From contig NZ_JANLGY010000009.1 of assembly GCF_024653915.1 (NCBI RefSeq), positions 1-64,000 on the forward strand: a stretch of DNA of 64,000 bases. Reading direction: 5' to 3'. This DNA comes from Sulfuricaulis sp. Lineage in GTDB: Bacteria; Pseudomonadota; Gammaproteobacteria; Acidiferrobacterales; Sulfurifustaceae. Numbering within the stretch: position 1 is the stretch's first letter; every line of letters begins with the position of its first letter. The position numbers and the translations under genes are program-made. Positions 1-64,000 of the stretch are shown here, one piece after another. The notes under the pieces are model-generated. The model was not told the DNA's origin and did not search any database. It saw only the letters and a program-made list of their open reading frames with translations.

Positions 1-8
1 GCTTGCAA

Positions 9-99
9 GGAGAGATGGCCGAGTGGCCGAAGGCGCGCCCCTGCTAAGGGCGTATGGGACAAAATCCCATCGAGGGTTCGAATCCCTCTCTCTCCGCCA
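9..99 (+). tRNA. tRNA-Ser (anticodon GCT)
   Basis: A full cloverleaf with an encoded CCA is visible. The 7-bp acceptor stem pairs GGAGAGA with TCTCTCC and is followed by discriminator G and CCA. The anticodon stem CGCCC/GGGCG encloses loop CTGCTAA, giving anticodon GCT at 43-45. A long variable arm (ATGGGAC..ATCCCAT region) fits the class II fold expected for tRNA-Ser. The T arm contains GGTTCGAATCC. It lies 61 bp upstream of tRNA-Arg(ACG), the same order as E. coli serV-argV. Confidence 0.97.
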
Positions 100-160
100 G
101 TGTTTTCTTCAAATATTGCCTTTTTCATCCCCTCACTGTTCAGTATAATCCGCGGCCCAT

Positions 161-237
161 GCGCCCGTAGCTCAGCTGGATAGAGTATCAGGCTACGAAC
201 CTGAGGGTCGGGAGTTCGAATCTCTCCGGGCGCGCCA
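161..237 (+). tRNA. tRNA-Arg (anticodon ACG), attachment-site tRNA
   Basis: The acceptor stem pairs GCGCCCG with CGGGCGC, followed by G and an encoded CCA. The anticodon stem TCAGG/CCTGA encloses CTACGAA, giving anticodon ACG at 195-197. The T loop is GTTCGAATC. The 3' 45 bp, from the anticodon loop to CCA, recur exactly at 15694-15738, so the gene is the integration target of the element to its right. Integration left a complete, presumably functional tRNA at attL. Confidence 0.97.
193..237 (+). repeat. attL: 45-bp core shared with attR
   Basis: The sequence from the anticodon loop through the CCA of tRNA-Arg(ACG) is identical to 15694-15738. Identity stops at both edges (preceding base G versus C; following bases TTT versus GAC). 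This is the standard signature of tyrosine-integrase recombination within a tRNA 3' end, and the integrase gene begins 64 bp away. Confidence 0.95.
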
Positions 238-272
238 TTTTTAAGATGTTTTCGCGGTGTCGAAAATAGGCA

Positions 273-301
273 TTGTGCTATTAAAAGCCGTTTGTGCTAT
301 T
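273..301 (+). repeat. Candidate integrase arm-type sites, attL side (2 x TTGTGCTATT)
   Basis: TTGTGCTATT occurs at 273-282 and 292-301 in the same orientation, 36-64 bp inside the attL core. The same decamer occurs at 15564-15573, and its inverted core TAGCACAA at 15631-15638, just inside attR. Short direct repeats flanking both att cores are what arm-type binding sites of tyrosine integrases look like; the assignment is inferred from position and repetition. Confidence 0.5.
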
Positions 302-1362
302 CAGCGCAGTGGTTTTACTCGCTCCGGTTTCCGCCGGTAAATCCTGTTTGTTGTGGCGCTGCTGGCGTGCGCGAGTAGTTGCTGCGCGTGCGCCAGGGTG
401 TCGGCATCGGAGGCGCACTTAGCCCTCAGGTCGTGTTCCGTGAACCGCTGCTCAAGACCTGTTTCCTTTATTACGCGATCCATGAACCGCTGCCACATGC
501 TATCCCAGCCGTTCGCGGTGCCGTTGTCCTTCACATAGCATTCGCCGTCAGCGTTGCAGAACAGCCACGGTGCGATATGCACCGGGCGTGCCGATTTCGC
601 TTCATCCACGGCATCCTGTAGAGCCTGCGTCCATTCTATAATCAGGCGCTTCCCCGTGGTTTGCGCGGTTTTGTGCGGCTGCACATGGATGCCGTCTGCT
701 TGCAGGTCGCCGATACGAAGGCGCAGCAGATCGCCACGGCGTAGCCCAGTCAACAGCTTGACGCGCATGTAAGCCTGCACCGCCAGCACGCTGCCGCGCT
801 TGCGGCGCGGCTTGAGGGATAACGCCTTGACGATCTCGTCGTCCTCCACGTATCGCATGCGTGGCGGGGTCGGTATTTTACGGAACTTCCCTTCGATCAT
901 AGGGTGCGTTTCTCGCGCACCCCACTCAATCGCCTTAGTGAAGGCGTGGCTCAAAACTTCCAGTTCGCGGTTTGCGGATGTTGGTGCTAGCTTGCCGCGC
1001 TTGTCCCGATATTGGTACGCGTGAATCGGTTTGAAGTCGATAACCGGCACGCCGCCAAAAACAGCCTTCAAACGACGGATCGCTTCGCTGTTGGCGGCTT
1101 GCGTCCTCGGCGCCTTCGCGGGCACGACTTCAAGCGAGTAGCGGTCCAGCAGGTCGTCGATCGTTCGCAGCTTCGTATCGGCGGCCTGTAGCCTGGCCGC
1201 CCATGCCCGGTAGGCTTCCGGTAGCGTGCTTCCGAGTTTGAATTGCTTTTTCCCCTCCCATCGGTTTTCCATTCCGGGGGGAACTTGGTAATAGTAGGCG
1301 CCGTGATAGTGGCGCCAGCGGGCGGGCAGTCCTTTATTTTCGGATCGTCTCGGCCGTGACAT
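301..1362 (-). CDS. int: Tyrosine-type site-specific integrase
   Basis: A 353-aa phage-type tyrosine recombinase that would integrate and excise the element at tRNA-Arg. The N-terminal ~170 residues hold arm-binding and core-binding (SAM-like) regions. The catalytic domain shows the first Arg in TGLRRGD (205-211), the HxxR box HDLR (310-313), AHAS near 331 in place of the usual G-H/W box, and the nucleophile Tyr342 in RIYRR. The length is normal for the family. The gene ends 64 bp from the attL core and overlaps the DUF4224 gene by 29 bp, implying cotranscription. Family assignment is firm; the target follows from the att repeat. Confidence 0.95.
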   Translation of the reverse strand: MSRPRRSENKGLPARWRHYHGAYYYQVPPGMENRWEGKKQFKLGSTLPEAYRAWAARLQAADTKLRTIDDLLDRYSLEVVPAKAPRTQAANSEAIRRLKAVFGGVPVIDFKPIHAYQYRDKRGKLAPTSANRELEVLSHAFTKAIEWGARETHPMIEGKFRKIPTPPRMRYVEDDEIVKALSLKPRRKRGSVLAVQAYMRVKLLTGLRRGDLLRLRIGDLQADGIHVQPHKTAQTTGKRLIIEWTQALQDAVDEAKSARPVHIAPWLFCNADGECYVKDNGTANGWDSMWQRFMDRVIKETGLEQRFTEHDLRAKCASDADTLAHAQQLLAHASSATTNRIYRRKPERVKPLR

Positions 1363-1573
1363 TCAGCGTATCCCAGTTAGGTTCGGCCCCGCGCGAGCGA
1401 GTGGAGAAGGGCAGGGTGGCACCCATTCTAACCTCAACAGCGGCACGGAGCACAAGCGGGCGCCCATCGGCGTCCCGCAGCGCCTCGAATCCGTTAGCGC
1501 GCAGCCAGCGTGTTTGTGCGCCGTGTCGCACTCGTCCGGTCAGGTCGCGCATTTCGTCGGTGGTCAAAAACAT
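1334..1573 (-). CDS. DUF4224 family protein, integrase partner
   Basis: A 79-aa protein starting MFLTTDEMRDLTGRVR and containing RWLRANGFEALRDADGRPLV, the typical DUF4224 pattern. Such genes commonly sit immediately upstream of phage integrases and often overlap them, as here (29 bp). The role is unproven; a small DNA-binding or directionality function is plausible. It follows the 1063-aa gene after only 7 bp, so it sits at the end of the long leftward operon. Confidence 0.8.
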   Translation of the reverse strand: MFLTTDEMRDLTGRVRHGAQTRWLRANGFEALRDADGRPLVLRAAVEVRMGATLPFSTRSRGAEPNWDTLNVTAETIRK

Positions 1574-1580
1574 TATCGTG

Positions 1581-4500
1581 TCAGCGGGTTAACTGCGCCG
1601 CCATTTCGTTGGCGATCCGCTGTATTTCCACTGCTCGCGCTTCCGGCGGCAGGGCCACTAGGGCGGCTTGCTGCCTCGCGCCTCGTAAAACCTTCGAGTA
1701 AATGCCTTCTTTCACGATGTCCGGTATGCGGTCCCAACCTTCGCTGCCCACGATACGGGCCAGCAGGTCGTGCGCAAACTCGCCTTGCTTCTGCGTGTAG
1801 GCGTTGCGGGCTTCCGGCGTGATCTCCACGTCCCCGATCTTGCCGGTGCCGCGGCCGACGTGGACTTTCTTCGGCGCGATCGGCAGGCGGATACCCATTC
1901 GCGCCGCCTCGGTTAATACTTTGTCCTTGGACTCGCGCGTGACCGCCACCGGGGCCATCGGGAATAACCTCTCGGGTTCGACGGGCTGCCCGGTCAACAG
2001 ATTCCTTTTTGGCAACAGTTGCTCGCGCCAGATCGGGATGCGGCCCTGGATGGCATCAAAAATAGAATTAATCTCGCGTGTATGCGGATCCATCGCCGCG
2101 GCTGTTTGACCGAGCGCGGCCGGGATGAGTGAGGCCGCATACTGGTCGAGGAACCGCCCGCCGTATCGTTGCGGATCGGTGACGGCGCTGACCAAGTTCG
2201 ACAACCCGGAGAGGTAGGTTTTAGAAATGGTCGCGTTGCCGATAGCGGCGACGATCGTGCCGTACATATCGATTTTACTGGAATCTTCGTTGGCCGCCAG
2301 CGTGATCTCAGCCATGTCCGCGGCAGCGCCGACCATCAACCCGAGCGGGTCCAGGCGTTCGTAACTGTAGTAACTGTCGCCAATCTTGATACTGTATGGC
2401 TGCCAACCGGCGGCCATCATGGCGCGGCGCTTGTCCGGGTCGGAGATGCCTCCCCCCGTTATGCCCCCATCTTTTACCGCAGCGACGACGATTGTCGCCA
2501 CCACGCCCCCGACAATGGTGCGCGCGATCGCCAGGTCTTGCGCCACCTTGCCGTTCTTGCCAGCCAGATCGCTGCGCGCGCTTTCCATCAGCAGGTTCAC
2601 GCCGGGAATGCGTTCCGCTGCCCACTTAACGAGGTTGACGGGGGTACGAATGAACGGCATGACGAATTCCAGCGGTGTGCCGCGCGTCATCCGCTGTAAA
2701 GCGACACCCATCTTTCCGAGCTTGTTGGTGAACACGGCTTTGTCGCCGGCCGCAAGGGAGGTTTCCAGCATTTTCTCCGTGGGGTTCTGCACCAGGTCTT
2801 CGACGCGGGTGTTGAACTCGCGTGTCTGAGGCGCTAATTTTTCTTTGTACGCTTGACGCACCGCGAGTGCGTACATCTCCCCGCGCTCAGCCATCGTGCG
2901 GAAAAACACATCTTCGGCGGATAGCGCCCGGAACGGCGTGCGGATGACTTTACCCGCCGTGCCCTTGATCGCCCCCTGCGGGCGTTTCACATCGACCTTT
3001 TCGCTCAACGGTTCGCGCCCAGCCAGCACTTCCCGCGCCATTTTTAATCCGTCCATCACACCGCGCGACATACCGGTTATAAGCGCGTGCGTCTCGACGA
3101 GTTCTACGCGTTCCCCAGCCGCGGAACCGCGGACGCGACCAATAAACCCTGCCAGCGCCCGTTCAGGGATGGTCATACTGAGGCTGCTGATGTTGCCGGT
3201 GAGGTTCGCCATGTGGGTGGTGGGTCCAGACAGGATGCTGGCCTTCCACGCCTCGATGACCTTTTCCAACACGGTCGGGTCGCTGTATTTTCTGGCCGCC
3301 CTGCCCGCGGCGGCCGGGCTATCAGCCTCGCTCGCAACGCGAGCAAACTCGGTGATGCGCTCGCGCCCGCCGTAGGACTCGATGACCTCCGTCATCTGTT
3401 CCAGCTTCTTCGTCAGCTTGGAGGTGGACTTCAGCATTTCCAGCGCCCGGCCGGCTTCCGCGCGCACGCCCATGAACTCCGAGAAGATCATGGCGGTGCG
3501 CTCGGTCTGCGCCAGGAACTGCGTGACCTGCTCCCCTGTCGCGTTGGCGCCTAACTCGGAAATGGCTTTTCCTTTTTGCATCAGGTCGACGTAAGCGCGC
3601 TCGGCGATGAACGCTCGCGCCATAATTTCCGCTTGGTTGCCGGCCGTTCCAGGCAACCGTTCGCCGGTTGTCCCCAATATGTCGGCCAGTTTCTGTTTCG
3701 CTTCCAGCAGAGACTGTTCGTGCGACACCGTGCCACGGCGCTGCGCCTGAATTTTGTCCCCGTACAGTTCGATCGTGCGCGCCACGGCCGATTGCAGCTC
3801 GGCCGGGTTGTTGATGTAATCGAACTTCGGCAGCGTGATTTCGCTCTGCAAGTCCTTTGGTTCGATGAAGGGTTTCTCCATGAACTTCACCGCCGTCGCA
3901 CGGTCTTGCAATTCGGGGACCGCGGCCTTGGCGTTTTCGGCGGCGGCCAGTTCCTGATACTTTGTTGGTACTTCTCCCGATTTCGCCAGTTCCGCTTTCA
4001 ACGCCGGATCCTTCATCGCGTCCATCGCCACCTGCTCGGGCGGGATGCCGGTCTTGGCGTAGATGTTGCGTATGCGGCCAACCGTAGCCGCTACTCCGTG
4101 CAGCCCACCCACCACGATCGCGGCGTCCAGAAAATCCTGTGCGGTCGGCATCCGACCTTCGAGCGCGCTGCCGGTCCCGACCAGCGCCGTGACTTCCGCG
4201 CCGGTTCGGGCGACTACGCCCCCGCCGAGGCCACGGACAAACTTGCCCGCGCCACCGGTAGCCGCGCCAATGACGGCGCCTTTACCGCCACCGATTACTC
4301 CGGCCTTGGTGATTTCCCAAACCTCTTCCCAGGTATCAACCGCCCCGCCTTCGTAAGCCGTCATCAGGGCTTCACGGATAGCGGAAGGCACGGCGAATGC
4401 ACCGGCGGCTGCTGTAACGGGAGAAGCTGGGCCACCGCCTATTGCTCCCCCGACAAGTATTCCCGGAATATCGCCGACCAGGCCGGCCGCAGTTCCGAAA

Positions 4501-4772
4501 GCACGTTCGTACCATGCAGCATCTTCGGACATCACTGTGTCGGGGGCTTTACCGCGCACCATGAGCCCGCCGGAGCTGGCTTGCAGATTGGCGATGATAG
4601 AGTTGAGAATGCCGCCCGGCGCGTTGACGTGCGGCTGTTCGAGCATTTGCACCCGCTGCGCTACGTCCCAAGGCTCGACGACGCCCCTAGCTGGCGCAGC
4701 TTGGGGTATTTCCCACGGTTCGATGACGGCAGGTTCGGTCATTGGCCGGGTACGATCTGATTCATCAGTCAT
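1581..4772 (-). CDS. Large phage internal/ejection protein, LPD38-like
   Basis: A 1063-aa protein and the largest product of the element. A Pro/Glu-rich start with repeated EPW motifs (EPWEIP, EPWDV) is followed by Gly/Ala-rich, membrane-active-looking segments (~90-210) and a helical middle. The C-terminal half (~510-900) resembles large-polyvalent-protein domain 38 and internal virion proteins of podoviruses, with landmarks PTTHMANLTGNISS, FRTMAERGEMYALA, FVMPFIRTPVNLVKW and YSYERLDPLGLMVGAAADMA. Such proteins sit inside the head and leave with the DNA. AGGAGG stands 8 bp before the ATG at 4772, supporting this start. It directly follows the gp14-like gene, the order seen in ejection modules. 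No lysozyme or transglycosylase motif was seen. Family by pattern recognition, not search. Confidence 0.7.
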   Translation of the reverse strand: MTDESDRTRPMTEPAVIEPWEIPQAAPARGVVEPWDVAQRVQMLEQPHVNAPGGILNSIIANLQASSGGLMVRGKAPDTVMSEDAAWYERAFGTAAGLVGDIPGILVGGAIGGGPASPVTAAAGAFAVPSAIREALMTAYEGGAVDTWEEVWEITKAGVIGGGKGAVIGAATGGAGKFVRGLGGGVVARTGAEVTALVGTGSALEGRMPTAQDFLDAAIVVGGLHGVAATVGRIRNIYAKTGIPPEQVAMDAMKDPALKAELAKSGEVPTKYQELAAAENAKAAVPELQDRATAVKFMEKPFIEPKDLQSEITLPKFDYINNPAELQSAVARTIELYGDKIQAQRRGTVSHEQSLLEAKQKLADILGTTGERLPGTAGNQAEIMARAFIAERAYVDLMQKGKAISELGANATGEQVTQFLAQTERTAMIFSEFMGVRAEAGRALEMLKSTSKLTKKLEQMTEVIESYGGRERITEFARVASEADSPAAAGRAARKYSDPTVLEKVIEAWKASILSGPTTHMANLTGNISSLSMTIPERALAGFIGRVRGSAAGERVELVETHALITGMSRGVMDGLKMAREVLAGREPLSEKVDVKRPQGAIKGTAGKVIRTPFRALSAEDVFFRTMAERGEMYALAVRQAYKEKLAPQTREFNTRVEDLVQNPTEKMLETSLAAGDKAVFTNKLGKMGVALQRMTRGTPLEFVMPFIRTPVNLVKWAAERIPGVNLLMESARSDLAGKNGKVAQDLAIARTIVGGVVATIVVAAVKDGGITGGGISDPDKRRAMMAAGWQPYSIKIGDSYYSYERLDPLGLMVGAAADMAEITLAANEDSSKIDMYGTIVAAIGNATISKTYLSGLSNLVSAVTDPQRYGGRFLDQYAASLIPAALGQTAAAMDPHTREINSIFDAIQGRIPIWREQLLPKRNLLTGQPVEPERLFPMAPVAVTRESKDKVLTEAARMGIRLPIAPKKVHVGRGTGKIGDVEITPEARNAYTQKQGEFAHDLLARIVGSEGWDRIPDIVKEGIYSKVLRGARQQAALVALPPEARAVEIQRIANEMAAQLTR

Positions 4773-4797
4773 TTGTTTTTCCTCCTAACGCACGCCA

Positions 4798-5295
4798 TTA
4801 ATCGAATCCACCCGGGCCGTCATCGTACCGGCTGGCAATGGGTACAGGCCGGCCGTAGTCATACGCCCGGGCGCCACCCATGAGCAAACTGCTTGCGGCG
4901 CCGAAGTACCCCGAGGTCTTAGCCGTCTTACCTTCAGCCCCGTAAAGCAAGGCATCAGTCGCGTAACCGCGCTCCCGCAACGTACCGGCATATTCGGCCC
5001 TTTGAAGGTCCAAGGTGGACTCAATTACCGATTCCTCCAACACCTCAAGTGGCGATCCCTCCATTGTCACGCCAGAAGCGCCCACAGCAGCGCGGATCGC
5101 TCCGAGCTGCTGGTACTGTTTCTTACGCAGGCTGATGACGTCGGCCTTCGTCTGCTGCTTGGCAATTTCAGAATTCTGAAGCGAGATGTCTCTATTGAAA
5201 TCCGCCGCCTGCGATTTAGCCTTCGCGGACGCAATGGACCCCACCGCCTGCATCCCGGCGCCCGCAAAAAGCATTATGCCTGCCGTTGCGCCCAT
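4798..5295 (-). CDS. T7 gp14-like internal virion / core protein
   Basis: A 165-aa protein with an N-terminal hydrophobic Gly/Ala stretch (GIMLFAGAGMQAVGSIASA), then an Ala/Gln-rich helical segment with SLRKKQYQQLGAIRAAVGASG and AEYAGTLRERGYATDALLYG. This is the usual profile of podoviral gp14-family proteins, which form the outer-membrane part of the ejection channel. AAAGGAG lies 7 bp before the ATG. The gene starts 4 bp after the scaffold-like gene and is followed 25 bp later by the LPD38-like gene, so the two ejection proteins are adjacent. A complete ejection pair without a portal is the odd point. Confidence 0.75.
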   Translation of the reverse strand: MGATAGIMLFAGAGMQAVGSIASAKAKSQAADFNRDISLQNSEIAKQQTKADVISLRKKQYQQLGAIRAAVGASGVTMEGSPLEVLEESVIESTLDLQRAEYAGTLRERGYATDALLYGAEGKTAKTSGYFGAASSLLMGGARAYDYGRPVPIASRYDDGPGGFD

Positions 5296-5299
5296 ATCA

Positions 5300-5992
5300 T
5301 CACTCCTTTCTTTTGCGCATGGACAAGCGTTCCGCCTGCGCTGAAACCAGATTGATTATCATGGCGCTGTTTCCAAGCCCGGATTGATCTATGAAGTCGA
5401 GAATACCTGGCTGTTTTGCGTCCAGCTCGGTCAGCAATTGCCGCGCCAAGTTCATGCGTTCGCTGAATTTATCCTTCCACAGGCTTTGCAGCTTGAATGC
5501 CTGATCGCGCTTGTAGAATTCTTTTTGGTTGTCGTCCATTTTGGAATGCGCGTCGATCACCTTGCGCGCTTCCGCCGCAAGGCTCGATCCGACATCGCGC
5601 GGGAACTTGGCGCCGGCCAGCCAGTTGCGAAGCTGCATGTCAGCTTGGCGGTCTTTGGGTGTCATCTCGCCGGCCGGCTTGGGAAAAATGTAATGCTCCG
5701 GCCGCGCGGGTTCGAAGCCAAGCTCGGCGGGCGCGGCACTGTCCACGCCATCCGCCTTCAGCATTTCGTCAGCTTGTGTTTGTGTGAGCCTGCCGGCTTG
5801 CGCTTCGTTTGTAACCAGGAATTTCAGTTGATCGGGATTCAGGCCGCCATCACTCATCTGCGATTTGAAATCGGCCTCACTCACGGCGGCCAGGTCGGGG
5901 ACCGGATCGGGCGCGGGCGCCGCTGTTGCTGCTGCCGGCGCTGCTTCGGGAGGCGTCATTAAAATTTGTGAAGGGCTGGCGTTCTCGGTCAT
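5300..5992 (-). CDS. Scaffold-like phage head protein
   Basis: A 230-aa acidic protein with a Pro/Ala-rich N-terminus (residues ~12-35), a QSMSDGG-type central linker and a helical C-terminus. The end, with ILDFIDQSGLGNSAMIINLV, resembles the 'L-x-x-G-x-G-N-x-x-x-hydrophobic' tail of head scaffolding or assembly proteins encoded between portal and capsid genes of many phages. Neither portal nor capsid follows here. The start overlaps the previous stop in an ATGA arrangement, with GAGG 8-9 bp upstream. The scaffold assignment is inference from composition and position; a minor virion protein is the alternative. Confidence 0.45.
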   Translation of the reverse strand: MTENASPSQILMTPPEAAPAAATAAPAPDPVPDLAAVSEADFKSQMSDGGLNPDQLKFLVTNEAQAGRLTQTQADEMLKADGVDSAAPAELGFEPARPEHYIFPKPAGEMTPKDRQADMQLRNWLAGAKFPRDVGSSLAAEARKVIDAHSKMDDNQKEFYKRDQAFKLQSLWKDKFSERMNLARQLLTELDAKQPGILDFIDQSGLGNSAMIINLVSAQAERLSMRKRKE

Positions 5993-6234
5993 TGCTTTGT
6001 TTCCTCATTCACTTTTGTATGTCGGTAAACCTTGGCGCGGTGCTGGCTGCAATAGCTCCCGCGTCGTGCTGCCGGTGCATTGCAGAACACCAGGCCGGTG
6101 CGCCTCGTTGATCGGACGACGTACTGGCATCCAAATGGCACGGCGGTGTCGCCGTCGTCGAAATCGACCGCCTCAGACGGCGCAGGGCCAACGATCTCGA
6201 CCATACCCGGCACCTCGATATCCCCCTTGTTCAC
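5989..6234 (-). CDS. Small protein with GcrA-like Cys/His cluster
   Basis: An 81-aa protein with GTG start, overlapping the preceding stop by 4 bp (GTGA). After an acidic first half it carries CQYVVRSTRRTGLVFCN and SYCSQHRAKVY. The C..C..C-x2-H spacing ending in HRAKVY resembles the C-terminal zinc-binding segment of GcrA-family regulators (FCG...YCxxHxxxAY). A DNA-binding helix like that of full-length GcrA is absent, so it may be only a zinc module. It lies between packaging and structural genes. Function unknown. Confidence 0.6.
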   Translation of the reverse strand: MNKGDIEVPGMVEIVGPAPSEAVDFDDGDTAVPFGCQYVVRSTRRTGLVFCNAPAARRGSYCSQHRAKVYRHTKVNEETKQ

Positions 6235-6527
6235 ACGTAGTCAAACATTGCCAAGGAGCTGGGAATCATGGAGCTTTCGTCACCTTCCAATGTCGCACGG
6301 CGGCGCTGGCGCTCAAGCCACCTTAGCTCGCGCGCTGCTCCGCACTCGCGTTCCGCTCGTATGGTGTGTTCGGCAACAAGACGCTCGTCAACGTCGAAAG
6401 CCTTCGCTCCAATATCGATCGCGGCGCCCGTCGCAGTCTCGCCTCGGCGGATCAGAAAGCGGGCACGCGCCACGGCTTGATATAACCGCGTCGGGTCAGA
6501 AGTAGCCGTTTGGTGTTCCTCTTGCAT
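6231..6527 (-). CDS. Unrecognised 98-aa phage-operon protein
   Basis: A 98-aa charged, probably all-helical protein rich in Arg and Glu, with no membrane segment or recognised motif. GGAGG lies 8 bp before the ATG, at the end of the terminase gene, and only 3 bp separate it from the terminase stop. Its own stop overlaps the next start by 4 bp, so it is very likely translated as part of the leftward operon. A portal gene normally occupies this position in tailed phages; this protein is far too short to be one. Confidence 0.6.
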   Translation of the reverse strand: MQEEHQTATSDPTRLYQAVARARFLIRRGETATGAAIDIGAKAFDVDERLVAEHTIRAERECGAARELRWLERQRRRATLEGDESSMIPSSLAMFDYV

Positions 6528-6530
6528 TTT

Positions 6531-8096
6531 TTAATCCTCCGTCGCTATGCGCGGCACCCGTCGCGGCCGGTCGCCGTGAATCTGGGCGTATCGCATTTCG
6601 GCTTCTGGATTCCCAGGGAAACGTCTTGGCAGATCGAAAGATGCAGACGTAGACGAGGGGTTGTCGTATATCGGCGAATCGCCGATCCCGACCGCCATGA
6701 AGGGCTCGCGGCGCTTCCGCTTGCCGCCGGGGCCAACGTCGGTCTTGGCGTGCCGGATCATCATCAAGCCGATGCGCAGGGCGGACAGCAGGTCGTCATT
6801 CTCTTTTACGATCAGCCCGTCCTTGCGGTGATACACCCGAAACTCTTCGAAGAACGGTTCGAGATGGCTGAAAACCCGCAGCGTGCCGTTGTGGAAACGG
6901 TTCGCCATGAGTTGGACGCCGGCTTCCGTGCTGTAGCCGCCCGCCTCGAAGGTTGCGTGCTCTTCCAGCATGTTCAGCCCTTCGTTTTTGAATAGCTTGG
7001 CGAATGACACGCCGCTTGTTGGATCCTGGCGGGCGGCATCGTGCGGCCACGCTACCGGGATCGTCTCGCCGCGGGCGCGAATGGCGCTCGCCATAGTGAC
7101 CATGATTGAGGCGCCGGGTATGCCGCGGGCTTTCCAAGCGTCGTACAGGTATATCGTGTCGGTGTCGCGATCGTGCGCGAGGAAAGCCGCAGCACTCGGA
7201 TGATCGAAGCCGAGGTCTATGCCGGCGATACGGGCCCAATGAGAGGGGATTTCCATCGGATCGACTTTTATGACGGACTCGGAAATCTGGAACACCCGAC
7301 CGCTGCCAAGCATGGGCACGCCCTTGGTGCGTGCTTCGCGTTCGTGCTCGGGGTATCCGTCGCTAATGCGCTGCCGTTCTTCGGGCGTAAAATGGCCGGA
7401 CTCTTCCAGGCTCATCTGCACATACGCGCGATCAGGCGAGGGCTCGGAAATGAATCGCTGGATAACAGCCGTCATACCCTTGAGCGGTGTCGCGGTCAGG
7501 TAAACCATTCCGCCCGTGGCGGCCACGCGGGCCATTGATTCGGAATACACATCCAGGTCGGGCTCTTCGTCCCAAGCCACAACATCCAGGGTTTCACCTT
7601 GCAGCTTCTCGCGGCCTTTTTCCTGTGACTTGAAGCTGAGCTGGGACACGCCGCCGCTGCTGTGGCGGACGAGCACCGTATCAACGGCATCGGCAATACC
7701 TCGCCCCATGTTTACTTCAAGGATTGCATCGGCAGGGATTGACCCGGTGCCTTGTTGCCCTAGTGAGCCGAGCAGAAGTCGTTGCAGCGTGTCGCGCGTT
7801 GACTCGCCGGTCATGCCCACCGCCCAAGCGCGCACCGGGCGCACGAATTTGCGGCCGGTCCACCATTCGGGATAGCGGCCGGTCAGGTGCGCGGCCAGCT
7901 CCATCGCGTTCGCCCAGGTCTTGCCGGATTGGTTGGCGCCCAGCAGCAGCCGTTCACGCTTCGTCGCGCCCAGCGTGTGGAAGTCCCGCTGCTTGGGGTA
8001 CGGCGCATAATAGGCGAGTTTATTCTGAGCCCGGCGCCGTTCCAGTTCGGACAGCGTAGCGTGGTACTCGCGCAGCTTGTCGTTACTGTCCGTCAT
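6531..8096 (-). CDS. terL: Terminase large subunit
   Basis: A 521-aa DNA-packaging motor. The ATPase has Walker A GANQSGKT (53-60), Walker B VVAWDEEP (172-179) and coupling motif TATPLKG (201-207). The C-terminal RNase H-like nuclease starts at IAGIDLGFD (Asp294), with further acidic residues downstream. Length and motif order are normal, so it appears intact. The start overlaps the small-subunit stop by 4 bp (ATGA). The product would cut concatemers and drive DNA into a prohead, yet the element has no portal gene for it to dock on. Confidence 0.93.
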   Translation of the reverse strand: MTDSNDKLREYHATLSELERRRAQNKLAYYAPYPKQRDFHTLGATKRERLLLGANQSGKTWANAMELAAHLTGRYPEWWTGRKFVRPVRAWAVGMTGESTRDTLQRLLLGSLGQQGTGSIPADAILEVNMGRGIADAVDTVLVRHSSGGVSQLSFKSQEKGREKLQGETLDVVAWDEEPDLDVYSESMARVAATGGMVYLTATPLKGMTAVIQRFISEPSPDRAYVQMSLEESGHFTPEERQRISDGYPEHEREARTKGVPMLGSGRVFQISESVIKVDPMEIPSHWARIAGIDLGFDHPSAAAFLAHDRDTDTIYLYDAWKARGIPGASIMVTMASAIRARGETIPVAWPHDAARQDPTSGVSFAKLFKNEGLNMLEEHATFEAGGYSTEAGVQLMANRFHNGTLRVFSHLEPFFEEFRVYHRKDGLIVKENDDLLSALRIGLMMIRHAKTDVGPGGKRKRREPFMAVGIGDSPIYDNPSSTSASFDLPRRFPGNPEAEMRYAQIHGDRPRRVPRIATED

Positions 8097-8773
8097 TTCT
8101 TTACCTCGATCACTTCCGCGTCGATCGCGTTCGATTTATCCATGCCCAAGTCGCGCGCCAGTTGCGCCGCGTGCGCGCGCAGTTCGTCGTCGGTGCGGGT
8201 GTCTGTGATGGTGTGCTCGTGCTTATGCCGAATTTCGCCGGACACTTTATGGTCTTGAAGATGGCCGGCGATCTTTGACTTAATCTCGATGCACCGCACG
8301 AGCCCAATAGGACTCTTGTTGTCTTTCGAGAATTGCATCGCGTCATTCAGTTCGGTGAATGTCTCCCGGATTCCGTAAGACAGTTTCGTCGCAAGGCTTC
8401 GGCGAATGTGCGCGAGTGCGATCTGTAACCGCCTGTTTCGCGCCAGTGGGTTTTCGTATGCGTACCCAGCGGCACGCGCCGCCCGAGCGGCCACTCCGTG
8501 CTCCATGTAGCTTGAGAGGAAGGCAAACTCCTGCGGGTCCAGTTCATCGAGCGCCTTCCGCACATCCTCGTCTAGCAGGTCAGGCAGGGCGGCCAGTTCG
8601 CGCGGCTGTTCGGGTTGTGACACGCTGGGTTGCTCGAAAAAATTGGCAAACGGATCGACCGCAAGAGATTCAGGCGTGTCTAGGCCGAGCATATCGGCCA
8701 AGGTGGGGGCATCGGCTGCCGCCGGCTCGTCGTCATCGAGTGAGGCGAGAAAATCATTTTTGGCGTCGTTCAA
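8093..8773 (-). CDS. terS: Terminase small subunit (putative)
   Basis: A 226-aa protein with a long acidic N-terminus (1-85), then a helical part with EHGVAARAARAAGYAYENPL, an HTH-like segment typical of small terminases that 'walk' repeated Ala/Arg helices. The later IKSKIAGHLQDHKVSGEI resembles the tail of TerS-like packaging proteins. It lies directly before terL with a 4-bp overlap, the canonical position, and overlaps the sigma-factor stop by 4 bp. It would recognise the pac site. The unusually long acidic extension could be regulatory. Confidence 0.8.
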   Translation of the reverse strand: MNDAKNDFLASLDDDEPAAADAPTLADMLGLDTPESLAVDPFANFFEQPSVSQPEQPRELAALPDLLDEDVRKALDELDPQEFAFLSSYMEHGVAARAARAAGYAYENPLARNRRLQIALAHIRRSLATKLSYGIRETFTELNDAMQFSKDNKSPIGLVRCIEIKSKIAGHLQDHKVSGEIRHKHEHTITDTRTDDELRAHAAQLARDLGMDKSNAIDAEVIEVKK

Positions 8774-9270
8774 TTCAAAAATTCCTGTATGGTCTTGCGG
8801 GTGCGTGATACACGATCGCGCGCGGCATCGGCGCTACAGCCCAGCGCGCGGCCGATCTCGGGGAAGCTGCGCCCGGCTGCGCACAGCTTGATCGCGTCGT
8901 GTTGTTTGTCGCTTAACTGATCGCAGGCGCGCAGGATGTCACGCGCATGATCCGTATTTGAATCGTGCCCGACTTCCATGTCGGAGATGTTTTCAAGCCA
9001 GCCGTGCGGATGTCCTTCATCGTCGGCGCCAACGTCCACCAGATGTCCTTCTGGTCGGCGCTTCGTGTGCCGCAAGTAATCAAAAGCCGTGTTTCGCATG
9101 ATCGTGTTAATCCAGCCTTGCAGGTTCTGCCCGTTGAACGTGTCGTATTTTTGCCACGCCTTCAGCAGCGCGACTTGTGCCACGTCCTCGGCCGCATCGC
9201 CAACGATGCTCCGCGCGATTCGCACGAGCCGCGGCCGGTGCTCGCGCGCGATCTGCTCAAAGTCGGACAT
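8770..9270 (-). CDS. Phage-encoded ECF-like sigma factor
   Basis: A 166-aa protein with sigma region 2 (about 1-75: RLVRIARSIVGDAAEDVAQ, LLKAWQKYDTF, GWINTIMRNTAFDYLR) and region 4 (about 112-165: LSDKQHDAIKLCAAGRSFPE, IGRALGCSADAARDRVSR). Start Met at 9270 was chosen because homology begins there and it overlaps the preceding stop by 14 bp; longer upstream starts read out of frame through the coiled-coil gene. It sits immediately before terS with a 4-bp overlap. By family knowledge it would redirect RNA polymerase; a late-gene role or a role in acting on host or helper promoters is inferred. Confidence 0.88.
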   Translation of the reverse strand: MSDFEQIAREHRPRLVRIARSIVGDAAEDVAQVALLKAWQKYDTFNGQNLQGWINTIMRNTAFDYLRHTKRRPEGHLVDVGADDEGHPHGWLENISDMEVGHDSNTDHARDILRACDQLSDKQHDAIKLCAAGRSFPEIGRALGCSADAARDRVSRTRKTIQEFLN

Positions 9271-9889
9271 TCGCGCGCACGAGGGCATGCTGGTCTGCCG
9301 TGATCTCAGCCAGTGGCCGCGTCGTAAGATGTCTTTTGTAGCCATCGGCGGCTTCGCCCAGCAGCACGCGCAAGTTGCCCCGAATCGCATCGAGGCCGAT
9401 ATACTGGACTGCCGGCCCCATGAGCGCCGCCAAAAGCGCGGTCTGGTGCTCGATGTCGCGTAGTGCCTCGGCCAGTTCCACCAGCGCCGCATCAGCGCGG
9501 GCGCCTGCTTGCTCCCGGCGAGCGGCGATCTCGTCCACCTGCCGCCACACTGCGGCATCGACCGCACGTTTCTCCGCTGCTTGGGCGTCGGCCAGTCGCC
9601 GCGATTGGCGGTCCAGCACGATTTCGAGGTCGCGTAACTCATCCTTGAGGCGCCGCGCATCCTGGCGTGCCGTGTCGCGTGCTTCGGCGGCCTCGACCAT
9701 GCCATCGGCAAGGGCCAGCAGTGCGCGTTCCTCGCCGGCCAGTGCCTCGTCGAGCTGTGATCGGGTCTTACCGATGCTTTCCTGAGTCGTGGTGATATGG
9801 GCGCGCGCTTCGGTTGTTGAAGGCGTGCGGCTGATAAAGCTGATTACCCGCCCGGTAAGGGTGGGCTGTTCGGGTCGTATTTTTGCCAT
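9257..9889 (-). CDS. Coiled-coil protein of the phage operon
   Basis: A 210-aa protein that is almost wholly helical. From residue ~25 to ~150 it is rich in Glu, Ala, Arg and Gln heptads (for example ARRLKDELRDLEIVLDRQSR), indicating a long coiled coil. A less charged C-terminal part (~155-210) contains LMGPAVQYIGLDAIRG. The start at 9889 has AAAGGA about 8 bp upstream and is preferred over an earlier in-frame ATG at 10000 inside the AlpA-like gene. No enzymatic motif was seen. It may be a scaffold, an adaptor or a partner of the overlapping sigma gene; this is not resolved. Confidence 0.7.
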   Translation of the reverse strand: MAKIRPEQPTLTGRVISFISRTPSTTEARAHITTTQESIGKTRSQLDEALAGEERALLALADGMVEAAEARDTARQDARRLKDELRDLEIVLDRQSRRLADAQAAEKRAVDAAVWRQVDEIAARREQAGARADAALVELAEALRDIEHQTALLAALMGPAVQYIGLDAIRGNLRVLLGEAADGYKRHLTTRPLAEITADQHALVRANVRL

Positions 9890-9918
9890 CGGGTCGGTTC
9901 CTTTCGTTGTCTCAATAA

Positions 9919-10200
9919 CTAGACGACGGCGGGGGCTGAAACCGAAGGCGTGCGTTTTGATGTCCGGCGAGGGGCTGCCGGCGCCAACTCTGCCAGCCAC
10001 CGGGCGATATCCGAATGTCGCCAGGCGATCTTGTTGCGCGACAAGGCAATGCGTTTCGGAAATTTCTTACGCTGCTCCCACCGGAAAATTGTCACGTAGC
10101 TGGCGTCGATGCCGAACAGCGGCTCCAACTCGTCAAATTTGACCAGGCGGTCGTGATCGTGGAATGCTCTCGCGTCTGCCGAATCCGTACCTGCATCCAT
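9919..10200 (-). CDS. AlpA/excisionase-like helix-turn-helix protein
   Basis: A 93-aa protein with a MerR-like winged helix pattern: VKFDELEPLFGIDASYVTIF, RWEQRKKFPKRI, then KIAWRHSDIARWL, matching the 'W..sdI..Wl' ending of AlpA-type regulators and excisionases. A perfect GGAGG lies 8 bp before the ATG. It is the first gene of the long leftward operon and faces the repeat-rich control region. AlpA proteins activate integrase or satellite genes in P4-like elements; here it could regulate the operon or act as Xis. Confidence 0.8.
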   Translation of the reverse strand: MDAGTDSADARAFHDHDRLVKFDELEPLFGIDASYVTIFRWEQRKKFPKRIALSRNKIAWRHSDIARWLAELAPAAPRRTSKRTPSVSAPAVV

Positions 10201-10622
10201 TGAGTATCCTCCGCGCAGTGCGGTGTGTTGACGCCCTAATCATGGTTGAAGGGTGCGCGTTGGCATAAGGTTGCAAAGTGTTGTTGCTTGTGGGCTTAAA
10301 AAAATCAGTTGCTCTAAAAAATTAATATTTGCATTCAAGGGTTTTCGGTTGTGCTTTTTGCCGCAGGTCGCAAAATTTACGAAGGGGAGCGGGTCGCGCG
10401 AAAGGAAAACAAAACTTTTTGAAGTGGAGGGGCTGCGCGCGGGGCGAACACATGCGTATGTGGGACCTAGGCTCTTCACGTTACCGGACGCAATCGGCCC
10501 CCCACCCCCCTCGATTTGAGAATCAGACTTTTTTAACCTTTCCTGCCTGGGAAATATTTGACGGTCGATCTGGGCGGGCTCGCTTTCGACGCCAGATGCG
10601 CCGGCACGATCGACGACGGAGC

Positions 10623-10682
10623 GAGGGCACGATGGTCGAGGGCACGACGGTCGAGGGCACGATGGTCGAGGGCACGACGGTC
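10623..10682 (+). repeat. Four tandem 15-bp repeats next to a promoter
   Basis: The unit GAGGGCACGAYGGTC is repeated four times without gaps (10623, 10638, 10653, 10668), alternating T and C at the variable position, so the array is also two copies of a 30-bp unit. It ends 4 bp before a consensus TTGACA. Tandem repeats abutting a -35 element suggest multiple regulator-binding sites; the binding protein is unknown. Confidence 0.85.
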
Positions 10683-10686
10683 GGTG

Positions 10687-10715
10687 TTGACAACATACAA
10701 ACGAACGTATAGATT
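10687..10715 (+). promoter_or_regulatory. Putative sigma-70 promoter of the rightward genes
   Basis: A perfect -35 TTGACA at 10687-10692 is followed 17 bp later by TAGATT (10710-10715), or 15 bp later by TATAGA. Start of transcription would fall near 10722, about 38 bp before the small gene at 10760. The four 15-bp repeats lie directly upstream. Confidence 0.5.
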
Positions 10716-10759
10716 TGTAGTCGGTAGGCAATCCCGCCCACCAATAACGAGGAAACACC

Positions 10760-10966
10760 ATGAAAACCCGATATATGCACACAGTAAACGGGCAACCGGC
10801 CGCACTCCGCTCTTGTGGCTGGATATGCAAGGCAAGCCGCAACATCAAACTGGCGGCCAGTCTGAGACAGATACAGGCAGATCAGCGGGCATCCGCGGCA
10901 CGCCTGGGCAAGATGGGGGTACGCCAGGCGATCAGCCAGCTTGGATACCTGCAAGTAGCCGTTTAG
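10760..10966 (+). CDS. Small basic protein (68 aa), possible early gene
   Basis: A 68-aa basic, helical protein with RNIKLAASLRQIQADQRASA in its middle and MGVRQAISQLGYLQ at the end. An ACGAGGA Shine-Dalgarno-like stretch lies 7 bp before the ATG, and a TTGACA promoter with tandem repeats stands just upstream. These two signals are the main evidence that it is real. No family is recognised. As the first rightward gene of a phage control region it could be a small regulator, but this is a guess from position. Confidence 0.45.
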   Translation: MKTRYMHTVNGQPAALRSCGWICKASRNIKLAASLRQIQADQRASAARLGKMGVRQAISQLGYLQVAV

Positions 10967-11124
10967 CTATCCCGAAGCGCGCTGATTGCCAGTGCGCTTC
11001 GGCGTGGCGTAACTGTTGCCGATTTCACAACGCGATGCGGAAGCGGCAACACGTGCGCGGGGTACTGACCTACGCATTTAAAAGGGCGGTTTTTGGCTTG
11101 TGACCATAGGGGGAGGCGAATTGA

Positions 11125-11377
11125 AAAACGGCAACACGGTTACAGAACGGTTACGCGTTTGCCGCTATGTTTAAAGCCACTGTAACCGTTGTAACCGTTG
11201 TAACCGTTTTTAAATTAAAGTTAAGGTAAATATATGTATGTCGTCAGCACCGCCAGCCCATCTGCCCCGCGCCAACTCGCGCAGGCCATGGTAAAACGGC
11301 AACACGGTTACAATTACAAAAAACACCCGCATTTATAGCGTAAAATCTGTATCCGTTCTGTAACCGTTGTAACCGTT
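11125..11377. repeat. Iteron-like repeat cluster (candidate replication origin)
   Basis: The nonamer GTAACCGTT occurs as three abutting copies (11182-11208) and two abutting copies (11360-11377), plus once inverted (AACGGTTAC, 11146-11154). A 20-bp direct repeat beginning AAAACGGCAACACGGTTACA is found at 11125-11144 and 11293-11312 and holds near-matches of the inverted form. AT-rich stretches (11208-11236, 11316-11345) lie between. Arrays of short direct repeats with AT-rich DNA are typical of initiator-binding origins, and the element encodes its own primase-helicase. Origin function is inferred. Confidence 0.6.
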
Positions 11378-11392
11378 TAACGATACCGATCC

Positions 11393-11512
11393 ATGGCGGA
11401 TGCAGATAAGAGACAAGGGAGGCGCGGCGGCGAGAGCTGGCGCCCTTTGCTGTTGGCGGCGCTGGCCTCCCTGGTGTTCTGGTTGCTGTTGACTTGCTAC
11501 CTGATCTGCTAG
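11393..11512 (+). CDS. Tiny single-pass membrane protein (39 aa)
   Basis: The reading frame MADADKRQGRRGGESWRPL is followed by a continuous hydrophobic stretch of about 20 residues (LLAALASLVFWLLLTCYLIC) and then TAG. A charged N-terminus followed by one transmembrane helix ending at the stop is the shape of phage holin-like or host-membrane small proteins. No convincing Shine-Dalgarno sequence is visible, so expression is uncertain. It lies between the iteron cluster and the serine recombinase on the same strand. Confidence 0.4.
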   Translation: MADADKRQGRRGGESWRPLLLAALASLVFWLLLTCYLIC

Positions 11513-11585
11513 CCGGCGCGCCTCAGCAGCACCGCGCGCCCTGCGGCGCCGATTTTAACCGTATATCCCAAAGGAAAAAGCGACA

Positions 11586-12344
11586 ATGAAAACAATTCGG
11601 CAGAAAATATCTACCCCGCCCACAGGAAAAGCAGCGGCGCATCCTGACTTGAGCGGAATCGACGCCAAAAACCGAAAGTTTGTGGCTTACTATCGCGTGA
11701 GCACGGCCAAGCAAGGCCAATCGGGGCTCGGCCTCGATGCCCAGCGGGAAGCCGTCATGCAATACCTGAACGGCGGGCGCTGGGAACTGCTCAAGGAATT
11801 CGTTGAGATCGAGACGGGGCAGGGCGCCAACGCGCTGGATCGTCGGCCGGTCCTACGCGAAGCGATCAACTACGCCAAGCGCCACAAAGCCACCCTCGTC
11901 ATCGCTAAACTCGACCGCTTGGCGAGGAACGTCCGGTTCCTAGCCGGCCTTATGGAGCAAAAAGTTGATTTTGTTGCGGCTGATCTCCCTTTCGCTGACA
12001 AGTTTATGCTTCACATACACGCAGTATTCGCCGAGCATGAACGGGACCGCATCAGCGAACGCACGAAAGCCGCTCTTGCCGCGGCCAAGGCGCGGGGAAA
12101 GAAACTCGGAAACCCAAATTTGCGAATAGACAACAAGAAGCGCCGGCAGCAGGCGGTACAGTTCGCAAAGACGCTCCGCCCCACCCTGCGGGCGTTCTTG
12201 GCGCAAGGGATGTCACAGAGACGCGTGGTCGATGAATTAAACGCGCTCAAGGTGCAGGCGCCACGAGGTGGAAGCTGGAAGCTCGTGCAGTTGCAGCGGG
12301 TTCTAAAACGGCTCGATATGTCGCCGCCGGCTGCGTTCCGGTGA
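11586..12344 (+). CDS. Serine recombinase (resolvase/invertase family)
   Basis: A 252-aa protein. The resolvase catalytic domain spans about residues 30-180: [20 protein letters not shown] contains the nucleophilic Ser, and [17 protein letters not shown] and [20 protein letters not shown] are the other conserved blocks. The remaining ~70 residues form a short HTH-like tail ([20 protein letters not shown]). No zinc ribbon or long recombinase domain is present, so it is a small resolvase rather than a large integrase. AAAGGA lies 8-9 bp before the ATG. It runs against the rest of the element. It might resolve multimers, invert DNA, or be a passenger. Confidence 0.9.
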
Positions 12345-12373
12345 ATGACGACAGTGCTGTTGCTTGTGCCGGC

Positions 12374-12664
12374 CTACCCGGGAAGCGGTTTCGCGCGATA
12401 CGAAATTGATTGGCTGATTTTAAATTGCAGAGGATCATCTTCGTCGTACACTGAAAATCCGCCGTTAAACGAGCAGTAGTAAACGGCGGCCGTATGGCCG
12501 CATTTTTTGATTGCTTGCACCCTGTCCCACGCCAAATCGGCGTCCGGGTGCGTACCTTCGCCCATGAGACGCCACAGGCGCTCTACACTTACCGCGTATT
12601 GCTGCTTCGCTTTTTTGCTCACTGGCTGTTCCCTCGGAGGTTTTCGCGCGAAACTATACAACAC
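12374..12664 (-). CDS. Unrecognised 96-aa protein downstream of the primase
   Basis: A small soluble protein with AVSVERLWRLMGEGTHPDAD and ending in a Cys-containing, aromatic segment (GHTAAVYYCSFNGGFSVYDE). It follows the primase-helicase stop by 27 bp on the same strand and converges with the serine recombinase. A GTG at 12622, preceded by GAGGGAAC, is a good alternative start and would shorten it by 14 residues. Function unknown. Confidence 0.5.
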   Translation of the reverse strand: MLYSFARKPPREQPVSKKAKQQYAVSVERLWRLMGEGTHPDADLAWDRVQAIKKCGHTAAVYYCSFNGGFSVYDEDDPLQFKISQSISYRAKPLPG

Positions 12665-12691
12665 ATCTCGCGGGCGGCAAATTGGGCTGCG

Positions 12692-14950
12692 CTACGTCGG
12701 CCACTCAACCTCATCCCCGATGAAGTGGTTCCATGCGGCCCGGCACTCCACCAGCTCGGGCAACGTATACACCCGCATCAGTTCGTCGCCGCGGCGCCGT
12801 TGCACGCGAACTGCTCCCGGCGCGCAGCGTTTCAACAACCATCCGAACGCGCGCCCGTCTGGCGCCCATGAATGGATGTTCCGATCCTTGCTATAACGTC
12901 GGAACGCCGATCTAAACCGCTCGGTTTCGACTTCCTGCGGCCAGTCGCCGCCGAAGTCGCTGCCGACGATCTGCCCTTCGGACAAACACTCATACCACCA
13001 AGATTCGAGCGGCTTCAGGCTCTCGTGTTTCTGATCCAGCAGAGCGGCTGTTTTAGGCGCGGCGTTCACGTCTACCGTACTCAAATCGAAGTCCAGCAGG
13101 TAGCGCAGCAGCAGCCCGTAGCCTTCGCCGCCGTCCGCCGCCATGCCGTCCTTCATCTCTTGAAAGAAGGCGCGGTCCTGCCGGCGCCCGTTGCCGACGT
13201 GAAACACGGAGTAGCGTCGTTCATCGACTGAGGCCGGCACAAGGTGCCCGTCGTTCCCCAAGATCACCACGCGGGTCAAATTCTCGGCGGGGTAAGGCTC
13301 GAAATTTTTTAATTCAATTATGTGCTTCTGGCCCGTAATGAGGGCTTTTAGTTTTCCCTCCATGCGTCGGTCGCCGGCCCAAAAAGTTTCATCCAGACCC
13401 AGCAGCAAGCACCGCTCCAAATGGGAATTAAAGTTCCCGACGACATAGCGGTCGTCTGCCGTGACCATAGCGTGCGCCCCCAGCAGATCACACACGCGCT
13501 CGATAAGGGCGTTCTTGCCCGTCCCTTTCTCACCGTACAGGCAGAGCGCCACGAAAGGCTTGTCGTAAGGACGCTGTAGTAGATGACCGAACCATCCTGT
13601 AATCCAGCGGGCGTGCTCATCGTTGCCCCCGGCGACGTTCTCGCGGAGATGATCTTTCCAGGCTTCCACCGCCGCGCGAGCGCGAGGCGAGCCGGTGCTT
13701 TTCGGTTCGACAGCGAAGCCGCGGAACAGGTTGTAGTATCCTGCGGGCGCCTTGCGCCCTGGCATAAAGCGCATCCCTGAATACGATCGGCGGGATTTGT
13801 CGCGCATCCATTCCTGTGTGACCGGCACGCTTTTTTTGCCGGTCTGCATGAGCCAGGCGGCGTGCTTGTCGTGGAACGCTTCTTTTCTGAGTATTTCGAC
13901 GGTCGGTTGCCCACGTTCGTCGGTTGTATCCCACAAGATCGCGGATCGACCCTTAATTATCACAAAAGCATGCTCGCGGTTTAATTTTGCGAATGGATGC
14001 AGATCCTCGCCGTCGCTCTCGGTCCGATCCACCGGCTCGAATTGCACCTCCGGCGCCGCCGCTCCCGGCGTTTCTTTACCGTACCGATAGGCGTTTGCCA
14101 CCTTCACGGCCAGATCATCGTCCCGCCACGGCGGCGTGCATCGTTCGTTCCAGTGTTCGATCAGCAGCGCCAGGGCATCCGCTTCTGATACGCCAAAATC
14201 CTTCAGCCGGGCGGCCACGGTGAATGCCACTTGATCGCCGCCGCTGCCCTCGACCGCCAGCAGCGCGCTGCCGGTCAGGTATTCGATCGCGCGCTTGCGT
14301 GCCCGCGGTGCGTCGATATGCGCGACCGTTGCGCTTGGGCGCGGCTTTTTCTTCTCGGCCGGCGCGCTGCACAGCTCGACGAGCCAAGCCGGCGCCTCGG
14401 CGATCGGCGCGGAGTTCTTCCAGACGTACTCACCTTGGTCGGTCGTGCTGCCCGGTGCGACGACGTAACCGTGATGCCCGCGCACGTCTACACCCGGCGC
14501 CAGCTTGGAAGCGCTATTAGCTGTCGGTCGACCGCTGGTATAAAACAGATGAAACCCGCCGCTGGGCGTTTTGGCGGTCAGAGTTTCGGGGATGCCGCCG
14601 TGCGGTTCCGCCAGCTTGCGCAGCTCGGCAAGCCCGTCTTTTCCGTTCTTCCGGTCAAGGTCGATCACGAGCATGAATCGGTCGGTTTTCCCGTCCCACC
14701 ATCTTGTCGTGCAAACGCCTACATTGTGCGACTGGCCCCAATCCGTAACAGGGCAAGACCACCAGGCTTTGATCTGCTTCGGATCCCGGGTCGCCTTCTC
14801 GGGCCATGCGTCGATCCGGGGTGTTTTGCCGTCACACGGGAACACATAAAGGCCGCGCTCGGCGAGCGCCAGGACGTGCTCTAGCTTCGAGCCGGTGGCG
14901 GGTTTGGTAATTGCTGCCTGATTCATGCGAAAATCTCCGGCGTTGTTCAT
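12692..14950 (-). CDS. Primase-polymerase / D5-like SF3 helicase
   Basis: A 752-aa replication protein. The N-terminal prim-pol domain (about 25-190) shows the acidic pair VIDLD (95-99), TPSGGFHLFY (128-137) and GVDVRGHHGYVVAPGS. A linker leads to a D5/VirE-like AAA+ helicase with Walker A GEKGTGKN (473-480), LLLGLDETFWAGDRR and VVILGNDGHLVPASVDERRY, the sensor/arginine-finger region. This domain pair starts replication from phage and satellite origins. The ATG at 14950 overlaps the preceding stop (ATGA); ATG 14926 has a better ribosome site (GGAG, 9 bp upstream). It appears full length, and iteron-like repeats lie downstream. Confidence 0.92.
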   Translation of the reverse strand: MNNAGDFRMNQAAITKPATGSKLEHVLALAERGLYVFPCDGKTPRIDAWPEKATRDPKQIKAWWSCPVTDWGQSHNVGVCTTRWWDGKTDRFMLVIDLDRKNGKDGLAELRKLAEPHGGIPETLTAKTPSGGFHLFYTSGRPTANSASKLAPGVDVRGHHGYVVAPGSTTDQGEYVWKNSAPIAEAPAWLVELCSAPAEKKKPRPSATVAHIDAPRARKRAIEYLTGSALLAVEGSGGDQVAFTVAARLKDFGVSEADALALLIEHWNERCTPPWRDDDLAVKVANAYRYGKETPGAAAPEVQFEPVDRTESDGEDLHPFAKLNREHAFVIIKGRSAILWDTTDERGQPTVEILRKEAFHDKHAAWLMQTGKKSVPVTQEWMRDKSRRSYSGMRFMPGRKAPAGYYNLFRGFAVEPKSTGSPRARAAVEAWKDHLRENVAGGNDEHARWITGWFGHLLQRPYDKPFVALCLYGEKGTGKNALIERVCDLLGAHAMVTADDRYVVGNFNSHLERCLLLGLDETFWAGDRRMEGKLKALITGQKHIIELKNFEPYPAENLTRVVILGNDGHLVPASVDERRYSVFHVGNGRRQDRAFFQEMKDGMAADGGEGYGLLLRYLLDFDLSTVDVNAAPKTAALLDQKHESLKPLESWWYECLSEGQIVGSDFGGDWPQEVETERFRSAFRRYSKDRNIHSWAPDGRAFGWLLKRCAPGAVRVQRRRGDELMRVYTLPELVECRAAWNHFIGDEVEWPT

Positions 14951-15147
14951 GGTCCGTTTTGGCCGCCTGGTGTGGATGGTTCCCGAATATCGAGCGCCAG
15001 TGTCAGCAGTTTGTCAGCCAGCTCCCCGAGCTTGCGCGCCAGGCGTAGCCGCCGGGCGCACGTGTCCGCGTTCTCGACGGCATAACTGAGCGTTTCGAGT
15101 TCGTTTGCCAGCCGGTCGAGCTGTTCCGCGTTGGTATCTTGTCCCAT
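14947..15147 (-). CDS. Small helical protein upstream of the primase
   Basis: A 66-aa protein, almost entirely a coiled coil (QLDRLANELETLSYAVENAD, then LARKLGELADKLLTLALDI), with a Pro/Gly-rich end. Its stop overlaps the primase ATG by 4 bp, indicating coupled translation and supporting its reality. No Shine-Dalgarno sequence is evident before its own ATG. It may help the replication protein; no family recognised. Confidence 0.55.
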   Translation of the reverse strand: MGQDTNAEQLDRLANELETLSYAVENADTCARRLRLARKLGELADKLLTLALDIREPSTPGGQNGP

Positions 15148-15206
15148 ACCATGTAGACGCCAAGCAGGGGCAAAACCGCAGGCGTCAAAGGGCCGCTATT
15201 TTTAGG

Positions 15207-15563
15207 TTAATGCACCCACAGCTTTTCGGTTTCGTACTCGTAAGCAATAACGGCTTGCCCCTCCGGTGGCGCCCGCCACTCCACGCGGCCCTCAACAACG
15301 ACGGCGGGCGTGAAGCCCGAGTATTGCAAGCAAACGACCGCAGAAGTGCCGAATACGGTGTCGACCAACATACGCACCGTGCCGCTTTCGGGACCGGACT
15401 CGTCTATGAGTAACCGGCTACCTAGTTGCAGGAAGCGAACCGGATCGCGGACGATGGCGCGGTGCAAATTAACTGCACGCCTTACTTCGTCGCCGACCAG
15501 CGAGTGCCCCCCTTGGCCGAGGGGGCCGGCGGGCTGTACTGCGGTTCCTGTGGCTCTTTTCAT
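15207..15563 (-). CDS. Unrecognised 118-aa protein next to attR
   Basis: A 118-aa mixed alpha/beta protein, with RFLQLGSRLLIDESGPESGT and a C-terminal strand-rich half (TPAVVVEGRVEWRAPPEGQA). It is the last frame before attR and runs toward the primase. No ribosome site is obvious at the ATG at 15563, so the true start may be internal. The adjacent TTGTGCTATT repeat at 15564-15573 overlaps its expected promoter, so integrase binding could influence it. No function assigned. Confidence 0.45.
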   Translation of the reverse strand: MKRATGTAVQPAGPLGQGGHSLVGDEVRRAVNLHRAIVRDPVRFLQLGSRLLIDESGPESGTVRMLVDTVFGTSAVVCLQYSGFTPAVVVEGRVEWRAPPEGQAVIAYEYETEKLWVH

Positions 15564-15638
15564 TTGTGCTATTCGGGCAATAGGTTTGACGTAAGTTCAG
15601 CGGCTTAGCTGTTTCGTGCTCATTGTTGAGTAGCACAA
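15564..15638. repeat. Candidate integrase arm-type sites, attR side
   Basis: TTGTGCTATT at 15564-15573 and the inverted TAGCACAA at 15631-15638 match the two copies near attL. They lie 56-130 bp inside the attR core. GTGCT/AGCAC around 15617-15635 also forms a hairpin. The assignment rests on repetition and position. Confidence 0.45.
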
Positions 15639-15693
15639 CGACTGCCGAAGTTTGCCATATCCATTAGTGTGTTACCTCGATTAGAATTACTCC

Positions 15694-15738
15694 CTACGAA
15701 CCTGAGGGTCGGGAGTTCGAATCTCTCCGGGCGCGCCA
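15694..15738 (+). repeat. attR: 45-bp core, displaced tRNA-Arg 3' end
   Basis: Perfect copy of 193-237. This half was the 3' end of the ancestral tRNA gene, and its terminator follows directly. It does not form a tRNA by itself, because the 5' half is 15.5 kb away. Confidence 0.95.
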
Positions 15739-15748
15739 GACAGCAAAC

Positions 15749-15770
15749 GGGGCCCCTTTGGCCCCTTTTT
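15749..15770 (+). terminator. Intrinsic terminator, originally of tRNA-Arg
   Basis: GGGGCC (15749-15754), a 5-nt loop, GGCCCC (15760-15765) and five T. It stands 11 bp after the attR core, where the tRNA operon terminator would have been before integration. It now insulates the sigma-54 promoter of the EPS operon from element transcription. Confidence 0.85.
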
Positions 15771-15840
15771 GTTTGTTTCACCTTTGTTTTCATAACACGA
15801 GTTTTCATGAATCTTAAAATAAACAGGCACTTTCACGTGT

Positions 15841-15857
15841 CTGGCACAGTACTTGCA
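15841..15857 (+). promoter_or_regulatory. Sigma-54 (RpoN) promoter of the EPS operon
   Basis: CTGGCACAGTACTTGCA matches the -24/-12 consensus (YTGGCACGRNNNTTGCW) at all but one position, with GG (15843-15844) and GC (15855-15856) exactly 10 bp apart. Transcription would start near 15868, 144 bp before the first EPS gene. XrtA-type EPS loci are commonly controlled by a PrsR-type sigma-54 activator (established knowledge). No activator gene is in the window, and the upstream enhancer site, if any, would lie close to the element end. Confidence 0.8.
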
Positions 15858-15867
15858 AAATCCTGCT

Positions 15868-16011
15868 AAGTAACCGTTAGTTTAGTTAAGGCCATGCATG
15901 ACGGTGGCCTTGCGTTAAACCCGAATTGGATTGTTCACGACAGAGTGAACAGGTTCGCCAGGTTAGCGCAGCTAAACGGAGCCTTTGTAAAGGATTGACA
16001 GAGCCGCTCTT
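15868..16011 (+). promoter_or_regulatory. Structured 5' leader of the EPS operon
   Basis: The ~144-nt leader predicted from the sigma-54 start contains several stems: AAGGCC/GGCCTT (15889-15912), GTTCAC/GTGAAC with a 6-nt loop (15932-15949) and TTAGC/GCTAA with loop GCA. No known riboswitch consensus was recognised, and there is no strong ribosome site before the ATG at 16012. It may be a post-transcriptional control region. Confidence 0.35.
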
Positions 16012-17412
16012 ATGATTCGATTGTTCAAGCACTATGTGCCGTTGCCGCTTTTCCTCATGGCTGTTACCGAGGCAGCGGTTCTCTTTGGTTCCATGTACGC
16101 CGGCGCGTCCCTGCGTTTTCTCTGGGAAGATGTCGGCGACATCAGGTTAATCGGCCCCATTTTCCCTCGCGCCCTGGTTTTCACCGCTGTCATGCTCAGC
16201 ATCCTGACCGCTTTCGGGTTGCATCAGCGCGATGTCCGGGTGGAGGGACAATGGGGCTATCTCGTCCGGTTTTTCGCCAGCTTTGCCGTCGGTTTGGTGG
16301 CAATGCTGTTGATTTTCTATGTCGTCCCGAAACTGCATCTTGGTCGTGGTGCTTTTGCCTTGGTGTTTCTGTTTGCCTTCGTGGGCACGGCGCTGGCCCG
16401 CCTGATTTTTGTGCGGCTGTTCAAGCTGGACGCGATGCGCCGACGCGTATTGCTATTGGGCGCTGGCAGCCGTTCCGCCAGAGTCGAGGGGCTGGAGCGC
16501 GACGAGCAGGGACACCGCAAATTTAATCTTGTGGGGTGTTTGCCTCTCACCAATTCGGAATGTTGCCTCGACCGGACCCGGATACTGCATGACAAGGGCA
16601 CCATACTTTCTGTTGCCAAGAAGTACAAAATTGATGAAATCATTGTAGGTGTGCGTGAGCGGCGGGGCGGCGGATTGCCCGCGGATCAGTTGCTGGAATG
16701 CAAATTGGCGGGTATCGAGGTCGTTGATCTGCCTTCCTTCTACGAGCGTGAGACGGGACAGATTCAGGTTGAATCGCTGAATCCAAGTTGGATGATTTTT
16801 TCCGATGGATTCAAACGGAGTCCCTTCAAGGATCTTACCAAGCGCACATTTGATGTCGCGGCAAGTGGCGGATTATTGTTGCTTACGCTTCCCGTGATGC
16901 TGGCGACCACCTTGCTGATCTGGCTGGAAAGCGGCAGCCCGATTTTTTACCGCCAGGAACGCGTCGGCGAACTTGGGCGCATTTTTCGTGTGCTGAAATT
17001 CCGTAGCATGCGCCAGGACGCCGAGCGCGATGGCGTGCCACAGTGGGCGAAAAAGCAGGATGCCAGAGTGACACGCGTCGGGCGGATCATTCGAATATTG
17101 CGCATCGATGAGCTGCCACAGGTTTTCAATGTATTCAGGGGCGATATGAGTTTTGTCGGACCGCGTCCGGAAAGGCCCTACTTCGTGGATGATCTCGCCA
17201 AGAAAATTTCCTACTATCCATCAAGGCACACGGTCAAACCGGGCATCACCGGGTGGGCCCAGATACGCTATCCCTATGGAGCCACCGTGGAAGATGCGCT
17301 GCAGAAACTGCAATACGATCTTTATTACGTGAAGAACCATACTTTGTTCCTGGATCTGATTATTCTATTTCAGACCGCGCAAGTAATTCTTTTCGGCAAG
17401 GGTGCTCGCTGA
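16012..17412 (+). CDS. Polyprenyl-phosphate sugar-1-P transferase, XrtA/EPS-associated
   Basis: A 466-aa inner-membrane enzyme that would place the first sugar on undecaprenyl phosphate. The N-terminal half has about four transmembrane helices (12-130) and a CoA-binding-like Rossmann region (RRVLLLGAGSRSARV near 143). The C-terminal bacterial sugar transferase domain (~275-460) shows FDVAASGGLLLLTLPVM, SGSPIFYRQERVG, FRVLKFRSMRQDAE, RIDELPQVFNVFRGDMSFVG and PGITGWAQIRY. Length and motifs match the EpsB-type transferases of exosortase-A EPS loci (TIGR03013). It is the first gene after the sigma-54 promoter and is separated from the rest by a divergent J-domain gene. Confidence 0.92.
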   Translation: MIRLFKHYVPLPLFLMAVTEAAVLFGSMYAGASLRFLWEDVGDIRLIGPIFPRALVFTAVMLSILTAFGLHQRDVRVEGQWGYLVRFFASFAVGLVAMLLIFYVVPKLHLGRGAFALVFLFAFVGTALARLIFVRLFKLDAMRRRVLLLGAGSRSARVEGLERDEQGHRKFNLVGCLPLTNSECCLDRTRILHDKGTILSVAKKYKIDEIIVGVRERRGGGLPADQLLECKLAGIEVVDLPSFYERETGQIQVESLNPSWMIFSDGFKRSPFKDLTKRTFDVAASGGLLLLTLPVMLATTLLIWLESGSPIFYRQERVGELGRIFRVLKFRSMRQDAERDGVPQWAKKQDARVTRVGRIIRILRIDELPQVFNVFRGDMSFVGPRPERPYFVDDLAKKISYYPSRHTVKPGITGWAQIRYPYGATVEDALQKLQYDLYYVKNHTLFLDLIILFQTAQVILFGKGAR

Positions 17413-17432
17413 GTCTGTCGATTGGATGCGAG

Positions 17433-18335
17433 TCAATTTCTGACCCGGAGCGGGTTGTACTGCGCCTCATGCCATCTCGTCACACGATCTTTTTCGAAGT
17501 ACACCCGGGAGAGACCGTAATCCCATACGCTTCCGGCATCACGGTCGGGCTTTCCCTGCGCGACCAATACCTCATCTTTTGTAGAGCCACGCCCAAAAAA
17601 TCCTGTGTTGGCCTTTTCCAATCCAGGGAAAATATCGACTTGCAGAGGATTGTCGGTGTTTTCATCCCAGTGAAATACCTTACCCTTGGCAAAGTAGACC
17701 TTTGAGTTGCCGTAGTACCAGACATCATTCTCGGTCTTTGTGGGCACACCCTGGATGGCATACACCTCACCCAGGGAGGAGCCGATTCTGAAATACTTCT
17801 CAGCCGGTATTTCTTCCGATGAAGACTCTTCATGACCGCTATTCGGCTCCGGGTCGTCGTTTACTTCCGTCGAATGGTGATATTCCTGGGGGCTCCACGG
17901 GACTATTTGCCAGATAAAGTAGATGGATCCGAGGAGCGCCAGAGCGGCAAGGACACGGGCTCGTCGCTTGGACAGTTGGAATTTTGGGGTCCTGGCTGAA
18001 GGCGCCACGGAAGCGGGCTCATGAAACTGGATGTCGGCAGGAGGACCTTCTGCCGGCGTAACGTGACGACCACGATCTTCGATAACCGGTGGTAGTTGTT
18101 CCTCAAGGGGCAGCGGCAGCGCACCGAACTTCTTGTAATAATCCGCGAGTTCCTTGTAGGACTGGGTAATTTCCTTGGTTTTTTCCTCGGCCTGTTTTTT
18201 TTGGCGTACATTTTGCTGAAAACGGTCAGGATGCCAGACATTGACCAGTTTTTTATAGGCTTGGCGCAGCTGCTTCCAGCTGGCCCCGGGCTGGATGCCG
18301 AGTATGCGATAGTTCTTCAGATAATCTTCGGTCAT
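17433..18335 (-). CDS. Membrane-anchored J-domain protein with duplicated C-terminal repeat
   Basis: A 300-aa protein. An N-terminal J domain (about 5-70) carries the HPD tripeptide (VWHPDRF), which stimulates DnaK ATPase. A Pro-rich linker is followed by one transmembrane helix (~140-160, VLAALALLGSIYFIWQIV). The outer part holds two ~45-residue repeats (IGSSLGEVYAIQGVPTKTEN... and RGSTKDEVLVAQGKPDRD...), each with a W-Y-G-x-S-x-V-Y-F motif. The topology would put the J domain in the cytoplasm and the repeats in the periplasm. It lies on the opposite strand inside the EPS locus and ends 20 bp from the sugar transferase stop. A co-chaperone role in EPS assembly is inference. Confidence 0.8.
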   Translation of the reverse strand: MTEDYLKNYRILGIQPGASWKQLRQAYKKLVNVWHPDRFQQNVRQKKQAEEKTKEITQSYKELADYYKKFGALPLPLEEQLPPVIEDRGRHVTPAEGPPADIQFHEPASVAPSARTPKFQLSKRRARVLAALALLGSIYFIWQIVPWSPQEYHHSTEVNDDPEPNSGHEESSSEEIPAEKYFRIGSSLGEVYAIQGVPTKTENDVWYYGNSKVYFAKGKVFHWDENTDNPLQVDIFPGLEKANTGFFGRGSTKDEVLVAQGKPDRDAGSVWDYGLSRVYFEKDRVTRWHEAQYNPLRVRN

Positions 18336-18812
18336 GGCTGCTTTGTTTGCCTGAATTTCAGCCTGCGGACACGCAGGCTTTGTGCCACAGGCCGTGAGAT
18401 TCCGGGCTGAATTGCAGGGTTGCTGTATTTATGGCGTGCTGTAATTTCTTGATTATAAGTGCAGGTAGAGAGTTTTTCCCACTATCGCCGATCACCTAAC
18501 CCATCAGAAGTTCAGGGATAACCTCATGTTTCGCTATGAGATTTAATCACGGCATTATACGGCAGCTCACATTTATCCGGAATAAATGTATAATCGCAAA
18601 GTCGTTTGTGGAGCGGTAGGACAGGATGCGGCATCATCGTTTATTGGTGGTGAATCTACCGGTTTGTACTGGCCGGCAAACAAACTGACGATAGAATCGC
18701 CCTCGCAATACCAAAAAACAACGCGCTAAAGGTGGACTAATCAACTCGGGGTATCAGGCCAGTTCACGGCGATGTTGTTTGTTGAGTTTTTTGAAGAAAT
18801 AAGCAGGTAAAA
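18336..18812 (+). promoter_or_regulatory. Upstream region of the EPS export operon
   Basis: 477 bp without a gene. The best promoter is TATAAT at 18589-18594, with only a weak CTCACA at the -35 position (18566-18571), giving a leader of ~210 nt before 18813. No second sigma-54 site was found. Divergent transcription of the J-domain gene must also start here. Confidence 0.4.
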
Positions 18813-19445
18813 ATGAATTTGCTTCGTATTGTTTCAGCATTGTTGGCAGGGATGATTTTACTGGTTTCGGGTTGCGCATCAGTACCGGATACCGGAGAAG
18901 GGAAGGAGGAGGCGAATCGGTTTACTTCTTACGTGGAAGGCGATTATCGTATCGGCGTAGACGATCGTCTGCAGATAACGGTATGGCGCAATCCCGAATT
19001 GTCTTTGACCGTGCCGGTGCGCCCGGACGGTAAAATATCGGCACCCTTGATTGGTGACGTTCAGGCCGGTGGCAACACGCCGACGCAGGTCGCCGCCATC
19101 ATCAAGGACAAGTTGTCGGCGTATATCCGTGAACCGAATGTTGCTGTTATTCTGACGGAGTTGCGCAGCCATGAGTTTCTTTCTCGTGTGCGAGTAACGG
19201 GAGCTGTCCGTACCCCGCGTTCCATGCCCTATCGTCCGGGTATGACGGTGCTTGATGCTGTGCTTGAAGCAGGTGGCGTCAATGATTTTGCCTCACCGAA
19301 TCGCACCAAGCTTTATCGCAAGGGAAAAACAAAAACCGATGTGCTCGAAATCGATCTCACCGATATTCTTACCAAAGGAAAGCTCGAATCCAACTTTGAG
19401 CTGAGGCCCGGCGACGTGGTAACGGTTCCTGAAAGACTTTTCTAG
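18813..19445 (+). CDS. Polysaccharide export lipoprotein (Wza/OPX type)
   Basis: A 210-aa outer-membrane export protein. The lipoprotein signal peptide ends in LVSGCA (Cys21 lipidated). A poly-export domain (about 40-115) contains YRIGVDDRLQITVWRNPELS and PVRPDGKISAPLIGDVQAGG. A SLBB-like domain follows (RVTGAVRTPRSMPYRPGMTV, GGVNDFASPNRTKLYRKG). It is short compared with E. coli Wza and lacks the C-terminal amphipathic helix, as in XrtA-associated export proteins. It precedes the chain-length gene by 15 bp. Confidence 0.92.
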   Translation: MNLLRIVSALLAGMILLVSGCASVPDTGEGKEEANRFTSYVEGDYRIGVDDRLQITVWRNPELSLTVPVRPDGKISAPLIGDVQAGGNTPTQVAAIIKDKLSAYIREPNVAVILTELRSHEFLSRVRVTGAVRTPRSMPYRPGMTVLDAVLEAGGVNDFASPNRTKLYRKGKTKTDVLEIDLTDILTKGKLESNFELRPGDVVTVPERLF

Positions 19446-19460
19446 GTTGAGGATGATGCC

Positions 19461-20999
19461 ATGAGTCTCCGCCCAGAACAGATTTTGAAGTTGCTGGCCA
19501 ACGAAGCCTTTCATTATCGGAAGGTGCTGGTGATCGCTTTTTTTGCCATTAATCTTGCCATGTTAGGCTTGGGCCTGATCTGGCCCAAGGGCTTCACCTC
19601 CACCACCACCATTCTGGTGGAAGACAAGAAAATCATTCAACCGTTGATGCAGGGCGCAGCCGTCGCCACGGAAGTCACGGATCGCTCCCGATTGGCACGG
19701 GAAGTAATCCTTGGCCGGAAAGTCATGAATCAGGTCCTGGAAGATGCTGGCTGGATGAAAACCAATCCGACGCCCACGGAGCAAGAAAAAATCATCGAGA
19801 GAATCACCAAGCGCACGACCATTACGGTTGTCGGCAAGGACATTATCAAAATCGAATACAAAGACGACGATGCGCAGCGTGCTTTCACGACCACGAAAAA
19901 ATTCGCCGATCTTTTTATTTCTGAAAGCCTGGGCGCCAAGATTGACGAAAGCAAAGCCGCTTTCGACTTTATCGACAAGCAGACACAGGAATATCATGAC
20001 AAGCTTCTCAGGGCTGAAGAACAGCTGAAGGAATTTCGCTCCGCGAATCTGGATGCCCGGCCGGGAACCGACGCTGATATCAGTTCGCGACTCAATACGC
20101 TGCAGACAAAAATCGAACAGTCAAGTCAGGACCTCAAGGAAGCCGAAGTCAAAAAATTCTCGCTGGAAAAGCAGCTCTCCGGCGAGGCGGAAGTGGCTAC
20201 GACCTTATCCCGTGAAGGTCAGTTCCGCTCGCGCATTGCGGAACTTCAGTCTCGGCTCGAGACCTTGCGCCTCAGCTATCACGACAACTATCCCGATGTC
20301 ATACAGGTCAAGCATCAGATCGTGGACCTGAATCAGGCTATTACCGAGGAACGGCAACGTCGTGATGCCGCCAAGGTCAGCGGCAAAGTGATCATTGATG
20401 AAGGCGTGATCAATAATCCGATGTACCAGCAGCTCAAGCAGGAGCTTTCCCAGACGCGTGTCAATATTGAGATGCTCGCCGCCCGCATCGGTGAGGCCAA
20501 GCGGCAGTTGCAGCAGGAACTGGAACGAGGGCGGCGCGTGCACGGCGGCGAAGCAACCCTGGCCGAACTCACGCGTGACTACCAGGTTAACCGCGATATC
20601 TATCAAGACCTGCTGAGACGCCGTGAGAATGCCCGCGTTTCAATGAACCTGGACAAGGAAAGACAGGGCCTCTCGATCAAGATTCAGGAGCCAGCCACAC
20701 TGCCGTTGTCGCCGAGTGGCCTGCGTTTTCTTCATTTTGTCATTGGCGGTCTGGTGCTGGGTGTGTTGTTGCCCTTGGCAATACTTTACGCGATACATCA
20801 GGTGGACCCGCGATTGCGCATCGGCTCATTGATTTCAGAGAAACATAAGATCCCGTTATTGGCCGTGGTACCTCATTTATCTGCCCCTGCGGAAACACAG
20901 GCGGTGCGTCGCGAACTGGCATGGCTTTCGCTGATGGTGAACGGCACCATTCTTGTTGTGCTCGTCACAGCAGCATTGCGTGTTGCAAAGGTTTTCTGA
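19461..20999 (+). CDS. Chain-length determinant protein (Wzz/PCP), XrtA-associated
   Basis: A 512-aa polysaccharide co-polymerase of the inner membrane. It has transmembrane helices near 20-42 and ~425-447, a Wzz domain (FTSTTTILVEDKKIIQPLMQ), a long periplasmic coiled coil (~150-400: EEQLKEFRSANLDARPG, ELQSRLETLRLSYHDNYPDV) and a C-terminal hydrophobic helix near 495. Length and layout match the PEP-CTERM/XrtA chain-length family (TIGR03007). It lacks a fused kinase; the separate P-loop protein starts 1 bp after its stop. It controls polymer length and links polymerisation to the export pore. Confidence 0.9.
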   Translation: MSLRPEQILKLLANEAFHYRKVLVIAFFAINLAMLGLGLIWPKGFTSTTTILVEDKKIIQPLMQGAAVATEVTDRSRLAREVILGRKVMNQVLEDAGWMKTNPTPTEQEKIIERITKRTTITVVGKDIIKIEYKDDDAQRAFTTTKKFADLFISESLGAKIDESKAAFDFIDKQTQEYHDKLLRAEEQLKEFRSANLDARPGTDADISSRLNTLQTKIEQSSQDLKEAEVKKFSLEKQLSGEAEVATTLSREGQFRSRIAELQSRLETLRLSYHDNYPDVIQVKHQIVDLNQAITEERQRRDAAKVSGKVIIDEGVINNPMYQQLKQELSQTRVNIEMLAARIGEAKRQLQQELERGRRVHGGEATLAELTRDYQVNRDIYQDLLRRRENARVSMNLDKERQGLSIKIQEPATLPLSPSGLRFLHFVIGGLVLGVLLPLAILYAIHQVDPRLRIGSLISEKHKIPLLAVVPHLSAPAETQAVRRELAWLSLMVNGTILVVLVTAALRVAKVF

Positions 21000-21000
21000 G

Positions 21001-21942
21001 ATGAGCAAGATCGAAAAAGCACTGAACAAGGCCCGCACCACGGGTAGCCTGCGGATAGTTTCACCGCAGCCCCAGCCGGTATCGCGCGAGAAGGTTAGCG
21101 ATGACGCATCCACCGCGAGCCATGTGACGGCACTGATCGAACAGCGTGCCAGCTCGAGCGAGGCCATTGCCCGAATGGAGGAGAAGGCGCCGCTCAGCAA
21201 ACAGGCACTGTCCCATAATCGCGTTATCTATCCAGAGCTTGGTGACAATGCTACGGTGCGTGCGTTTCGCGAGATTCGAACCAAGATTATTCAGAAAGCC
21301 CAGGGCCGCAACTGCGTCATCATGGTTACCTCGGTTTCCAGTGGTGGCGGAAGCAGTTTTGTCTCGCTCAATCTGGGGGTAGCGTTTGCCTTTGACGCCG
21401 GAAAGACGTCGCTCCTGGTGGATTGCAATCTGAAGAATCCCTCGCTGCATCGTCTTTTCGGACAGGGTTCCTTTCGGGGATTAACGGATTACATGGAAAA
21501 TTCGGAGATGGATATAGCCGACATCATTCATCCCGTGGGCATTGAGCGACTTCGCGTCATCCCTTCCGGCGGCAAGCGTGAAATTCCTGCCGAGTATTTT
21601 ACGTCCCTGAAAATGAAACAGCTTCTGGAGAACATCAGACAGCGTTACCGGGAGCGGTATGTTCTCATTGATGCGCCTCCCATGACAGAATCGGCGGATA
21701 CGCAGATCCTGGCTGAATTGTGTGATTTCGTGGTGCTGGTGGTGCCCTATGGCCGCGTGACGGATGCTCAGATTAATACTTGCATCAAGGCCATCGATGA
21801 CAAGAAGCTGGTGGGTGTCGTGTTCAACGACGAGCCCGCTCTCCCGGACTTTCGCTGGTTGGATATGCTGAAGAATCCGTTTGCCGCCATCAGGGAGGTT
21901 ATTTCCCGCCCGGTTAACCACAGGAACAAAAAGGTAAAATAA
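21001..21942 (+). CDS. BY-kinase-like P-loop protein with degenerate Walker A
   Basis: A 313-aa cytoplasmic partner of the chain-length protein, related to XrtA-associated tyrosine autokinases (MSKIEKALNKAR start; AFREIRTKI; LLVDCNLKNPSLHRLFG; GLTDYM; YVLIDAPPM). The Walker A position reads SVSSGGGSS (about 111-119) and lacks the invariant Lys. Walker A' has VDCNL where VDADL/R is usual, and there is no Tyr cluster at the C-terminus (HRNKKVK). ATP hydrolysis and autophosphorylation are therefore doubtful. ATG 21001 was preferred to an earlier in-frame start inside the previous gene. Confidence 0.85.
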   Translation: MSKIEKALNKARTTGSLRIVSPQPQPVSREKVSDDASTASHVTALIEQRASSSEAIARMEEKAPLSKQALSHNRVIYPELGDNATVRAFREIRTKIIQKAQGRNCVIMVTSVSSGGGSSFVSLNLGVAFAFDAGKTSLLVDCNLKNPSLHRLFGQGSFRGLTDYMENSEMDIADIIHPVGIERLRVIPSGGKREIPAEYFTSLKMKQLLENIRQRYRERYVLIDAPPMTESADTQILAELCDFVVLVVPYGRVTDAQINTCIKAIDDKKLVGVVFNDEPALPDFRWLDMLKNPFAAIREVISRPVNHRNKKVK

Positions 21943-21945
21943 AAA

Positions 21946-23295
21946 ATGCAATCATTCACAATTGGGGGAGTCGCCAGCAAGCGGCTGGTATTGATTGTAC
22001 TTCTGGCCGGTGCCGTATCAGCGGTCCAGGCGGGTGATTTTGCCTATGGGCTCGGCTACACGGCAACACGTAGCGATAACATTACTCGCGCCCCCTCGAA
22101 TGAACGCAGTGATACGGTTCATTCCTATTTGGCCGGCTTTGCTTATCAGGAGCGCACTTCGGAGGTCGTAGCCCGAATACTGGCCCTGGCTGAATACCAC
22201 GATTACCAGAACGATACTTTTAGCGATGAGGGTGTATACAACCTCAATTCCTCCCTTTTGTGGACTATATCGCCGCAGCGTTTTACCTGGACCGTGGAGG
22301 ATGTCTACCAAGAAACACAAATCACCAACACGACAGCGGATACGCCATCCAACCGGACCAATGTAAACGTATTCAGTACCGGCCCGGATTTTTACCTGCG
22401 GTTCAACCCGGTGCACACACTTGCCCTTGGCGCGCGAGCTGGGAATGTCAGCACGGGGCGGGCCAATGCAGATAACGATCGTTTCAGCAGTTCGGCCAGT
22501 TGGTTGTACCAGGCCAATTCCACTTCCGTATATTCAGTCAATTTCCAGCTGCTAGATGTGAATTACGACGATTCGACGCTTAATAACGACTATACCCGTC
22601 ATGATGTCTTTGCCCGCGCCGAGTACCGTCCGTCGCGCTCACAATACGTCATCGATCTTGGCACCAGTAAAATCAGCCGGGATCGGGGCCAGGATTTGGA
22701 CGGAACGCTGGCCAGGCTTTCCTGGGTCCGCCAGCTGACAACGGAATCCAGCTTCGGAATGTCTGCCAGCGGGGAATTTTCCGACACGGGGGCGGACGTC
22801 CTGTCCGCCTCGACCGCGACGGCATCATCCACAGGGTTGCCTGTGTCAACATCGACCAGCCAAACATCCGATGTCGTCACCAGCGACGTTTACTATGCCA
22901 AGCGTGGAAGTATCTTTTATAACCGTCGTGGTTCCTCGTTTGCGATAGACTCCTCAGCGTATACCCAAGAGCTTGATTTCGAGACCACCCCGCAAGACCG
23001 GAAAGAAAACGGTGTACGCCTGCAGCTGGACTTTTTCTATTCCGGTGCGACGACAGTCACGTTGTTCACGGAGCAGGCGCGAATCCAGTACCAGAATTTC
23101 GTCCGGGAAGACACCGACCGTGATTCCGGTCTCCGCCTCGGCTATCGCGTGAACAGGACAGTCAGTCTAGGATTGGAAGGCCGCCGCACTGATCGTACCA
23201 GTACCATTTCAGTCGTGGAATACGAGGAAAATCGGGTATTCCTTTCAGTTCTGTACAGCAGCAGCCCGCTGTTTACTCCGATCTCCACGAGGTAA
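21946..23295 (+). CDS. Outer-membrane beta-barrel protein, XrtA/EPS-associated
   Basis: A 449-aa protein with a signal peptide (hydrophobic 12-28, cut near VQAGD). The rest is a succession of amphipathic strands with aromatic belts (YGLGYTATRSDNITRAPSNE, YLRFNPVHTLALGARAG, LRLGYRVNRTVSLGLEGRRT). The profile matches the PEP-CTERM-system outer-membrane family (TIGR03016). It starts 3 bp after the kinase-like gene and 7 bp separate it from the ATPase gene. A role as part of the export apparatus or secretin-like partner is inferred. Confidence 0.85.
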   Translation: MQSFTIGGVASKRLVLIVLLAGAVSAVQAGDFAYGLGYTATRSDNITRAPSNERSDTVHSYLAGFAYQERTSEVVARILALAEYHDYQNDTFSDEGVYNLNSSLLWTISPQRFTWTVEDVYQETQITNTTADTPSNRTNVNVFSTGPDFYLRFNPVHTLALGARAGNVSTGRANADNDRFSSSASWLYQANSTSVYSVNFQLLDVNYDDSTLNNDYTRHDVFARAEYRPSRSQYVIDLGTSKISRDRGQDLDGTLARLSWVRQLTTESSFGMSASGEFSDTGADVLSASTATASSTGLPVSTSTSQTSDVVTSDVYYAKRGSIFYNRRGSSFAIDSSAYTQELDFETTPQDRKENGVRLQLDFFYSGATTVTLFTEQARIQYQNFVREDTDRDSGLRLGYRVNRTVSLGLEGRRTDRTSTISVVEYEENRVFLSVLYSSSPLFTPISTR

Positions 23296-23302
23296 CGCGT
23301 TA

Positions 23303-24376
23303 ATGTACCTTGAGTATTTCAAGCTGAAAGAATTGCCGTTCCGGCTTACGCCGGATTCGGATTTTCTTTACATGAGCGGTGCGCATTCCCGCGCCAAGGC
23401 CTACATGGATTACACCGTGTGGAACCGTGAGGGGTTTGTCGTTATCACCGGTGAAATCGGTTGTGGCAAGACCACGCTAATTCAGAAATTGCTCTCCGAG
23501 CTGGATGAGAATGTTGTGGTGGCAAAGATATTCCAGACCCAGCTCGATGAAGTCGAATTTCTGCAGTCAGTGCTGGTTGAGTTCGGCCTCAACCCTTTCA
23601 ATGCCAAGAAGGTCGAACTGATTGACATGCTTAATACCTTTCTGGTCGACAACTTTCTTCAGCTCAAGCAGCTGGTGCTGATTGTCGATGACGCGCATAA
23701 CCTCAGCCTCAAGGTGCTGGAAGAGATCCGGATGCTGTCGGGACTGGAGACGCGCAAAGAGAAGGTGTTGCACGTGATTCTCGTGGGACAACCTGCCCTT
23801 ACCGAATTGCTTGACACAGCGGAGATGGAGCAGCTGACGCAGCGCGTACGACTGCGATACCACATCAAATCGCTGACCGAAAGCGACATGCATGACTATA
23901 TTCATCACCGCTTGCGCATCGCCGGTGCTGCGAAACCTGAAGAACTCTTTACGCCAGACACGTTTCCCACCATCTATAAATACACCGGGGGTTTGCCACG
24001 ACTTATCAATACCCTGTGCGACACGGCCATGACTTGTGCGTTTGCTGACAACGTGCACACCGTTTCGATGAGTGTTTTGAATACGGCCATCGAGGAGCTT
24101 CAGTGGCTGCCCTATGCCAGACGGATCAACAAGCGGCGCACGGAGATCAGCACTTCCGGTGGCAGCGAGGCGCAAGGCCTGCTGCGTGACAATACCCGCG
24201 CATTGGCGAATATCGGGCAGCAGCTCAGCAGGCTGGATAATCTCGCCCCGGCGCTATCTTCGATTGCAGGAAAGATGGGAAATATCGAGACGTTACTCAA
24301 GCGTATTAGCGATTCGCTGGAGACAGGAAAGCCGACCATGGAGGATGCTGCTTCCAAGCGCGTCAGAGAACGCTGA
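23303..24376 (+). CDS. AAA ATPase of ExeA/GspA type, XrtA/EPS-associated
   Basis: A 357-aa ATPase with Walker A GEIGCGKTT (about 50-58), Walker B LVLIVDDAHNL (~130), sensor VILVGQPALTELL and the ExeA-like start YFKLKELPFRLTPDSDFLY. After residue ~280 it has a non-conserved helical tail with a coiled-coil segment. It fits TIGR03015, the ATPase found in nearly every XrtA EPS locus. By analogy with ExeA it may help position envelope components; the substrate is unknown. Confidence 0.9.
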   Translation: MYLEYFKLKELPFRLTPDSDFLYMSGAHSRAKAYMDYTVWNREGFVVITGEIGCGKTTLIQKLLSELDENVVVAKIFQTQLDEVEFLQSVLVEFGLNPFNAKKVELIDMLNTFLVDNFLQLKQLVLIVDDAHNLSLKVLEEIRMLSGLETRKEKVLHVILVGQPALTELLDTAEMEQLTQRVRLRYHIKSLTESDMHDYIHHRLRIAGAAKPEELFTPDTFPTIYKYTGGLPRLINTLCDTAMTCAFADNVHTVSMSVLNTAIEELQWLPYARRINKRRTEISTSGGSEAQGLLRDNTRALANIGQQLSRLDNLAPALSSIAGKMGNIETLLKRISDSLETGKPTMEDAASKRVRER

Positions 24377-24557
24377 TTTCATCCCCGAGCTGGCTCATGC
24401 GTTGTTTTACAGAGACAGCTGCTGCCGAGTTATTTTCTTATCAGGTGCCCAGCCTGTTTTTTATCACTCCAGTAACGGGTCAGGTAGCCTCGCCGATTCC
24501 AGCATTACGTTTCAGCCTGATTCCGGCTTCACGTTCTTTCCAGTCAGATCCCTGATC

Positions 24558-25733
24558 GTGGGGAAACAAATCACCTTGTCTGTGGTCGATGCGCCCGAAG
24601 GTTTGGCGGGCTTGCGGGAGGAATGGAACCGAATACTGGACGAGTCGCGTGCGCGGAGTATATGCCTGCGTTGGGAATGGCTTCATACCTGGTGGGAAAT
24701 ATTTCACAACAGCGGCATAAAGCCCCATGTGTTGTTGGTGCGGGACGGTGGCAGGCTGGTCGGTCTGGCGCCTTTTTATCTACAGGTTCAGAAAAAACTT
24801 GGCCTGCTCAGGATTCGCACGCTGCGTTTTCTTGGAACCGGCGAACCGGAATGGGAGGAAGTGGCGTCTGAGTATCAGGATATTGTCGCGTTGGATGGTT
24901 ATGAGCAAGACGTTGCGACGGCTGTTTGGCACCATTTGCGCGACAGCAAGTCCTGGGATCAGCTGGTATTCAACGATGTGCTGGATGAGTCGCTGCTTCT
25001 GACAACGTTGCGGCGTATCCTGCTTCGTGAAAAATATTCCGTGGTCGTTGAAAGAGTGGGGATCCGTTACAGTGTCAAAATCCCGCGCTCGTGGCAGGAA
25101 TATATTTCGATTCTGGATGCAGGGGCTGCCAAGCGTTTACCCTACAAGCGGCGCAAGTTTGAGCGCGCGGGCCAGGTTAATTTTCGGAGAATTATTAGTG
25201 TAGGCGAGCTGGATCAGGCCTTTGATGAGTTGATACGCCTGCACGCGAAACGCTGGGCGGCGCGAGGAAGGGAAGGCGTGTTCACCAGCTCGCGCTTTAC
25301 CGATTTTCATCGACGTCTCGCGCGAATTCTGCTTCCACAGGGCATGCTCAACTTATGTTTCCTGTCGCTCGATAATGTGAATATCGCCGCACTTTACAAT
25401 CTCCGTTATGCGGGCACTGAATATTTTTATCAAGGCGGTGCCGATGTCGAGCTGGCTTCCAAACACTCACCTGGCGTGATCGCGCATGTCTATGCCCTCG
25501 AGGCGGCAATTGGGGAAAAACTCGACTGCTATGACTTTATGAAGGGCGGAACCGATTCTTACAAAACAGAATTTGGTTGCCAGGAGAGCCCAATGCAAGA
25601 CATGCGTGTATTTTCCAATAATCTTCGTGGAAGAATCCTGGCTATTGAAGCCTGGACGCGTCGTCGCCTGCGGTCATACAGGAAGAGGCATGCGCGCGTC
25701 ATTGAGACAGAAACTGGCCAGCAAGCGGAATGA
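24558..25733 (+). CDS. FemAB-like GNAT acyltransferase, XrtA/EPS-associated
   Basis: About 391 aa from a GTG start at 24558. The open frame extends upstream into the ATPase gene, but homology begins near VVDAPEGLAGLREEWNRI, so the long version is rejected. It contains a BioF2/Acetyltransf_6 fold: LRWEWLHTWWEIF, LVGLAPFYLQ, RFLGTGEPEWEE, YKRRKFERAGQVNF, HAKRWAARG, YNLRYAGTEYFYQGGADVE and FMKGGTDSYKTEFG. This matches TIGR03019, the FemAB-related family of XrtA loci, probably adding an aminoacyl or acyl group to the polysaccharide or a lipid-linked precursor. The exact start is uncertain because no strong ribosome site was seen. Confidence 0.82.
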   Translation: MGKQITLSVVDAPEGLAGLREEWNRILDESRARSICLRWEWLHTWWEIFHNSGIKPHVLLVRDGGRLVGLAPFYLQVQKKLGLLRIRTLRFLGTGEPEWEEVASEYQDIVALDGYEQDVATAVWHHLRDSKSWDQLVFNDVLDESLLLTTLRRILLREKYSVVVERVGIRYSVKIPRSWQEYISILDAGAAKRLPYKRRKFERAGQVNFRRIISVGELDQAFDELIRLHAKRWAARGREGVFTSSRFTDFHRRLARILLPQGMLNLCFLSLDNVNIAALYNLRYAGTEYFYQGGADVELASKHSPGVIAHVYALEAAIGEKLDCYDFMKGGTDSYKTEFGCQESPMQDMRVFSNNLRGRILAIEAWTRRRLRSYRKRHARVIETETGQQAE

Positions 25734-25831
25734 GGTTGCGGAAGGGCGTGAGGATCGACCGTAAAAGAACTGTGATATGCTGAAATATATATGCATATAT
25801 AAACGAATAATCCGGAATTAAAGTAATTCAA

Positions 25832-25854
25832 AAACATGCTGAGGCATGTTTTTT
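25832..25854 (+). terminator. Intrinsic terminator or attenuator before the deacetylase gene
   Basis: Perfect 8-bp stem AAACATGC (25832-25839)/GCATGTTT (25844-25851) with loop TGAG and a run of T. It lies 99 bp after the FemAB-like stop and 22 bp before the deacetylase ATG. An ATG at 25846 inside the stem is therefore unlikely to be the gene start. It would partly or conditionally separate the first seven EPS genes from the rest. Confidence 0.7.
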
Positions 25855-25875
25855 CAAGTGTTGAGCCTGTCTATT

Positions 25876-26718
25876 ATGAAGAACGCATTTACCATCGACG
25901 TGGAAGACTACTACCAGGTGGAAGCCTTTGCCGGCGTGGTGAACAAAGGTGCCTGGGGAGAATACGAGTCGCGGGTGGTCGAAAATACTCATCGGCTTCT
26001 GGACTTGCTTGATACGTATTCAGTCAAGGGGACCTTCTTTATATTGGGATATGTGGCACAGCATGAACGCGCGCTCGTTCGTGAAATTGCCGACCGCGGC
26101 CACGAGATCGCGTCACACGGGATGAGTCATACGCTGGTATACACCCAGACACCCGAGGTATTCCGCGATGAAACCCGTCGCAGCAAGGCGCTGCTCGAGG
26201 AGATATGCCAGCGTCCGGTCATCGGATACCGCGCCGCGACGTATTCAATCACCCGTAAATCGCTGTGGGCGCTGGATATCCTTCATGAGGAGGGATTCCA
26301 GTATGATTCGAGTATATTTCCCATGCGCCACGACCGATACGGGATTCCCGATGCGCAACCCTACCCGAACCGCCTGCGCACGCCCGCTGGCTACACACTG
26401 GTGGAATTTCCCATCTCCATCTTTCGTTCGGGAGCGGTCAAGCTGCCTGTCGCGGGTGGTGGTTACTTTCGTCTGTTCCCTTATCCTGTCACACGTTGGG
26501 GCCTTTCTCGGATAAACCGGTCCGGACATGAATTTGTGTTCTATCTTCATCCCTGGGAGGTTGATCCAGAGCAGCCCCGTATACAGAACGCCGGGGCCAT
26601 GTCCCGATTCCGGCATTATCTCAACCTGTCGCAGACCCGTCCCCGGCTTGAACGCCTGCTCAGTGATTTTTCCTTCACGACCATGGAGGATGTGCTTCGG
26701 ACTCAGGCCTTGCTGTAG
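25876..26718 (+). CDS. Polysaccharide deacetylase, XrtA-associated (DUF3473 type)
   Basis: A 280-aa NodB-type deacetylase. The metal-site Asp motif is TIDVEDYYQVEAF (residues 6-18), the His pair is in SHGMSH (about 78-83), RAATYSI is the following catalytic loop, and HPWE near 230 supplies the late His. The C-terminal ~70 residues correspond to DUF3473, typical for TIGR03006. There is no signal peptide, so it would act on cytoplasmic or inner-leaflet lipid-linked sugars. ATG 25876 was chosen because the conserved motif starts six residues later and the earlier ATG lies in a terminator stem. Confidence 0.9.
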   Translation: MKNAFTIDVEDYYQVEAFAGVVNKGAWGEYESRVVENTHRLLDLLDTYSVKGTFFILGYVAQHERALVREIADRGHEIASHGMSHTLVYTQTPEVFRDETRRSKALLEEICQRPVIGYRAATYSITRKSLWALDILHEEGFQYDSSIFPMRHDRYGIPDAQPYPNRLRTPAGYTLVEFPISIFRSGAVKLPVAGGGYFRLFPYPVTRWGLSRINRSGHEFVFYLHPWEVDPEQPRIQNAGAMSRFRHYLNLSQTRPRLERLLSDFSFTTMEDVLRTQALL

Positions 26719-26763
26719 GCAGTATCTTGAGAAACCGGTAACCATCTTGTAACGGAGCAGATC

Positions 26764-28239
26764 TTGCCTTCCGATAGCTCGCCGCTGGGGCGATTTTTCA
26801 AGCATTCGACGATATACGCGTTCGGCAACTTGCTGAACCGTATTGCCGCGTTGTTGCTGCTGCCGATATATACCAACTACCTCACCGTCGCTGAATACGG
26901 CGCGCTCGAGCTTTTCTATGTCATTGCTGCAGTAGTGACGGGTTTTCTTTCCGTGGGTATTGCGCACGCTACCCTGCGTTTCTATTTTGAGTATGAATCC
27001 GAGACTGACCGAAATTCGGTAGTGACAACTAACTTGACGGTATCCCTGTTGATCACCATCGCGGGCGTATTGCTGATAGGGCAGTGGCACGAACCACTTG
27101 CCCGTTACGCATTTGGTGGCGCGGAATACAGTCGCGGCGTTCAGATTATTCTCGTTACCCTGGTGCTTGAACTTTCTTCCCAGGTGTCCCTGGCCTATAT
27201 GCGTGCCAAGGAATATTCAAAGCTTTTTGTCGGTATCATGTTTTTCAAGCTTCTCATCCAGCTTGGGGCCAATACGTATTTCGTGGTTTTCCTGGACAAG
27301 GGCGTCGAAGGTGTTTTGACGGGGAATCTGATTGCCGTGGCCTTCGGATGGACCTGTCTCACCGCGTTTGTTCTTTCAAAATGCGGGTACCGATTTGAGT
27401 GGAGCAAGGCCGTGCCCTCTCTTAAATACAGCTTCCCCTTCCTGCTAAGCACGCTCACGGGCCTGACGTCTTCCTTCGCCGACAGAATCCTCATTGATGC
27501 CTTTTTGAGCCTGCAGATACTTGGTATTTATGCGTTGGCTCTCAAGTTTTCAGAGTTGCTGGAAAGCCTGATCGGCGAGCCCTTTAACCGCTCCTACGGA
27601 GCCTTCCGGTTTTCCATCATGAAAGATGGCAATGCAGCCGAGATTCAGGCGCGCATCGTCCGCTATTTGCTGATAGGACTGTGCACTACCGGTCTCGGCA
27701 TCGTTTATTTCGCGAAAGATTTGCTGATTGTCATGTCTGACCCCGCCTATTGGCCTGCCGCCAGTATATTGCCCATCCTGATGGTTGGCGGCCTGCTCAA
27801 GGTGCTGAACTATTCGTTTCAAACCGGCATTCTCTATGAAAAGAAGACGCACCATATCTTTCAGATCGGATTGATCGCTGCCTTTACCAGTGTTGTATCG
27901 AATTTCCTGTTGATCAATTGGCTTGGGCTGATCGGGGCCTGTTTCGCGCAGGTCCTGACCGCCAGCGTGGTACTGATCGTCACCAACCGGATATCCCAGC
28001 GTTATTTCAAGGTTAAGTACGAGTATCGGCAGCTCATGAGAATTGCAGCGGTCACGGTACTTTTTTATCTGCTTTCCGTGCCACTGGATAGTCAGCAGGT
28101 TAGCATGGATTTTCTTGTGAAAATCCTGCTATATGTCGCGTTTATGGCCGTGATGTTTTTTTCAGGAGCCTTGCATGCAACGGAAAAGGCCTGGTTACGG
28201 TCGACATTGATGCGGTTGATCCAGCGTAAAGGCATCTAA
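26764..28239 (+). CDS. Polysaccharide flippase (Wzx/MATE-like)
   Basis: A 491-aa integral membrane protein with about 12-14 transmembrane helices. It starts with the Wzx-type signature (FFKHSTIYAFGNLLNRIAAL, LLPIYTNYLTVAEYGALELF). A TTG start codon at 26764 is supported by CGGAG 7-8 bp upstream. It would move lipid-linked repeat units across the inner membrane. It lies between the deacetylase and the ligase/polymerase gene, consistent with a Wzx/Wzy-dependent route. Confidence 0.88.
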   Translation: MPSDSSPLGRFFKHSTIYAFGNLLNRIAALLLLPIYTNYLTVAEYGALELFYVIAAVVTGFLSVGIAHATLRFYFEYESETDRNSVVTTNLTVSLLITIAGVLLIGQWHEPLARYAFGGAEYSRGVQIILVTLVLELSSQVSLAYMRAKEYSKLFVGIMFFKLLIQLGANTYFVVFLDKGVEGVLTGNLIAVAFGWTCLTAFVLSKCGYRFEWSKAVPSLKYSFPFLLSTLTGLTSSFADRILIDAFLSLQILGIYALALKFSELLESLIGEPFNRSYGAFRFSIMKDGNAAEIQARIVRYLLIGLCTTGLGIVYFAKDLLIVMSDPAYWPAASILPILMVGGLLKVLNYSFQTGILYEKKTHHIFQIGLIAAFTSVVSNFLLINWLGLIGACFAQVLTASVVLIVTNRISQRYFKVKYEYRQLMRIAAVTVLFYLLSVPLDSQQVSMDFLVKILLYVAFMAVMFFSGALHATEKAWLRSTLMRLIQRKGI

Positions 28240-28265
28240 ATCACTAAAGTCACCAGGATACCGTT

Positions 28266-29519
28266 GTGTTGATTATTCTTGTATACCTGACCACGCTCTT
28301 CATTGCCCCCCAGCTCTGGATCGAGCCCTTTGTGGACATGCGCATAGACTATTATGTCTACCCGTTGTGGGCGCTCGCGGTTTTTTTCTCCCGGGAAAAA
28401 AATCCACTTACCCTGACACCCTTGGACAAGTTTTTCCTGCTGATGCTGCTATGGATCGTCCTGTCCATGGCCGTAAACGGGTTCCATGAGCGCAGCACGG
28501 AAATCATCATCAATTACACCAAATGGCTCGTATTGTTCAAGCTGGTTTCCATGACGGTGACATCTGCCGATCGCTTGCGAACGGTGGCACTGATGCTGGT
28601 ATTTTTCGCCCTGGTTCTCGCGGTGGAGGGCATTGAGCACAAGACCGGTGAGTCGGGCCTGGGCTGGGCCGGTCAGACCCTGGGGTGGATTGACCCGGAA
28701 GCCGCGGCCGCGGGTGAACCTGGTCGCACGCGGTGGATCAACATTTTCGATGGTCCCGGTGTATTTTGCGTTGTATACACGGTTGGGTTGCCATTTGTGA
28801 TGCAGTATGTCGTGACGCCGTTTGGTTTCGGTACCAGGCTCCTTGGCATGGGCCTGGTAGGTCTCCTGCTGGTGGCGATCTACTTCACGGGCTCGCGCGG
28901 TGGTTTTCTGACAACGATGGCATTATTCGCGCTCTTCATAGCCGTACGCTACAAGGTTTCGTTGATGAAGATTGCACTTGTGGGAGGCGTCATCGGCGCT
29001 GCTTTCATGCTGGCGCCCAGTCACTTGACGACCCTGGACGATTCGAGCAAGTCCACTAAACACCGCGTCGAGATGTGGATTGAAGGTGTCGAAATGGTGC
29101 AGCACAACCCCCTGTTCGGGATTGGCAAGGGCAACTTTCTCAAGTACACCAGCAAGCTCATCGCCCACAATTCCAGCATCGAAATTATGGGTGAGACCGG
29201 CCTTCCCGGCCTGTTTTTCTGGATTGGTTTGATTTATCTGTCGTTAAAAAACGTGGTGTTTTATGTGCGCGACACCGAGGATGAACGCGACAAGGCCTAT
29301 GCCACGGCTTTGGGGCTCAGTGTGCTTGGGTATATCGCCAGCTCCATGTTTGTCACGCTCGAATATGAAACGTTCTACTTCCTGCTGGGGCTCTGTGCCG
29401 CCCTGGGATTCAGACTGAAGCAGCCAATTGTATTCACGGAAAGGGATTTCTGGGCCATTTCCGGGATGACGGTGGGATGGGGCATACTGATCAAGGCGTT
29501 TGTCATTATTTATGCCTGA
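28266..29519 (+). CDS. O-antigen ligase/polymerase-like membrane protein, XrtA-associated
   Basis: A 417-aa protein with about 10-12 transmembrane helices and GTG start. The Wzy_C/O-ligase core appears in YFTGSRGGFLTTMALFALF and KSTKHRVEMWIEGVEMVQHN, followed by LFGIGKGNFLKYTS and the conserved His in LIAHNSSIEIMGETGLPGLF. The N-terminus (LTTLFIAPQLWIEPFVDMRI) fits the exosortase-A-associated O-ligase family (TIGR03097). It should act as polymerase or ligase in the periplasm on undecaprenyl-linked units. Confidence 0.87.
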   Translation: MLIILVYLTTLFIAPQLWIEPFVDMRIDYYVYPLWALAVFFSREKNPLTLTPLDKFFLLMLLWIVLSMAVNGFHERSTEIIINYTKWLVLFKLVSMTVTSADRLRTVALMLVFFALVLAVEGIEHKTGESGLGWAGQTLGWIDPEAAAAGEPGRTRWINIFDGPGVFCVVYTVGLPFVMQYVVTPFGFGTRLLGMGLVGLLLVAIYFTGSRGGFLTTMALFALFIAVRYKVSLMKIALVGGVIGAAFMLAPSHLTTLDDSSKSTKHRVEMWIEGVEMVQHNPLFGIGKGNFLKYTSKLIAHNSSIEIMGETGLPGLFFWIGLIYLSLKNVVFYVRDTEDERDKAYATALGLSVLGYIASSMFVTLEYETFYFLLGLCAALGFRLKQPIVFTERDFWAISGMTVGWGILIKAFVIIYA

Positions 29520-29561
29520 TTCGAAACTGGTGGCGTACTGGACGGCGCGACAATATCCGAC

Positions 29562-30587
29562 ATGAGAAAGAAGGAATATCTGGCGAAGGCAATGGCAGTG
29601 ACAGGTATGCATGGCCTGTCATCCTTTCTGCGCGAGCTGAAACTCGGCGAGCTTCCGATTCTTGCCTATCATCGTGTTTGCGATATCGAAAACGAAGAGA
29701 AATTCCCGTTCGATCCCGATCTGGTCAGCGCCTCTCCCGCGGCATTTGCCTGGCAGATGAATTACCTCAAAGAGCGATATCATCCCATCACATTTGAATT
29801 TCTCTTGAATGTCCTAGACGACAAGGAGAAACTGCCCCGGCGTCCCGTAATCGTGACCTTCGACGACGGTTACGACGATAATTATGTAAATGCCTTTCCC
29901 GTGCTCCGTTCGCTTGAGATGCCCGCCACCATATTCATCTCTACCGGCTATGTTGGCAGCGGCAAGCCATTCTGGTTTGATCTGGTCGCGCATATTCTTT
30001 ATCACGCTCCCAACGGCACTCTGAATGTTAATGAGCTGGATCTCGCGCTATCTCTGGATTCCGGCGTCGACTCGCGACGTGCAGCAGCAGCTGCCCTTGT
30101 CGCAAAACTTAAGCGCGTCAATAATGCGCAGCGACTGAAATGCCTTGGCTGGCTCGAAAGCGAGTTCGCCGGTGCCATGAAAATCAGCGAATTCCGCCTC
30201 AGCCGTCCGCTTGACTGGAATCAGATCCGTGAAATGAGTGCCGCCGGCATGGAATTTGGCTCGCATACCGTAAGCCACCCCATCCTGTCTCGACTTGATG
30301 CGACGGAACTTCAGCAGGAGCTGACGGAATCAAGGCAGCAGCTTGAGAAGGAATTGGGAAAGGTGGCGCCCGTGCTGGCCTATCCGGTGGGTGGACCCGA
30401 GGAATTCAACGACGCTGTAGTGCGCGCGGCAGTAACGGCAGGCTATCGTCTGGGAGCTTCCTACATGCCCGGGGTAAACCGGCTTGGCAGCATGGACCGG
30501 TTTCGCCTGCGGCGTCAGCATGTCGAGCGCTACGTGTCTAACGCCTATTTTTCTGGCCTGCTAAGCCTGCCGGAAATATTTCATTAA
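29562..30587 (+). CDS. Polysaccharide deacetylase
   Basis: A 341-aa NodB-fold protein without a signal peptide. Motif 1 is VTFDDGYDDNY (about 99-109), motif 2 is GSHTVSHP (~227-234) and the late loop is LAYPVGG (~269-275). An insertion between motifs 1 and 2 (~130-215) is as in the PgaB/IcaB-like long-insert group. It is the last gene of the plus operon. Its stop codon overlaps that of the opposing beta-helix gene within a shared TTAA (30584-30587). Confidence 0.88.
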   Translation: MRKKEYLAKAMAVTGMHGLSSFLRELKLGELPILAYHRVCDIENEEKFPFDPDLVSASPAAFAWQMNYLKERYHPITFEFLLNVLDDKEKLPRRPVIVTFDDGYDDNYVNAFPVLRSLEMPATIFISTGYVGSGKPFWFDLVAHILYHAPNGTLNVNELDLALSLDSGVDSRRAAAAALVAKLKRVNNAQRLKCLGWLESEFAGAMKISEFRLSRPLDWNQIREMSAAGMEFGSHTVSHPILSRLDATELQQELTESRQQLEKELGKVAPVLAYPVGGPEEFNDAVVRAAVTAGYRLGASYMPGVNRLGSMDRFRLRRQHVERYVSNAYFSGLLSLPEIFH

Positions 30588-32191
30588 GGTGTTGTACTGA
30601 TCAGACCGCCGCGGACGCTGCTGGATGATTGTTTCGTTTCTGCTGGTGCGTAGGGGGCTGCCGGCATGGGGTTTCCCATATACTCCCAAATATAATGTGT
30701 CAGTGATCTGGCCTTGCAAAAACCACGTGCCACCCCGGTTTTTTCGCACATCTCTTTCTTGATTCTTTCTTCATTGGGCCAGGGCCAGAGCGGCACTGTG
30801 GTTAGTTTGTTAAAGTCAGGATTGCCGTAGCGCGAACCGTCGACGCCATAACGGTAGAGCACGTTGGCGCCGATATCCCCCCCCCGGTAGCCACTTCCTT
30901 TCAGTTTGGAACCGGGCTCTATGCGAACCAGATATTTCAGCGAGGGAATCTTGCCGTCGGCGCGTGGGTCGCTTGAAAAGCAGCCGGTGGCGCAATCGTT
31001 TTGCCGATAGGCCCCCTGTCCGGCGTTGTACACATTGACATGGCTGAAAGGGTAGCGCGAATTGATGCCATTGCGTGGCGCATCCACCGAAATGACGTTG
31101 CGCAAACTGCCGGACGTCAGTGCCGGTGCAATGCGCACGCCATCGCCGCCCAGCGCCCTTACGGTCAGGTTTTCCAGTTCGTTATTGGTTCCGGCACGGG
31201 AAAGATTGAACCCCAGATGGGCGGCGTCCCAGGCGACGGCATTGGATATATGAATGGTCGGATCGACGACGCCCTCATGATCGGGTTCCATGTAGTAACC
31301 GGTATCGGGCGCGCGCAGCGAAATCGTGCCAAGCCATTCGCTTTGCCCGAATAAATGGGCGCCGCGCGTATGTTGCGCCACGGCGAAATCCGCATAGGGT
31401 TCGTCGCCCGGCGCCAGTATGCGGTCCACCACCATGACGTTCTGCAGGGACACGCTGCTTGAATCGTAGACAGTGATGCCGACGTTGGGGTTGGATTCGC
31501 CGCGGCAGAATTTCTTGTCGCAGCCGTCGCCGCGGACCAGCACACGCCGCCAGACATTGAAGCGTGAGCGGTAATTAATCGCAATAATACGTTCGCCGGA
31601 AGCCCAGATCCACACGTCTTCGATGAGGTTATGCTCGTTGCCGTGTGGGTGATCGTTGGTGCCAATGCTGAACCCTCCATGGAACCCGCAATCCTTGATC
31701 GTGACGTGACTGGTGTTGAAAAGGCTGCCGCCGCCCTCAAAAGTGATGCCCTGGATCTTGATGTGACTGTCCTTGCGGGAGGAGCGGCCGATGAACAGGA
31801 CGCCAACGACGGTTACCTTCCCGGGATTCAGCGCATGGACATATGTCTTCCGTTCGCTGTTTACGCCTGACGGGATCTGCCCCGAACGGGAGCCGCCGAT
31901 GCCTTCGTCATAATCCGTATAACTGATATAACCCGTCCCGGCCGGTTCCGAGTAGACGCCGTCCAGCAGGATCAGCTCGTCGCCGCCGGACATTTTGTCG
32001 AAAGCGTGCGCGAAAGTCTTGAAGGGCTTGTCAGCCGATTTGCCATTGCTCCAGTCGCTTCCGGTGGGGGAAATATAGTAGATCTTCCAGGTGGGCGGTT
32101 CATCTTCTGAAAAAACTGGAGGGGAGCAGGCGATGGTCAGCAGGGCGCTGAAAAACACCAGCCATCGACACAAGCCTGTATGGGAAGCCAT
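30584..32191 (-). CDS. Beta-helix lipoprotein (PL6/chondroitinase-B-like fold)
   Basis: About 535 aa. ATG 32191 gives MASHTGLCRWLVFFSALL with lipobox LTIAC; in-frame starts up to 32239 also exist but precede the signal peptide. The mature protein begins YYISPTGSDWSNGKSADKPF and continues with parallel beta-helix rungs (HIKIQGITFEGGGSLF, NLIEDVWIWASGERIIAINY, ELENLTVRALGGDGVRI). It ends in a conserved tail (LWPWPNEERIKKEMCEKTG, THYIWEYMGNPMPAAPY). It is a paralogue of the 44013-45950 product across nearly its whole length. The fold suggests binding or cleavage/epimerisation of acidic polysaccharide; no catalytic residues could be assigned. Confidence 0.85.
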   Translation of the reverse strand: MASHTGLCRWLVFFSALLTIACSPPVFSEDEPPTWKIYYISPTGSDWSNGKSADKPFKTFAHAFDKMSGGDELILLDGVYSEPAGTGYISYTDYDEGIGGSRSGQIPSGVNSERKTYVHALNPGKVTVVGVLFIGRSSRKDSHIKIQGITFEGGGSLFNTSHVTIKDCGFHGGFSIGTNDHPHGNEHNLIEDVWIWASGERIIAINYRSRFNVWRRVLVRGDGCDKKFCRGESNPNVGITVYDSSSVSLQNVMVVDRILAPGDEPYADFAVAQHTRGAHLFGQSEWLGTISLRAPDTGYYMEPDHEGVVDPTIHISNAVAWDAAHLGFNLSRAGTNNELENLTVRALGGDGVRIAPALTSGSLRNVISVDAPRNGINSRYPFSHVNVYNAGQGAYRQNDCATGCFSSDPRADGKIPSLKYLVRIEPGSKLKGSGYRGGDIGANVLYRYGVDGSRYGNPDFNKLTTVPLWPWPNEERIKKEMCEKTGVARGFCKARSLTHYIWEYMGNPMPAAPYAPAETKQSSSSVRGGLISTTP

Positions 32192-32210
32192 CAATTTCCG
32201 CACAGCCCGA

Positions 32211-32870
32211 TTATATTTCATTGTGACGGCCAAGATCACTGATCCGGGAAAATATCAGGGAACGGCCTTTCAGGGATTCCACTATTCGTGACAGCGATTC
32301 CACGGTGTGCGCATAGTCTTCGTGGAACAGCAGGATATCTCCACCGGTAATATGAAGTGAGTCTATGTACGCTATCAGTGCGGCCGGCTCACGGATATAG
32401 GAATCCCGACTGTCCAGTGACCAGAAAACGAAACGGAATCCATGCCATGCCAGCGCTAAAAAAGATGGTCCCGTGATGTTGCCGTAGGGTGGGCGGAATA
32501 TTTTCTCGATCCGTTTCCCGAGAATATTCTGCAGAACATCCTGGGTCTGTTTCGCTTCCTGGACATAGGCACGCAAGCTTGCATGGCGCGCATCGAGATG
32601 TGAATAGCCGTGGTTGCCGATTTGATGTCCGCGTGCAGCAATTTCCCGAACAAGAGAGGGATGATCCTGCGCAATTTTTCCCTGGATAAAGAATGTGGCG
32701 GTGGCCTTGCCGGCATCGAGAATATCCAGGATTCGTGGCGTGTGTTGCGGGTGCGGCCCATCGTCAAAAGTAAGCGCGATGTCATGTTTCGCGCGCCTTT
32801 GCCTGATCAGCACCAGGCCGGGGAGTAAGGCGGCAAGCCCATGTTTGACCATTCTGCCTGCGCTGATCAT
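32211..32870 (-). CDS. Polysaccharide deacetylase (short NodB type)
   Basis: A 219-aa chitooligosaccharide-deacetylase-like protein: ALTFDDGPHP (about 31-40), IGNHGYSH (~87-94), RPPYG (~128-132) and the late LLFHEDY. All NodB motifs are present, and the catalytic Asp pair and the His pair are intact. A short hydrophobic N-terminal segment (HGLAALLPGLVLI) may be a membrane anchor. Only 2 bp separate it from the CapK-like gene stop, so both are in the leftward operon. Confidence 0.9.
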   Translation of the reverse strand: MISAGRMVKHGLAALLPGLVLIRQRRAKHDIALTFDDGPHPQHTPRILDILDAGKATATFFIQGKIAQDHPSLVREIAARGHQIGNHGYSHLDARHASLRAYVQEAKQTQDVLQNILGKRIEKIFRPPYGNITGPSFLALAWHGFRFVFWSLDSRDSYIREPAALIAYIDSLHITGGDILLFHEDYAHTVESLSRIVESLKGRSLIFSRISDLGRHNEI

Positions 32871-32872
32871 GG

Positions 32873-34222
32873 TCAGATCCGTTCCCGGCTGACGGAGGAA
32901 ATGATGAAACGGCGTTTGCCGGATTCAGACACGGCGATCTCCGGTACGATCTCAAGATGGATCTTGACGCCATCGCCAGTCATTTGCCGGAAGGCGTCAA
33001 CGACATGCTGTCCGACGGTATCGGTGTAATGAGCATCCGGCACGACATAAAGCTTTATCTCATCCAGGGAATCCTGCCGTATTTGATAGGATTTTATTCC
33101 GCGCATGTCGCTCATCAATACGGCGATATTGGGCGTGGTCAGCAGACGGTCGGGAAGCACCAGTACGTCCGCGATCCGGCCTTCGATCCGGGCCAGTCTC
33201 GGCAGCGTGACGCCGCAGGCGCAAGACCTTGCATCGGCCAGTGAACCCAGGTCGCCAATCTCGTAACGGATGAAAGGAAAAACGTGATTTGACAGGTCGG
33301 TAATCAGCACGCGCCCCAACTCGCCGGGCCGACAGGGGCGATTTTCCCTGTCGACAATTTCGATGAACAGGACATCCGCGTGCATATGATAGCCCTGATG
33401 TTCCCGGCATTCGGCGCCCATGTACATCTCGCGACTGCCGTAGTGGTCAAACACCTTGTTGTTGCCGAACACCTCATTGATCAGACCGCGCTGTTCTGGC
33501 TGCAGGGTTTCCGAGCTCGTAATCAATGCGCGCAGAAAATCAAAGGAAGTTCCGGGATGGTGCTTGCGGATGAATTCCGCCAGGGCATGAATGCCGCTGG
33601 CATAGCCCCAAATGCTGGTCGGTTGCCAACGGCAGATGCCTTGAAAGTACTTTTCCAGTAATTCCTCCGTCATGAAGGCAACGGAATAGTCGCGGTAACG
33701 CTGTAGAAAGTAGGTAAGGCGGTGAAGCAGTTTCTGGGCGTTGTTATAGTCGAAGCGCGAGCCCGACATCTGCACGGTACGCTCGCCCAGCGCGACGCCG
33801 GCCCATTCAGCGCTGCGATAAACACTGGCACGGTTCCAGTCCATGCCGCGCTTGTCCCAGTAATAATAAGTGGGTTCGCCAGTGGAGCCGCCGGTGCGGG
33901 CCAGCTCAAAACGTGAGCGTGGCATGTTCCGGCATTGCAATTCCTTGAAATTCTCTTGAATCCGGGCCTTGGTGAGTATCGGGAGCTGCGCCAAATCCTC
34001 GATCCTTTTGAGCGGCAGGGAAGTCTGGCGCAACAGTTTCTGGTAATAATCTGAATGATCACGCGCTTGCCGCAACAGATCGTTGAGCCGCGCCAGCTGC
34101 CAAGACTTGAGTGTGGCCTGATCCCAGCGCTGTGACTGGCGCAGAAAGTGCAGCCGTTCGATGGTGCGTCGACCACGGAGGACATCCAGGCTTCGGAAAA
34201 ATACGTCCTGATACAGGTTCAT
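32873..34222 (-). CDS. CapK/PaaK-like adenylate-forming enzyme
   Basis: A 449-aa member of the phenylacetate-CoA ligase/CapK family. The nucleotide-binding loop is ARTGGSTGEPTYYYWDK (~107-123), and later blocks are FDHYGSREMYMGAECREHQG, GELGRVLITDLSNHVFPFIR, YEIGDLG and RIEGRIADVLVLPDRLL. In capsule and EPS clusters this family probably activates an acyl or acid substituent for transfer to sugars. The start overlaps the stop of the preceding glycosyltransferase by 4 bp. The substrate cannot be read from sequence. Confidence 0.88.
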   Translation of the reverse strand: MNLYQDVFFRSLDVLRGRRTIERLHFLRQSQRWDQATLKSWQLARLNDLLRQARDHSDYYQKLLRQTSLPLKRIEDLAQLPILTKARIQENFKELQCRNMPRSRFELARTGGSTGEPTYYYWDKRGMDWNRASVYRSAEWAGVALGERTVQMSGSRFDYNNAQKLLHRLTYFLQRYRDYSVAFMTEELLEKYFQGICRWQPTSIWGYASGIHALAEFIRKHHPGTSFDFLRALITSSETLQPEQRGLINEVFGNNKVFDHYGSREMYMGAECREHQGYHMHADVLFIEIVDRENRPCRPGELGRVLITDLSNHVFPFIRYEIGDLGSLADARSCACGVTLPRLARIEGRIADVLVLPDRLLTTPNIAVLMSDMRGIKSYQIRQDSLDEIKLYVVPDAHYTDTVGQHVVDAFRQMTGDGVKIHLEIVPEIAVSESGKRRFIISSVSRERI

Positions 34223-35310
34223 GTCCGGGATTCGCCGTGGTAAAGCTTCAGGAGTTTACTATGGATGGGCTCCCAGGCATGTTCTCGCACGCGTTGTCGG
34301 GCCTGGTGGATAAGGCGAGCGCTGAGCGCGCTGTCCTGGAGCAGGGCGACCATGTGCGCCGCTAGTTGCGCATGGTCATCGTCCGGCGCCAGCATGGCGT
34401 CTTCGCCGTGCCGGGTCATGTAGGGAATGCCGCCCACGGCGGTGCTCACCACCGGCAATCCGCAGGCGAAGGCTTCGAGTATCGATACCGGCTGATTATC
34501 CACGCGCGAGGAATTGAGATAGATATCGGCGCGATCATAAAGCAATTTCATTTTTGCGTTTTCGACATTTCCCGTGAAGATTACGCTATCGCTTATGCCA
34601 AGCTCGTGACAGAGAGAAGCCAGCATGGCTTTTTCACTGCCGTCGCCGGCGATAGTGAGCGTGGCGTCAGGGCGGGATTGACGCAGGATTGAAAACGCCC
34701 TTAACCCGCATGCGATGTTGTAATCCGGTTCCAGATGCCTGGCCATGATGACGTGCGGCCGTAGAGGAGAGCGCTCCCGGAAAGGCAGGCTGTCGACTGG
34801 CAGTATGTTCGGGATTTCATGCGTGCGCAGATGATGACGCATGAATACCGCTGCCAGAAAACCGGACGGAACGATGATCATGTCAGCCGATTCCAGCGCC
34901 AGCCGGGCAAGCCAGAACCATCGCCTCAGGAAGGCACCGGCAGCTCCGCCGTGATAATGAATGATGACACGTTTCCCCATCACCTTGCCCGCAGCGACAG
35001 CGGGAAAGGTAAAGAGAAAGAAACTCAGATACGAATGGCTGAATACATGAACCACATTGGACCTGAAACAGCCTGGCCACAGCCGCGATAGGAATAGGGA
35101 GAGGTTGACTATGCCACGCACCAGCGGAATTCGGCGCCAGGCCGAATTTTGGGGCAGGGCATTGGTTGGCACATTGATGACTTCGTGCCCTTGCTGACGC
35201 AGCCCGGCTCCAAGCATTTCCGCCTGTACCGCCATGCCGCCCGGAGGCGGGGGCAGCTCTGATACCAGGCATATGATCGGCCACGGGCCGTTCTTCCGGG
35301 CGGATTTCAT
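34219..35310 (-). CDS. Glycosyltransferase, GT4 family
   Basis: A 363-aa GT-B enzyme. The N-terminal acceptor domain starts IICLVSELPPPPGGMAVQAE. The C-terminal donor domain has IMARHLEPDYNIACGLRAF, LTIAGDGSEKAMLASL, VIFTGNV and SRVDNQPVSILEAFACGLPV, followed by VSTAVGGIPYM. The first acidic position of the GT4 EX7E motif is Asn here, as in several EPS transferases. It overlaps both neighbours by 4 bp, indicating tightly coupled expression. Donor and acceptor are unknown. Confidence 0.88.
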   Translation of the reverse strand: MKSARKNGPWPIICLVSELPPPPGGMAVQAEMLGAGLRQQGHEVINVPTNALPQNSAWRRIPLVRGIVNLSLFLSRLWPGCFRSNVVHVFSHSYLSFFLFTFPAVAAGKVMGKRVIIHYHGGAAGAFLRRWFWLARLALESADMIIVPSGFLAAVFMRHHLRTHEIPNILPVDSLPFRERSPLRPHVIMARHLEPDYNIACGLRAFSILRQSRPDATLTIAGDGSEKAMLASLCHELGISDSVIFTGNVENAKMKLLYDRADIYLNSSRVDNQPVSILEAFACGLPVVSTAVGGIPYMTRHGEDAMLAPDDDHAQLAAHMVALLQDSALSARLIHQARQRVREHAWEPIHSKLLKLYHGESRT

Positions 35311-36503
35311 GGAGCGGAGGGTAGCCCGGCCGATTCCAGTATCAGGGCGGCATTGCGGTGCCAGGTGTGATCGGACTGGAGTTTCTGGAAGGCGCGTTGT
35401 GCAATCTGTTGGCGCAGCGCCGGGTTCGTGATCAGCCTTTCAATGACCTGCCGGCATTTTTCAGCATTCAATGGTTCGAACAGCATGGCGGTTTCACCCT
35501 GGGTGTGCACATCCTCAATCGGTGGCAAAAATGGCGCCACGATGGGAATCTTCAGCCCCATGAATTCAAACATGACCACCGGCGAGCCGAAGTCATTGGA
35601 GTGAGGCAGCACGGCAATATCAATCAGAGACAGGTATTCATAAATTCGGTCACGTGCCACGGGTCCGGTGAAGGTCACATGAGGGGTCAGACTGTTGCGG
35701 GCTACAAACTGTCTGATCTCGGTCAGAACCGGTCCGTCACCGATCAGGACCATGTGCAGATTATCATGCTTCTTGCGCAGCTCGCGGAAGACCTCGACAA
35801 AAAAGTCGAGCCGGTCCCAGCGATCGAACCATCCGGCAAAACCGAGTACCAGTTTCTTTTCCAGATGGTGCTCGCTGATCAACGCCGGATTTTTCCCGTG
35901 GGTTTTGATTTTGGCGATATTGAAGGCATTGGGCGCGACGTGTACACGTTCGTCCGGAACCTTCTGTTGCAGAATCATCTGCTTGAGTTTAGATGACACC
36001 GTATGAATACCTGTGCAGCGTGAAAACAGGATGCGTTCAAACCAGGCACACAGCCGCGGATAAGACTGTGGCCGCGCCCGATGGGCGATGCCGCTGACCT
36101 CGTTGGCCTCCAGCACAAACGGGATTCCACGGCGACGCGCCAGCACAGCTCCGGAAACAAGAAAGAACGCATAACGCTCATAGATCAGATCAAATTTCTG
36201 CGTGGCCAGCAGGCGCCGCAGGCGCAGCCACGCCGGAAGGTTATAGCCGATCTCGGCAAGTTCAAAAAGAAAATTTGGAAGATACCGGCTGATCCATTTC
36301 CACAGAGTCTGCACGCCTCCCGTCTTGACTTGCGATTTGTCCACGGGCGCGCTGTGTATGGGATCGAGCGGGTCCACGCCCGGAGGCGACAACACCGTCA
36401 CGGAATGCCCCATGGCCTGCAGGGCTTGCACGATGCTGACGATGTGGACGCCTTCTGCGCCACGACCCTGGGTGCGGTGGTGATAAAGAATGTTGAGCTT
36501 CAT
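35307..36503 (-). CDS. Glycosyltransferase, GT4 family
   Basis: About 398 aa from ATG 36503; an upstream extension of 22 residues to 36569 is rejected because it overlaps the preceding gene and lacks homology. The N-terminal domain has LYHHRTQGRGAEGVHIVSIV and the donor domain LVLGFAGWFDRWDRLDFFVE, MVLIGDGPVLTEIRQFV, VTFTGPVARDRI and LPHSNDFGSPVVMFEFMGLK, then IPIVAPFLPP. It should add one sugar to the lipid-linked repeat unit at the cytoplasmic membrane face. It overlaps the next gene by 4 bp. Confidence 0.87.
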   Translation of the reverse strand: MKLNILYHHRTQGRGAEGVHIVSIVQALQAMGHSVTVLSPPGVDPLDPIHSAPVDKSQVKTGGVQTLWKWISRYLPNFLFELAEIGYNLPAWLRLRRLLATQKFDLIYERYAFFLVSGAVLARRRGIPFVLEANEVSGIAHRARPQSYPRLCAWFERILFSRCTGIHTVSSKLKQMILQQKVPDERVHVAPNAFNIAKIKTHGKNPALISEHHLEKKLVLGFAGWFDRWDRLDFFVEVFRELRKKHDNLHMVLIGDGPVLTEIRQFVARNSLTPHVTFTGPVARDRIYEYLSLIDIAVLPHSNDFGSPVVMFEFMGLKIPIVAPFLPPIEDVHTQGETAMLFEPLNAEKCRQVIERLITNPALRQQIAQRAFQKLQSDHTWHRNAALILESAGLPSAP

Positions 36504-36519
36504 GGATACCGTTAATATT

Positions 36520-37611
36520 TCAGTTGTTGCCGGTGTACAGCTTTTCATAGCGTGACAGCATGGTGGCAAGTGAAAATTCTTTTATAAAGTAATCGTAGCC
36601 TTGCCGGCCCATGTCGTCGCGCCCCGTTTTTGAATCAGCCAGCCTTAGCATGGCCTTGACGAGGTCTTCCTGGCTGTCCGGGGCAACCAGCAATCCAGTT
36701 TTTCCGTCAATAATGGTTTCCGGTATCCCGCCCACAGCGGTCCCGATAGCCGGCAAACCGGCGCGCATGGCCTCCAGCAAGGCAATTGATATTCCTTCGT
36801 AGTGTGATGTCAGCAGGAAGACGTCGGCTTCACGCAGAAGCAAGTCAATATCGTCGCGAAATCCCGGCAGAGTGACTTTGTCATCCAGGCCATTTTCCCG
36901 AATAAAGCGCTCCAGCGCCGGCCGTTCCGGGCCATCCCCCACTATCACGAGTCGGACATTCGGATTTCCCTTGGATACTGTGTGAAACGCTCGCAACATC
37001 AGTGCGTGATTTTTGATCGGCGCCAGGCGCCCGACTGTCATGAAGGTGACATGCGGGCGTTCCGGCCGTTGTATGAAACTTATATTGTTGGCAGGTATGC
37101 CGTTATGTACCGTAATCAGGTGACGTGCGGGTATGCGAATGTCCTTTTCGATATAGCTGCGTATGGCGTCGGATACCGTGGCGATGCGACAAAATCTCCG
37201 CGCCAATCTTCTTTCGAGAGTATGGCGGACGGCTATTTTAAAACGTGACAGCCTGGATGGCGCGTAATCTGCGTACGGTCCATGCACGGTATGAATCAGT
37301 ATGCGCGTACCCGCCAACAGGCCGGCCAGGCCGCCTTCCAGGAATACCGCCCAGTTGTGGGTGTGCACTACGTCGAAACCATGTTTCCTGATCAGGCCGG
37401 CCAGTCGCAGTGGCAGCAGGTATTCGTTGCCTTCACCCTTGTCGAGACAGACAATTCGGACACGTTTGTCGGTCTGGGTGCCAAGGACGCCCACGCGTTT
37501 CAGGCAGCAGATGGTCACGTCGTGCGAAGCCGCCATGCCGTTGGCCAGACTGACGGTAACTTTCTCGGCACCGCCAAAATCAAGCGATTCGATGATGTGC
37601 AAAATGCGCAA
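36520..37611 (-). CDS. Glycosyltransferase, GT4 family
   Basis: A 363-aa enzyme with classic GT4 features: RILHIIESLDFGGAEKVTVS start, VVHTHNWAVFLEGGLAG, TVGRLAPIKNHALMLRAF, LVIVGDGPERPALERFI, VTLPGFRDDIDLLLREADVF and the donor motif SHYEGISIALLEAMRAGLPA, with both Glu of EX7E present. It most resembles retaining transferases for sugar-nucleotide donors in EPS synthesis. It sits between two other genes of the leftward operon, 29 bp after the preceding stop. Confidence 0.9.
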   Translation of the reverse strand: MRILHIIESLDFGGAEKVTVSLANGMAASHDVTICCLKRVGVLGTQTDKRVRIVCLDKGEGNEYLLPLRLAGLIRKHGFDVVHTHNWAVFLEGGLAGLLAGTRILIHTVHGPYADYAPSRLSRFKIAVRHTLERRLARRFCRIATVSDAIRSYIEKDIRIPARHLITVHNGIPANNISFIQRPERPHVTFMTVGRLAPIKNHALMLRAFHTVSKGNPNVRLVIVGDGPERPALERFIRENGLDDKVTLPGFRDDIDLLLREADVFLLTSHYEGISIALLEAMRAGLPAIGTAVGGIPETIIDGKTGLLVAPDSQEDLVKAMLRLADSKTGRDDMGRQGYDYFIKEFSLATMLSRYEKLYTGNN

Positions 37612-37640
37612 TCGGATCCCCTATGAACAGATGGCAATAG

Positions 37641-38753
37641 TCATGATGCCCGCGCAAGTTCCCTGATTTTTTCGTACATTTCCCACGCCGTAACGTAGTG
37701 CAGCGAGCATTCGTCTCCGCGGCGGTATTGTCGTTCCAGCTCGGTCCACAGGAGATCGAAACCGCCATTGAACAGCATCTGCATGGAAGGTTCCGTGGCG
37801 CCATGCGTGTGGACCTTGATAAACACATGCTCGTCCTTGCCCTTGACGCCAATGGCGCATTCACCCCATAGACGGACGCGCTGCGCACTGGGCGGAGTAT
37901 CGAAGGAAAGTTCGGCGCTTTCAATTTTGGGAATGATGCCGTAGCGGGCGTCTTTCCAGTTGAGTGTCAGGGGTCCCTGTATCAGAAGGAGTTCATCGGG
38001 TTTCCCCCATTCTCCCGTGCGCAGGTCACGTCCGGTATCGTGGGATTTACGCTGTCCGGGACGGCCGCAGGCGAAATAGATCGAGTTGATCTTGCGCGTC
38101 TGGGTATCGCTCGGCGCGGACGGCATGGTCATGTCGGCATAACATCCGGTCTCGACCAGGATGTCGATTTCGTTATCCACTCCGCACCAGCGGCCGTCCG
38201 GACGTGAATTATCGAGCGCCCAGTTACCGTGGATAAATGAATAGATAATTTTTCCGGTTTCAGGGTCTTTTCGCAGCAGCCGATGCCGCTCGTTTAATGT
38301 CTGCACATACCGGCGGATGGTTTCACGAAAATTCTCCGCGCTATCGTTGTCATGATGCAAATGCACTTCAATGTCACCGTAACCGGCGTCACACAAGCCT
38401 TTGAGCTGGTCGATCAGGCCGGCATCATATTCCTCGATGGGATAGAAGTAGGTGTGTTTTGGCCGGTTGCCAAAACTGTCCTCGTGTTTATCGGCGATTA
38501 GCGGGTATTTCTCCAGCCATTGGCGTACCCGCTCGTTTGCACGCGCCTTGTCGGTTGTCCCGCCATAGGGCTCGTAATGGTCGACGAAACAGAAGTAAAC
38601 ATGACGGGGGGGAGACGGCCGATGAAATATCCGGGAGATCTTCCATGCCAGGTAAGACCCGATCCAGTACTGCATGTTGCGCGAGCGGACAACGCGCCAC
38701 AGCACGTAGGCGCAGGCGACGAGAATAACAATGACGCTGGAGCTCGCAAGCAT
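37641..38753 (-). CDS. Membrane-anchored polysaccharide-deacetylase-like protein (unassigned)
   Basis: About 370 aa from ATG 38753, whose A is shared with the TGA of the preceding gene (TGATG coupling); a longer frame to 38972 is rejected. The N-terminal membrane anchor is ASSSVIVILVACAYVLWRVV. The soluble part contains FCFVDHYEPYGGTTDKAR, HTYFYPIEEYDAGLIDQL, DIEVHLHHDND and YSFIHGNWALDNSRPDGRWC. The pattern of D-H near the start, H-x-H-H in the middle and HGNW suggests a NodB-like metal site, but the classical TFDDG motif is missing. It may be a distant deacetylase or hydrolase of the EPS. Confidence 0.7.
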   Translation of the reverse strand: MLASSSVIVILVACAYVLWRVVRSRNMQYWIGSYLAWKISRIFHRPSPPRHVYFCFVDHYEPYGGTTDKARANERVRQWLEKYPLIADKHEDSFGNRPKHTYFYPIEEYDAGLIDQLKGLCDAGYGDIEVHLHHDNDSAENFRETIRRYVQTLNERHRLLRKDPETGKIIYSFIHGNWALDNSRPDGRWCGVDNEIDILVETGCYADMTMPSAPSDTQTRKINSIYFACGRPGQRKSHDTGRDLRTGEWGKPDELLLIQGPLTLNWKDARYGIIPKIESAELSFDTPPSAQRVRLWGECAIGVKGKDEHVFIKVHTHGATEPSMQMLFNGGFDLLWTELERQYRRGDECSLHYVTAWEMYEKIRELARAS

Positions 38754-39907
38754 CAGCGTTCCGCCTTGCGCCACTGGGTAGTCTGGGTACCAGCGAGGAA
38801 ACGCCACAGCCCGTGCAAGGCCGCAAGATTCATGGCGCAAAGATAGAAAGGAATATAGAAAACCGCCCGGCGGCCGATTCCTTCGCGCGTAATCCAGCCT
38901 AATACGGCAAGCGCATAGAATGCACCCTGAAGGATGATCATGGCGAGAAAAAACGGGGATGAAATCAGCCATAAAGAGGAGATCGCGATCAGGATCATGA
39001 ACTCCGGGGCAAGCCAGCGCAGCAGCTTGTGCGATACAAAATTAAAGGCAAACCAGGACCGCGGTGGGAGCAGAAAGGCCCAATGCCGGGCAATGGTCTG
39101 AAAACCGCCGGATATCATGCGGACTTTCACGTGGAAATCATCCTCGATCCGGATGGAGGCCTGCTCATGGGAAACGGCATGGCGCTCGTACAATACCCGA
39201 TAACCTTGCTTGATCAGGATGAAGGTAATCTCTGCATCATCGTTGATGAGCATGTTATCAACAGGTTGGTACAGGCTCCGCCGAACCGCAAAAATTTCGC
39301 CGTCGGCATTGGTAATGGAGCCCAAACGGCTTTCCGATTCCTTGATGGCTGACTCATATTTCCAGTACAGGCTATCACCTTGGCTCGATTCCCGTTCCGC
39401 GGAGTGGTAAATCTGCTTGAGGCCGCACACTCCGCCGACGCGTGGATTGGCAAAGTGCTTGACCAGTTGTCGAAGTGCGTTTTTATCGAATATGTTGTTG
39501 GCATCCGAAAAAACCACGATGTCCGAGGTCGCCGAAGCCACGGCACGGTTGAGGGCGGCGGTTTTCCCGCGTCGTTCAGGATCATGCAGTGATAGAACAC
39601 CCTTGTTCTGGAAGCGTTGCACGATTTGTGGCGTGGAGTCGGTGGATCCGTCTGAAACCACCAGGATGCGCAGTAACTCCACCGGGTAATCCAGATCCAG
39701 TGAATTCAGAATTTTCGCCTCAATGACCCGTTCCTCGTTATAGGCAGCAATCACGAGTGTCACGGTTGGTAGCGACTCGCTTGCGGTGCTCAATGTTTCA
39801 GCCACCTTACTGCCACCCATCCGGGCCATCAAAATGATGCCGGCCGGGAACAGAAGATAGTTGTAGAGCAGCAGTGCGGCAGAGATGAAAAAAATAGCCT
39901 GGGCCAT
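38753..39907 (-). CDS. Processive-type glycosyltransferase, GT2 family
   Basis: A 384-aa inner-membrane GT-A enzyme. An N-terminal helix is followed by TVTLVIAAYNEERVIEAKIL and ILVVSDGSTDSTPQIVQRF, then the DxD-like VVFSDANNIFD and the acceptor-site NDDAEITFILIKQGYRVLYE. The QxxRW-like region is GGFQTIARHW. Three C-terminal transmembrane helices follow (~300-365). The layout resembles cellulose/poly-GlcNAc-synthase-type transferases, although the QxxRW box is imperfect. It would extend or initiate the repeat unit at the membrane. Confidence 0.88.
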   Translation of the reverse strand: MAQAIFFISAALLLYNYLLFPAGIILMARMGGSKVAETLSTASESLPTVTLVIAAYNEERVIEAKILNSLDLDYPVELLRILVVSDGSTDSTPQIVQRFQNKGVLSLHDPERRGKTAALNRAVASATSDIVVFSDANNIFDKNALRQLVKHFANPRVGGVCGLKQIYHSAERESSQGDSLYWKYESAIKESESRLGSITNADGEIFAVRRSLYQPVDNMLINDDAEITFILIKQGYRVLYERHAVSHEQASIRIEDDFHVKVRMISGGFQTIARHWAFLLPPRSWFAFNFVSHKLLRWLAPEFMILIAISSLWLISSPFFLAMIILQGAFYALAVLGWITREGIGRRAVFYIPFYLCAMNLAALHGLWRFLAGTQTTQWRKAER

Positions 39908-39929
39908 GAAATAGCAGAGATTATTGTAA

Positions 39930-41750
39930 TTAGATGCTCAGTCTGGCAAGACGCTTTTCAACATTGTCGAGCGCATTGAATATATTATGCCGGTCCAGCT
40001 CGCGGCGCATAACGTAAATATAGCGGAATCCGATGTGGTGCAAGAGGAAAAGGCACGACAGAACCGTCTTCATGTCTGGTGTTACAGGTATTGTGCTGGC
40101 GTAGGATGCCATGACCGTATTTTCGTGGTTTGTAAGGTTCTCATCGAGAATCACTTCACGATAGGCCGCAAAGAAGTCGTGCTCTTGCGTCATGATGCGG
40201 TTGTAAACGAGCAGATACATCAAATCGAGCCATGGCAGATTATCCCGACGCGAGTGTTCCCAGTCGATAATGCCGTTGATCTCAAGAGTCTTCTTGTCAA
40301 AGATGAGATTTTCCAGCTTGTAGTCACCGTGGAGCCAGACAGTGGCTATGTTTCTGCCAGGAACGACGCGGCGCAAGTGGGCCTCAATTTTCTCCATGAT
40401 TTGCCGCGTATCAGGATAAGTGGCGATGACCTGCCTGATCAGCGAGCCGAACAGGCCATCAAAGACGGCCTCATCGATGGAAATCTCGCGCGTGGTGATC
40501 TGATTGAAGCGAATTAGAAAGTCCACCGCGTTGCACGTGAGTCGTTCCAACTCGCGCACACGACGATCGATGGTCATGCCCGGGATCTCGCTGATGGCGA
40601 AATAGGTCATGTCACCGATCGAACACTCGGTATACAAGCGCGGTAGCCGTGAGGCAAGAAACGGTGAAACCGCGCGCACCTCGTTAACGATGACTATTTC
40701 CTTCCGGCGCCAGTCCAGCACTCTGGCAACTTTGGGAATAACGATGATGACGTTTTGTTTGTCGTCTCCGTTATTACCCAGGGTGATGATGGCCTTGCCG
40801 GGGAGCGAAAGGTAACGTTGAAAGCCGAAACTTTTCCCAGCGGTTTTAGACAGAATATTCCGAGCGCACAGATCATCAATAAAACTTTCTAATGGCAATG
40901 GAAGGTTCTGGTTCTTGGAGCAGACCAGTCCATAAGCTGGCGCCAGAAATCTGGCACCGGTCTTTCCAAGAACGATTTGTTTTAATCTCTCGCTGGTGGC
41001 AAGGCTGTTTTTTGTTGAGCGGTAACCGGATGGCGCAATGATCTCGTGGACATTATCGTTCTCCACCAGATAAGGGTGAGCACGGAGGTGGAGGAAACCG
41101 GCCTGCCGAATCAGATTCTTGGCACGATGCATGGGTGTCAGGCGGGAACCTTTCGACGGGCTGCCAGATGAATTCAGCACCCGTCTGAGCAGGCGGGCAT
41201 AACCATATGGATTTTTTGCTCCGAAATGGGCAAACCCCCCGGGTTTCAGAACGCGATAAGTTTCACTGAAAAGCGTTGATGTGAGTGAAGCGAAAGGACT
41301 GGCCGCGATTGCCTCATCAGCATGTAATGTCGCTACTACGTCGTGATGAATAAAGGCATGGAAGGAATTATCCGGAAATGGAAACCTGGCAGTTTCAAGC
41401 GGCACGTGGATAACTTCCACGTTCTGGATGTTCATCGAGGCGAGACGGTGCTGGATGATGTGCACAGTCACGGGGCAGGGATGAATGACGGTTACCGAAA
41501 CCCCGGTTTCGGCGAAGGCGGCCGCGGTGTTACCAAAGCGGGCATCGAGACACAGCACTGAGTCGGAAGCGGATAGTGCCGGCAGGATATGCCGCCAACT
41601 GTCCTTGTCGTAGGACCAGGCTTGCTCGACATATTTATCCGCCACGGCGCGCGGAAGTGTGTCCAGCAGCCGTATCAGCTCATCATCCCATCCATAATAA
41701 TTCGCCAGCTCGCCCAGCGTCTGGCCCGGACGGCTGTTCAAGGAACGCAC
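39930..41750 (-). CDS. Methyltransferase - aminoglycoside-phosphotransferase-like kinase fusion
   Basis: A 606-aa two-domain protein with GTG start. The N-terminal part (~50-250) is a class I SAM-dependent methyltransferase: VLCLDARFGNTAAAFAE (motif I, G-x-G weakened to RFG), VEVIHVPLETARFPFPDNSF (acidic motif) and ETYRVLKPGGFAHFGAKNP. The C-terminal part (~330-600) is an APH/choline-kinase fold: Brenner-type catalytic loop VWLHGDYKLENLIFD and metal-binding IIDWEHSRRDNLPWLDLMY. Methyl and phosphate decoration of an EPS sugar or of the glycan end by one polypeptide would be analogous to the separate methyltransferase and kinase activities that cap O9-type O-antigens (WbdD). It is the first gene of the leftward glycosyltransferase operon. 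Confidence 0.82.
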   Translation of the reverse strand: MRSLNSRPGQTLGELANYYGWDDELIRLLDTLPRAVADKYVEQAWSYDKDSWRHILPALSASDSVLCLDARFGNTAAAFAETGVSVTVIHPCPVTVHIIQHRLASMNIQNVEVIHVPLETARFPFPDNSFHAFIHHDVVATLHADEAIAASPFASLTSTLFSETYRVLKPGGFAHFGAKNPYGYARLLRRVLNSSGSPSKGSRLTPMHRAKNLIRQAGFLHLRAHPYLVENDNVHEIIAPSGYRSTKNSLATSERLKQIVLGKTGARFLAPAYGLVCSKNQNLPLPLESFIDDLCARNILSKTAGKSFGFQRYLSLPGKAIITLGNNGDDKQNVIIVIPKVARVLDWRRKEIVIVNEVRAVSPFLASRLPRLYTECSIGDMTYFAISEIPGMTIDRRVRELERLTCNAVDFLIRFNQITTREISIDEAVFDGLFGSLIRQVIATYPDTRQIMEKIEAHLRRVVPGRNIATVWLHGDYKLENLIFDKKTLEINGIIDWEHSRRDNLPWLDLMYLLVYNRIMTQEHDFFAAYREVILDENLTNHENTVMASYASTIPVTPDMKTVLSCLFLLHHIGFRYIYVMRRELDRHNIFNALDNVEKRLARLSI

Positions 41751-41969
41751 CCAGGAAGTGACTGATTTGGCCGGGACAGATTCAGTTCTATGTGATCAGG
41801 ATAGGAGCGCACGTATTTGCTGCAAACCAGTTGTTTGCAGTGCCCGGATAATTCCGAAGCAGCACTTTACCAGCCCCGGTGCCCGTTCTCTAGGGTTGGT
41901 ACCTGCGCGAATACCGTGGAAATAGGGCCCACGGGGCATGAAGCCCCTTGGGGAGAGCGCTAAACCAAT
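41751..41969. other. Intergenic hairpins downstream of the beta-helix gene
   Basis: 219 bp with an 8-bp inverted repeat CTGCAAAC/GTTTGCAG (41820-41840) and GGGGC/GCCCC around 41933-41947. The latter, read leftward after the beta-helix stop, may end that transcript, but the following T content is low. The promoter of the leftward operon should also lie here; no clear -35/-10 was found. Confidence 0.35.
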
Positions 41970-43859
41970 TTAATTGGACTCGTAGGCGCCCATATCGAAA
42001 GTGACGCCCTGTGGCCTTGAGGCACCGAGGATGTCGGCCAGCGGCGCCAGGACGTTATTCAACGAGATGCGCCCGGTATCTATCGCCGGTGCTCCGGCCT
42101 TGAGTTGATAGTTGGCCGCGCCGGCGTTGACAAACAGGCTTGATGAGGTGGTCGTGAACGAATTGGCGTCAAAGCCGGCTGTTTGCCAGGCGCTCAGGTT
42201 CACAATAGAGCTTTCGCCGTTGTAGGTGAGACGACCAACGAGGGCATTGTTGTTGCTTACGAAGTTGGTGTTGGGCATGGAAATGCTGCCCGTGCTGCTG
42301 TTTTCGCTCAACAGAATATTGTTGAAGATCACATGTCCACCAAGATCCTCGCTGAATTTTATGGCCCAACCGCCACCGCTGGGTACGATCAGGGTGTTGT
42401 TGATGACCTTGATGTTTTTTGGACCTTGGGCTGAATCGATACGAAAGAGGCGCAAGGCATTGCGGCCATTGCCGTACATCAGGTTATTTTGGAACACGGA
42501 GTCTTGCACGCCGTCAGCATCGACACCGTTGTCGTTGTTGTTATAAAGAATATTGTTTTCAACGGTGAGCCCGCTGTGCAGTCCGTCGCCGCCGATACTG
42601 CTGTCGCCGTTGAAATGAATCCCGTTCTTGAAGTTATTGAAGCAGCGGTTGCCGCGCAGGACGGTGTTATCCGACCCGCCGTTGGCGAGATAGATGCCAT
42701 GGCTGGTGACAGCGCCGCTCGCGATGTTTCCTTCAATCAGTGAATCGGCGGTTTGCGACATGTAAATATTCATGAAACCGGAATTTTGCACGGTGTTGTT
42801 ACGAATAATCACGCCGCGCATGGGACTGGTGGCCGAGGCATTGTGCGAGGCAATGCCGGCATCCGGCATACCGACGACGGTGAATCCCTCGATAGTGACG
42901 TAATTGGCATTGCTGAGGGTGATACCTTCGCTGTTGCTGTTGGCCTGGTTGATGACGGCCGAACTGCCCGCGGCCTTGACCACGATGCGGCTGGACGAGG
43001 TGCCGTCTGCCGAAATGGTGAAGCCGGTGTAGCTACCGTCATGCACCAGGATGGTGTCGCCCGGACGCACAACGTTGACCGCCGCCTGGATGGTGGAATA
43101 CTCCTGGTTGGCTCCCGCTGTGTCTTCGACGCACAGAACTGTAGATATGCTGCATTCCAGCGAGGTAGAAACGGAATAAGCCACCGTCAACACATCGGTA
43201 TTCTGGTTCCCCGCTGCATCCCGTGCCGTCACCGTGATGACGTTGCTTCCGCTCTGCAGCGTAATGCTGCCAACGCTCCACGAAGTGGTGCCGCTCGCCG
43301 TGCCGCTGCCGCCACGACTGTTCGACCAGGTTACCTGGGTGACGCCGACATTGTCCGAGGCCGAACCCGCCAGCGTCATTGTTCCGCTCGTGGTGGTATA
43401 GCCGGAGGCGCTGGTAGGCGAGGAGATGGTGACGACGGGAGCCGTCGTATCGCCCGGTATGGTGGTGGAATAGGTGACGACCAGAGTGTCGGTCGCGGTA
43501 TTACCGGCCGCGTCGCGCGCTGTTACCGTGAGCGTATTTGATCCGCTTTGCAACGTAATGCCGGACGCATTCCACGCTGTCGTGCCGCTGGCTGTGCCGC
43601 CGCCGCCGCGGCTGTTGGTCCAGTTGACCTGAGTCACGCCGACGTTGTCTGATGCTGTGCCGCCCAGGTTAATCGTGGCGCTGCTCGTGCTGTAGCTCGA
43701 GCTGCTTGTCGGGCTGGAGATGGTTACCGACGGTGAAGATGTGTCCGTCGGCGCAGGGGGTGGTGAACTATTGGTTGGCGTAGTGTTGCTGTTCGCGCCT
43801 TGGCCGCAGCCGGTAACGAGAAATATAACTAAAGAAAGAATGAGGGGGTATTTGAACAT
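41970..43859 (-). CDS. Beta-helix lipoprotein with two Ig-like domains
   Basis: About 629 aa from ATG 43859 (GGAG 10 bp upstream); a longer frame to 43889 is rejected because MFKYPLILSLVIFLVTGCGQ is a typical lipoprotein signal with lipobox VTGC. A Ser/Thr/Pro linker precedes two ~90-residue bacterial Ig-like repeats (each with SGSNTLTVTARDAAGN or its variant). The rest is a right-handed parallel beta-helix with NosD-like rungs (GVIIRNNTVQNSGFMNIYMS, SDNTVLRGNRCFNNFKNGIH). It ends in a short strand tail (PQGVTFDMGAYESN). It is probably surface-exposed and polysaccharide-active or adhesive; no catalytic site is assigned. Confidence 0.85.
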   Translation of the reverse strand: MFKYPLILSLVIFLVTGCGQGANSNTTPTNSSPPPAPTDTSSPSVTISSPTSSSSYSTSSATINLGGTASDNVGVTQVNWTNSRGGGGTASGTTAWNASGITLQSGSNTLTVTARDAAGNTATDTLVVTYSTTIPGDTTAPVVTISSPTSASGYTTTSGTMTLAGSASDNVGVTQVTWSNSRGGSGTASGTTSWSVGSITLQSGSNVITVTARDAAGNQNTDVLTVAYSVSTSLECSISTVLCVEDTAGANQEYSTIQAAVNVVRPGDTILVHDGSYTGFTISADGTSSSRIVVKAAGSSAVINQANSNSEGITLSNANYVTIEGFTVVGMPDAGIASHNASATSPMRGVIIRNNTVQNSGFMNIYMSQTADSLIEGNIASGAVTSHGIYLANGGSDNTVLRGNRCFNNFKNGIHFNGDSSIGGDGLHSGLTVENNILYNNNDNGVDADGVQDSVFQNNLMYGNGRNALRLFRIDSAQGPKNIKVINNTLIVPSGGGWAIKFSEDLGGHVIFNNILLSENSSTGSISMPNTNFVSNNNALVGRLTYNGESSIVNLSAWQTAGFDANSFTTTSSSLFVNAGAANYQLKAGAPAIDTGRISLNNVLAPLADILGASRPQGVTFDMGAYESN

Positions 43860-43860
43860 T

Positions 43861-44030
43861 GTGTTTCTCCAGACGGCTATCGGAGCCATTCGTTATGTCA
43901 CCCCCACGGGACATTACGGACAGACTCCAAACTGAAATGGACTGCTTAAGGACGCTCAGGTATTTCTCCTGACGGTTAACGGAGCAATCTTTCATGTCAC
44001 TTACACGGAACATTACGGATAAACTCCAGA
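43861..44030 (-). repeat. Tandem 71-bp imperfect repeat between two beta-helix genes
   Basis: Copies at 43861-43931 and 43960-44030 align without gaps at 55 of 71 positions (99-bp period). The distal copy overlaps the last codons and stop of the upstream gene (…GVYP-stop); the proximal copy preserves an equivalent GVCP-stop. Both end, in the leftward sense, in GGAGAAA, which in the proximal copy is the ribosome site of the 41970-43859 gene. CTCC/GGAG and ATGTC/GACAT stems are kept in both. The pattern suggests a duplicated gene end plus leader, probably from loss of a tandem gene copy. Confidence 0.8.
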
Positions 44031-45950
44031 TGGAATCGGATTGCCTAGGTACTCCCAGATGTAAGTGGTCAGTGTTACCGGCCCTACGTTGCCAAGGCGC
44101 TGGCCAGTGGAACAAAAGCCACGCGTGGTGTTGACGCACATCTCGCGCTTGATGCGATCCTCATTCGGCCACGGCCACAAGGCCGTAGACGTAAGCGTGT
44201 TGTAACCCGATTCGCCAAAACGGCTGTCGTTGCTGCCGTACCGGTTGAGCACGTTGGCGCCGATATCCGCGCCACCGTTGCCCTTGCCTTTGAGGAACGA
44301 GCCGGATTCGACGCGGGTGATGTATTTGAGTGAAGGCGTGGCGCCATCGGCTTGCGGGTTCGAGGTATAGCAACCGACTGAGCAGGTTGTGTTGTTATAG
44401 GCGCTGGAGCGGGCGTTATAGGCGTCCACGTAGCTGGGCTTGTAGGCCGAATTGATCCCATAGCGCCCGGAGTTTGTAGAAATCACGTTACGCAGGGTGC
44501 CGCCGGACAATTCTGGCGCTACACGGATACTGTCCCCGGTTCTGCCGTAGGCCGTGAGGTTTTCCAGAAGATTATTGCTGCCGGAGCGCGCAATATTGAA
44601 ACCTTCACCATCTGCATCCCATGCCACGGCATTGGAAATCCTGATGGTCGGATCTACGGTCCCGCCCACGTCCGGTTCCATGTAGTAGCCCGTATCGGGC
44701 GCTTTGAGAGAAATAGTTCCGAGCCATTCAGCACGGCCGAAATTGGGACCGGGCGCGTGCTGGGCTACCGCAAAATCACCATAGGGTTCGTCGGTGGCGG
44801 CCAGAATGCGGTCTACGACGATGACGTTCTGGACCGAAACGTCCATGGAGTTGTAGACCGTAAAACCAACATTGGGATTGCCGCTGCCGTTGCAACCGGA
44901 CGTGCCGCATCCGTCGCCGCGCACGACCACGCGTCGCCATACATTGTGATGTGAGCGGTAGTTAATGGCGATGATGCGTTCGCCCGAAGCCCACACCCAG
45001 ACATCCTCGATCAGGTTGTAGTCGTTACCATTATCGTGGTCGTTGGTGCCGATACCGAAGGATCCATGGAAACCGCAATCCTTGATGGTGACGTAGCTGG
45101 TGTTATATAGATCGCCGCCACCTTCGAAAGTGATGCCCTGGATCTTGATGAAACTGTCTTTGCGGGTGGAGCGGCCGATAAACAGACCGCCCTGAACCGT
45201 GACATTGCCCGGGTTCAGTGCATGCACATAAGTCACATTGCTCAGGCTGGTCCCGGAGGGTGGCTGAGCGGAACCGGAGCCCTGATAGTTGATATATCCC
45301 GTCCCCGCAGAAGATGAATAATTGCCATCCAGCAGAATCAATTCATCGCCCGCAGTCATGCTGCCGAAGGCCTTGGCGAAAGATTTCCACGGACTGGCAA
45401 GCGAGAGTCCGTTATTGGCAGTGTCGCTGCCTGTTGGAGAGAGATAATAGGTTGCACGGCTTCCTGAGCCGCTGTTGTACGAAACAATCAGCGTATCGAT
45501 GCCGGTATTACCTGCCGCATCGCGCGCCGTTACCGTAATGGTATTGGTGCCATTTTGTAGCGTGACGCTGCCAACGTTCCATGAGATGGAGCCACTGGCC
45601 GTTCCGCTGCCACCCAAGCTGTTCGACCAGGTTACTTGCGTGACGCCAGTATTGTCTGAAGCGCTGCCGGCAAGATTGATGGTGTTGCCGGGAGAAGCGT
45701 AACTGGCGCTGCTGGTCGGACTGATAATTGTGACAATCGGCCTGGTTGTATCGCCTGAATTGCCACCGGAGACGCCGCTCGATCCGCCGGAGGTTGTTCC
45801 GGAGCTGCTGGTAGCCGGGCTGTTGCCACTTTCGCTCGCTCCACCGCCGCAGGCGGTCAGAAGAAAGACAAAAATAAAAAGAAGGATGACAAGTGGCTGA
45901 AAGGCAGAGATGTTGCTCGACGCGAAGCGTAGCCCGCTAGTAGTTTCCAT
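44013..45950 (-). CDS. Beta-helix lipoprotein with one Ig-like domain
   Basis: A 645-aa protein. The signal peptide LVILLFIFVFLLTACGGG carries lipobox LTAC. A Gly/Ser linker and one Ig-like domain (about 70-160) match those of the 41970-43859 product. From YYLSPTGSDTANNGLSLASP onward it is a parallel beta-helix paralogous to the 30584-32191 product, sharing FIGRSTRKDSFIKIQGITFE, DYNLIEDVWVWASGERIIAI and TTYIWEYLGNPIPSGVYP. It is thus a chimera of the two other beta-helix genes' domain types. AGGGAAAC lies before the ATG. Role as for its paralogues. Confidence 0.85.
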   Translation of the reverse strand: METTSGLRFASSNISAFQPLVILLFIFVFLLTACGGGASESGNSPATSSSGTTSGGSSGVSGGNSGDTTRPIVTIISPTSSASYASPGNTINLAGSASDNTGVTQVTWSNSLGGSGTASGSISWNVGSVTLQNGTNTITVTARDAAGNTGIDTLIVSYNSGSGSRATYYLSPTGSDTANNGLSLASPWKSFAKAFGSMTAGDELILLDGNYSSSAGTGYINYQGSGSAQPPSGTSLSNVTYVHALNPGNVTVQGGLFIGRSTRKDSFIKIQGITFEGGGDLYNTSYVTIKDCGFHGSFGIGTNDHDNGNDYNLIEDVWVWASGERIIAINYRSHHNVWRRVVVRGDGCGTSGCNGSGNPNVGFTVYNSMDVSVQNVIVVDRILAATDEPYGDFAVAQHAPGPNFGRAEWLGTISLKAPDTGYYMEPDVGGTVDPTIRISNAVAWDADGEGFNIARSGSNNLLENLTAYGRTGDSIRVAPELSGGTLRNVISTNSGRYGINSAYKPSYVDAYNARSSAYNNTTCSVGCYTSNPQADGATPSLKYITRVESGSFLKGKGNGGADIGANVLNRYGSNDSRFGESGYNTLTSTALWPWPNEDRIKREMCVNTTRGFCSTGQRLGNVGPVTLTTYIWEYLGNPIPSGVYP

Positions 45951-46317
45951 TTAGTTTCCCTGACCTCATCCGCGAGATCGATTAACAGCACATTGCGACT
46001 TTCACTACCCCGCAATCGCGAATCTGCTGTTCGCTTTGTCAGGCACTTTCCGCAAATATATCAGCTGGAAACAGCTCCAAAACATTGGAAACTGATTTAC
46101 GGATGTTTATGACTGATGAGTGGCAATTGCCCCGATAAAAGCAAAAAACCGGGTACCCGACGGTTACCGGTTTCGGTCCGCCAGGGCTGTCGGCCATGGA
46201 AAAAATGTCTGGGCAGCTCCAAACCCTGACTGCCTGCTGGCACCGGCTATGGTACATTCCGGTTTTAGTGTGAGCGGAACACATGCCGATACCGGTCAAT
46301 ACAAGCAGGAATAATAA
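45951..46317. other. Divergent intergenic region between beta-helix and epimerase genes
   Basis: 367 bp containing leaders of both genes. It includes a leftward hairpin with a T-run (46143-46173) and palindromic GGTACC-type segments. A 107-aa leftward frame crossing it lacks a ribosome site and is disrupted by the hairpin, so I regard it as non-coding. Confidence 0.4.
46143..46173 (-). terminator. Leftward terminator-like hairpin in the epimerase/beta-helix gap
   Basis: Read on the minus strand, AAACCGG and CCGGTTT (plus 46146-46152 and 46167-46173) pair around a 14-nt loop and are followed by a run of six T. No annotated gene ends here on that strand, so it would either attenuate the leftward beta-helix transcript or end a short unannotated RNA. 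Confidence 0.45.
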
Positions 46318-47241
46318 ATGAAGGTGCTGGTTACCGGCGGTGCCGGATTTATCGGCTCGCATCTGGTGGAAAAATTACTCGCGGCGGGAGACCGTATACG
46401 GGTGGTGGACGATCTTTCCACTGGCAGGCGCGACAATCTTGTCAGGCATGAGGCGCTTGAATTTATCGAGGGCGATATTCGTGATGCCGGGTTGATTGAC
46501 CGATGCGCCAAGCAGATGGATGCCGTGGTGCATCTCGCCGCTGTCGCCTCGGTACAGGCGAGCATGGACGATCCTGTTCGCACGCATCAGGTCAATTTTG
46601 ACGGAACCCTGAATTTGCTCGAGGCATCGCGCCTTCAAGGCGTTAAACGGTTTATCTATGCCTGTTCCGCAGCAGTTTATGGCGACACCGAGACCATTCC
46701 GGTCCCGGAAGAGGCGATCCCTAAACCATTGTCGCCTTACGCCATAGACAAGTTGTCCGGCGAGCATTACCTGCTTCACTATTATCGGGCCTATGGTTTG
46801 GCCGCCACATCCTTCCGGTTTTTTAATATTTACGGTCCACGTCAGGATCCGTCATCACCCTACTCGGGCGTCATCAGTATTTTTGTGGAACGATTGATGC
46901 GCAACCAGCCGATTACAGTATTTGGCGATGGAGTGCAGACGCGTGATTTCGTTTACGTGGCTGATCTGGCTGACTTGCTCGTGCGGTCGGCGCATGGAAT
47001 GGAAGGCAACGGCGGCGTGTTTAACGTTGGCACCGGCAAGCGTCACTCGCTCCTGCAATTGCTGACGAACCTGGAGAAAATATCAGGAAAAAAAATCGAG
47101 CGACATCACAAACCCACGCGACCCGGCGATATTCAACATTCCTGCGCCGATGTGACTCGCCTGAAAAAAACGTTTGGCAGCGCGCCGGCGACGCTTTTCG
47201 AGGAAGGTTTGAAAAAACTACTCGCGTCGCTCGGTATTTGA
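46318..47241 (+). CDS. NAD-dependent sugar-nucleotide epimerase/dehydratase
   Basis: A 307-aa extended short-chain dehydrogenase. The NAD-binding motif is TGGAGFIGSHLVEKLL (residues 6-21), catalytic Ser/Thr are near YACSAAVYGDTETIP, and the YxxxK motif is YAIDKLSGEHY (~142-152). RFFNIYGPRQDPSSPYSGVI is the substrate-side signature of UDP-GlcNAc/UDP-Glc 4-epimerases of the GalE/WbpP group. AGCAGGAA lies before the ATG. It would supply a C4-epimerised UDP-sugar for the EPS. It is the last gene of the EPS locus, with its own upstream region. Confidence 0.9.
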   Translation: MKVLVTGGAGFIGSHLVEKLLAAGDRIRVVDDLSTGRRDNLVRHEALEFIEGDIRDAGLIDRCAKQMDAVVHLAAVASVQASMDDPVRTHQVNFDGTLNLLEASRLQGVKRFIYACSAAVYGDTETIPVPEEAIPKPLSPYAIDKLSGEHYLLHYYRAYGLAATSFRFFNIYGPRQDPSSPYSGVISIFVERLMRNQPITVFGDGVQTRDFVYVADLADLLVRSAHGMEGNGGVFNVGTGKRHSLLQLLTNLEKISGKKIERHHKPTRPGDIQHSCADVTRLKKTFGSAPATLFEEGLKKLLASLGI

Positions 47242-47252
47242 TGCTTTTTTAT

Positions 47253-48269
47253 TCAAAAGGATGTAGTCAAAGACAGGTTGAACGCCACATCAGGTGCCGC
47301 ACCGACCACCATATCCTCCGATATCGAGAACACGAAAGATTTTCGTGGTGCAAATTCCCAGTCCAGCCCCAGCAACCCCTGTACGGCGTACCTGCCTAAT
47401 TGCCGCAATCCGCTGTCACTGTAAAACGGGCTGTGCACGTCCAGCTGTGCGTTGAATGTCAGTTGCGGGAAGAATTGCTGGCTGATTCCAAAGACACCGA
47501 AGGCCACGAGATGGCGTTGCTGCGCCGGCATGACATTTCCTTCGCTCATTAACAGCAGCCCACCTCCGCCATAAAGATTCCATTTATCAGGCTGACGGGT
47601 AGTGGCTGCGCTCATCCAGCCGGCCAGATCCGTACTCCCGCTGCCCAGCAGATCGGCTTCGTTGCCGGTGGGTAGCTTGAGGCTCACGCGCCAGGCAGCG
47701 GTATAGCTGTCAGAAGCTATCTTTGCGGTGACCGGCATCCCGGCGGTCAAACGCAAATCACCCACGCCGCTGACGGCGCGGTTGAGGTTCACCAGATTTA
47801 CGCCCTGGCGCTCGTAGCGGTAATCAATCCGGTTGCGCGGAAGATCGGTGCGACCATTCTGCGGCAGGCCGAGAATGTCGTGGAATTCCTCAATGGACAT
47901 GTCCAGAAATCCGCCATTGTGTGACACATAAGGCAGATCAAAACCCCATTCCCTGTTCCCGGGCAGGCCCTGGCGCCAGTGCAGCGTCAAACGCCGGGTT
48001 TCTCCATCCAGGCTCAGGGCTTCAGCGCTGCTGCTGGCGCCGGTGAAATGATTGGCAAGTTGCAGATGAAGCGCCAAAGCCGACTCATCCGGGCCCAAAA
48101 CACGCGATTCCCCCAGGGCGGGCAGACCATATATTTGTATCAGGGGGCTTTGGTTAAAGCTGTAAAGCGGTCTCACGGTCTGGGCACCTGTTTCGGCCCA
48201 GGCAAGGCTGCCAGAAAGGGTCGCCACGCATAGCAAAAAGGTGGTGCAGGGAAGATTGGCGAGGCGCAA
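47253..48269 (-). CDS. DUF3187 outer-membrane-like protein
   Basis: A 338-aa protein with a signal peptide (TTFLLCVATLSGSLAWAETG, cleavage near AWA-E). It has a strand-rich mature part with alternating polar/aromatic segments (LRLTAGMPVTAKIASDSYTA, LNLSLTTSF end, with terminal Phe typical for BAM-targeted barrels). The pattern YSFNQSPLIQIYGLPALGES is characteristic of the DUF3187 family. Function unknown; probably an outer-membrane beta-barrel. It converges on the epimerase gene with an 11-bp gap. Confidence 0.8.
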   Translation of the reverse strand: MRLANLPCTTFLLCVATLSGSLAWAETGAQTVRPLYSFNQSPLIQIYGLPALGESRVLGPDESALALHLQLANHFTGASSSAEALSLDGETRRLTLHWRQGLPGNREWGFDLPYVSHNGGFLDMSIEEFHDILGLPQNGRTDLPRNRIDYRYERQGVNLVNLNRAVSGVGDLRLTAGMPVTAKIASDSYTAAWRVSLKLPTGNEADLLGSGSTDLAGWMSAATTRQPDKWNLYGGGGLLLMSEGNVMPAQQRHLVAFGVFGISQQFFPQLTFNAQLDVHSPFYSDSGLRQLGRYAVQGLLGLDWEFAPRKSFVFSISEDMVVGAAPDVAFNLSLTTSF

Positions 48270-48392
48270 AGGGAAGAGGCTATAAGTTATTAGTTAATTA
48301 TATTGGCCGCTAATCCTGCCACATTCCATCTTTTTTTCCAGCCATTTATTTAAAGAGATTGCTGGAATTTCTAGACAACACTGTAACGGTTG

Positions 48393-49064
48393 TTATTTGT
48401 TGTTGCTGCGCTTTCCGGTCCGACGAAAACGTTTGACGAAGCGCGGGAGGAAAACCAGCGCGGCCACCAGTCCCAGGGCGATCAGAATCTTGTGGATCAT
48501 TCCTTCAGCCCCCTGTGCGACTTCTCGTCCGGCATAGCCGATATAGGTAAAGGCGAAGGCCCCCGGGAGCATGAACACGTAAGTGGCCAGGATGTAGTGC
48601 GCGAGGCGTATACGTGTCAGACCCAGCGCATAATTGAGCAGGAAAAACGGAAATAACGGCATCAGCCGGGTGAATGCCACGAAGCGCCAGCCTTCTTCTT
48701 GTACGCCCTGCATCAATTGTTTCACGCGATCACCGGCCTTGCGCGCGGCCCATTCAGAAGCAAGATAACGCGCAACAAGAAAAGCCAGGGTGGCGCCGAG
48801 TGTGGCGCCCGTCAGGTTATAAAATGTTCCGGCGAGCGGACCAAACAGCGCGCCGCCCGCGAACGTGAGGATCGAACCTGGGAGAAACAATACCGTGGCG
48901 ATAGCGTAGATGATCATGAACAGGAGTGGACCCCATAAACCTGCCTCCTTGATTACGTCGTCCAGCGTCTCAAAGCTCAGCCGGTCGCGGTAGAAAAAGG
49001 CCACGATGATGCCCGCCGCCAGCATCAATGCCAGGACGATACGCGCCCAACGCTCCAGTTTCAT
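48393..49064 (-). CDS. TVP38/TMEM64 (VTT/DedA superfamily) membrane protein
   Basis: About 223 aa from ATG 49064; a 25-residue upstream extension overlaps the neighbouring gene. It has five or six hydrophobic segments, with the re-entrant VTT signatures LFLPGSILTFAGGALFGPLA, FLVARYLASEWAARK and FTRLMPLFPFFLLNYALGLT, and the later LPGAFAFTYIG. These proteins are lipid scramblases or transporters of the inner membrane. The ATG overlaps the stop of the sterol-desaturase-like gene by 4 bp, so the two are cotranscribed, hinting at a shared membrane-lipid role. Confidence 0.87.
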   Translation of the reverse strand: MKLERWARIVLALMLAAGIIVAFFYRDRLSFETLDDVIKEAGLWGPLLFMIIYAIATVLFLPGSILTFAGGALFGPLAGTFYNLTGATLGATLAFLVARYLASEWAARKAGDRVKQLMQGVQEEGWRFVAFTRLMPLFPFFLLNYALGLTRIRLAHYILATYVFMLPGAFAFTYIGYAGREVAQGAEGMIHKILIALGLVAALVFLPRFVKRFRRTGKRSNNK

Positions 49065-49915
49065 TTTGAGGAATTCCAGCGGCGGTTGATGGCATATCCG
49101 GTTACCTTGCCTGCGAATGGAATGGTCAGCATCCCCCAAAGCCGTTCCGTCTGTCGCGGCTGGCGGAATTCGCGAATACCGATGGTCATTTTCTGGTGGC
49201 CATGTTCCGGTTGGTCTCGGTATGTGTCAAGCAAGCGGTCCCACCATGAAAGATTGAATCCAAAGTTGCTGTTGGTTTCATGATCCAGGATGGAATGGTG
49301 CACACGATGCATGTCCGGTGTCACGATCATGCTGCGGAGGAGGCGATCAAGCGAACGCGGCATGCGGACATTGCTGTGATTAAACATGGAGGCGGTACTG
49401 AGCAGAATTTCGAAAATGATGACCGCCAGTACCGGTGGCCCCAGTACCAGAATGACCGCGAACTTGATAACCATTGAAAGGATTATCTCAATGGGGTGGA
49501 AACGCGCGCCAGTGGCGACATCAAAATCCAGATCGGCATGGTGCACTCTGTGCAGCCGCCATAATACCGGGATGGCATGGAACATGACGTGTTGCAGGTA
49601 TATCGCAAGATCCAACACCATCACAGAGACAACGAGGGCGGCAGCGTCGGGGATGTAAAACTGATTCAGTACGCCCCATTCATTTTCATATGCTAGAAGC
49701 GCCACCCCTACGGCGCCCAGCGGGAAAATAAACCGCAGCAGAAAGCTGTTCAGGAATACGATGGCCAAATTGTTTGCCCAGCGTGCGGCTTTGGGCAGTG
49801 ACAGTTTGCGCCGCGGGGCCAGAATTTCCCATAACGCCATGGTGGCCAGGATTCCGAAAAAGAATCCCAAACGCATGGCAGGCTCATGACTCTGAATGAA
49901 TTCAGTGATGGTCAA
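49061..49915 (-). CDS. Sterol desaturase / fatty-acid hydroxylase family protein
   Basis: About 284 aa. A TTG at 49915 starts at the region resembling homologues (TITEFIQSHEPAMRLGFFFG); GTG 49957 and ATG 49876 are alternatives, none with a clear ribosome site. It is a four-helix membrane di-iron enzyme with His clusters HVMFHAIP (HxxxH), HRVHHAD, HSNVRMPRSLD and HRVHHSILDHETNSNFG. The full eight-His set appears present, so it should be active in oxidising a lipid. It is coupled to the VTT protein gene downstream. Confidence 0.87.
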   Translation of the reverse strand: MTITEFIQSHEPAMRLGFFFGILATMALWEILAPRRKLSLPKAARWANNLAIVFLNSFLLRFIFPLGAVGVALLAYENEWGVLNQFYIPDAAALVVSVMVLDLAIYLQHVMFHAIPVLWRLHRVHHADLDFDVATGARFHPIEIILSMVIKFAVILVLGPPVLAVIIFEILLSTASMFNHSNVRMPRSLDRLLRSMIVTPDMHRVHHSILDHETNSNFGFNLSWWDRLLDTYRDQPEHGHQKMTIGIREFRQPRQTERLWGMLTIPFAGKVTGYAINRRWNSSK

Positions 49916-50105
49916 GCGTGATATAAAATCTGTTGAGCAATCAAAACAGCTTATCACGAGGAGATGGTATGTATTCGGGCCTGGTGGCGTAACATCATGA
50001 TTTTTAGATTCATCGCTCTGTCGTCCAACGGCAATAGCTTTGAAAGGCTTTGATCCGGAACTTCATTGGAAATTGGTCTGGTTTGCGCTATTTTGTGCCC
50101 TCGTC

Positions 50106-52499
50106 ATGCGTTATATCCGCAAATTTTCCGAGCTGGGGATTAACGACGTCCCCGTCGTCGGAGGCAAGAATGCTTCTCTGGGCGAGATGTTTCGCCACTT
50201 GAGCGCCGAGGGTGTGCGGGTTCCCGACGGATTTGCCACCACCTCCGAAGCCTATCGGCATTATCTGGACCACAATCAACTCACCGAACGCATTCAGGCG
50301 CGCCTGACGGGAGTCAACTCGGACGATCTTGCACAGCTGGGTCAGGCCGGCAGCGAGATTCGCCGCTGGATTCAGGAGGCCAGCATGCCAGCGGACCTGA
50401 TCGGGGAAATCACGGCGGCTTACGAAAACCTGGCGCGGCAATACGGGCCGGAACCGGATGTGGCCGTGCGCAGTTCGGCCACGGCCGAAGACCTTCCCAA
50501 TGCTTCTTTTGCCGGTCAGCAGGATACTTTCCTTAATATTCGTGGCGCTGAAAATCTCCTGGTGATTTGCCGGCGTGTTTTCGCCTCGCTTTTCAATGAC
50601 CGGGCGATTTCCTATCGCGTGCACCAGGGATTCGACCACGCGCAGGTGGCGCTCTCGATCGGCGTGCAGAAAATGGTACGTTCTGACATTGCATCCTCCG
50701 GCGTGATGTTTACGCTCGATACCGAAACCGGATTCCGTGATGTCGTCTTCATCAATGCTGCCTATGGTCTCGGTGAGAATGTGGTGCAGGGGGCGGTCAA
50801 TCCGGATGAATTTTATGTCTTCAAGCCGACACTCATGGAAGGCAAGCGACCGATTCTCAAGCGCCATCTCGGCAGCAAGGCCATCAAGATGATCTATGCG
50901 GAGAATGCCGCGGACGACAATCCAACACGAAACATCACGGTGCCGCAGGCGGATCGATTGCGGTTCTCCGTGACGGATGACGAGGCGCTGGAGCTCGCGC
51001 GGTTCGCCGTGAAAATCGAGCAGCATTATTCGAAACTCGCGGGTCAGGACCGTCCCATGGATATCGAATGGGCCAAAGACGGCGTGGATGGCAAGCTGTA
51101 CATTGTGCAGGCACGCCCTGAAACGGTGCGCTCACGCGAAGCGCGCGATGTGTATGAGGTTTATGCGCTGGAATCGCGCGGTAAGTTACTCACCTCCGGC
51201 AAAAGTGTCGGCCGCCGCATCGCGGGTGGCGCCGCGCATGTGATCGAGAAAGCGGCTGACATGTCGAAATTGCGCGCTGGCGAAGTGCTGGTGACCGACA
51301 TGACCGATCCTGACTGGGAGCCGGTAATGAAAACCGCCGCTGCCATCGTTACCAATCGTGGCGGTCGTACGTGCCACGCCGCTATCGTTGCGCGTGAACT
51401 GGGCATCCCAGCCATCGTGGGTTGCGGTGATGCTACCGAGGTTATTCGCAGTGGCGTGAAGGTGACGGTGAGTTGTGCCGAGGGCGATACCGGACAGGTT
51501 TACGAGGGCGAGCAGAAATTTCGCATCGACCGGATATCGCTGGATTCCGCGCAAAGGCCGCGCACGAAAATCATGATGAATGTCGGCAATCCCGACCAGG
51601 CCTTTGAAAACTCTTTCCTGCCGAATGACGGCGTGGGTCTCGCGCGCCTGGAATTCATCATCAATCACAGCATCCAGGCACACCCGCGCGCGCTGCTGGA
51701 ATATGACAAACTCGGCCAGGATGAACAGCGGCACATCGACCGGCTGACAGCGGGGTATACGGATCGCCGCACCTACTTTATCAGTCGCCTTGCCGAGGGT
51801 ATCGGCACCATCGCCGCTGCGTTTCACCCCAAGCCAGTCATTGTGCGTCTGAGCGATTTCAAATCGAACGAATACGCCTCGCTGTTCGGCGGCGCCGGTT
51901 TCGAGCCCAAGGAGGAAAATCCCATGCTCGGTCTGCGTGGGGCCTCGCGCTATTACTCCGAATCCTTCCGCGACAGTTTTGCCATGGAGTGTGCGGCGCT
52001 CAAGCAGGTGCGCGAAGACATGGGGCTGGACAATGTTGTCGTGATGATCCCGTTTGTGCGCAGTGTGGACGAGGCGAAAACTGTGTTGGCGGTCATGCGC
52101 ACGCATGGACTCGAGCGCGGAAAGGCAGGGCTTAAGGTCTACCTCATGTGCGAGATCCCCGCGAATGCCTTGCTGGCGGAGGACTTCCTGCAGCACCTGG
52201 ACGGTTTTTCCATTGGCTCCAACGATCTGACCCAGCTGACCTTGGGCGTGGACCGCGATTCGGGACTCGTGACCGGCTTTGACGAGCGCAACCCGGCGGT
52301 GCTCAAGCTCATGGAGATGGCCATCCAGACTGCCCGCAAAATGGGCAAATACGTCGGTATCTGCGGGCAGGCCCCGTCGGATTATCCCGAGATCACCACC
52401 TGGCTCGTGCGGCAGGGCATCGAGTCCATATCGCTCAATCCTGACAGTGTCATTCCCATGACGCGCGTGGTGCATCAGGCAGAGCAGTCGCTCAAGTAA
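50106..52499 (+). CDS. ppsA: Phosphoenolpyruvate synthase
   Basis: About 797 aa from ATG 50106, the usual family length; an in-frame TTG at 50040 would add 22 residues without homology. It converts pyruvate, ATP and water to PEP, AMP and phosphate in gluconeogenesis. The N-terminal ATP-grasp domain shows VVGGKNASLGEMFRHL and VRSSATAEDLPNASFAGQQD. The central phosphohistidine domain has GGRTCHAAIVARELGIPAIV with the catalytic His. The C-terminal TIM-barrel contains GVGLARLEFIINHSIQAHPR, SNDLTQLTLGVDRDSGLV and VGICGQAPSDYPE. All domains are intact. No PPSR regulator gene is adjacent. Confidence 0.96.
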   Translation: MRYIRKFSELGINDVPVVGGKNASLGEMFRHLSAEGVRVPDGFATTSEAYRHYLDHNQLTERIQARLTGVNSDDLAQLGQAGSEIRRWIQEASMPADLIGEITAAYENLARQYGPEPDVAVRSSATAEDLPNASFAGQQDTFLNIRGAENLLVICRRVFASLFNDRAISYRVHQGFDHAQVALSIGVQKMVRSDIASSGVMFTLDTETGFRDVVFINAAYGLGENVVQGAVNPDEFYVFKPTLMEGKRPILKRHLGSKAIKMIYAENAADDNPTRNITVPQADRLRFSVTDDEALELARFAVKIEQHYSKLAGQDRPMDIEWAKDGVDGKLYIVQARPETVRSREARDVYEVYALESRGKLLTSGKSVGRRIAGGAAHVIEKAADMSKLRAGEVLVTDMTDPDWEPVMKTAAAIVTNRGGRTCHAAIVARELGIPAIVGCGDATEVIRSGVKVTVSCAEGDTGQVYEGEQKFRIDRISLDSAQRPRTKIMMNVGNPDQAFENSFLPNDGVGLARLEFIINHSIQAHPRALLEYDKLGQDEQRHIDRLTAGYTDRRTYFISRLAEGIGTIAAAFHPKPVIVRLSDFKSNEYASLFGGAGFEPKEENPMLGLRGASRYYSESFRDSFAMECAALKQVREDMGLDNVVVMIPFVRSVDEAKTVLAVMRTHGLERGKAGLKVYLMCEIPANALLAEDFLQHLDGFSIGSNDLTQLTLGVDRDSGLVTGFDERNPAVLKLMEMAIQTARKMGKYVGICGQAPSDYPEITTWLVRQGIESISLNPDSVIPMTRVVHQAEQSLK

Positions 52500-52615
52500 C
52501 GGCGAACTGAAATAGCCAACCATCGTCTAACATTGTCAGTGGGTGTCTTTGCCCAGTAAGATCACGGCTGGCACAGCCGCCTGACCCATAACCCAGACCA
52601 GCGAGAAATCATTTC

Positions 52616-53332
52616 ATGTTACGATTATTTTTACTTTGTCTTACCAGCCTCGCCGTATCTTTACCCGTCATTGCCGGCGAGCCGGAAGTGAGTCAGATCA
52701 AAGCAGAACTTGTCCGTGCCTTCCCCGAGCTCAGCCCGGCGATCGTCAAGCCCTCTCCCGTACCCGGGATGTACGAGGTTGAAATTGATTCCAAGATTTT
52801 CTACGCCACGAGCGACGGCAAGCATCTCTTCATGGGCGATGTAATGGATTTGCGTTCGAAGAGTAACCTGACTGAGATCCGGCGCGCAGCGATTCGCACG
52901 CGCCTGCTCAATGAGGTAGGTGAAGAAAACATGATCGTAATCGGCCCGGACAAGCCCAAGCGCACGCTTACGGTATTTACCGACGTGGACTGCAGTTACT
53001 GCGCCAAGTTTCATCTTGAGGTGCCTGAGCTCAACAAGCAGGGCGTAAAGGTGCGTTACCTGTTTTATCCGCGCACCGGCATCGGTTCGGAGAGTTATAA
53101 GCGCGCGGTGGCGGTGTGGTGCGCGGACGATCGCGTGAAGGCTATCGGCATCGCCAAGGCCGGCGGCAAGCTGAACATGAAAACCTGCCCCAATCCGGTG
53201 GAAAGCCATTTCCAGCTAGGCCAGCGACTGGACGTCAATGGAACGCCCTCAATTTTCGTTGATAATGGTAAAGTGTTGCCGGGCTATATCCCGGCGCCAC
53301 GGCTGCTCGGCATGCTTGGTCTCAAGAGCTGA
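52616..53332 (+). CDS. dsbC: Thiol:disulfide interchange protein, DsbC type
   Basis: A 238-aa periplasmic isomerase. The signal peptide covers about residues 1-20 (LFLLCLTSLAVSLPVIAG). The DsbC N-terminal dimerisation domain follows (IKAELVRAFPELSPAIVKPS, GMYEVEIDSKIFYATSDGKH). The thioredoxin-fold catalytic domain has DVDCSYCAKFH with active site CSYC (126-129) and cis-Pro loop NGTPSIFVDNGKVLPGY. It should correct wrong disulfides together with DsbD. It lies between ppsA and the GGDEF gene. Confidence 0.93.
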   Translation: MLRLFLLCLTSLAVSLPVIAGEPEVSQIKAELVRAFPELSPAIVKPSPVPGMYEVEIDSKIFYATSDGKHLFMGDVMDLRSKSNLTEIRRAAIRTRLLNEVGEENMIVIGPDKPKRTLTVFTDVDCSYCAKFHLEVPELNKQGVKVRYLFYPRTGIGSESYKRAVAVWCADDRVKAIGIAKAGGKLNMKTCPNPVESHFQLGQRLDVNGTPSIFVDNGKVLPGYIPAPRLLGMLGLKS

Positions 53333-53371
53333 TTGCCGCGCCATCGGGACAGCGATTTGCGAGACCGAGGC

Positions 53372-54457
53372 ATGGAACAGGGAACCACGACTCAGCAGGA
53401 TCGGGAATGGGTGAGGCTTCGCAACCAGTTGCGCGATAATGAGCGCATCTGGTCCGGTTTTCGCCAGATAGAAGTACGCATGATTGGCTCACCATCGCTT
53501 CCCGATCTCATCCATATCGTCACCGCAGGCATTCCCGAGACGTTTCCCGGCATTGATTGTGTCACGGTGGCCTGTGTCGATCCTGAATACGAAATGACCC
53601 GTCTCATCGAAGACGGTGCCGAGCCGGGTTCCGGGGCGCGCCGCTTTATCGCCCTGCCGCGCGAGACACTGGATGGGCTGTTCACGCGCCCGTGGCGTCC
53701 CCGTCTGGGTCCGGTGGATGAGCGCCTCCATTCACTGCTTTTTTCCGGACATTCCTGCGCCTCGGGCTCAGTGGCGCTGGCGCCGCTGGTTCGACGCGGC
53801 GAACTGATTGGAAGCCTCAATCAAGGTAGCCGCCATGCGAGCCATTTCGCGCATGGCATTGCCACGGATCTGCTGGAGCATCTGGCGGCGGTCGCTGCCA
53901 TGTGCATCGATAACTCCATCAATCACGAAAGGCTCAAGCTCGACGGACTCACGGACCCCCTGACGGGAATTTCCAATCGCCGGTTTTTCGGACGCCGGCT
54001 GGCCGAAGAAGTGGAGCGCTGGGCGCGGCAATCCGGTCCGCTGGTGTGCATGCTGGTGGATGTGGATTTCTTCAAGCAGGTAAACGACCAGTACGGTCAT
54101 CAGGTCGGAGACAGGGTGCTGCGCCAGATAGCGAGCCTGCTCGGCCAGGATTTGCGTGGCAGTGACGTGCTGGCGCGTTATGGCGGCGAAGAATTTGTGC
54201 TGCTCCTGCCGGGCACCACCCCTGCGCAGGGTGCCGCGATTGCCGAACGCCTGCGTTCCAGTGTTGAACACAGCGCCTTTATTATTCCGGAAGGGGTTGA
54301 TCTGGATGTCACGGTGAGTGTCGGTTTGGCCTGTCTCCATCCTGGCGTGGATTCCTACGGGCCCGACCCCGCCGCCTGGCTGTTCGAGCAGGTGGACGCC
54401 GCGCTTTACCAGGCCAAGGAAACGGGACGCAACCGCGTGGTCCAGGCCCAGTCATAG
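53372..54457 (+). CDS. DUF484-GGDEF diguanylate cyclase
   Basis: About 361 aa from ATG 53372 (GAGG just upstream); a TTG at 53333 is the longer alternative. The N-terminal DUF484/GAF-like sensor (about 15-185) contains LRDNERIWSGFRQIEVRMIG and LAPLVRRGELIGSLNQGSRH. The GGDEF domain contains DPLTGISNRRFFGRRLAEEV, VDVDFFKQVNDQYGHQVGD and the active signature GGEEF (271-275). The inhibitory I-site RGSD (262-265) sits five residues before it, so product feedback is expected. The enzyme would make c-di-GMP, a general activator of EPS production. DUF484 fused to GGDEF is less common than stand-alone DUF484. Confidence 0.92.
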   Translation: MEQGTTTQQDREWVRLRNQLRDNERIWSGFRQIEVRMIGSPSLPDLIHIVTAGIPETFPGIDCVTVACVDPEYEMTRLIEDGAEPGSGARRFIALPRETLDGLFTRPWRPRLGPVDERLHSLLFSGHSCASGSVALAPLVRRGELIGSLNQGSRHASHFAHGIATDLLEHLAAVAAMCIDNSINHERLKLDGLTDPLTGISNRRFFGRRLAEEVERWARQSGPLVCMLVDVDFFKQVNDQYGHQVGDRVLRQIASLLGQDLRGSDVLARYGGEEFVLLLPGTTPAQGAAIAERLRSSVEHSAFIIPEGVDLDVTVSVGLACLHPGVDSYGPDPAAWLFEQVDAALYQAKETGRNRVVQAQS

Positions 54458-54468
54458 AAAACCTAGAA

Positions 54469-54542
54469 CCACGGGGAGCACGGGGAACAGCAAAAATTAA
54501 AGAGTAGATACTCTCTATTTGTTTCCCCCGTGTTCCCCGTGG
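54469..54542. terminator. Long inverted repeat between convergent genes (bidirectional terminator)
   Basis: CCACGGGGAGCACGGGGAAC at 54469-54488 pairs, with a few mismatches, with GTTCCCCCGTGTTCCCCGTGG (54521-54542 region). AGAGTA/TACTCT (54501-54514) forms the inner stem. T-runs are modest on either side. It fills most of the gap between the GGDEF gene and the AddA gene, which converge here. Confidence 0.65.
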
Positions 54543-54555
54543 CCAGAAAAAATTC

Positions 54556-57500
54556 TTAGAACGATAATTCCACCATGCCGCCGCAGGCAGTAAAGAGCAG
54601 TAACAGTCTCAATTTTTTGCCCGGCCAGAGTCGTCGCGCCCCTTCGCCGTATTGACGCATCTGTTCCCTGAAGTTCTCCGCCAGTTGCGCGATGTTTTCC
54701 TTCGTGGCGCGTGCATGCGTTTTATAATCGATAACCACGATTTCTTCATCGCGCAAGATGAGCCGGTCGATGACGCCATCGACGTCGCGTTCGCCATCAT
54801 GATAAAGAATCGGTATTTCATTGCGTGCTTCCTGATAGCGCGTGGGATCAAAGAAATCGTGGAATTCCGCGCGATCGACCACGGCGCAGGCTTCCTGCCA
54901 CCACTGGTTGAAATCCTTTTCTTCCAGCCACTCACTAAATTCCTGCCATATTCTTTTTTCGATTGTTGTGTGCGCCTCACCGTTGGTCAGTCGTTCCAAC
55001 ATGCGATGAATCACATCGCCGCGACGTTTCGCTTGCGTGCGGGTTTCAGAAAATCCAGCGGTTTCGTCCGGTTGATGGTCATCCGTCGTGGCCGAACGGC
55101 TGGGATTGAGTATTCCGGTCTCCGGCATTGCGGAAAGAGGTATCGTCAGGAGCGGATCAATGACGAATCCGGCGTCGGGGGTTGGTATCTCGGGTGGTAA
55201 CGAAGATGGTGGCTCACCGTATTCCAGCCAGGCACACGTGTTGAATACAGTTTTTCCCTCGTCCAGGGAAACCTGACTGAGATTGAGCCCCACGTGTGCC
55301 GCTTCACCGGAATCCCCGGCTTGGCGAAGGCGTTTTTCGATAAAACCGTACCAGCCGCGATCGCCCTGTCCGGGCTCGCAGCCTGAGATATAGAGCATCT
55401 GCCTGGCACGTGTCAGCGCGACATACAGCAGATTGGCCTCCTCGCGACGGATCGACCATTGTTGTTCATTCTGGAGTGAAAGGCTGACGTCATCATTATT
55501 CTTCTTGGTACCGGCAAGGTGAAAATAGCGAGGACGCGGATCGTTCACCGGCCAATCAATCAGCGAACGCATTCCGCGATCGCGGTTTCGGGAGCCTCGC
55601 GCCGCGTCGGCGAGGAATACCACGGGCGCCTCCAGCCCCTTGGCAGCGTGGATAGTCATCACGCGCACCCGGGGCTGGCGGTTCCAGGCCGGATCGGCGG
55701 GAGATTTATCGTCGTCTTCTGAATGTCTTTCGAGATAGGTCAGAAAATGCGCCAGGCTTGGGTAGCGCCCGCTATCAACTTCCAGCGCCAGCTCAAGAAA
55801 ACGATTGAGATTGGCCTCCACGCGTGGCCGCTGATGCGGGATCGCGGCGGCGAGGTAGCGGGCCACCACGTTGCCCTCACAGTAGATACGGTCGAGCAGA
55901 TCGTGTACCGGGAGATGGCCAACATAAGCTCTCCAGTGCGGCAATAAACGTTGCGCGCGGGACAAGGCGCTGTCTGGTGTCAGGCCGGGGGCCAATCGGG
56001 CCAGACGTTCACGCCAGGATCCGGGCGGATGTTGGGCAAGGAGTATTAAGTTGTCTTCCGTGGCGGCGAAAATGGGTGAGCGCAGGGCTGAGGCTAGCGC
56101 GAGATCGTTATAGGGTTCGATCAGGTTGCGCAGCAGGTGCATGAGGTCGCGCACCTCCAGCGACTGCATAAAGGCCCCCCGACCTGATCCTATATAAGGT
56201 ATGCCGGCACGCCGCAGGGACTCTTCGTAAAACCGGGCATGAGTACGATCGCGCAGCAGGATCATGATGTCGTCCCCGGTTATGGGGCGCATCCTGTTCT
56301 TGTCGGCGACAGGATTTCCCAGAAGCTGCCGGATTTTCCCGGCGATCAAGTCGCCTTCCTCGCGATGCCGCGTGTCTTCATCCGTCTGGCGTGGTTGTTC
56401 CAGCGGGTTTCTCCATGCCTGATCCGTATTTTCCCGTGGCAGGTCCAGCCGCCGGATGAGCGGCAGCAACTCGGCCCGGCCCCATAATTGCTGATGGTGC
56501 GTGTCGTGTTTCTCGAAGTCCTGCAACGGATAATCACCGTCTGTTTCGATTTCAGTGTCGCCGGGGCGATGAAAGACAAGATTGACGAACCGGATAATGG
56601 CAGGCGAAGAGCGCCAGGACAGATGCTGCGTCAGCGTTTGTGCTTGTGCATGTTGTTGCAGCCAATGGCGGGCTGTATGAAACAGGCGCGGATCGGCGCG
56701 GCGAAAACGGTAAACCGACTGTTTTTCATCACCGACGAGAAAGACGCTACGACGACGCTCCGGGTCTCCGGCCACCATCTCTTGCAGCAGCGGCAGCAGC
56801 AGGCGCCACTGGGTCGGGTTGGTGTCCTGGAATTCATCCACCAGCAGATGGTCGATACGCTGATCCAGTTTGAATTGCACCCATTCGGCATGGCGGCTAC
56901 GGTTCAGCAGTTGGTAGGTATTCCATTCCAGGTCGGCGAAGTCGAGCAGGCCACGCCCCCTCTTGAGTCGCTGATATTCTTCGAGCAGCGCCACACCGCA
57001 CACATACCAGGCCTGGGAGATGCGGCATGTCTTCTGACGTTTGAACTCCGCAATGGCCGCCATCAACTGTGCAGCGATCCCCTGATGCAGGTTGACCAGA
57101 TCATTGGCATGCTTGGCGCCAAGTTTCTTTTCCAGCACCTGAGAGCGCTTCACCTGGCGCGGCTCATCCTTATCGGTCAGCAGCACGGTACGAATCCGAT
57201 TGAAGGTTTGCTGTGAAGGCGTCCCGTCCGACAGCGCGCGTGTCAGGTCCGCGACATGTTCCTGGTTCGTCGCCGTAGGATGACCGCCCAAAAGTTCTGC
57301 ATAACGTGCGATTTGTTGACGCATTTCGGGATTTTGGACAAAGGCGATGAGCGGATCGGCGTCGTCGGTAGTGCCGAGCAATTGCCGAAGTTGTGTCACG
57401 GCAAAACCCTCAGGGTCTTCTTCATTTTCGGTATAGGCCCACCAGTCGCTGCGGTGTGCCAGAAAATCATTCAGCGCCGTACTTGTGCCGGCCACGCCAG

Positions 57501-58029
57501 CGCATTCTTTCAGCAGTGTATCCAGCGCCCCGGATAACACGCCTCCTTTTTCTCGGAACGCATATTGGTCTAGCGCAAGCCAGGCGGCTTGCTCCAGTTC
57601 AGCCGTTGTCTCGATAAGCTCAAATCCCGGCGGTACGTCCGCCTCGAGAGGGAAACGTCGCAGTATTTCCTGACAGAAGGCATGAAACGTAGTTGTGCGT
57701 AGGACGTGTATCGCGCCCAGATGTTTTTCATAAAGCCCGCGCGCGATGTTGCGGCTTGTCTGATCGGTTCTGGCGCCGATTTCGGTGAGCTGTTTGACGA
57801 GCGTTCCCTCGTCGCTCGCGGCAAGGGCGAACAGACGTTCGGTGACGCGTTCATGTATTTCGCCGGCGGCCTTGCGCGTAAAGGTGATGGCCAGGATGGC
57901 GCCGGGCTCGCTGCCTTCGAGCAGCAGGCGAATGATGCGGCTGGTCAGCAGCCAGGTCTTGCCGGTGCCGGCGGCGGCATGGACCACGACGTTGTTTTCC
58001 GGGGCGGTGGCGAGTGCAGCATCAATCAT
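54556..58029 (-). CDS. addA: Double-strand break repair helicase-nuclease, AddA type
   Basis: A 1157-aa UvrD/RecB-family protein. The first helicase motif AAAGTGKTWLLTSRI (about 18-32) is Walker A. DHLLVDEFQDTNPTQWRLLL is motif II, VFLVGDEKQSVYRFRRADP is motif III, VRVMTIHAAKGLEAPVVFL is motif V and LLYVALTRARQMLYI is motif VI. The C-terminal PD-(D/E)XK nuclease has DGVIDRLILRDEEIVVIDYK. All parts are present at normal length. It would unwind and resect double-strand breaks for RecA together with the AddB-like partner encoded upstream on the same strand. Confidence 0.92.
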   Translation of the reverse strand: MIDAALATAPENNVVVHAAAGTGKTWLLTSRIIRLLLEGSEPGAILAITFTRKAAGEIHERVTERLFALAASDEGTLVKQLTEIGARTDQTSRNIARGLYEKHLGAIHVLRTTTFHAFCQEILRRFPLEADVPPGFELIETTAELEQAAWLALDQYAFREKGGVLSGALDTLLKECAGVAGTSTALNDFLAHRSDWWAYTENEEDPEGFAVTQLRQLLGTTDDADPLIAFVQNPEMRQQIARYAELLGGHPTATNQEHVADLTRALSDGTPSQQTFNRIRTVLLTDKDEPRQVKRSQVLEKKLGAKHANDLVNLHQGIAAQLMAAIAEFKRQKTCRISQAWYVCGVALLEEYQRLKRGRGLLDFADLEWNTYQLLNRSRHAEWVQFKLDQRIDHLLVDEFQDTNPTQWRLLLPLLQEMVAGDPERRRSVFLVGDEKQSVYRFRRADPRLFHTARHWLQQHAQAQTLTQHLSWRSSPAIIRFVNLVFHRPGDTEIETDGDYPLQDFEKHDTHHQQLWGRAELLPLIRRLDLPRENTDQAWRNPLEQPRQTDEDTRHREEGDLIAGKIRQLLGNPVADKNRMRPITGDDIMILLRDRTHARFYEESLRRAGIPYIGSGRGAFMQSLEVRDLMHLLRNLIEPYNDLALASALRSPIFAATEDNLILLAQHPPGSWRERLARLAPGLTPDSALSRAQRLLPHWRAYVGHLPVHDLLDRIYCEGNVVARYLAAAIPHQRPRVEANLNRFLELALEVDSGRYPSLAHFLTYLERHSEDDDKSPADPAWNRQPRVRVMTIHAAKGLEAPVVFLADAARGSRNRDRGMRSLIDWPVNDPRPRYFHLAGTKKNNDDVSLSLQNEQQWSIRREEANLLYVALTRARQMLYISGCEPGQGDRGWYGFIEKRLRQAGDSGEAAHVGLNLSQVSLDEGKTVFNTCAWLEYGEPPSSLPPEIPTPDAGFVIDPLLTIPLSAMPETGILNPSRSATTDDHQPDETAGFSETRTQAKRRGDVIHRMLERLTNGEAHTTIEKRIWQEFSEWLEEKDFNQWWQEACAVVDRAEFHDFFDPTRYQEARNEIPILYHDGERDVDGVIDRLILRDEEIVVIDYKTHARATKENIAQLAENFREQMRQYGEGARRLWPGKKLRLLLLFTACGGMVELSF

Positions 58030-58153
58030 GGTTGCGGACCCGGATGGGCGGTCGATAACCGGCGTATAACTTCATGTATTTCCATGGAAATATAAAGGTT
58101 TGCCGAAGGTCCGATTGGCTTGCAACTTGGGCTCCCCGGCCTATATTTATAAG

Positions 58154-58297
58154 AGGAAGGGAAGCCAAATAGGGACATATCGTAGCTGACGACATCGGAA
58201 GTAAGCAGGGAAGTCTCAAGGGATGCAAGGATGCATTCTGGAAGCAAGTGATCAGTAGAAATACCGGAGGCGGCCATGAACGGCCGCCTCTTTTTTT
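58154..58297 (+). ncRNA. Candidate CsrA/RsmA-titrating small RNA (GGA-rich)
   Basis: From 58154 to 58268 the plus strand has nine GGA triplets (starting at 58155, 58160, 58173, 58197, 58209, 58221, 58229, 58240, 58266). One lies in the loop of a hairpin GGATGCA-AGGA-TGCATTC (58221-58238), the textbook CsrA-binding shape. A 9-bp GAGGCGGCC/GGCCGCCTC stem with seven T (58267-58297) ends it. TTGCAA (58120-58125) and TATATT (58142-58147) could be the promoter. No ORF explains a plus-strand terminator here. Density of GGA, loop placement and the terminator resemble RsmY/RsmZ/CsrB RNAs. Confidence 0.6.
58267..58297 (+). terminator. Strong intrinsic terminator on the plus strand
   Basis: The 9-bp perfect stem GAGGCGGCC (58267-58275)/GGCCGCCTC (58282-58290), loop ATGAAC and TTTTTTT follow a GGA-rich segment. 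The reverse strand lacks a T-run after the stem, so it acts only rightward. It lies 12 bp beyond the end of the opposing AddB-like gene. Confidence 0.85.
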
Positions 58298-58308
58298 ATC
58301 TCGATCAC

Positions 58309-61224
58309 TTACGATGCGGATGATTCTGGTTCGGCCCACATTTCGCGGCGACACAGCCCCTCCATTTCACAAATCCGGCAAGTTTCCATGTCACCCCACG
58401 CGGGCAATGGTGTTTCAGCATCAAGGCGGCGTTTGAGCAGCATCAATCGTTCACGCACTGCCGCGCGCAACAGGGCCAGTGACTGGCCATCGAGAGTTGC
58501 CTTTTCATTTACGTTCTCGCCGTCCAGCGCAAGAAATGTCGCCTGTGTAACATTTTCCTTTTCCAGCAACAGGGCATAGAACGGAAGCTGGATATTTTCA
58601 CCTCGGAGCACCTCATCACGTGAGGGCACGGAACCGGTTTTGTAATCGATGATGCCATACCCGTCCTTGCCATGGTCGAGGCGATCAATGCGCCCGGTAA
58701 GGGTGATTTGTGTTTCACCTTCGAGAAACTTTTGTTCTCTCTTGATTTCCGATGCCTCAGCCTGCCACTGCGCTGCACGTTTCATTTCCCATTCCACATA
58801 GGCCGGAATGCATTTCTCCCAGCGGTAGAGCCAGCCTCGTGCCAAGAAGCGCCGGCGCAGATCCTTGGCGAATACCTGTTGCGAAATCTGGTGCAGCAGG
58901 GCCTCCGCGTCGGGTCGGGTGGCGTCATCGAGCTTGGCTCGCCACGGACCGGCAAGACCGGGCATGCCGGTATGGAAGGCTTGCAAGATGCGATGCACAT
59001 GGATCCCGTAATCCACTTTTTCGATTTCCTCGCGCACTTCGTCTTCCGGCGCCAGACCCAGACCGCGGGCCGCAAAGAACTGGTAGGGGCAATTGACCAA
59101 ACGCTGGTAGTCCGTGGCAGTAAATGCCGCTGGCAACATGGATGGCGGCAGGCGCGCGGCCGGTGGTGCCACGGGCGTCGGCAGCGGCGCATCGCGCACG
59201 ACAATGATGGTATCGGGTTGTAGCACGAGCCATTCCAGTTCGGGATCGCGCAGTGAAGTGTTGTAGGATATTTCGTGAAAGGCGCGCAGGCGTTCCACCC
59301 AGGGGCTCGGGACCAGGCGTTCGCCTTCGTGTTCACGGCGCAGGCTAACTACTACGCGCGGCGCGGCTTCGAGCAGACGGCGGAAATCCTGAAGCAGCGC
59401 GGCGTAGCGCCGTGCCAGCGACGGCAAGCCCAGTTCGGTGCGCGCGCTGTCATTAAAATACGGGGGCGCGCCGATTTGCCCTGGCAGGTGTTCGCGCACC
59501 GCCCCGGCGACAATGAGCGCATCGAAGCGGTAGAGCCGCGATTCCGCGAAGCTCATCAGTTCCACGCCGCGCCCTTGCATCGGCGGATGAAAACGGCGCT
59601 GTTCCATGCCGCGCCGCAGCCACTGGTGAAAATCGGCCCACGACAGGCGCAGGCTGCTGTGCCGGGCGGCTGAGCGCATTTCATCGAGCACGTTCAACAG
59701 TTCACGGCCGGCGTCGTCTTTTTCAAACCCCGCCGACAAACCCAGGTTTTCAAGGCTTTTGAGCAGTGCATCCAGGAATTCCAGCAAGGCTCGCGGCCGT
59801 GCCGTTGTCAGGGGAATCAGGGGAGACGCTGCGTCTTCCAGCCGGTCCATCAACTGTGTCAGCGCTGTGCCAGCCGCGGCGTGTTCTTCGCGCCAATCAG
59901 TCTTGGCGCGTTCAAGGCCGTGACGGTAATGCTCGACCCCGGAAGTGATGTTGTATGAGCGAATGACGGTTTGCTCGAACAGGGAGACGAGGCGGTCAAA
60001 TTCCGGTTGCCTGACGCCAAGTTGCAGAAAGGGCGATTTCAGCAAATCAAGCAGAGGGGCGTGGGAGAAATTCTGCTCCATGCATTCGAGCCAGCGCGCC
60101 AACGCGGTCGCGGCGCTGGTGGTCGAGAGTGTCCAGCCACCGGCATCTACCAGCCCGATGTGGGCACGTTCCAGTAGCGCGCGCACACGGCGCGCCAACT
60201 TGCGGTCGTTGGTGACGATGCCGATATCACGCAGACCCTGTGTGAGCCAGCGTCGTACCTGAAGATCGATGGCGCGTGCCTCGGATTCGGCGTCCGCCGC
60301 CTCATGCAGAATCAGACGTGCTTGCGCGGGACTGGTCGGCGAAGCCGCCGCCTGCTGCTGGGCGCGCTGCCGCAAGTTGCCATCCTCTGAGGCAAAAACA
60401 CGATCGAGAAAATCTGCATACGCGTCGCGTGCGGGGATGGCCTGTAATTTTTCCTGCAATGCGCTCAGAAGATACGTCGTCGGATTTTCCGGATCCTTGT
60501 TGCCGGGACCATGAATCAACAATGTCAGGCTCTGACGGGCAAGCAGTGTTTTGATCCAGTTTATTTCCGCGCGCGAGAAATCCACGAAACCGGCCAGATA
60601 GACCCGGGTATCACCCGTTAGTTGACCGGCGCTTCGTTCCAGACCGTCCGTGAATTGCAGCGTTTGGTCCTGAAGATCATTTCTCTTGAGACGCTCGCGC
60701 CATGCGCCCCACAACACGTGCACCAGCTGTGCCTCGTCGCTGAACGGTGAAACATCGCCCGTCCCGGCATTGTGGCCCGGTGCAATTTGCCGAATCAGAT
60801 CGGCGGGGTTTTCTGGCAGTTGGCATTCCTGAAGCGCCAGATCGTCGAATAATGCCAACAGGCTGTCAGCCAGCGGCCAGTCGCCGTAGGCCCGGCGCCA
60901 ATGGGGATAATCGTGCAGCACATCGAGCAGCAGGATTTCACGCGCCGTTGTGCTCAGCCGACGCATGTTGCTGTCGGCAAAGCGTGTTGCCCAGGATGCC
61001 AGCGTGCCGGTGAAGGGCGGGAGCAGGGCGGTGAAATTTTTCAGCGCCGCCTGTTCCCGGAGTATCCGGCGAAAACGCGGCACGGCGCTGCTATGGGGGA
61101 GCAATACAGCTTGTTGGCTTAAGTCCGGAAGACGGTCTTTATGCCGTTCCAGCAACAGCATGGCGAGATGACATAGCGGATCGTCTCCGTAGGGGACCAG
61201 TATGACCGGTGCGTCAGCGCTCAA
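58309..61224 (-). CDS. AddB-like nuclease/helicase-fold DNA repair protein
   Basis: A 971-aa protein of the 'probable DNA repair protein' group (TIGR03623) paired with AddA-like helicases. The N-terminal inactive-helicase half contains [20 protein letters not shown] and [20 protein letters not shown]. The C-terminal PD-(D/E)XK nuclease contains [20 protein letters not shown], then KTG. Four Cys suited to an AddB-type iron-sulfur staple are visible: one in VNCPYQFF and three in [10 protein letters not shown] near the end. It overlaps the FdxA gene by 11 bp. It should scan DNA and cut the strand opposite to AddA. Confidence 0.88.
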
Positions 61225-61537
61225 GGTACTTGAGTTTGTTGGGCTTATCTTCCCACTCGGCCGCGTCCGGCGGTCCGGGTTTTTTCTCGGTCAACACTGG
61301 CCATTTTTTAGTCAGTTCGGCGTTGATGGCAGTGAATTGCTTCTGGTCTTCCGGCAAGTCATCTTCCGCAAAAATGGCGTTTACCGGGCATTCGGGTACA
61401 CACAGGGTGCAATCGATGCATTCTTCGGGGTCAATGACCAGGAAGTTAGGGCCTTCATGGAAACAATCCACGGGGCAGACTTCCACGCAATCCGTGTATT
61501 TACAGCGGATGCAGCTTTCCGTGACCACGTACGTCAT
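61214..61537 (-). CDS. fdxA: Ferredoxin FdxA (3Fe-4S/4Fe-4S)
   Basis: A 107-aa seven-iron ferredoxin. The first cluster region is [20 protein letters not shown] and the second [16 protein letters not shown]. The C-terminal extension, with [19 protein letters not shown], is typical of FdxA and absent from two-4Fe ferredoxins. It is the first gene of the leftward operon that continues into the AddB-like gene (11-bp overlap). An electron-transfer protein next to an iron-sulfur nuclease may be coincidence or may help cluster maintenance. Confidence 0.95.
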
Positions 61538-61755
61538 TGATGCTCTCCAGAAATTTTAAAGCGGGCCGAATAATACACGCGTGCGCCAATGCGTGGAATA
61601 ACTGAAGACCCTGTTTATATTCGCTATAAATCGGCGATAAACATGGGATTTTTCCATTATGCAGCAAGATGTCCCGGCACTACACGCACGGCATGTGCTA
61701 TATAATCACTTGATAGTATTCGGAAATACTTTGAGACCACAGACAGGAAGTCACG
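61538..61755 (+). promoter_or_regulatory. Divergent promoter region of fdxA and the 578-aa gene
   Basis: On the plus strand a perfect TATAAT (61701-61706) is the best -10, with a poor -35. Just downstream a 6-bp inverted repeat AGTATT/AATACT (61715-61730) could be an operator or leader hairpin. AGGAAG lies before the GTG start at 61756. No equally good promoter was seen for fdxA. Confidence 0.5.
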
Positions 61756-63492
61756 GTGACCGGACTGGCTCTCACATTACCTACTAAGCGTGTCTCGGCC
61801 TGGATGGCGGAGACCGATCCCAAGTACGCGCAAGCGTGGATCGCTTCCTTGCCGCTCGCCGACAGCGCGGAGACAGCACGGGAAGTTTACCAGGCGCTTT
61901 ATACCCTCAATCGTCAGGATCTGGACGCCGCGCGTCGCTTCGAGCTGATGGAGCTTTACAACGCTCCCGTAGCCACTGTCACCTCCACATTGGAGTCGTA
62001 TTTTACCCGTGCCGCACTGCCGCTGACGCCGAAGAAACGCCAGCTGGCGGAGTTTATCCGCCAGTTGCACATGGAAATGGCCTACGGCTACAAGGGCTGC
62101 CTTCAGGATCTGGAAAAGCAGCGGTTGCGCTGGGGCAAGAAATCCTTGCGTGCGCAGGCGCTGGTGCGCTCCCTGCATTACCTCGGCGAGATGTTGCTGC
62201 ATTCCTATCAGGTGTACATGCCGTATCCGCCGGAGGTGTGGCGCGAGATACATGCCATCTATCAGTATGCCGCCGAACACGATTTGACGCAGGAGGTGCT
62301 CGACTCGCCCGCGCCCACGACTGCCAAGACCACGATCAGCCACGAATACATTCACATCCTGCTCCTGGGTTTGAGCAATCCTTATCAGTTGCCGCAGGGT
62401 GAATGCCGGCAGGTGCAACGTTTCCTGCATCAGTGGAGCGCCAAGGCGGAGCTGAGAGACGCTCTCAAGTCCGCACCATCGGCTGGATATTTCCTCATCG
62501 ATCCCGCGACCGATTCACCGCCGGTACCGTTTCCTCAAGGCGAGGCATTCCAGCCGGGTCAGGGGGTGCGACTGCTGGATGCCGTGGAACTGCTGCGCTC
62601 CATTCAGTTTTTCATCCAGCGCCTGCAACAGGGCGACAGCGCCCGCGCGCTGTCGCTGGGTATTGATTGCCTGGATTCCGTCTGCCTCGACATGTTGCAA
62701 CGCATGATGCGCTCTTGGGGCCAGTTGCCCAAGCGGCAGTTCTCGCGTATTCAGCGCAGTGGCCCGGCCTTCGTGTGTGCCGGTATCCAGGCGCTGCATT
62801 TTTTTGCCAGCGGCCAAAAACCATTCGCTCCACCGGTAAGTGTTGCCAAACACGAAGCCACTGACGACCGCGTGATTCTCCCGTCGCATATCGAGGAAGA
62901 CATCACACGCGAGGTGCGCGCGGACGAGGAGGATTTCATCGCGCTCGACGAACCGGTGGCGGTGGGGCCGATGCCGCAGACGGAACCGCGCGAGAGCACC
63001 GTTTCTTCCGGCGAAGGATTTCGTGTCGATCGCTGGCAGATCAAGGATGCCGCGCCCAAGGGGCTGCAATTGGTGCGCTTTGGCAGTTCACACACCTATG
63101 TACGTGTCGGCGATGCCGTGGGTATCCAGCAGATGGACGAGATCGGCCGTTGGAGCGCCGGCGTGGTGCGCTGGATGAAAAGCCCCGAGGCCGGCAGCTT
63201 GGAAATGGGCATTGAATTGCTGGCCTCCGGCGTCAAGCCGGTGGCGGTCGCCCTGGTGCGCGGCACTGGCACAGGCGATTATCAGCCCGCGCTGCTTCTG
63301 CCAGCCATCGAAGCCCTGCGCCGCCCGGCCACGCTGCTGTTGCCGCGCGGTGTTTACGCTCCCGGCAGCAATCTTTTGCTGGCGGAAGAAACGGAAGCAA
63401 TCCGCACCGTGCGCCTGTTGCAGCGGCTTGAGTATACGAACGTCTTCGAGCTGCTGGTGTTTGCCGACGTTGTCCCCGATCAACGGGGATGA
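61756..63492 (+). CDS. Uncharacterised 578-aa conserved-type protein, possible C-terminal PilZ-like domain
   Basis: A large soluble protein with GTG start and AGGAAG nearby. The N-terminal ~280 residues are helical (WIASLPLADSAETAREVYQA, QLHMEMAYGYKGCLQDLEKQ, RALVRSLHYLGEM-like repeats). A variable acidic linker (~360-410) follows. A beta-rich C-terminus has RWQIKDAAPKGLQLVRFGSS, IGRWSAGVVRWMKSPEAGSL and GIELLASGVKPVAVAL. The last segment recalls PilZ-type barrels (W..G.VRW....G...MGIELL), but the RxxxR motif is not clear. No enzyme motif seen. A role in c-di-GMP signalling is a guess. Confidence 0.7.
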   Translation: MTGLALTLPTKRVSAWMAETDPKYAQAWIASLPLADSAETAREVYQALYTLNRQDLDAARRFELMELYNAPVATVTSTLESYFTRAALPLTPKKRQLAEFIRQLHMEMAYGYKGCLQDLEKQRLRWGKKSLRAQALVRSLHYLGEMLLHSYQVYMPYPPEVWREIHAIYQYAAEHDLTQEVLDSPAPTTAKTTISHEYIHILLLGLSNPYQLPQGECRQVQRFLHQWSAKAELRDALKSAPSAGYFLIDPATDSPPVPFPQGEAFQPGQGVRLLDAVELLRSIQFFIQRLQQGDSARALSLGIDCLDSVCLDMLQRMMRSWGQLPKRQFSRIQRSGPAFVCAGIQALHFFASGQKPFAPPVSVAKHEATDDRVILPSHIEEDITREVRADEEDFIALDEPVAVGPMPQTEPRESTVSSGEGFRVDRWQIKDAAPKGLQLVRFGSSHTYVRVGDAVGIQQMDEIGRWSAGVVRWMKSPEAGSLEMGIELLASGVKPVAVALVRGTGTGDYQPALLLPAIEALRRPATLLLPRGVYAPGSNLLLAEETEAIRTVRLLQRLEYTNVFELLVFADVVPDQRG

Positions 63493-63595
63493 AGCCGCCA
63501 AAGCTTGCAGGGTTTGTCGGTTTGGTTATTGACCCATGTAATGATGAAATGTGACCTAAGTAACTGTTGAAAAACCATTTATGACTGACCGGACC

Positions 63596-63646
63596 GCCAG
63601 GTTAGACGTCACGGGGCCAGGTTATACGTCAGAATGTGACGTCTAA
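63596..63646. repeat. Direct and inverted repeats upstream of the last gene
   Basis: A 16-bp direct repeat, GCCAGGTTAGACGTCA (63596-63611) and GCCAGGTTATACGTCA (63616-63631), differs at one base. TTAGACGTCAC (63602-63612) and GTGACGTCTAA (63636-63646) form a perfect 11-bp inverted repeat. They lie 37 bp before the ATG at 63683 and may be an operator or the edge of a small mobile sequence. Confidence 0.6.
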
Positions 63647-63682
63647 ATTACGTTAGAACTACTCGCAACATAGGGCTGCGAT

Positions 63683-64000
63683 ATGTCAGCAGAAATACAG
63701 TTTCACATAGGCGTTGGCATCAAGGCGCCGATCTCCGAGGGGTCGTATGAAGTCGGCCACGCCAGAATCGATGTGCATTACCCGAAGGTGATAAATCTGG
63801 GCCTTGGGTCAATGCCGCTACCTCATGGGCTAAGCACCGTCTTTGTTGTTACTTGGTCTGACGCCCATGGCGACGATTCAAAATACTTAAAAGCAAAAAC
63901 ACATCACCGCCATCTCGTCATTCATAAAGCCCTGGACTCCATAAATGAGTTGCTGCAAGCATATAAACTTGTGCGCATGGGGCACATCGATGGCTGCGGC
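63683..64000 (+). CDS. Unrecognised protein, truncated by the window end
   Basis: An open frame of 106 codons from ATG 63683 that runs off the window without a stop. It starts MSAEIQFHIGVGIKAPISEG and contains GLGSMPLPHGLSTVFVVTWS and HHRHLVIHKALDSINELLQA. No strong ribosome site was seen. Base use is less GC-rich at third positions than in the neighbouring gene, hinting at an accessory origin. No family is recognised. Confidence 0.5.
   Translation, partial: MSAEIQFHIGVGIKAPISEGSYEVGHARIDVHYPKVINLGLGSMPLPHGLSTVFVVTWSDAHGDDSKYLKAKTHHRHLVIHKALDSINELLQAYKLVRMGHIDGCG

Follow-up and report, generated by a model that had tools for sequence, protein, structure and literature searches.

The small RNAs RsmY, RsmX, CsrB, and CsrC share the common architecture of CsrA/RsmA sponges. 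For a further sponge, RsmZ/PrrB (Rfam RF00166), the gene row in Pseudomonas is nlpD, rpoS, rsmZ, fdxA (PMC3395598, PMC4353343). CsrR2 of Alcanivorax adjoins a ferredoxin gene and is antisense to it (PMC9788540). As of 2017, every species in which RsmA-regulating sRNAs had been validated by experiment also had GacA/S, and Rsm-type sRNAs were predicted in species that lack GacA (PMC5568370).

Here we describe a feature in the window, the 64,000-nucleotide stretch of Sulfuricaulis DNA under analysis, which is very probably a gene of about 145 nt for a CsrA/RsmA-sequestering regulatory RNA of the RsmZ/CsrB kind. The small RNA is probably real and previously unlisted, and the bacteria that carry it belong to a sulfur-oxidizing group. 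The closest described system is RsmZ/PrrB, which is alike in length, in its 5' and internal GGA hairpins, in its several GGA sites, and in its terminator. It is also the best, although subthreshold, Rfam match, and fdxA lies nearby in both. In contrast to RsmZ/PrrB, the candidate scores below the gathering threshold and has no GacA upstream activating site (UAS), and no GacA was found in the genome. Unlike at Pseudomonas rsmZ, rpoS was not seen at the window locus, and addA and addB lie on either side in the window's genus. CsrR2 of Alcanivorax dieselolei (PMC9788540) is likewise GGA-rich and antisense, with its own sigma-70-type promoter and a ferredoxin gene as neighbor. However, it comes from another order, its other neighbor is hpt, and it is likened to the candidate by description, not by sequence. 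No match to RsmY, RsmX, CsrB, or CsrC was found in the window. The RNAs of GacA-less species in PMC5568370 are also candidate CsrA sponges without GacA, but they are predictions in selected species, whereas here conservation, covariation, and locus were traced over an order. The kind of sponge is thus already known (CsrB/RsmZ), and the idea of sponges without GacA is not new (PMC5568370). This member differs in being missed by Rfam at its cutoff and in the apparent loss of the GacA input in most of an order. The papers searched contain no earlier description of the RNA, of its covariation, or of the upstream palindrome presented below, and none of them links Acidiferrobacterales with CsrA.

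The candidate RNA gene and its conservation within the genus

The following elements were located in the window.

58153..58297, plus strand: candidate CsrA/RsmA-sponge RNA gene, about 145 nt, its start deduced from the promoter
58120..58147, plus strand: sigma-70-type promoter TTGCAA - 16 nt - TATATT, conserved, which fits a start near 58153
58155..58242, plus strand: eight GGA motifs, starting at 58155, 58160, 58173, 58197, 58209, 58221, 58229, and 58240
58220..58239, plus strand: central hairpin GGGAUGCA[AGGA]UGCAUUCU (loop in brackets), 8 bp, with covariation among relatives
58266..58297, plus strand: intrinsic terminator, a 10-bp stem and seven T, conserved within the genus

A ninth GGA, in the terminator base (58266), brings the total to nine in 114 nt. 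The sequence-only reading of this DNA had counted nine in 115 nt, in agreement with this result. It had also recognized the AGGA loop on a stem and the plus-strand terminator with its seven T; both were recovered, with stems of 8 and 10 bp instead of the 7 and 9 bp given there. On the minus strand, no T run follows the terminator stem. The plus strand of the addA-addB gap carries no gene, as had been claimed, and both flanking genes are on the minus strand. The central AGGA hairpin is likely the best CsrA site of the putative RNA.

The eight GGA in 113 nt compare with a window average of about 1.75 per 113 nt, a 4-5-fold density. Dinucleotide shuffling of this same stretch gave 4.5 GGA versus the 8 observed (P about 0.014). 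The GGA count alone is only modestly unusual, because 8 GGA per 113 nt were reached at four other places in the window when both strands were searched, and it would not settle the case. The fold of the whole RNA was mildly better than that of shuffles (z -2.1). The strong evidence for an RNA gene is comparative.

In a DNA search of 60 related genomes, the stretch was present in six further genomes of the same genus, which gives a set of seven including the window's own (Sulfuricaulis / 'Ca. Muproteobacteria', Acidiferrobacterales). Promoter, hairpin, and terminator are retained across the seven, and the DNA further upstream diverges. In the alignment, TTGCA and TATA(T/G)T are found in 7/7 sequences. 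The six GGA from 58160 to 58229 also occur in all seven, as read by eye with a local shift for one genome (G007); the first GGA (58155) is missing in two and the last (58240) in three. Three other loci gave weak matches in the DNA search (L013, L014, L016), which on inspection by eye looked like coding sequence or chance similarity.

Genomic neighborhood of the candidate RNA

The genes around the candidate are as follows.

53333..54457, plus strand: GGDEF-domain gene, the other lasting neighbor in the order
54556..58029, minus strand: addA-like helicase-nuclease gene, which flanks the RNA gene in the window's genus and not in all relatives
58309..61224, minus strand: addB-like nuclease gene, which separates the RNA gene from fdxA
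61214..61537, minus strand: fdxA, ferredoxin, a lasting neighbor of the RNA gene and convergent with it

The order searched appears to be the Acidiferrobacterales, in which NCBI places Sulfuricaulis. The fdxA gene is one gene away from the RNA in the window and is the adjacent gene in relatives without addAB and in several outgroups. At 30 fdxA loci of the order, ten GGA-rich, terminator-ended stretches were found, some of them already known from the model search described below; all ten lie on the 3' side of fdxA and are convergent with it. No such stretch occurred at these 30 loci in any of the remaining three side-and-strand combinations. At 30 class-wide fdxA loci, which were best protein matches and hence biased, with two from the window's genus, the same four combinations gave 7, 1, 0, and 0. 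The lasting neighbor of the RNA is fdxA, not addA/addB, since the scans of the fdxA flanks and the arrangements in Pseudomonas and Alcanivorax agree. The placement of the RNA in the addA/addB gap by the sequence-only reading is correct for the window and is misleading because the conserved neighbor is fdxA, as for Pseudomonas rsmZ. At fdxA in several genomes of the order that have csrA and fdxA (family f4, genus g14), no such RNA was detected.

The RNA lies antisense in a 279-nt gap between two genes of the same orientation, addA and addB, and a dual antisense and sponge role was proposed for CsrR2 (PMC9788540). Both points favor a cis-antisense RNA that would control the addB-addA transcript by base-pairing with the overlapped gap. 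However, in three genomes of the order (G009, G029, G046) the RNA lies between the GGDEF gene and fdxA with no addA or addB at the locus, and therefore addAB cannot be the conserved target. In addition, the conservation of the candidate RNA is centered on its GGA loops. Cis-antisense control is very unlikely as the explanation of the feature; antisense action on addAB or fdxA may exist as a secondary effect. In G007, the RNA has the GGDEF gene as a neighbor, and between the RNA and fdxA stands a diverged pair resembling AddA/AddB (C89:14065-21050; L008, L077, L138). This genome lacks the window's arrangement of orthologous addA and addB flanking the RNA on each side.

One outgroup locus (L120 in G101) has two tandem GGA-rich, terminator-ended stretches on the 3' side of fdxA, with terminators 257 and 773 bases away, possibly a duplicated sponge RNA.

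Covariance-model searches and covariation of the GGA hairpins

At the gathering threshold, Rfam returned two tRNAs only for the whole window. Below the threshold, PrrB_RsmZ (RF00166) gave a full-length match of 26 bits versus a gathering score of 44 (E 3.6e-4 in a 451-nt search), and two relatives score similarly. When RF00166 was searched across the class, a single genome (G217) exceeded the cutoff, with weak matches elsewhere. The G217 RNA is adjoined by an rpoS-like gene, so named from its sequence, and no fdxA was seen in the flank examined. With the RsmY model, just one relative gave a match (L042), at 24 bits versus a cutoff of 57. Our own covariance model of the candidate (R1) had matches in 19/57 genomes of the order, some weak ones by the terminator alone. 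Phage records gave no match to the candidate RNA.

Inspection of the R1 loci, and of addA-addB gaps in additional genomes, gave 19 RNAs of the order with GGA, a terminator, and promoter-like boxes (these chosen by eye). Other families have diverged versions, in which GGA-loop hairpins persist on different stems. Recurring designs include UGGCA[AGGA]UGCCA and ACGGU[AAGGAA]GCUGU for the 5' hairpin and GGGAUGCA[AGGA]UGCAUUCC, UGAAGC[AGGGAA]GCUUCA, and CUCCGGUGC[AUGGAA]GCACCGGAG for the central one. In 13 of these RNAs, which are related sequences and not independent events, the count of GGA inside loops on stems of at least 6 bp was 11 compared with 0.59 in shuffles (maximum 5 in 1000). For the central hairpin, 94.8% of cells were paired, with 13 double changes versus 3.9, and slid controls were 34-49% paired. 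The 5' hairpin was weaker (87.5% paired, 9 double changes versus 2.5) and is degenerate in the window's genus. The hairpins in these counts were picked by eye, which favors pairing. Judged from these alignments, two GGA hairpins, both eye-picked, are kept by covariation.

These data also bear on the reading as a conserved terminator and promoter region that carries GGA by chance and is no CsrA ligand. The GGA excess over the shuffle of the stretch is modest and some model matches are due to the terminator alone, two points in favor of this reading. However, the GGA remain in loops while both sides of the stem change, the RsmZ-family match is full length, and csrA is present, so that we rate a chance origin of the GGA as highly improbable, if anything more so than the antisense reading. 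That the feature is a short coding gene, or else a leader of addA on the minus strand, is barely conceivable: small open frames exist on both strands, but the plus-strand frames inside the RNA are of 21-32 aa or extend beyond it, not every indel among relatives has a length divisible by three, and the RNA persists at loci without an adjoining addA. Antisense control of addAB, a coding gene, and a minus-strand leader were rejected on this locus and frame evidence.

The assignment to the CsrB/RsmY/RsmZ type made by the sequence-only reading is thus supported. The csrA gene that it required is present, close relatives retain the GGA motifs, a covariance model searched against related genomes recovered homologues, and the GGA-loop hairpins covary. 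The GacA-type UAS that it proposed to seek upstream was not found, and GacA itself is apparently missing.

CsrA, GacA, and upstream regulatory sites

A single csrA match is present in the window genome, with an aspartate-kinase-like gene beside it, and csrA was found in 53/57 genomes of the order. Two genomes of the order have an unusual number of CsrA-family matches, sixteen in G016 and twelve in G020.

The window genome yielded no orthologue of GacA/UvrY; its best match to E. coli UvrY has 31% identity. We take this match to be NarL-like; its gene follows that of a presumably NarX-like kinase, named from its sequence. Elsewhere in the order UvrY matches have 29-39% identity, with one of 45% in G026 that could be a true GacA orthologue, which is doubtful. 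Six outgroups were checked: five that carry a GGA RNA linked to fdxA, and G217, whose RsmZ exceeds the Rfam cutoff. All six encode a GacA-like protein, with UvrY matches of 47-59% identity. GacA-like sites with at most 2 mismatches are located 167-168 nt upstream of the RNA in 3/5 of the outgroups with an fdxA-linked RNA (L117, L119, L120). A weaker site lies upstream at L099, none was found upstream of the RNA at L111, and G217 has a GacA-like site near RsmZ. No site resembling the GacA UAS TGTAAG-N6-CTTACA with 3 or fewer mismatches was found in the window's genus, and the sole upstream match among the 19 order RNAs was one with 3 mismatches in G013.

In most relatives outside the window's genus, a palindrome TTCA-N6-TGAA is situated about 107 nt upstream. 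It was noticed in the same sequences before counting; 10/17 loci outside the genus have it exactly, 95-118 nt upstream of the -10 box, versus 0.09 in shuffles, and 15/17 have it with one mismatch allowed, versus 2.5. We infer that a regulator binds this palindrome. It is absent from the window's genus. A weak element, ATAACCnnATGaa (about 58065-58077), recurs upstream of the promoter in that genus, including G007, whose RNA has no orthologous addA next to it.

Proposed mechanism and origin

Transcription of the candidate RNA, its binding of CsrA, and titration are predicted from the elements described above. The RNA would be made from its own sigma-70-type promoter and ended by the intrinsic terminator. 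Several GGA sites, at least one of them in a hairpin loop, would collect CsrA/RsmA dimers, with the AGGA-loop hairpin leading. Rising synthesis of the RNA would then sequester CsrA and free CsrA-repressed mRNAs.

The candidate RNA is probably allied to rsmZ at an old fdxA locus and perhaps orthologous to it, orthology being judged from position and architecture, since the divergence of the sequences precludes a tree. GacS/GacA is probably not its driver in this lineage. A different regulator would act instead, in most relatives outside the genus at TTCA-N6-TGAA about 107 nt upstream. We would give an even chance to the following history: the fdxA-linked RsmZ RNA is an old gammaproteobacterial gene that was rewired in Acidiferrobacterales, where GacS/GacA and the UAS were lost, another regulator took over at TTCA-N6-TGAA in most families, and this site has also gone in the Sulfuricaulis lineage. 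An order that retains csrA together with a GGA-loop RNA that covaries and lies near fdxA, and that has no clear GacA but another conserved palindrome upstream, makes a concrete case for finding other drivers of sponge RNAs. The results also suggest that fdxA linkage is an ancient signature of the RsmZ locus and could serve to find members that Rfam misses.

Also in the window, at 61756-63492, is the gene of a 578-aa protein that has no Pfam match; relatives of this protein adjoin fdxA in most order loci read.
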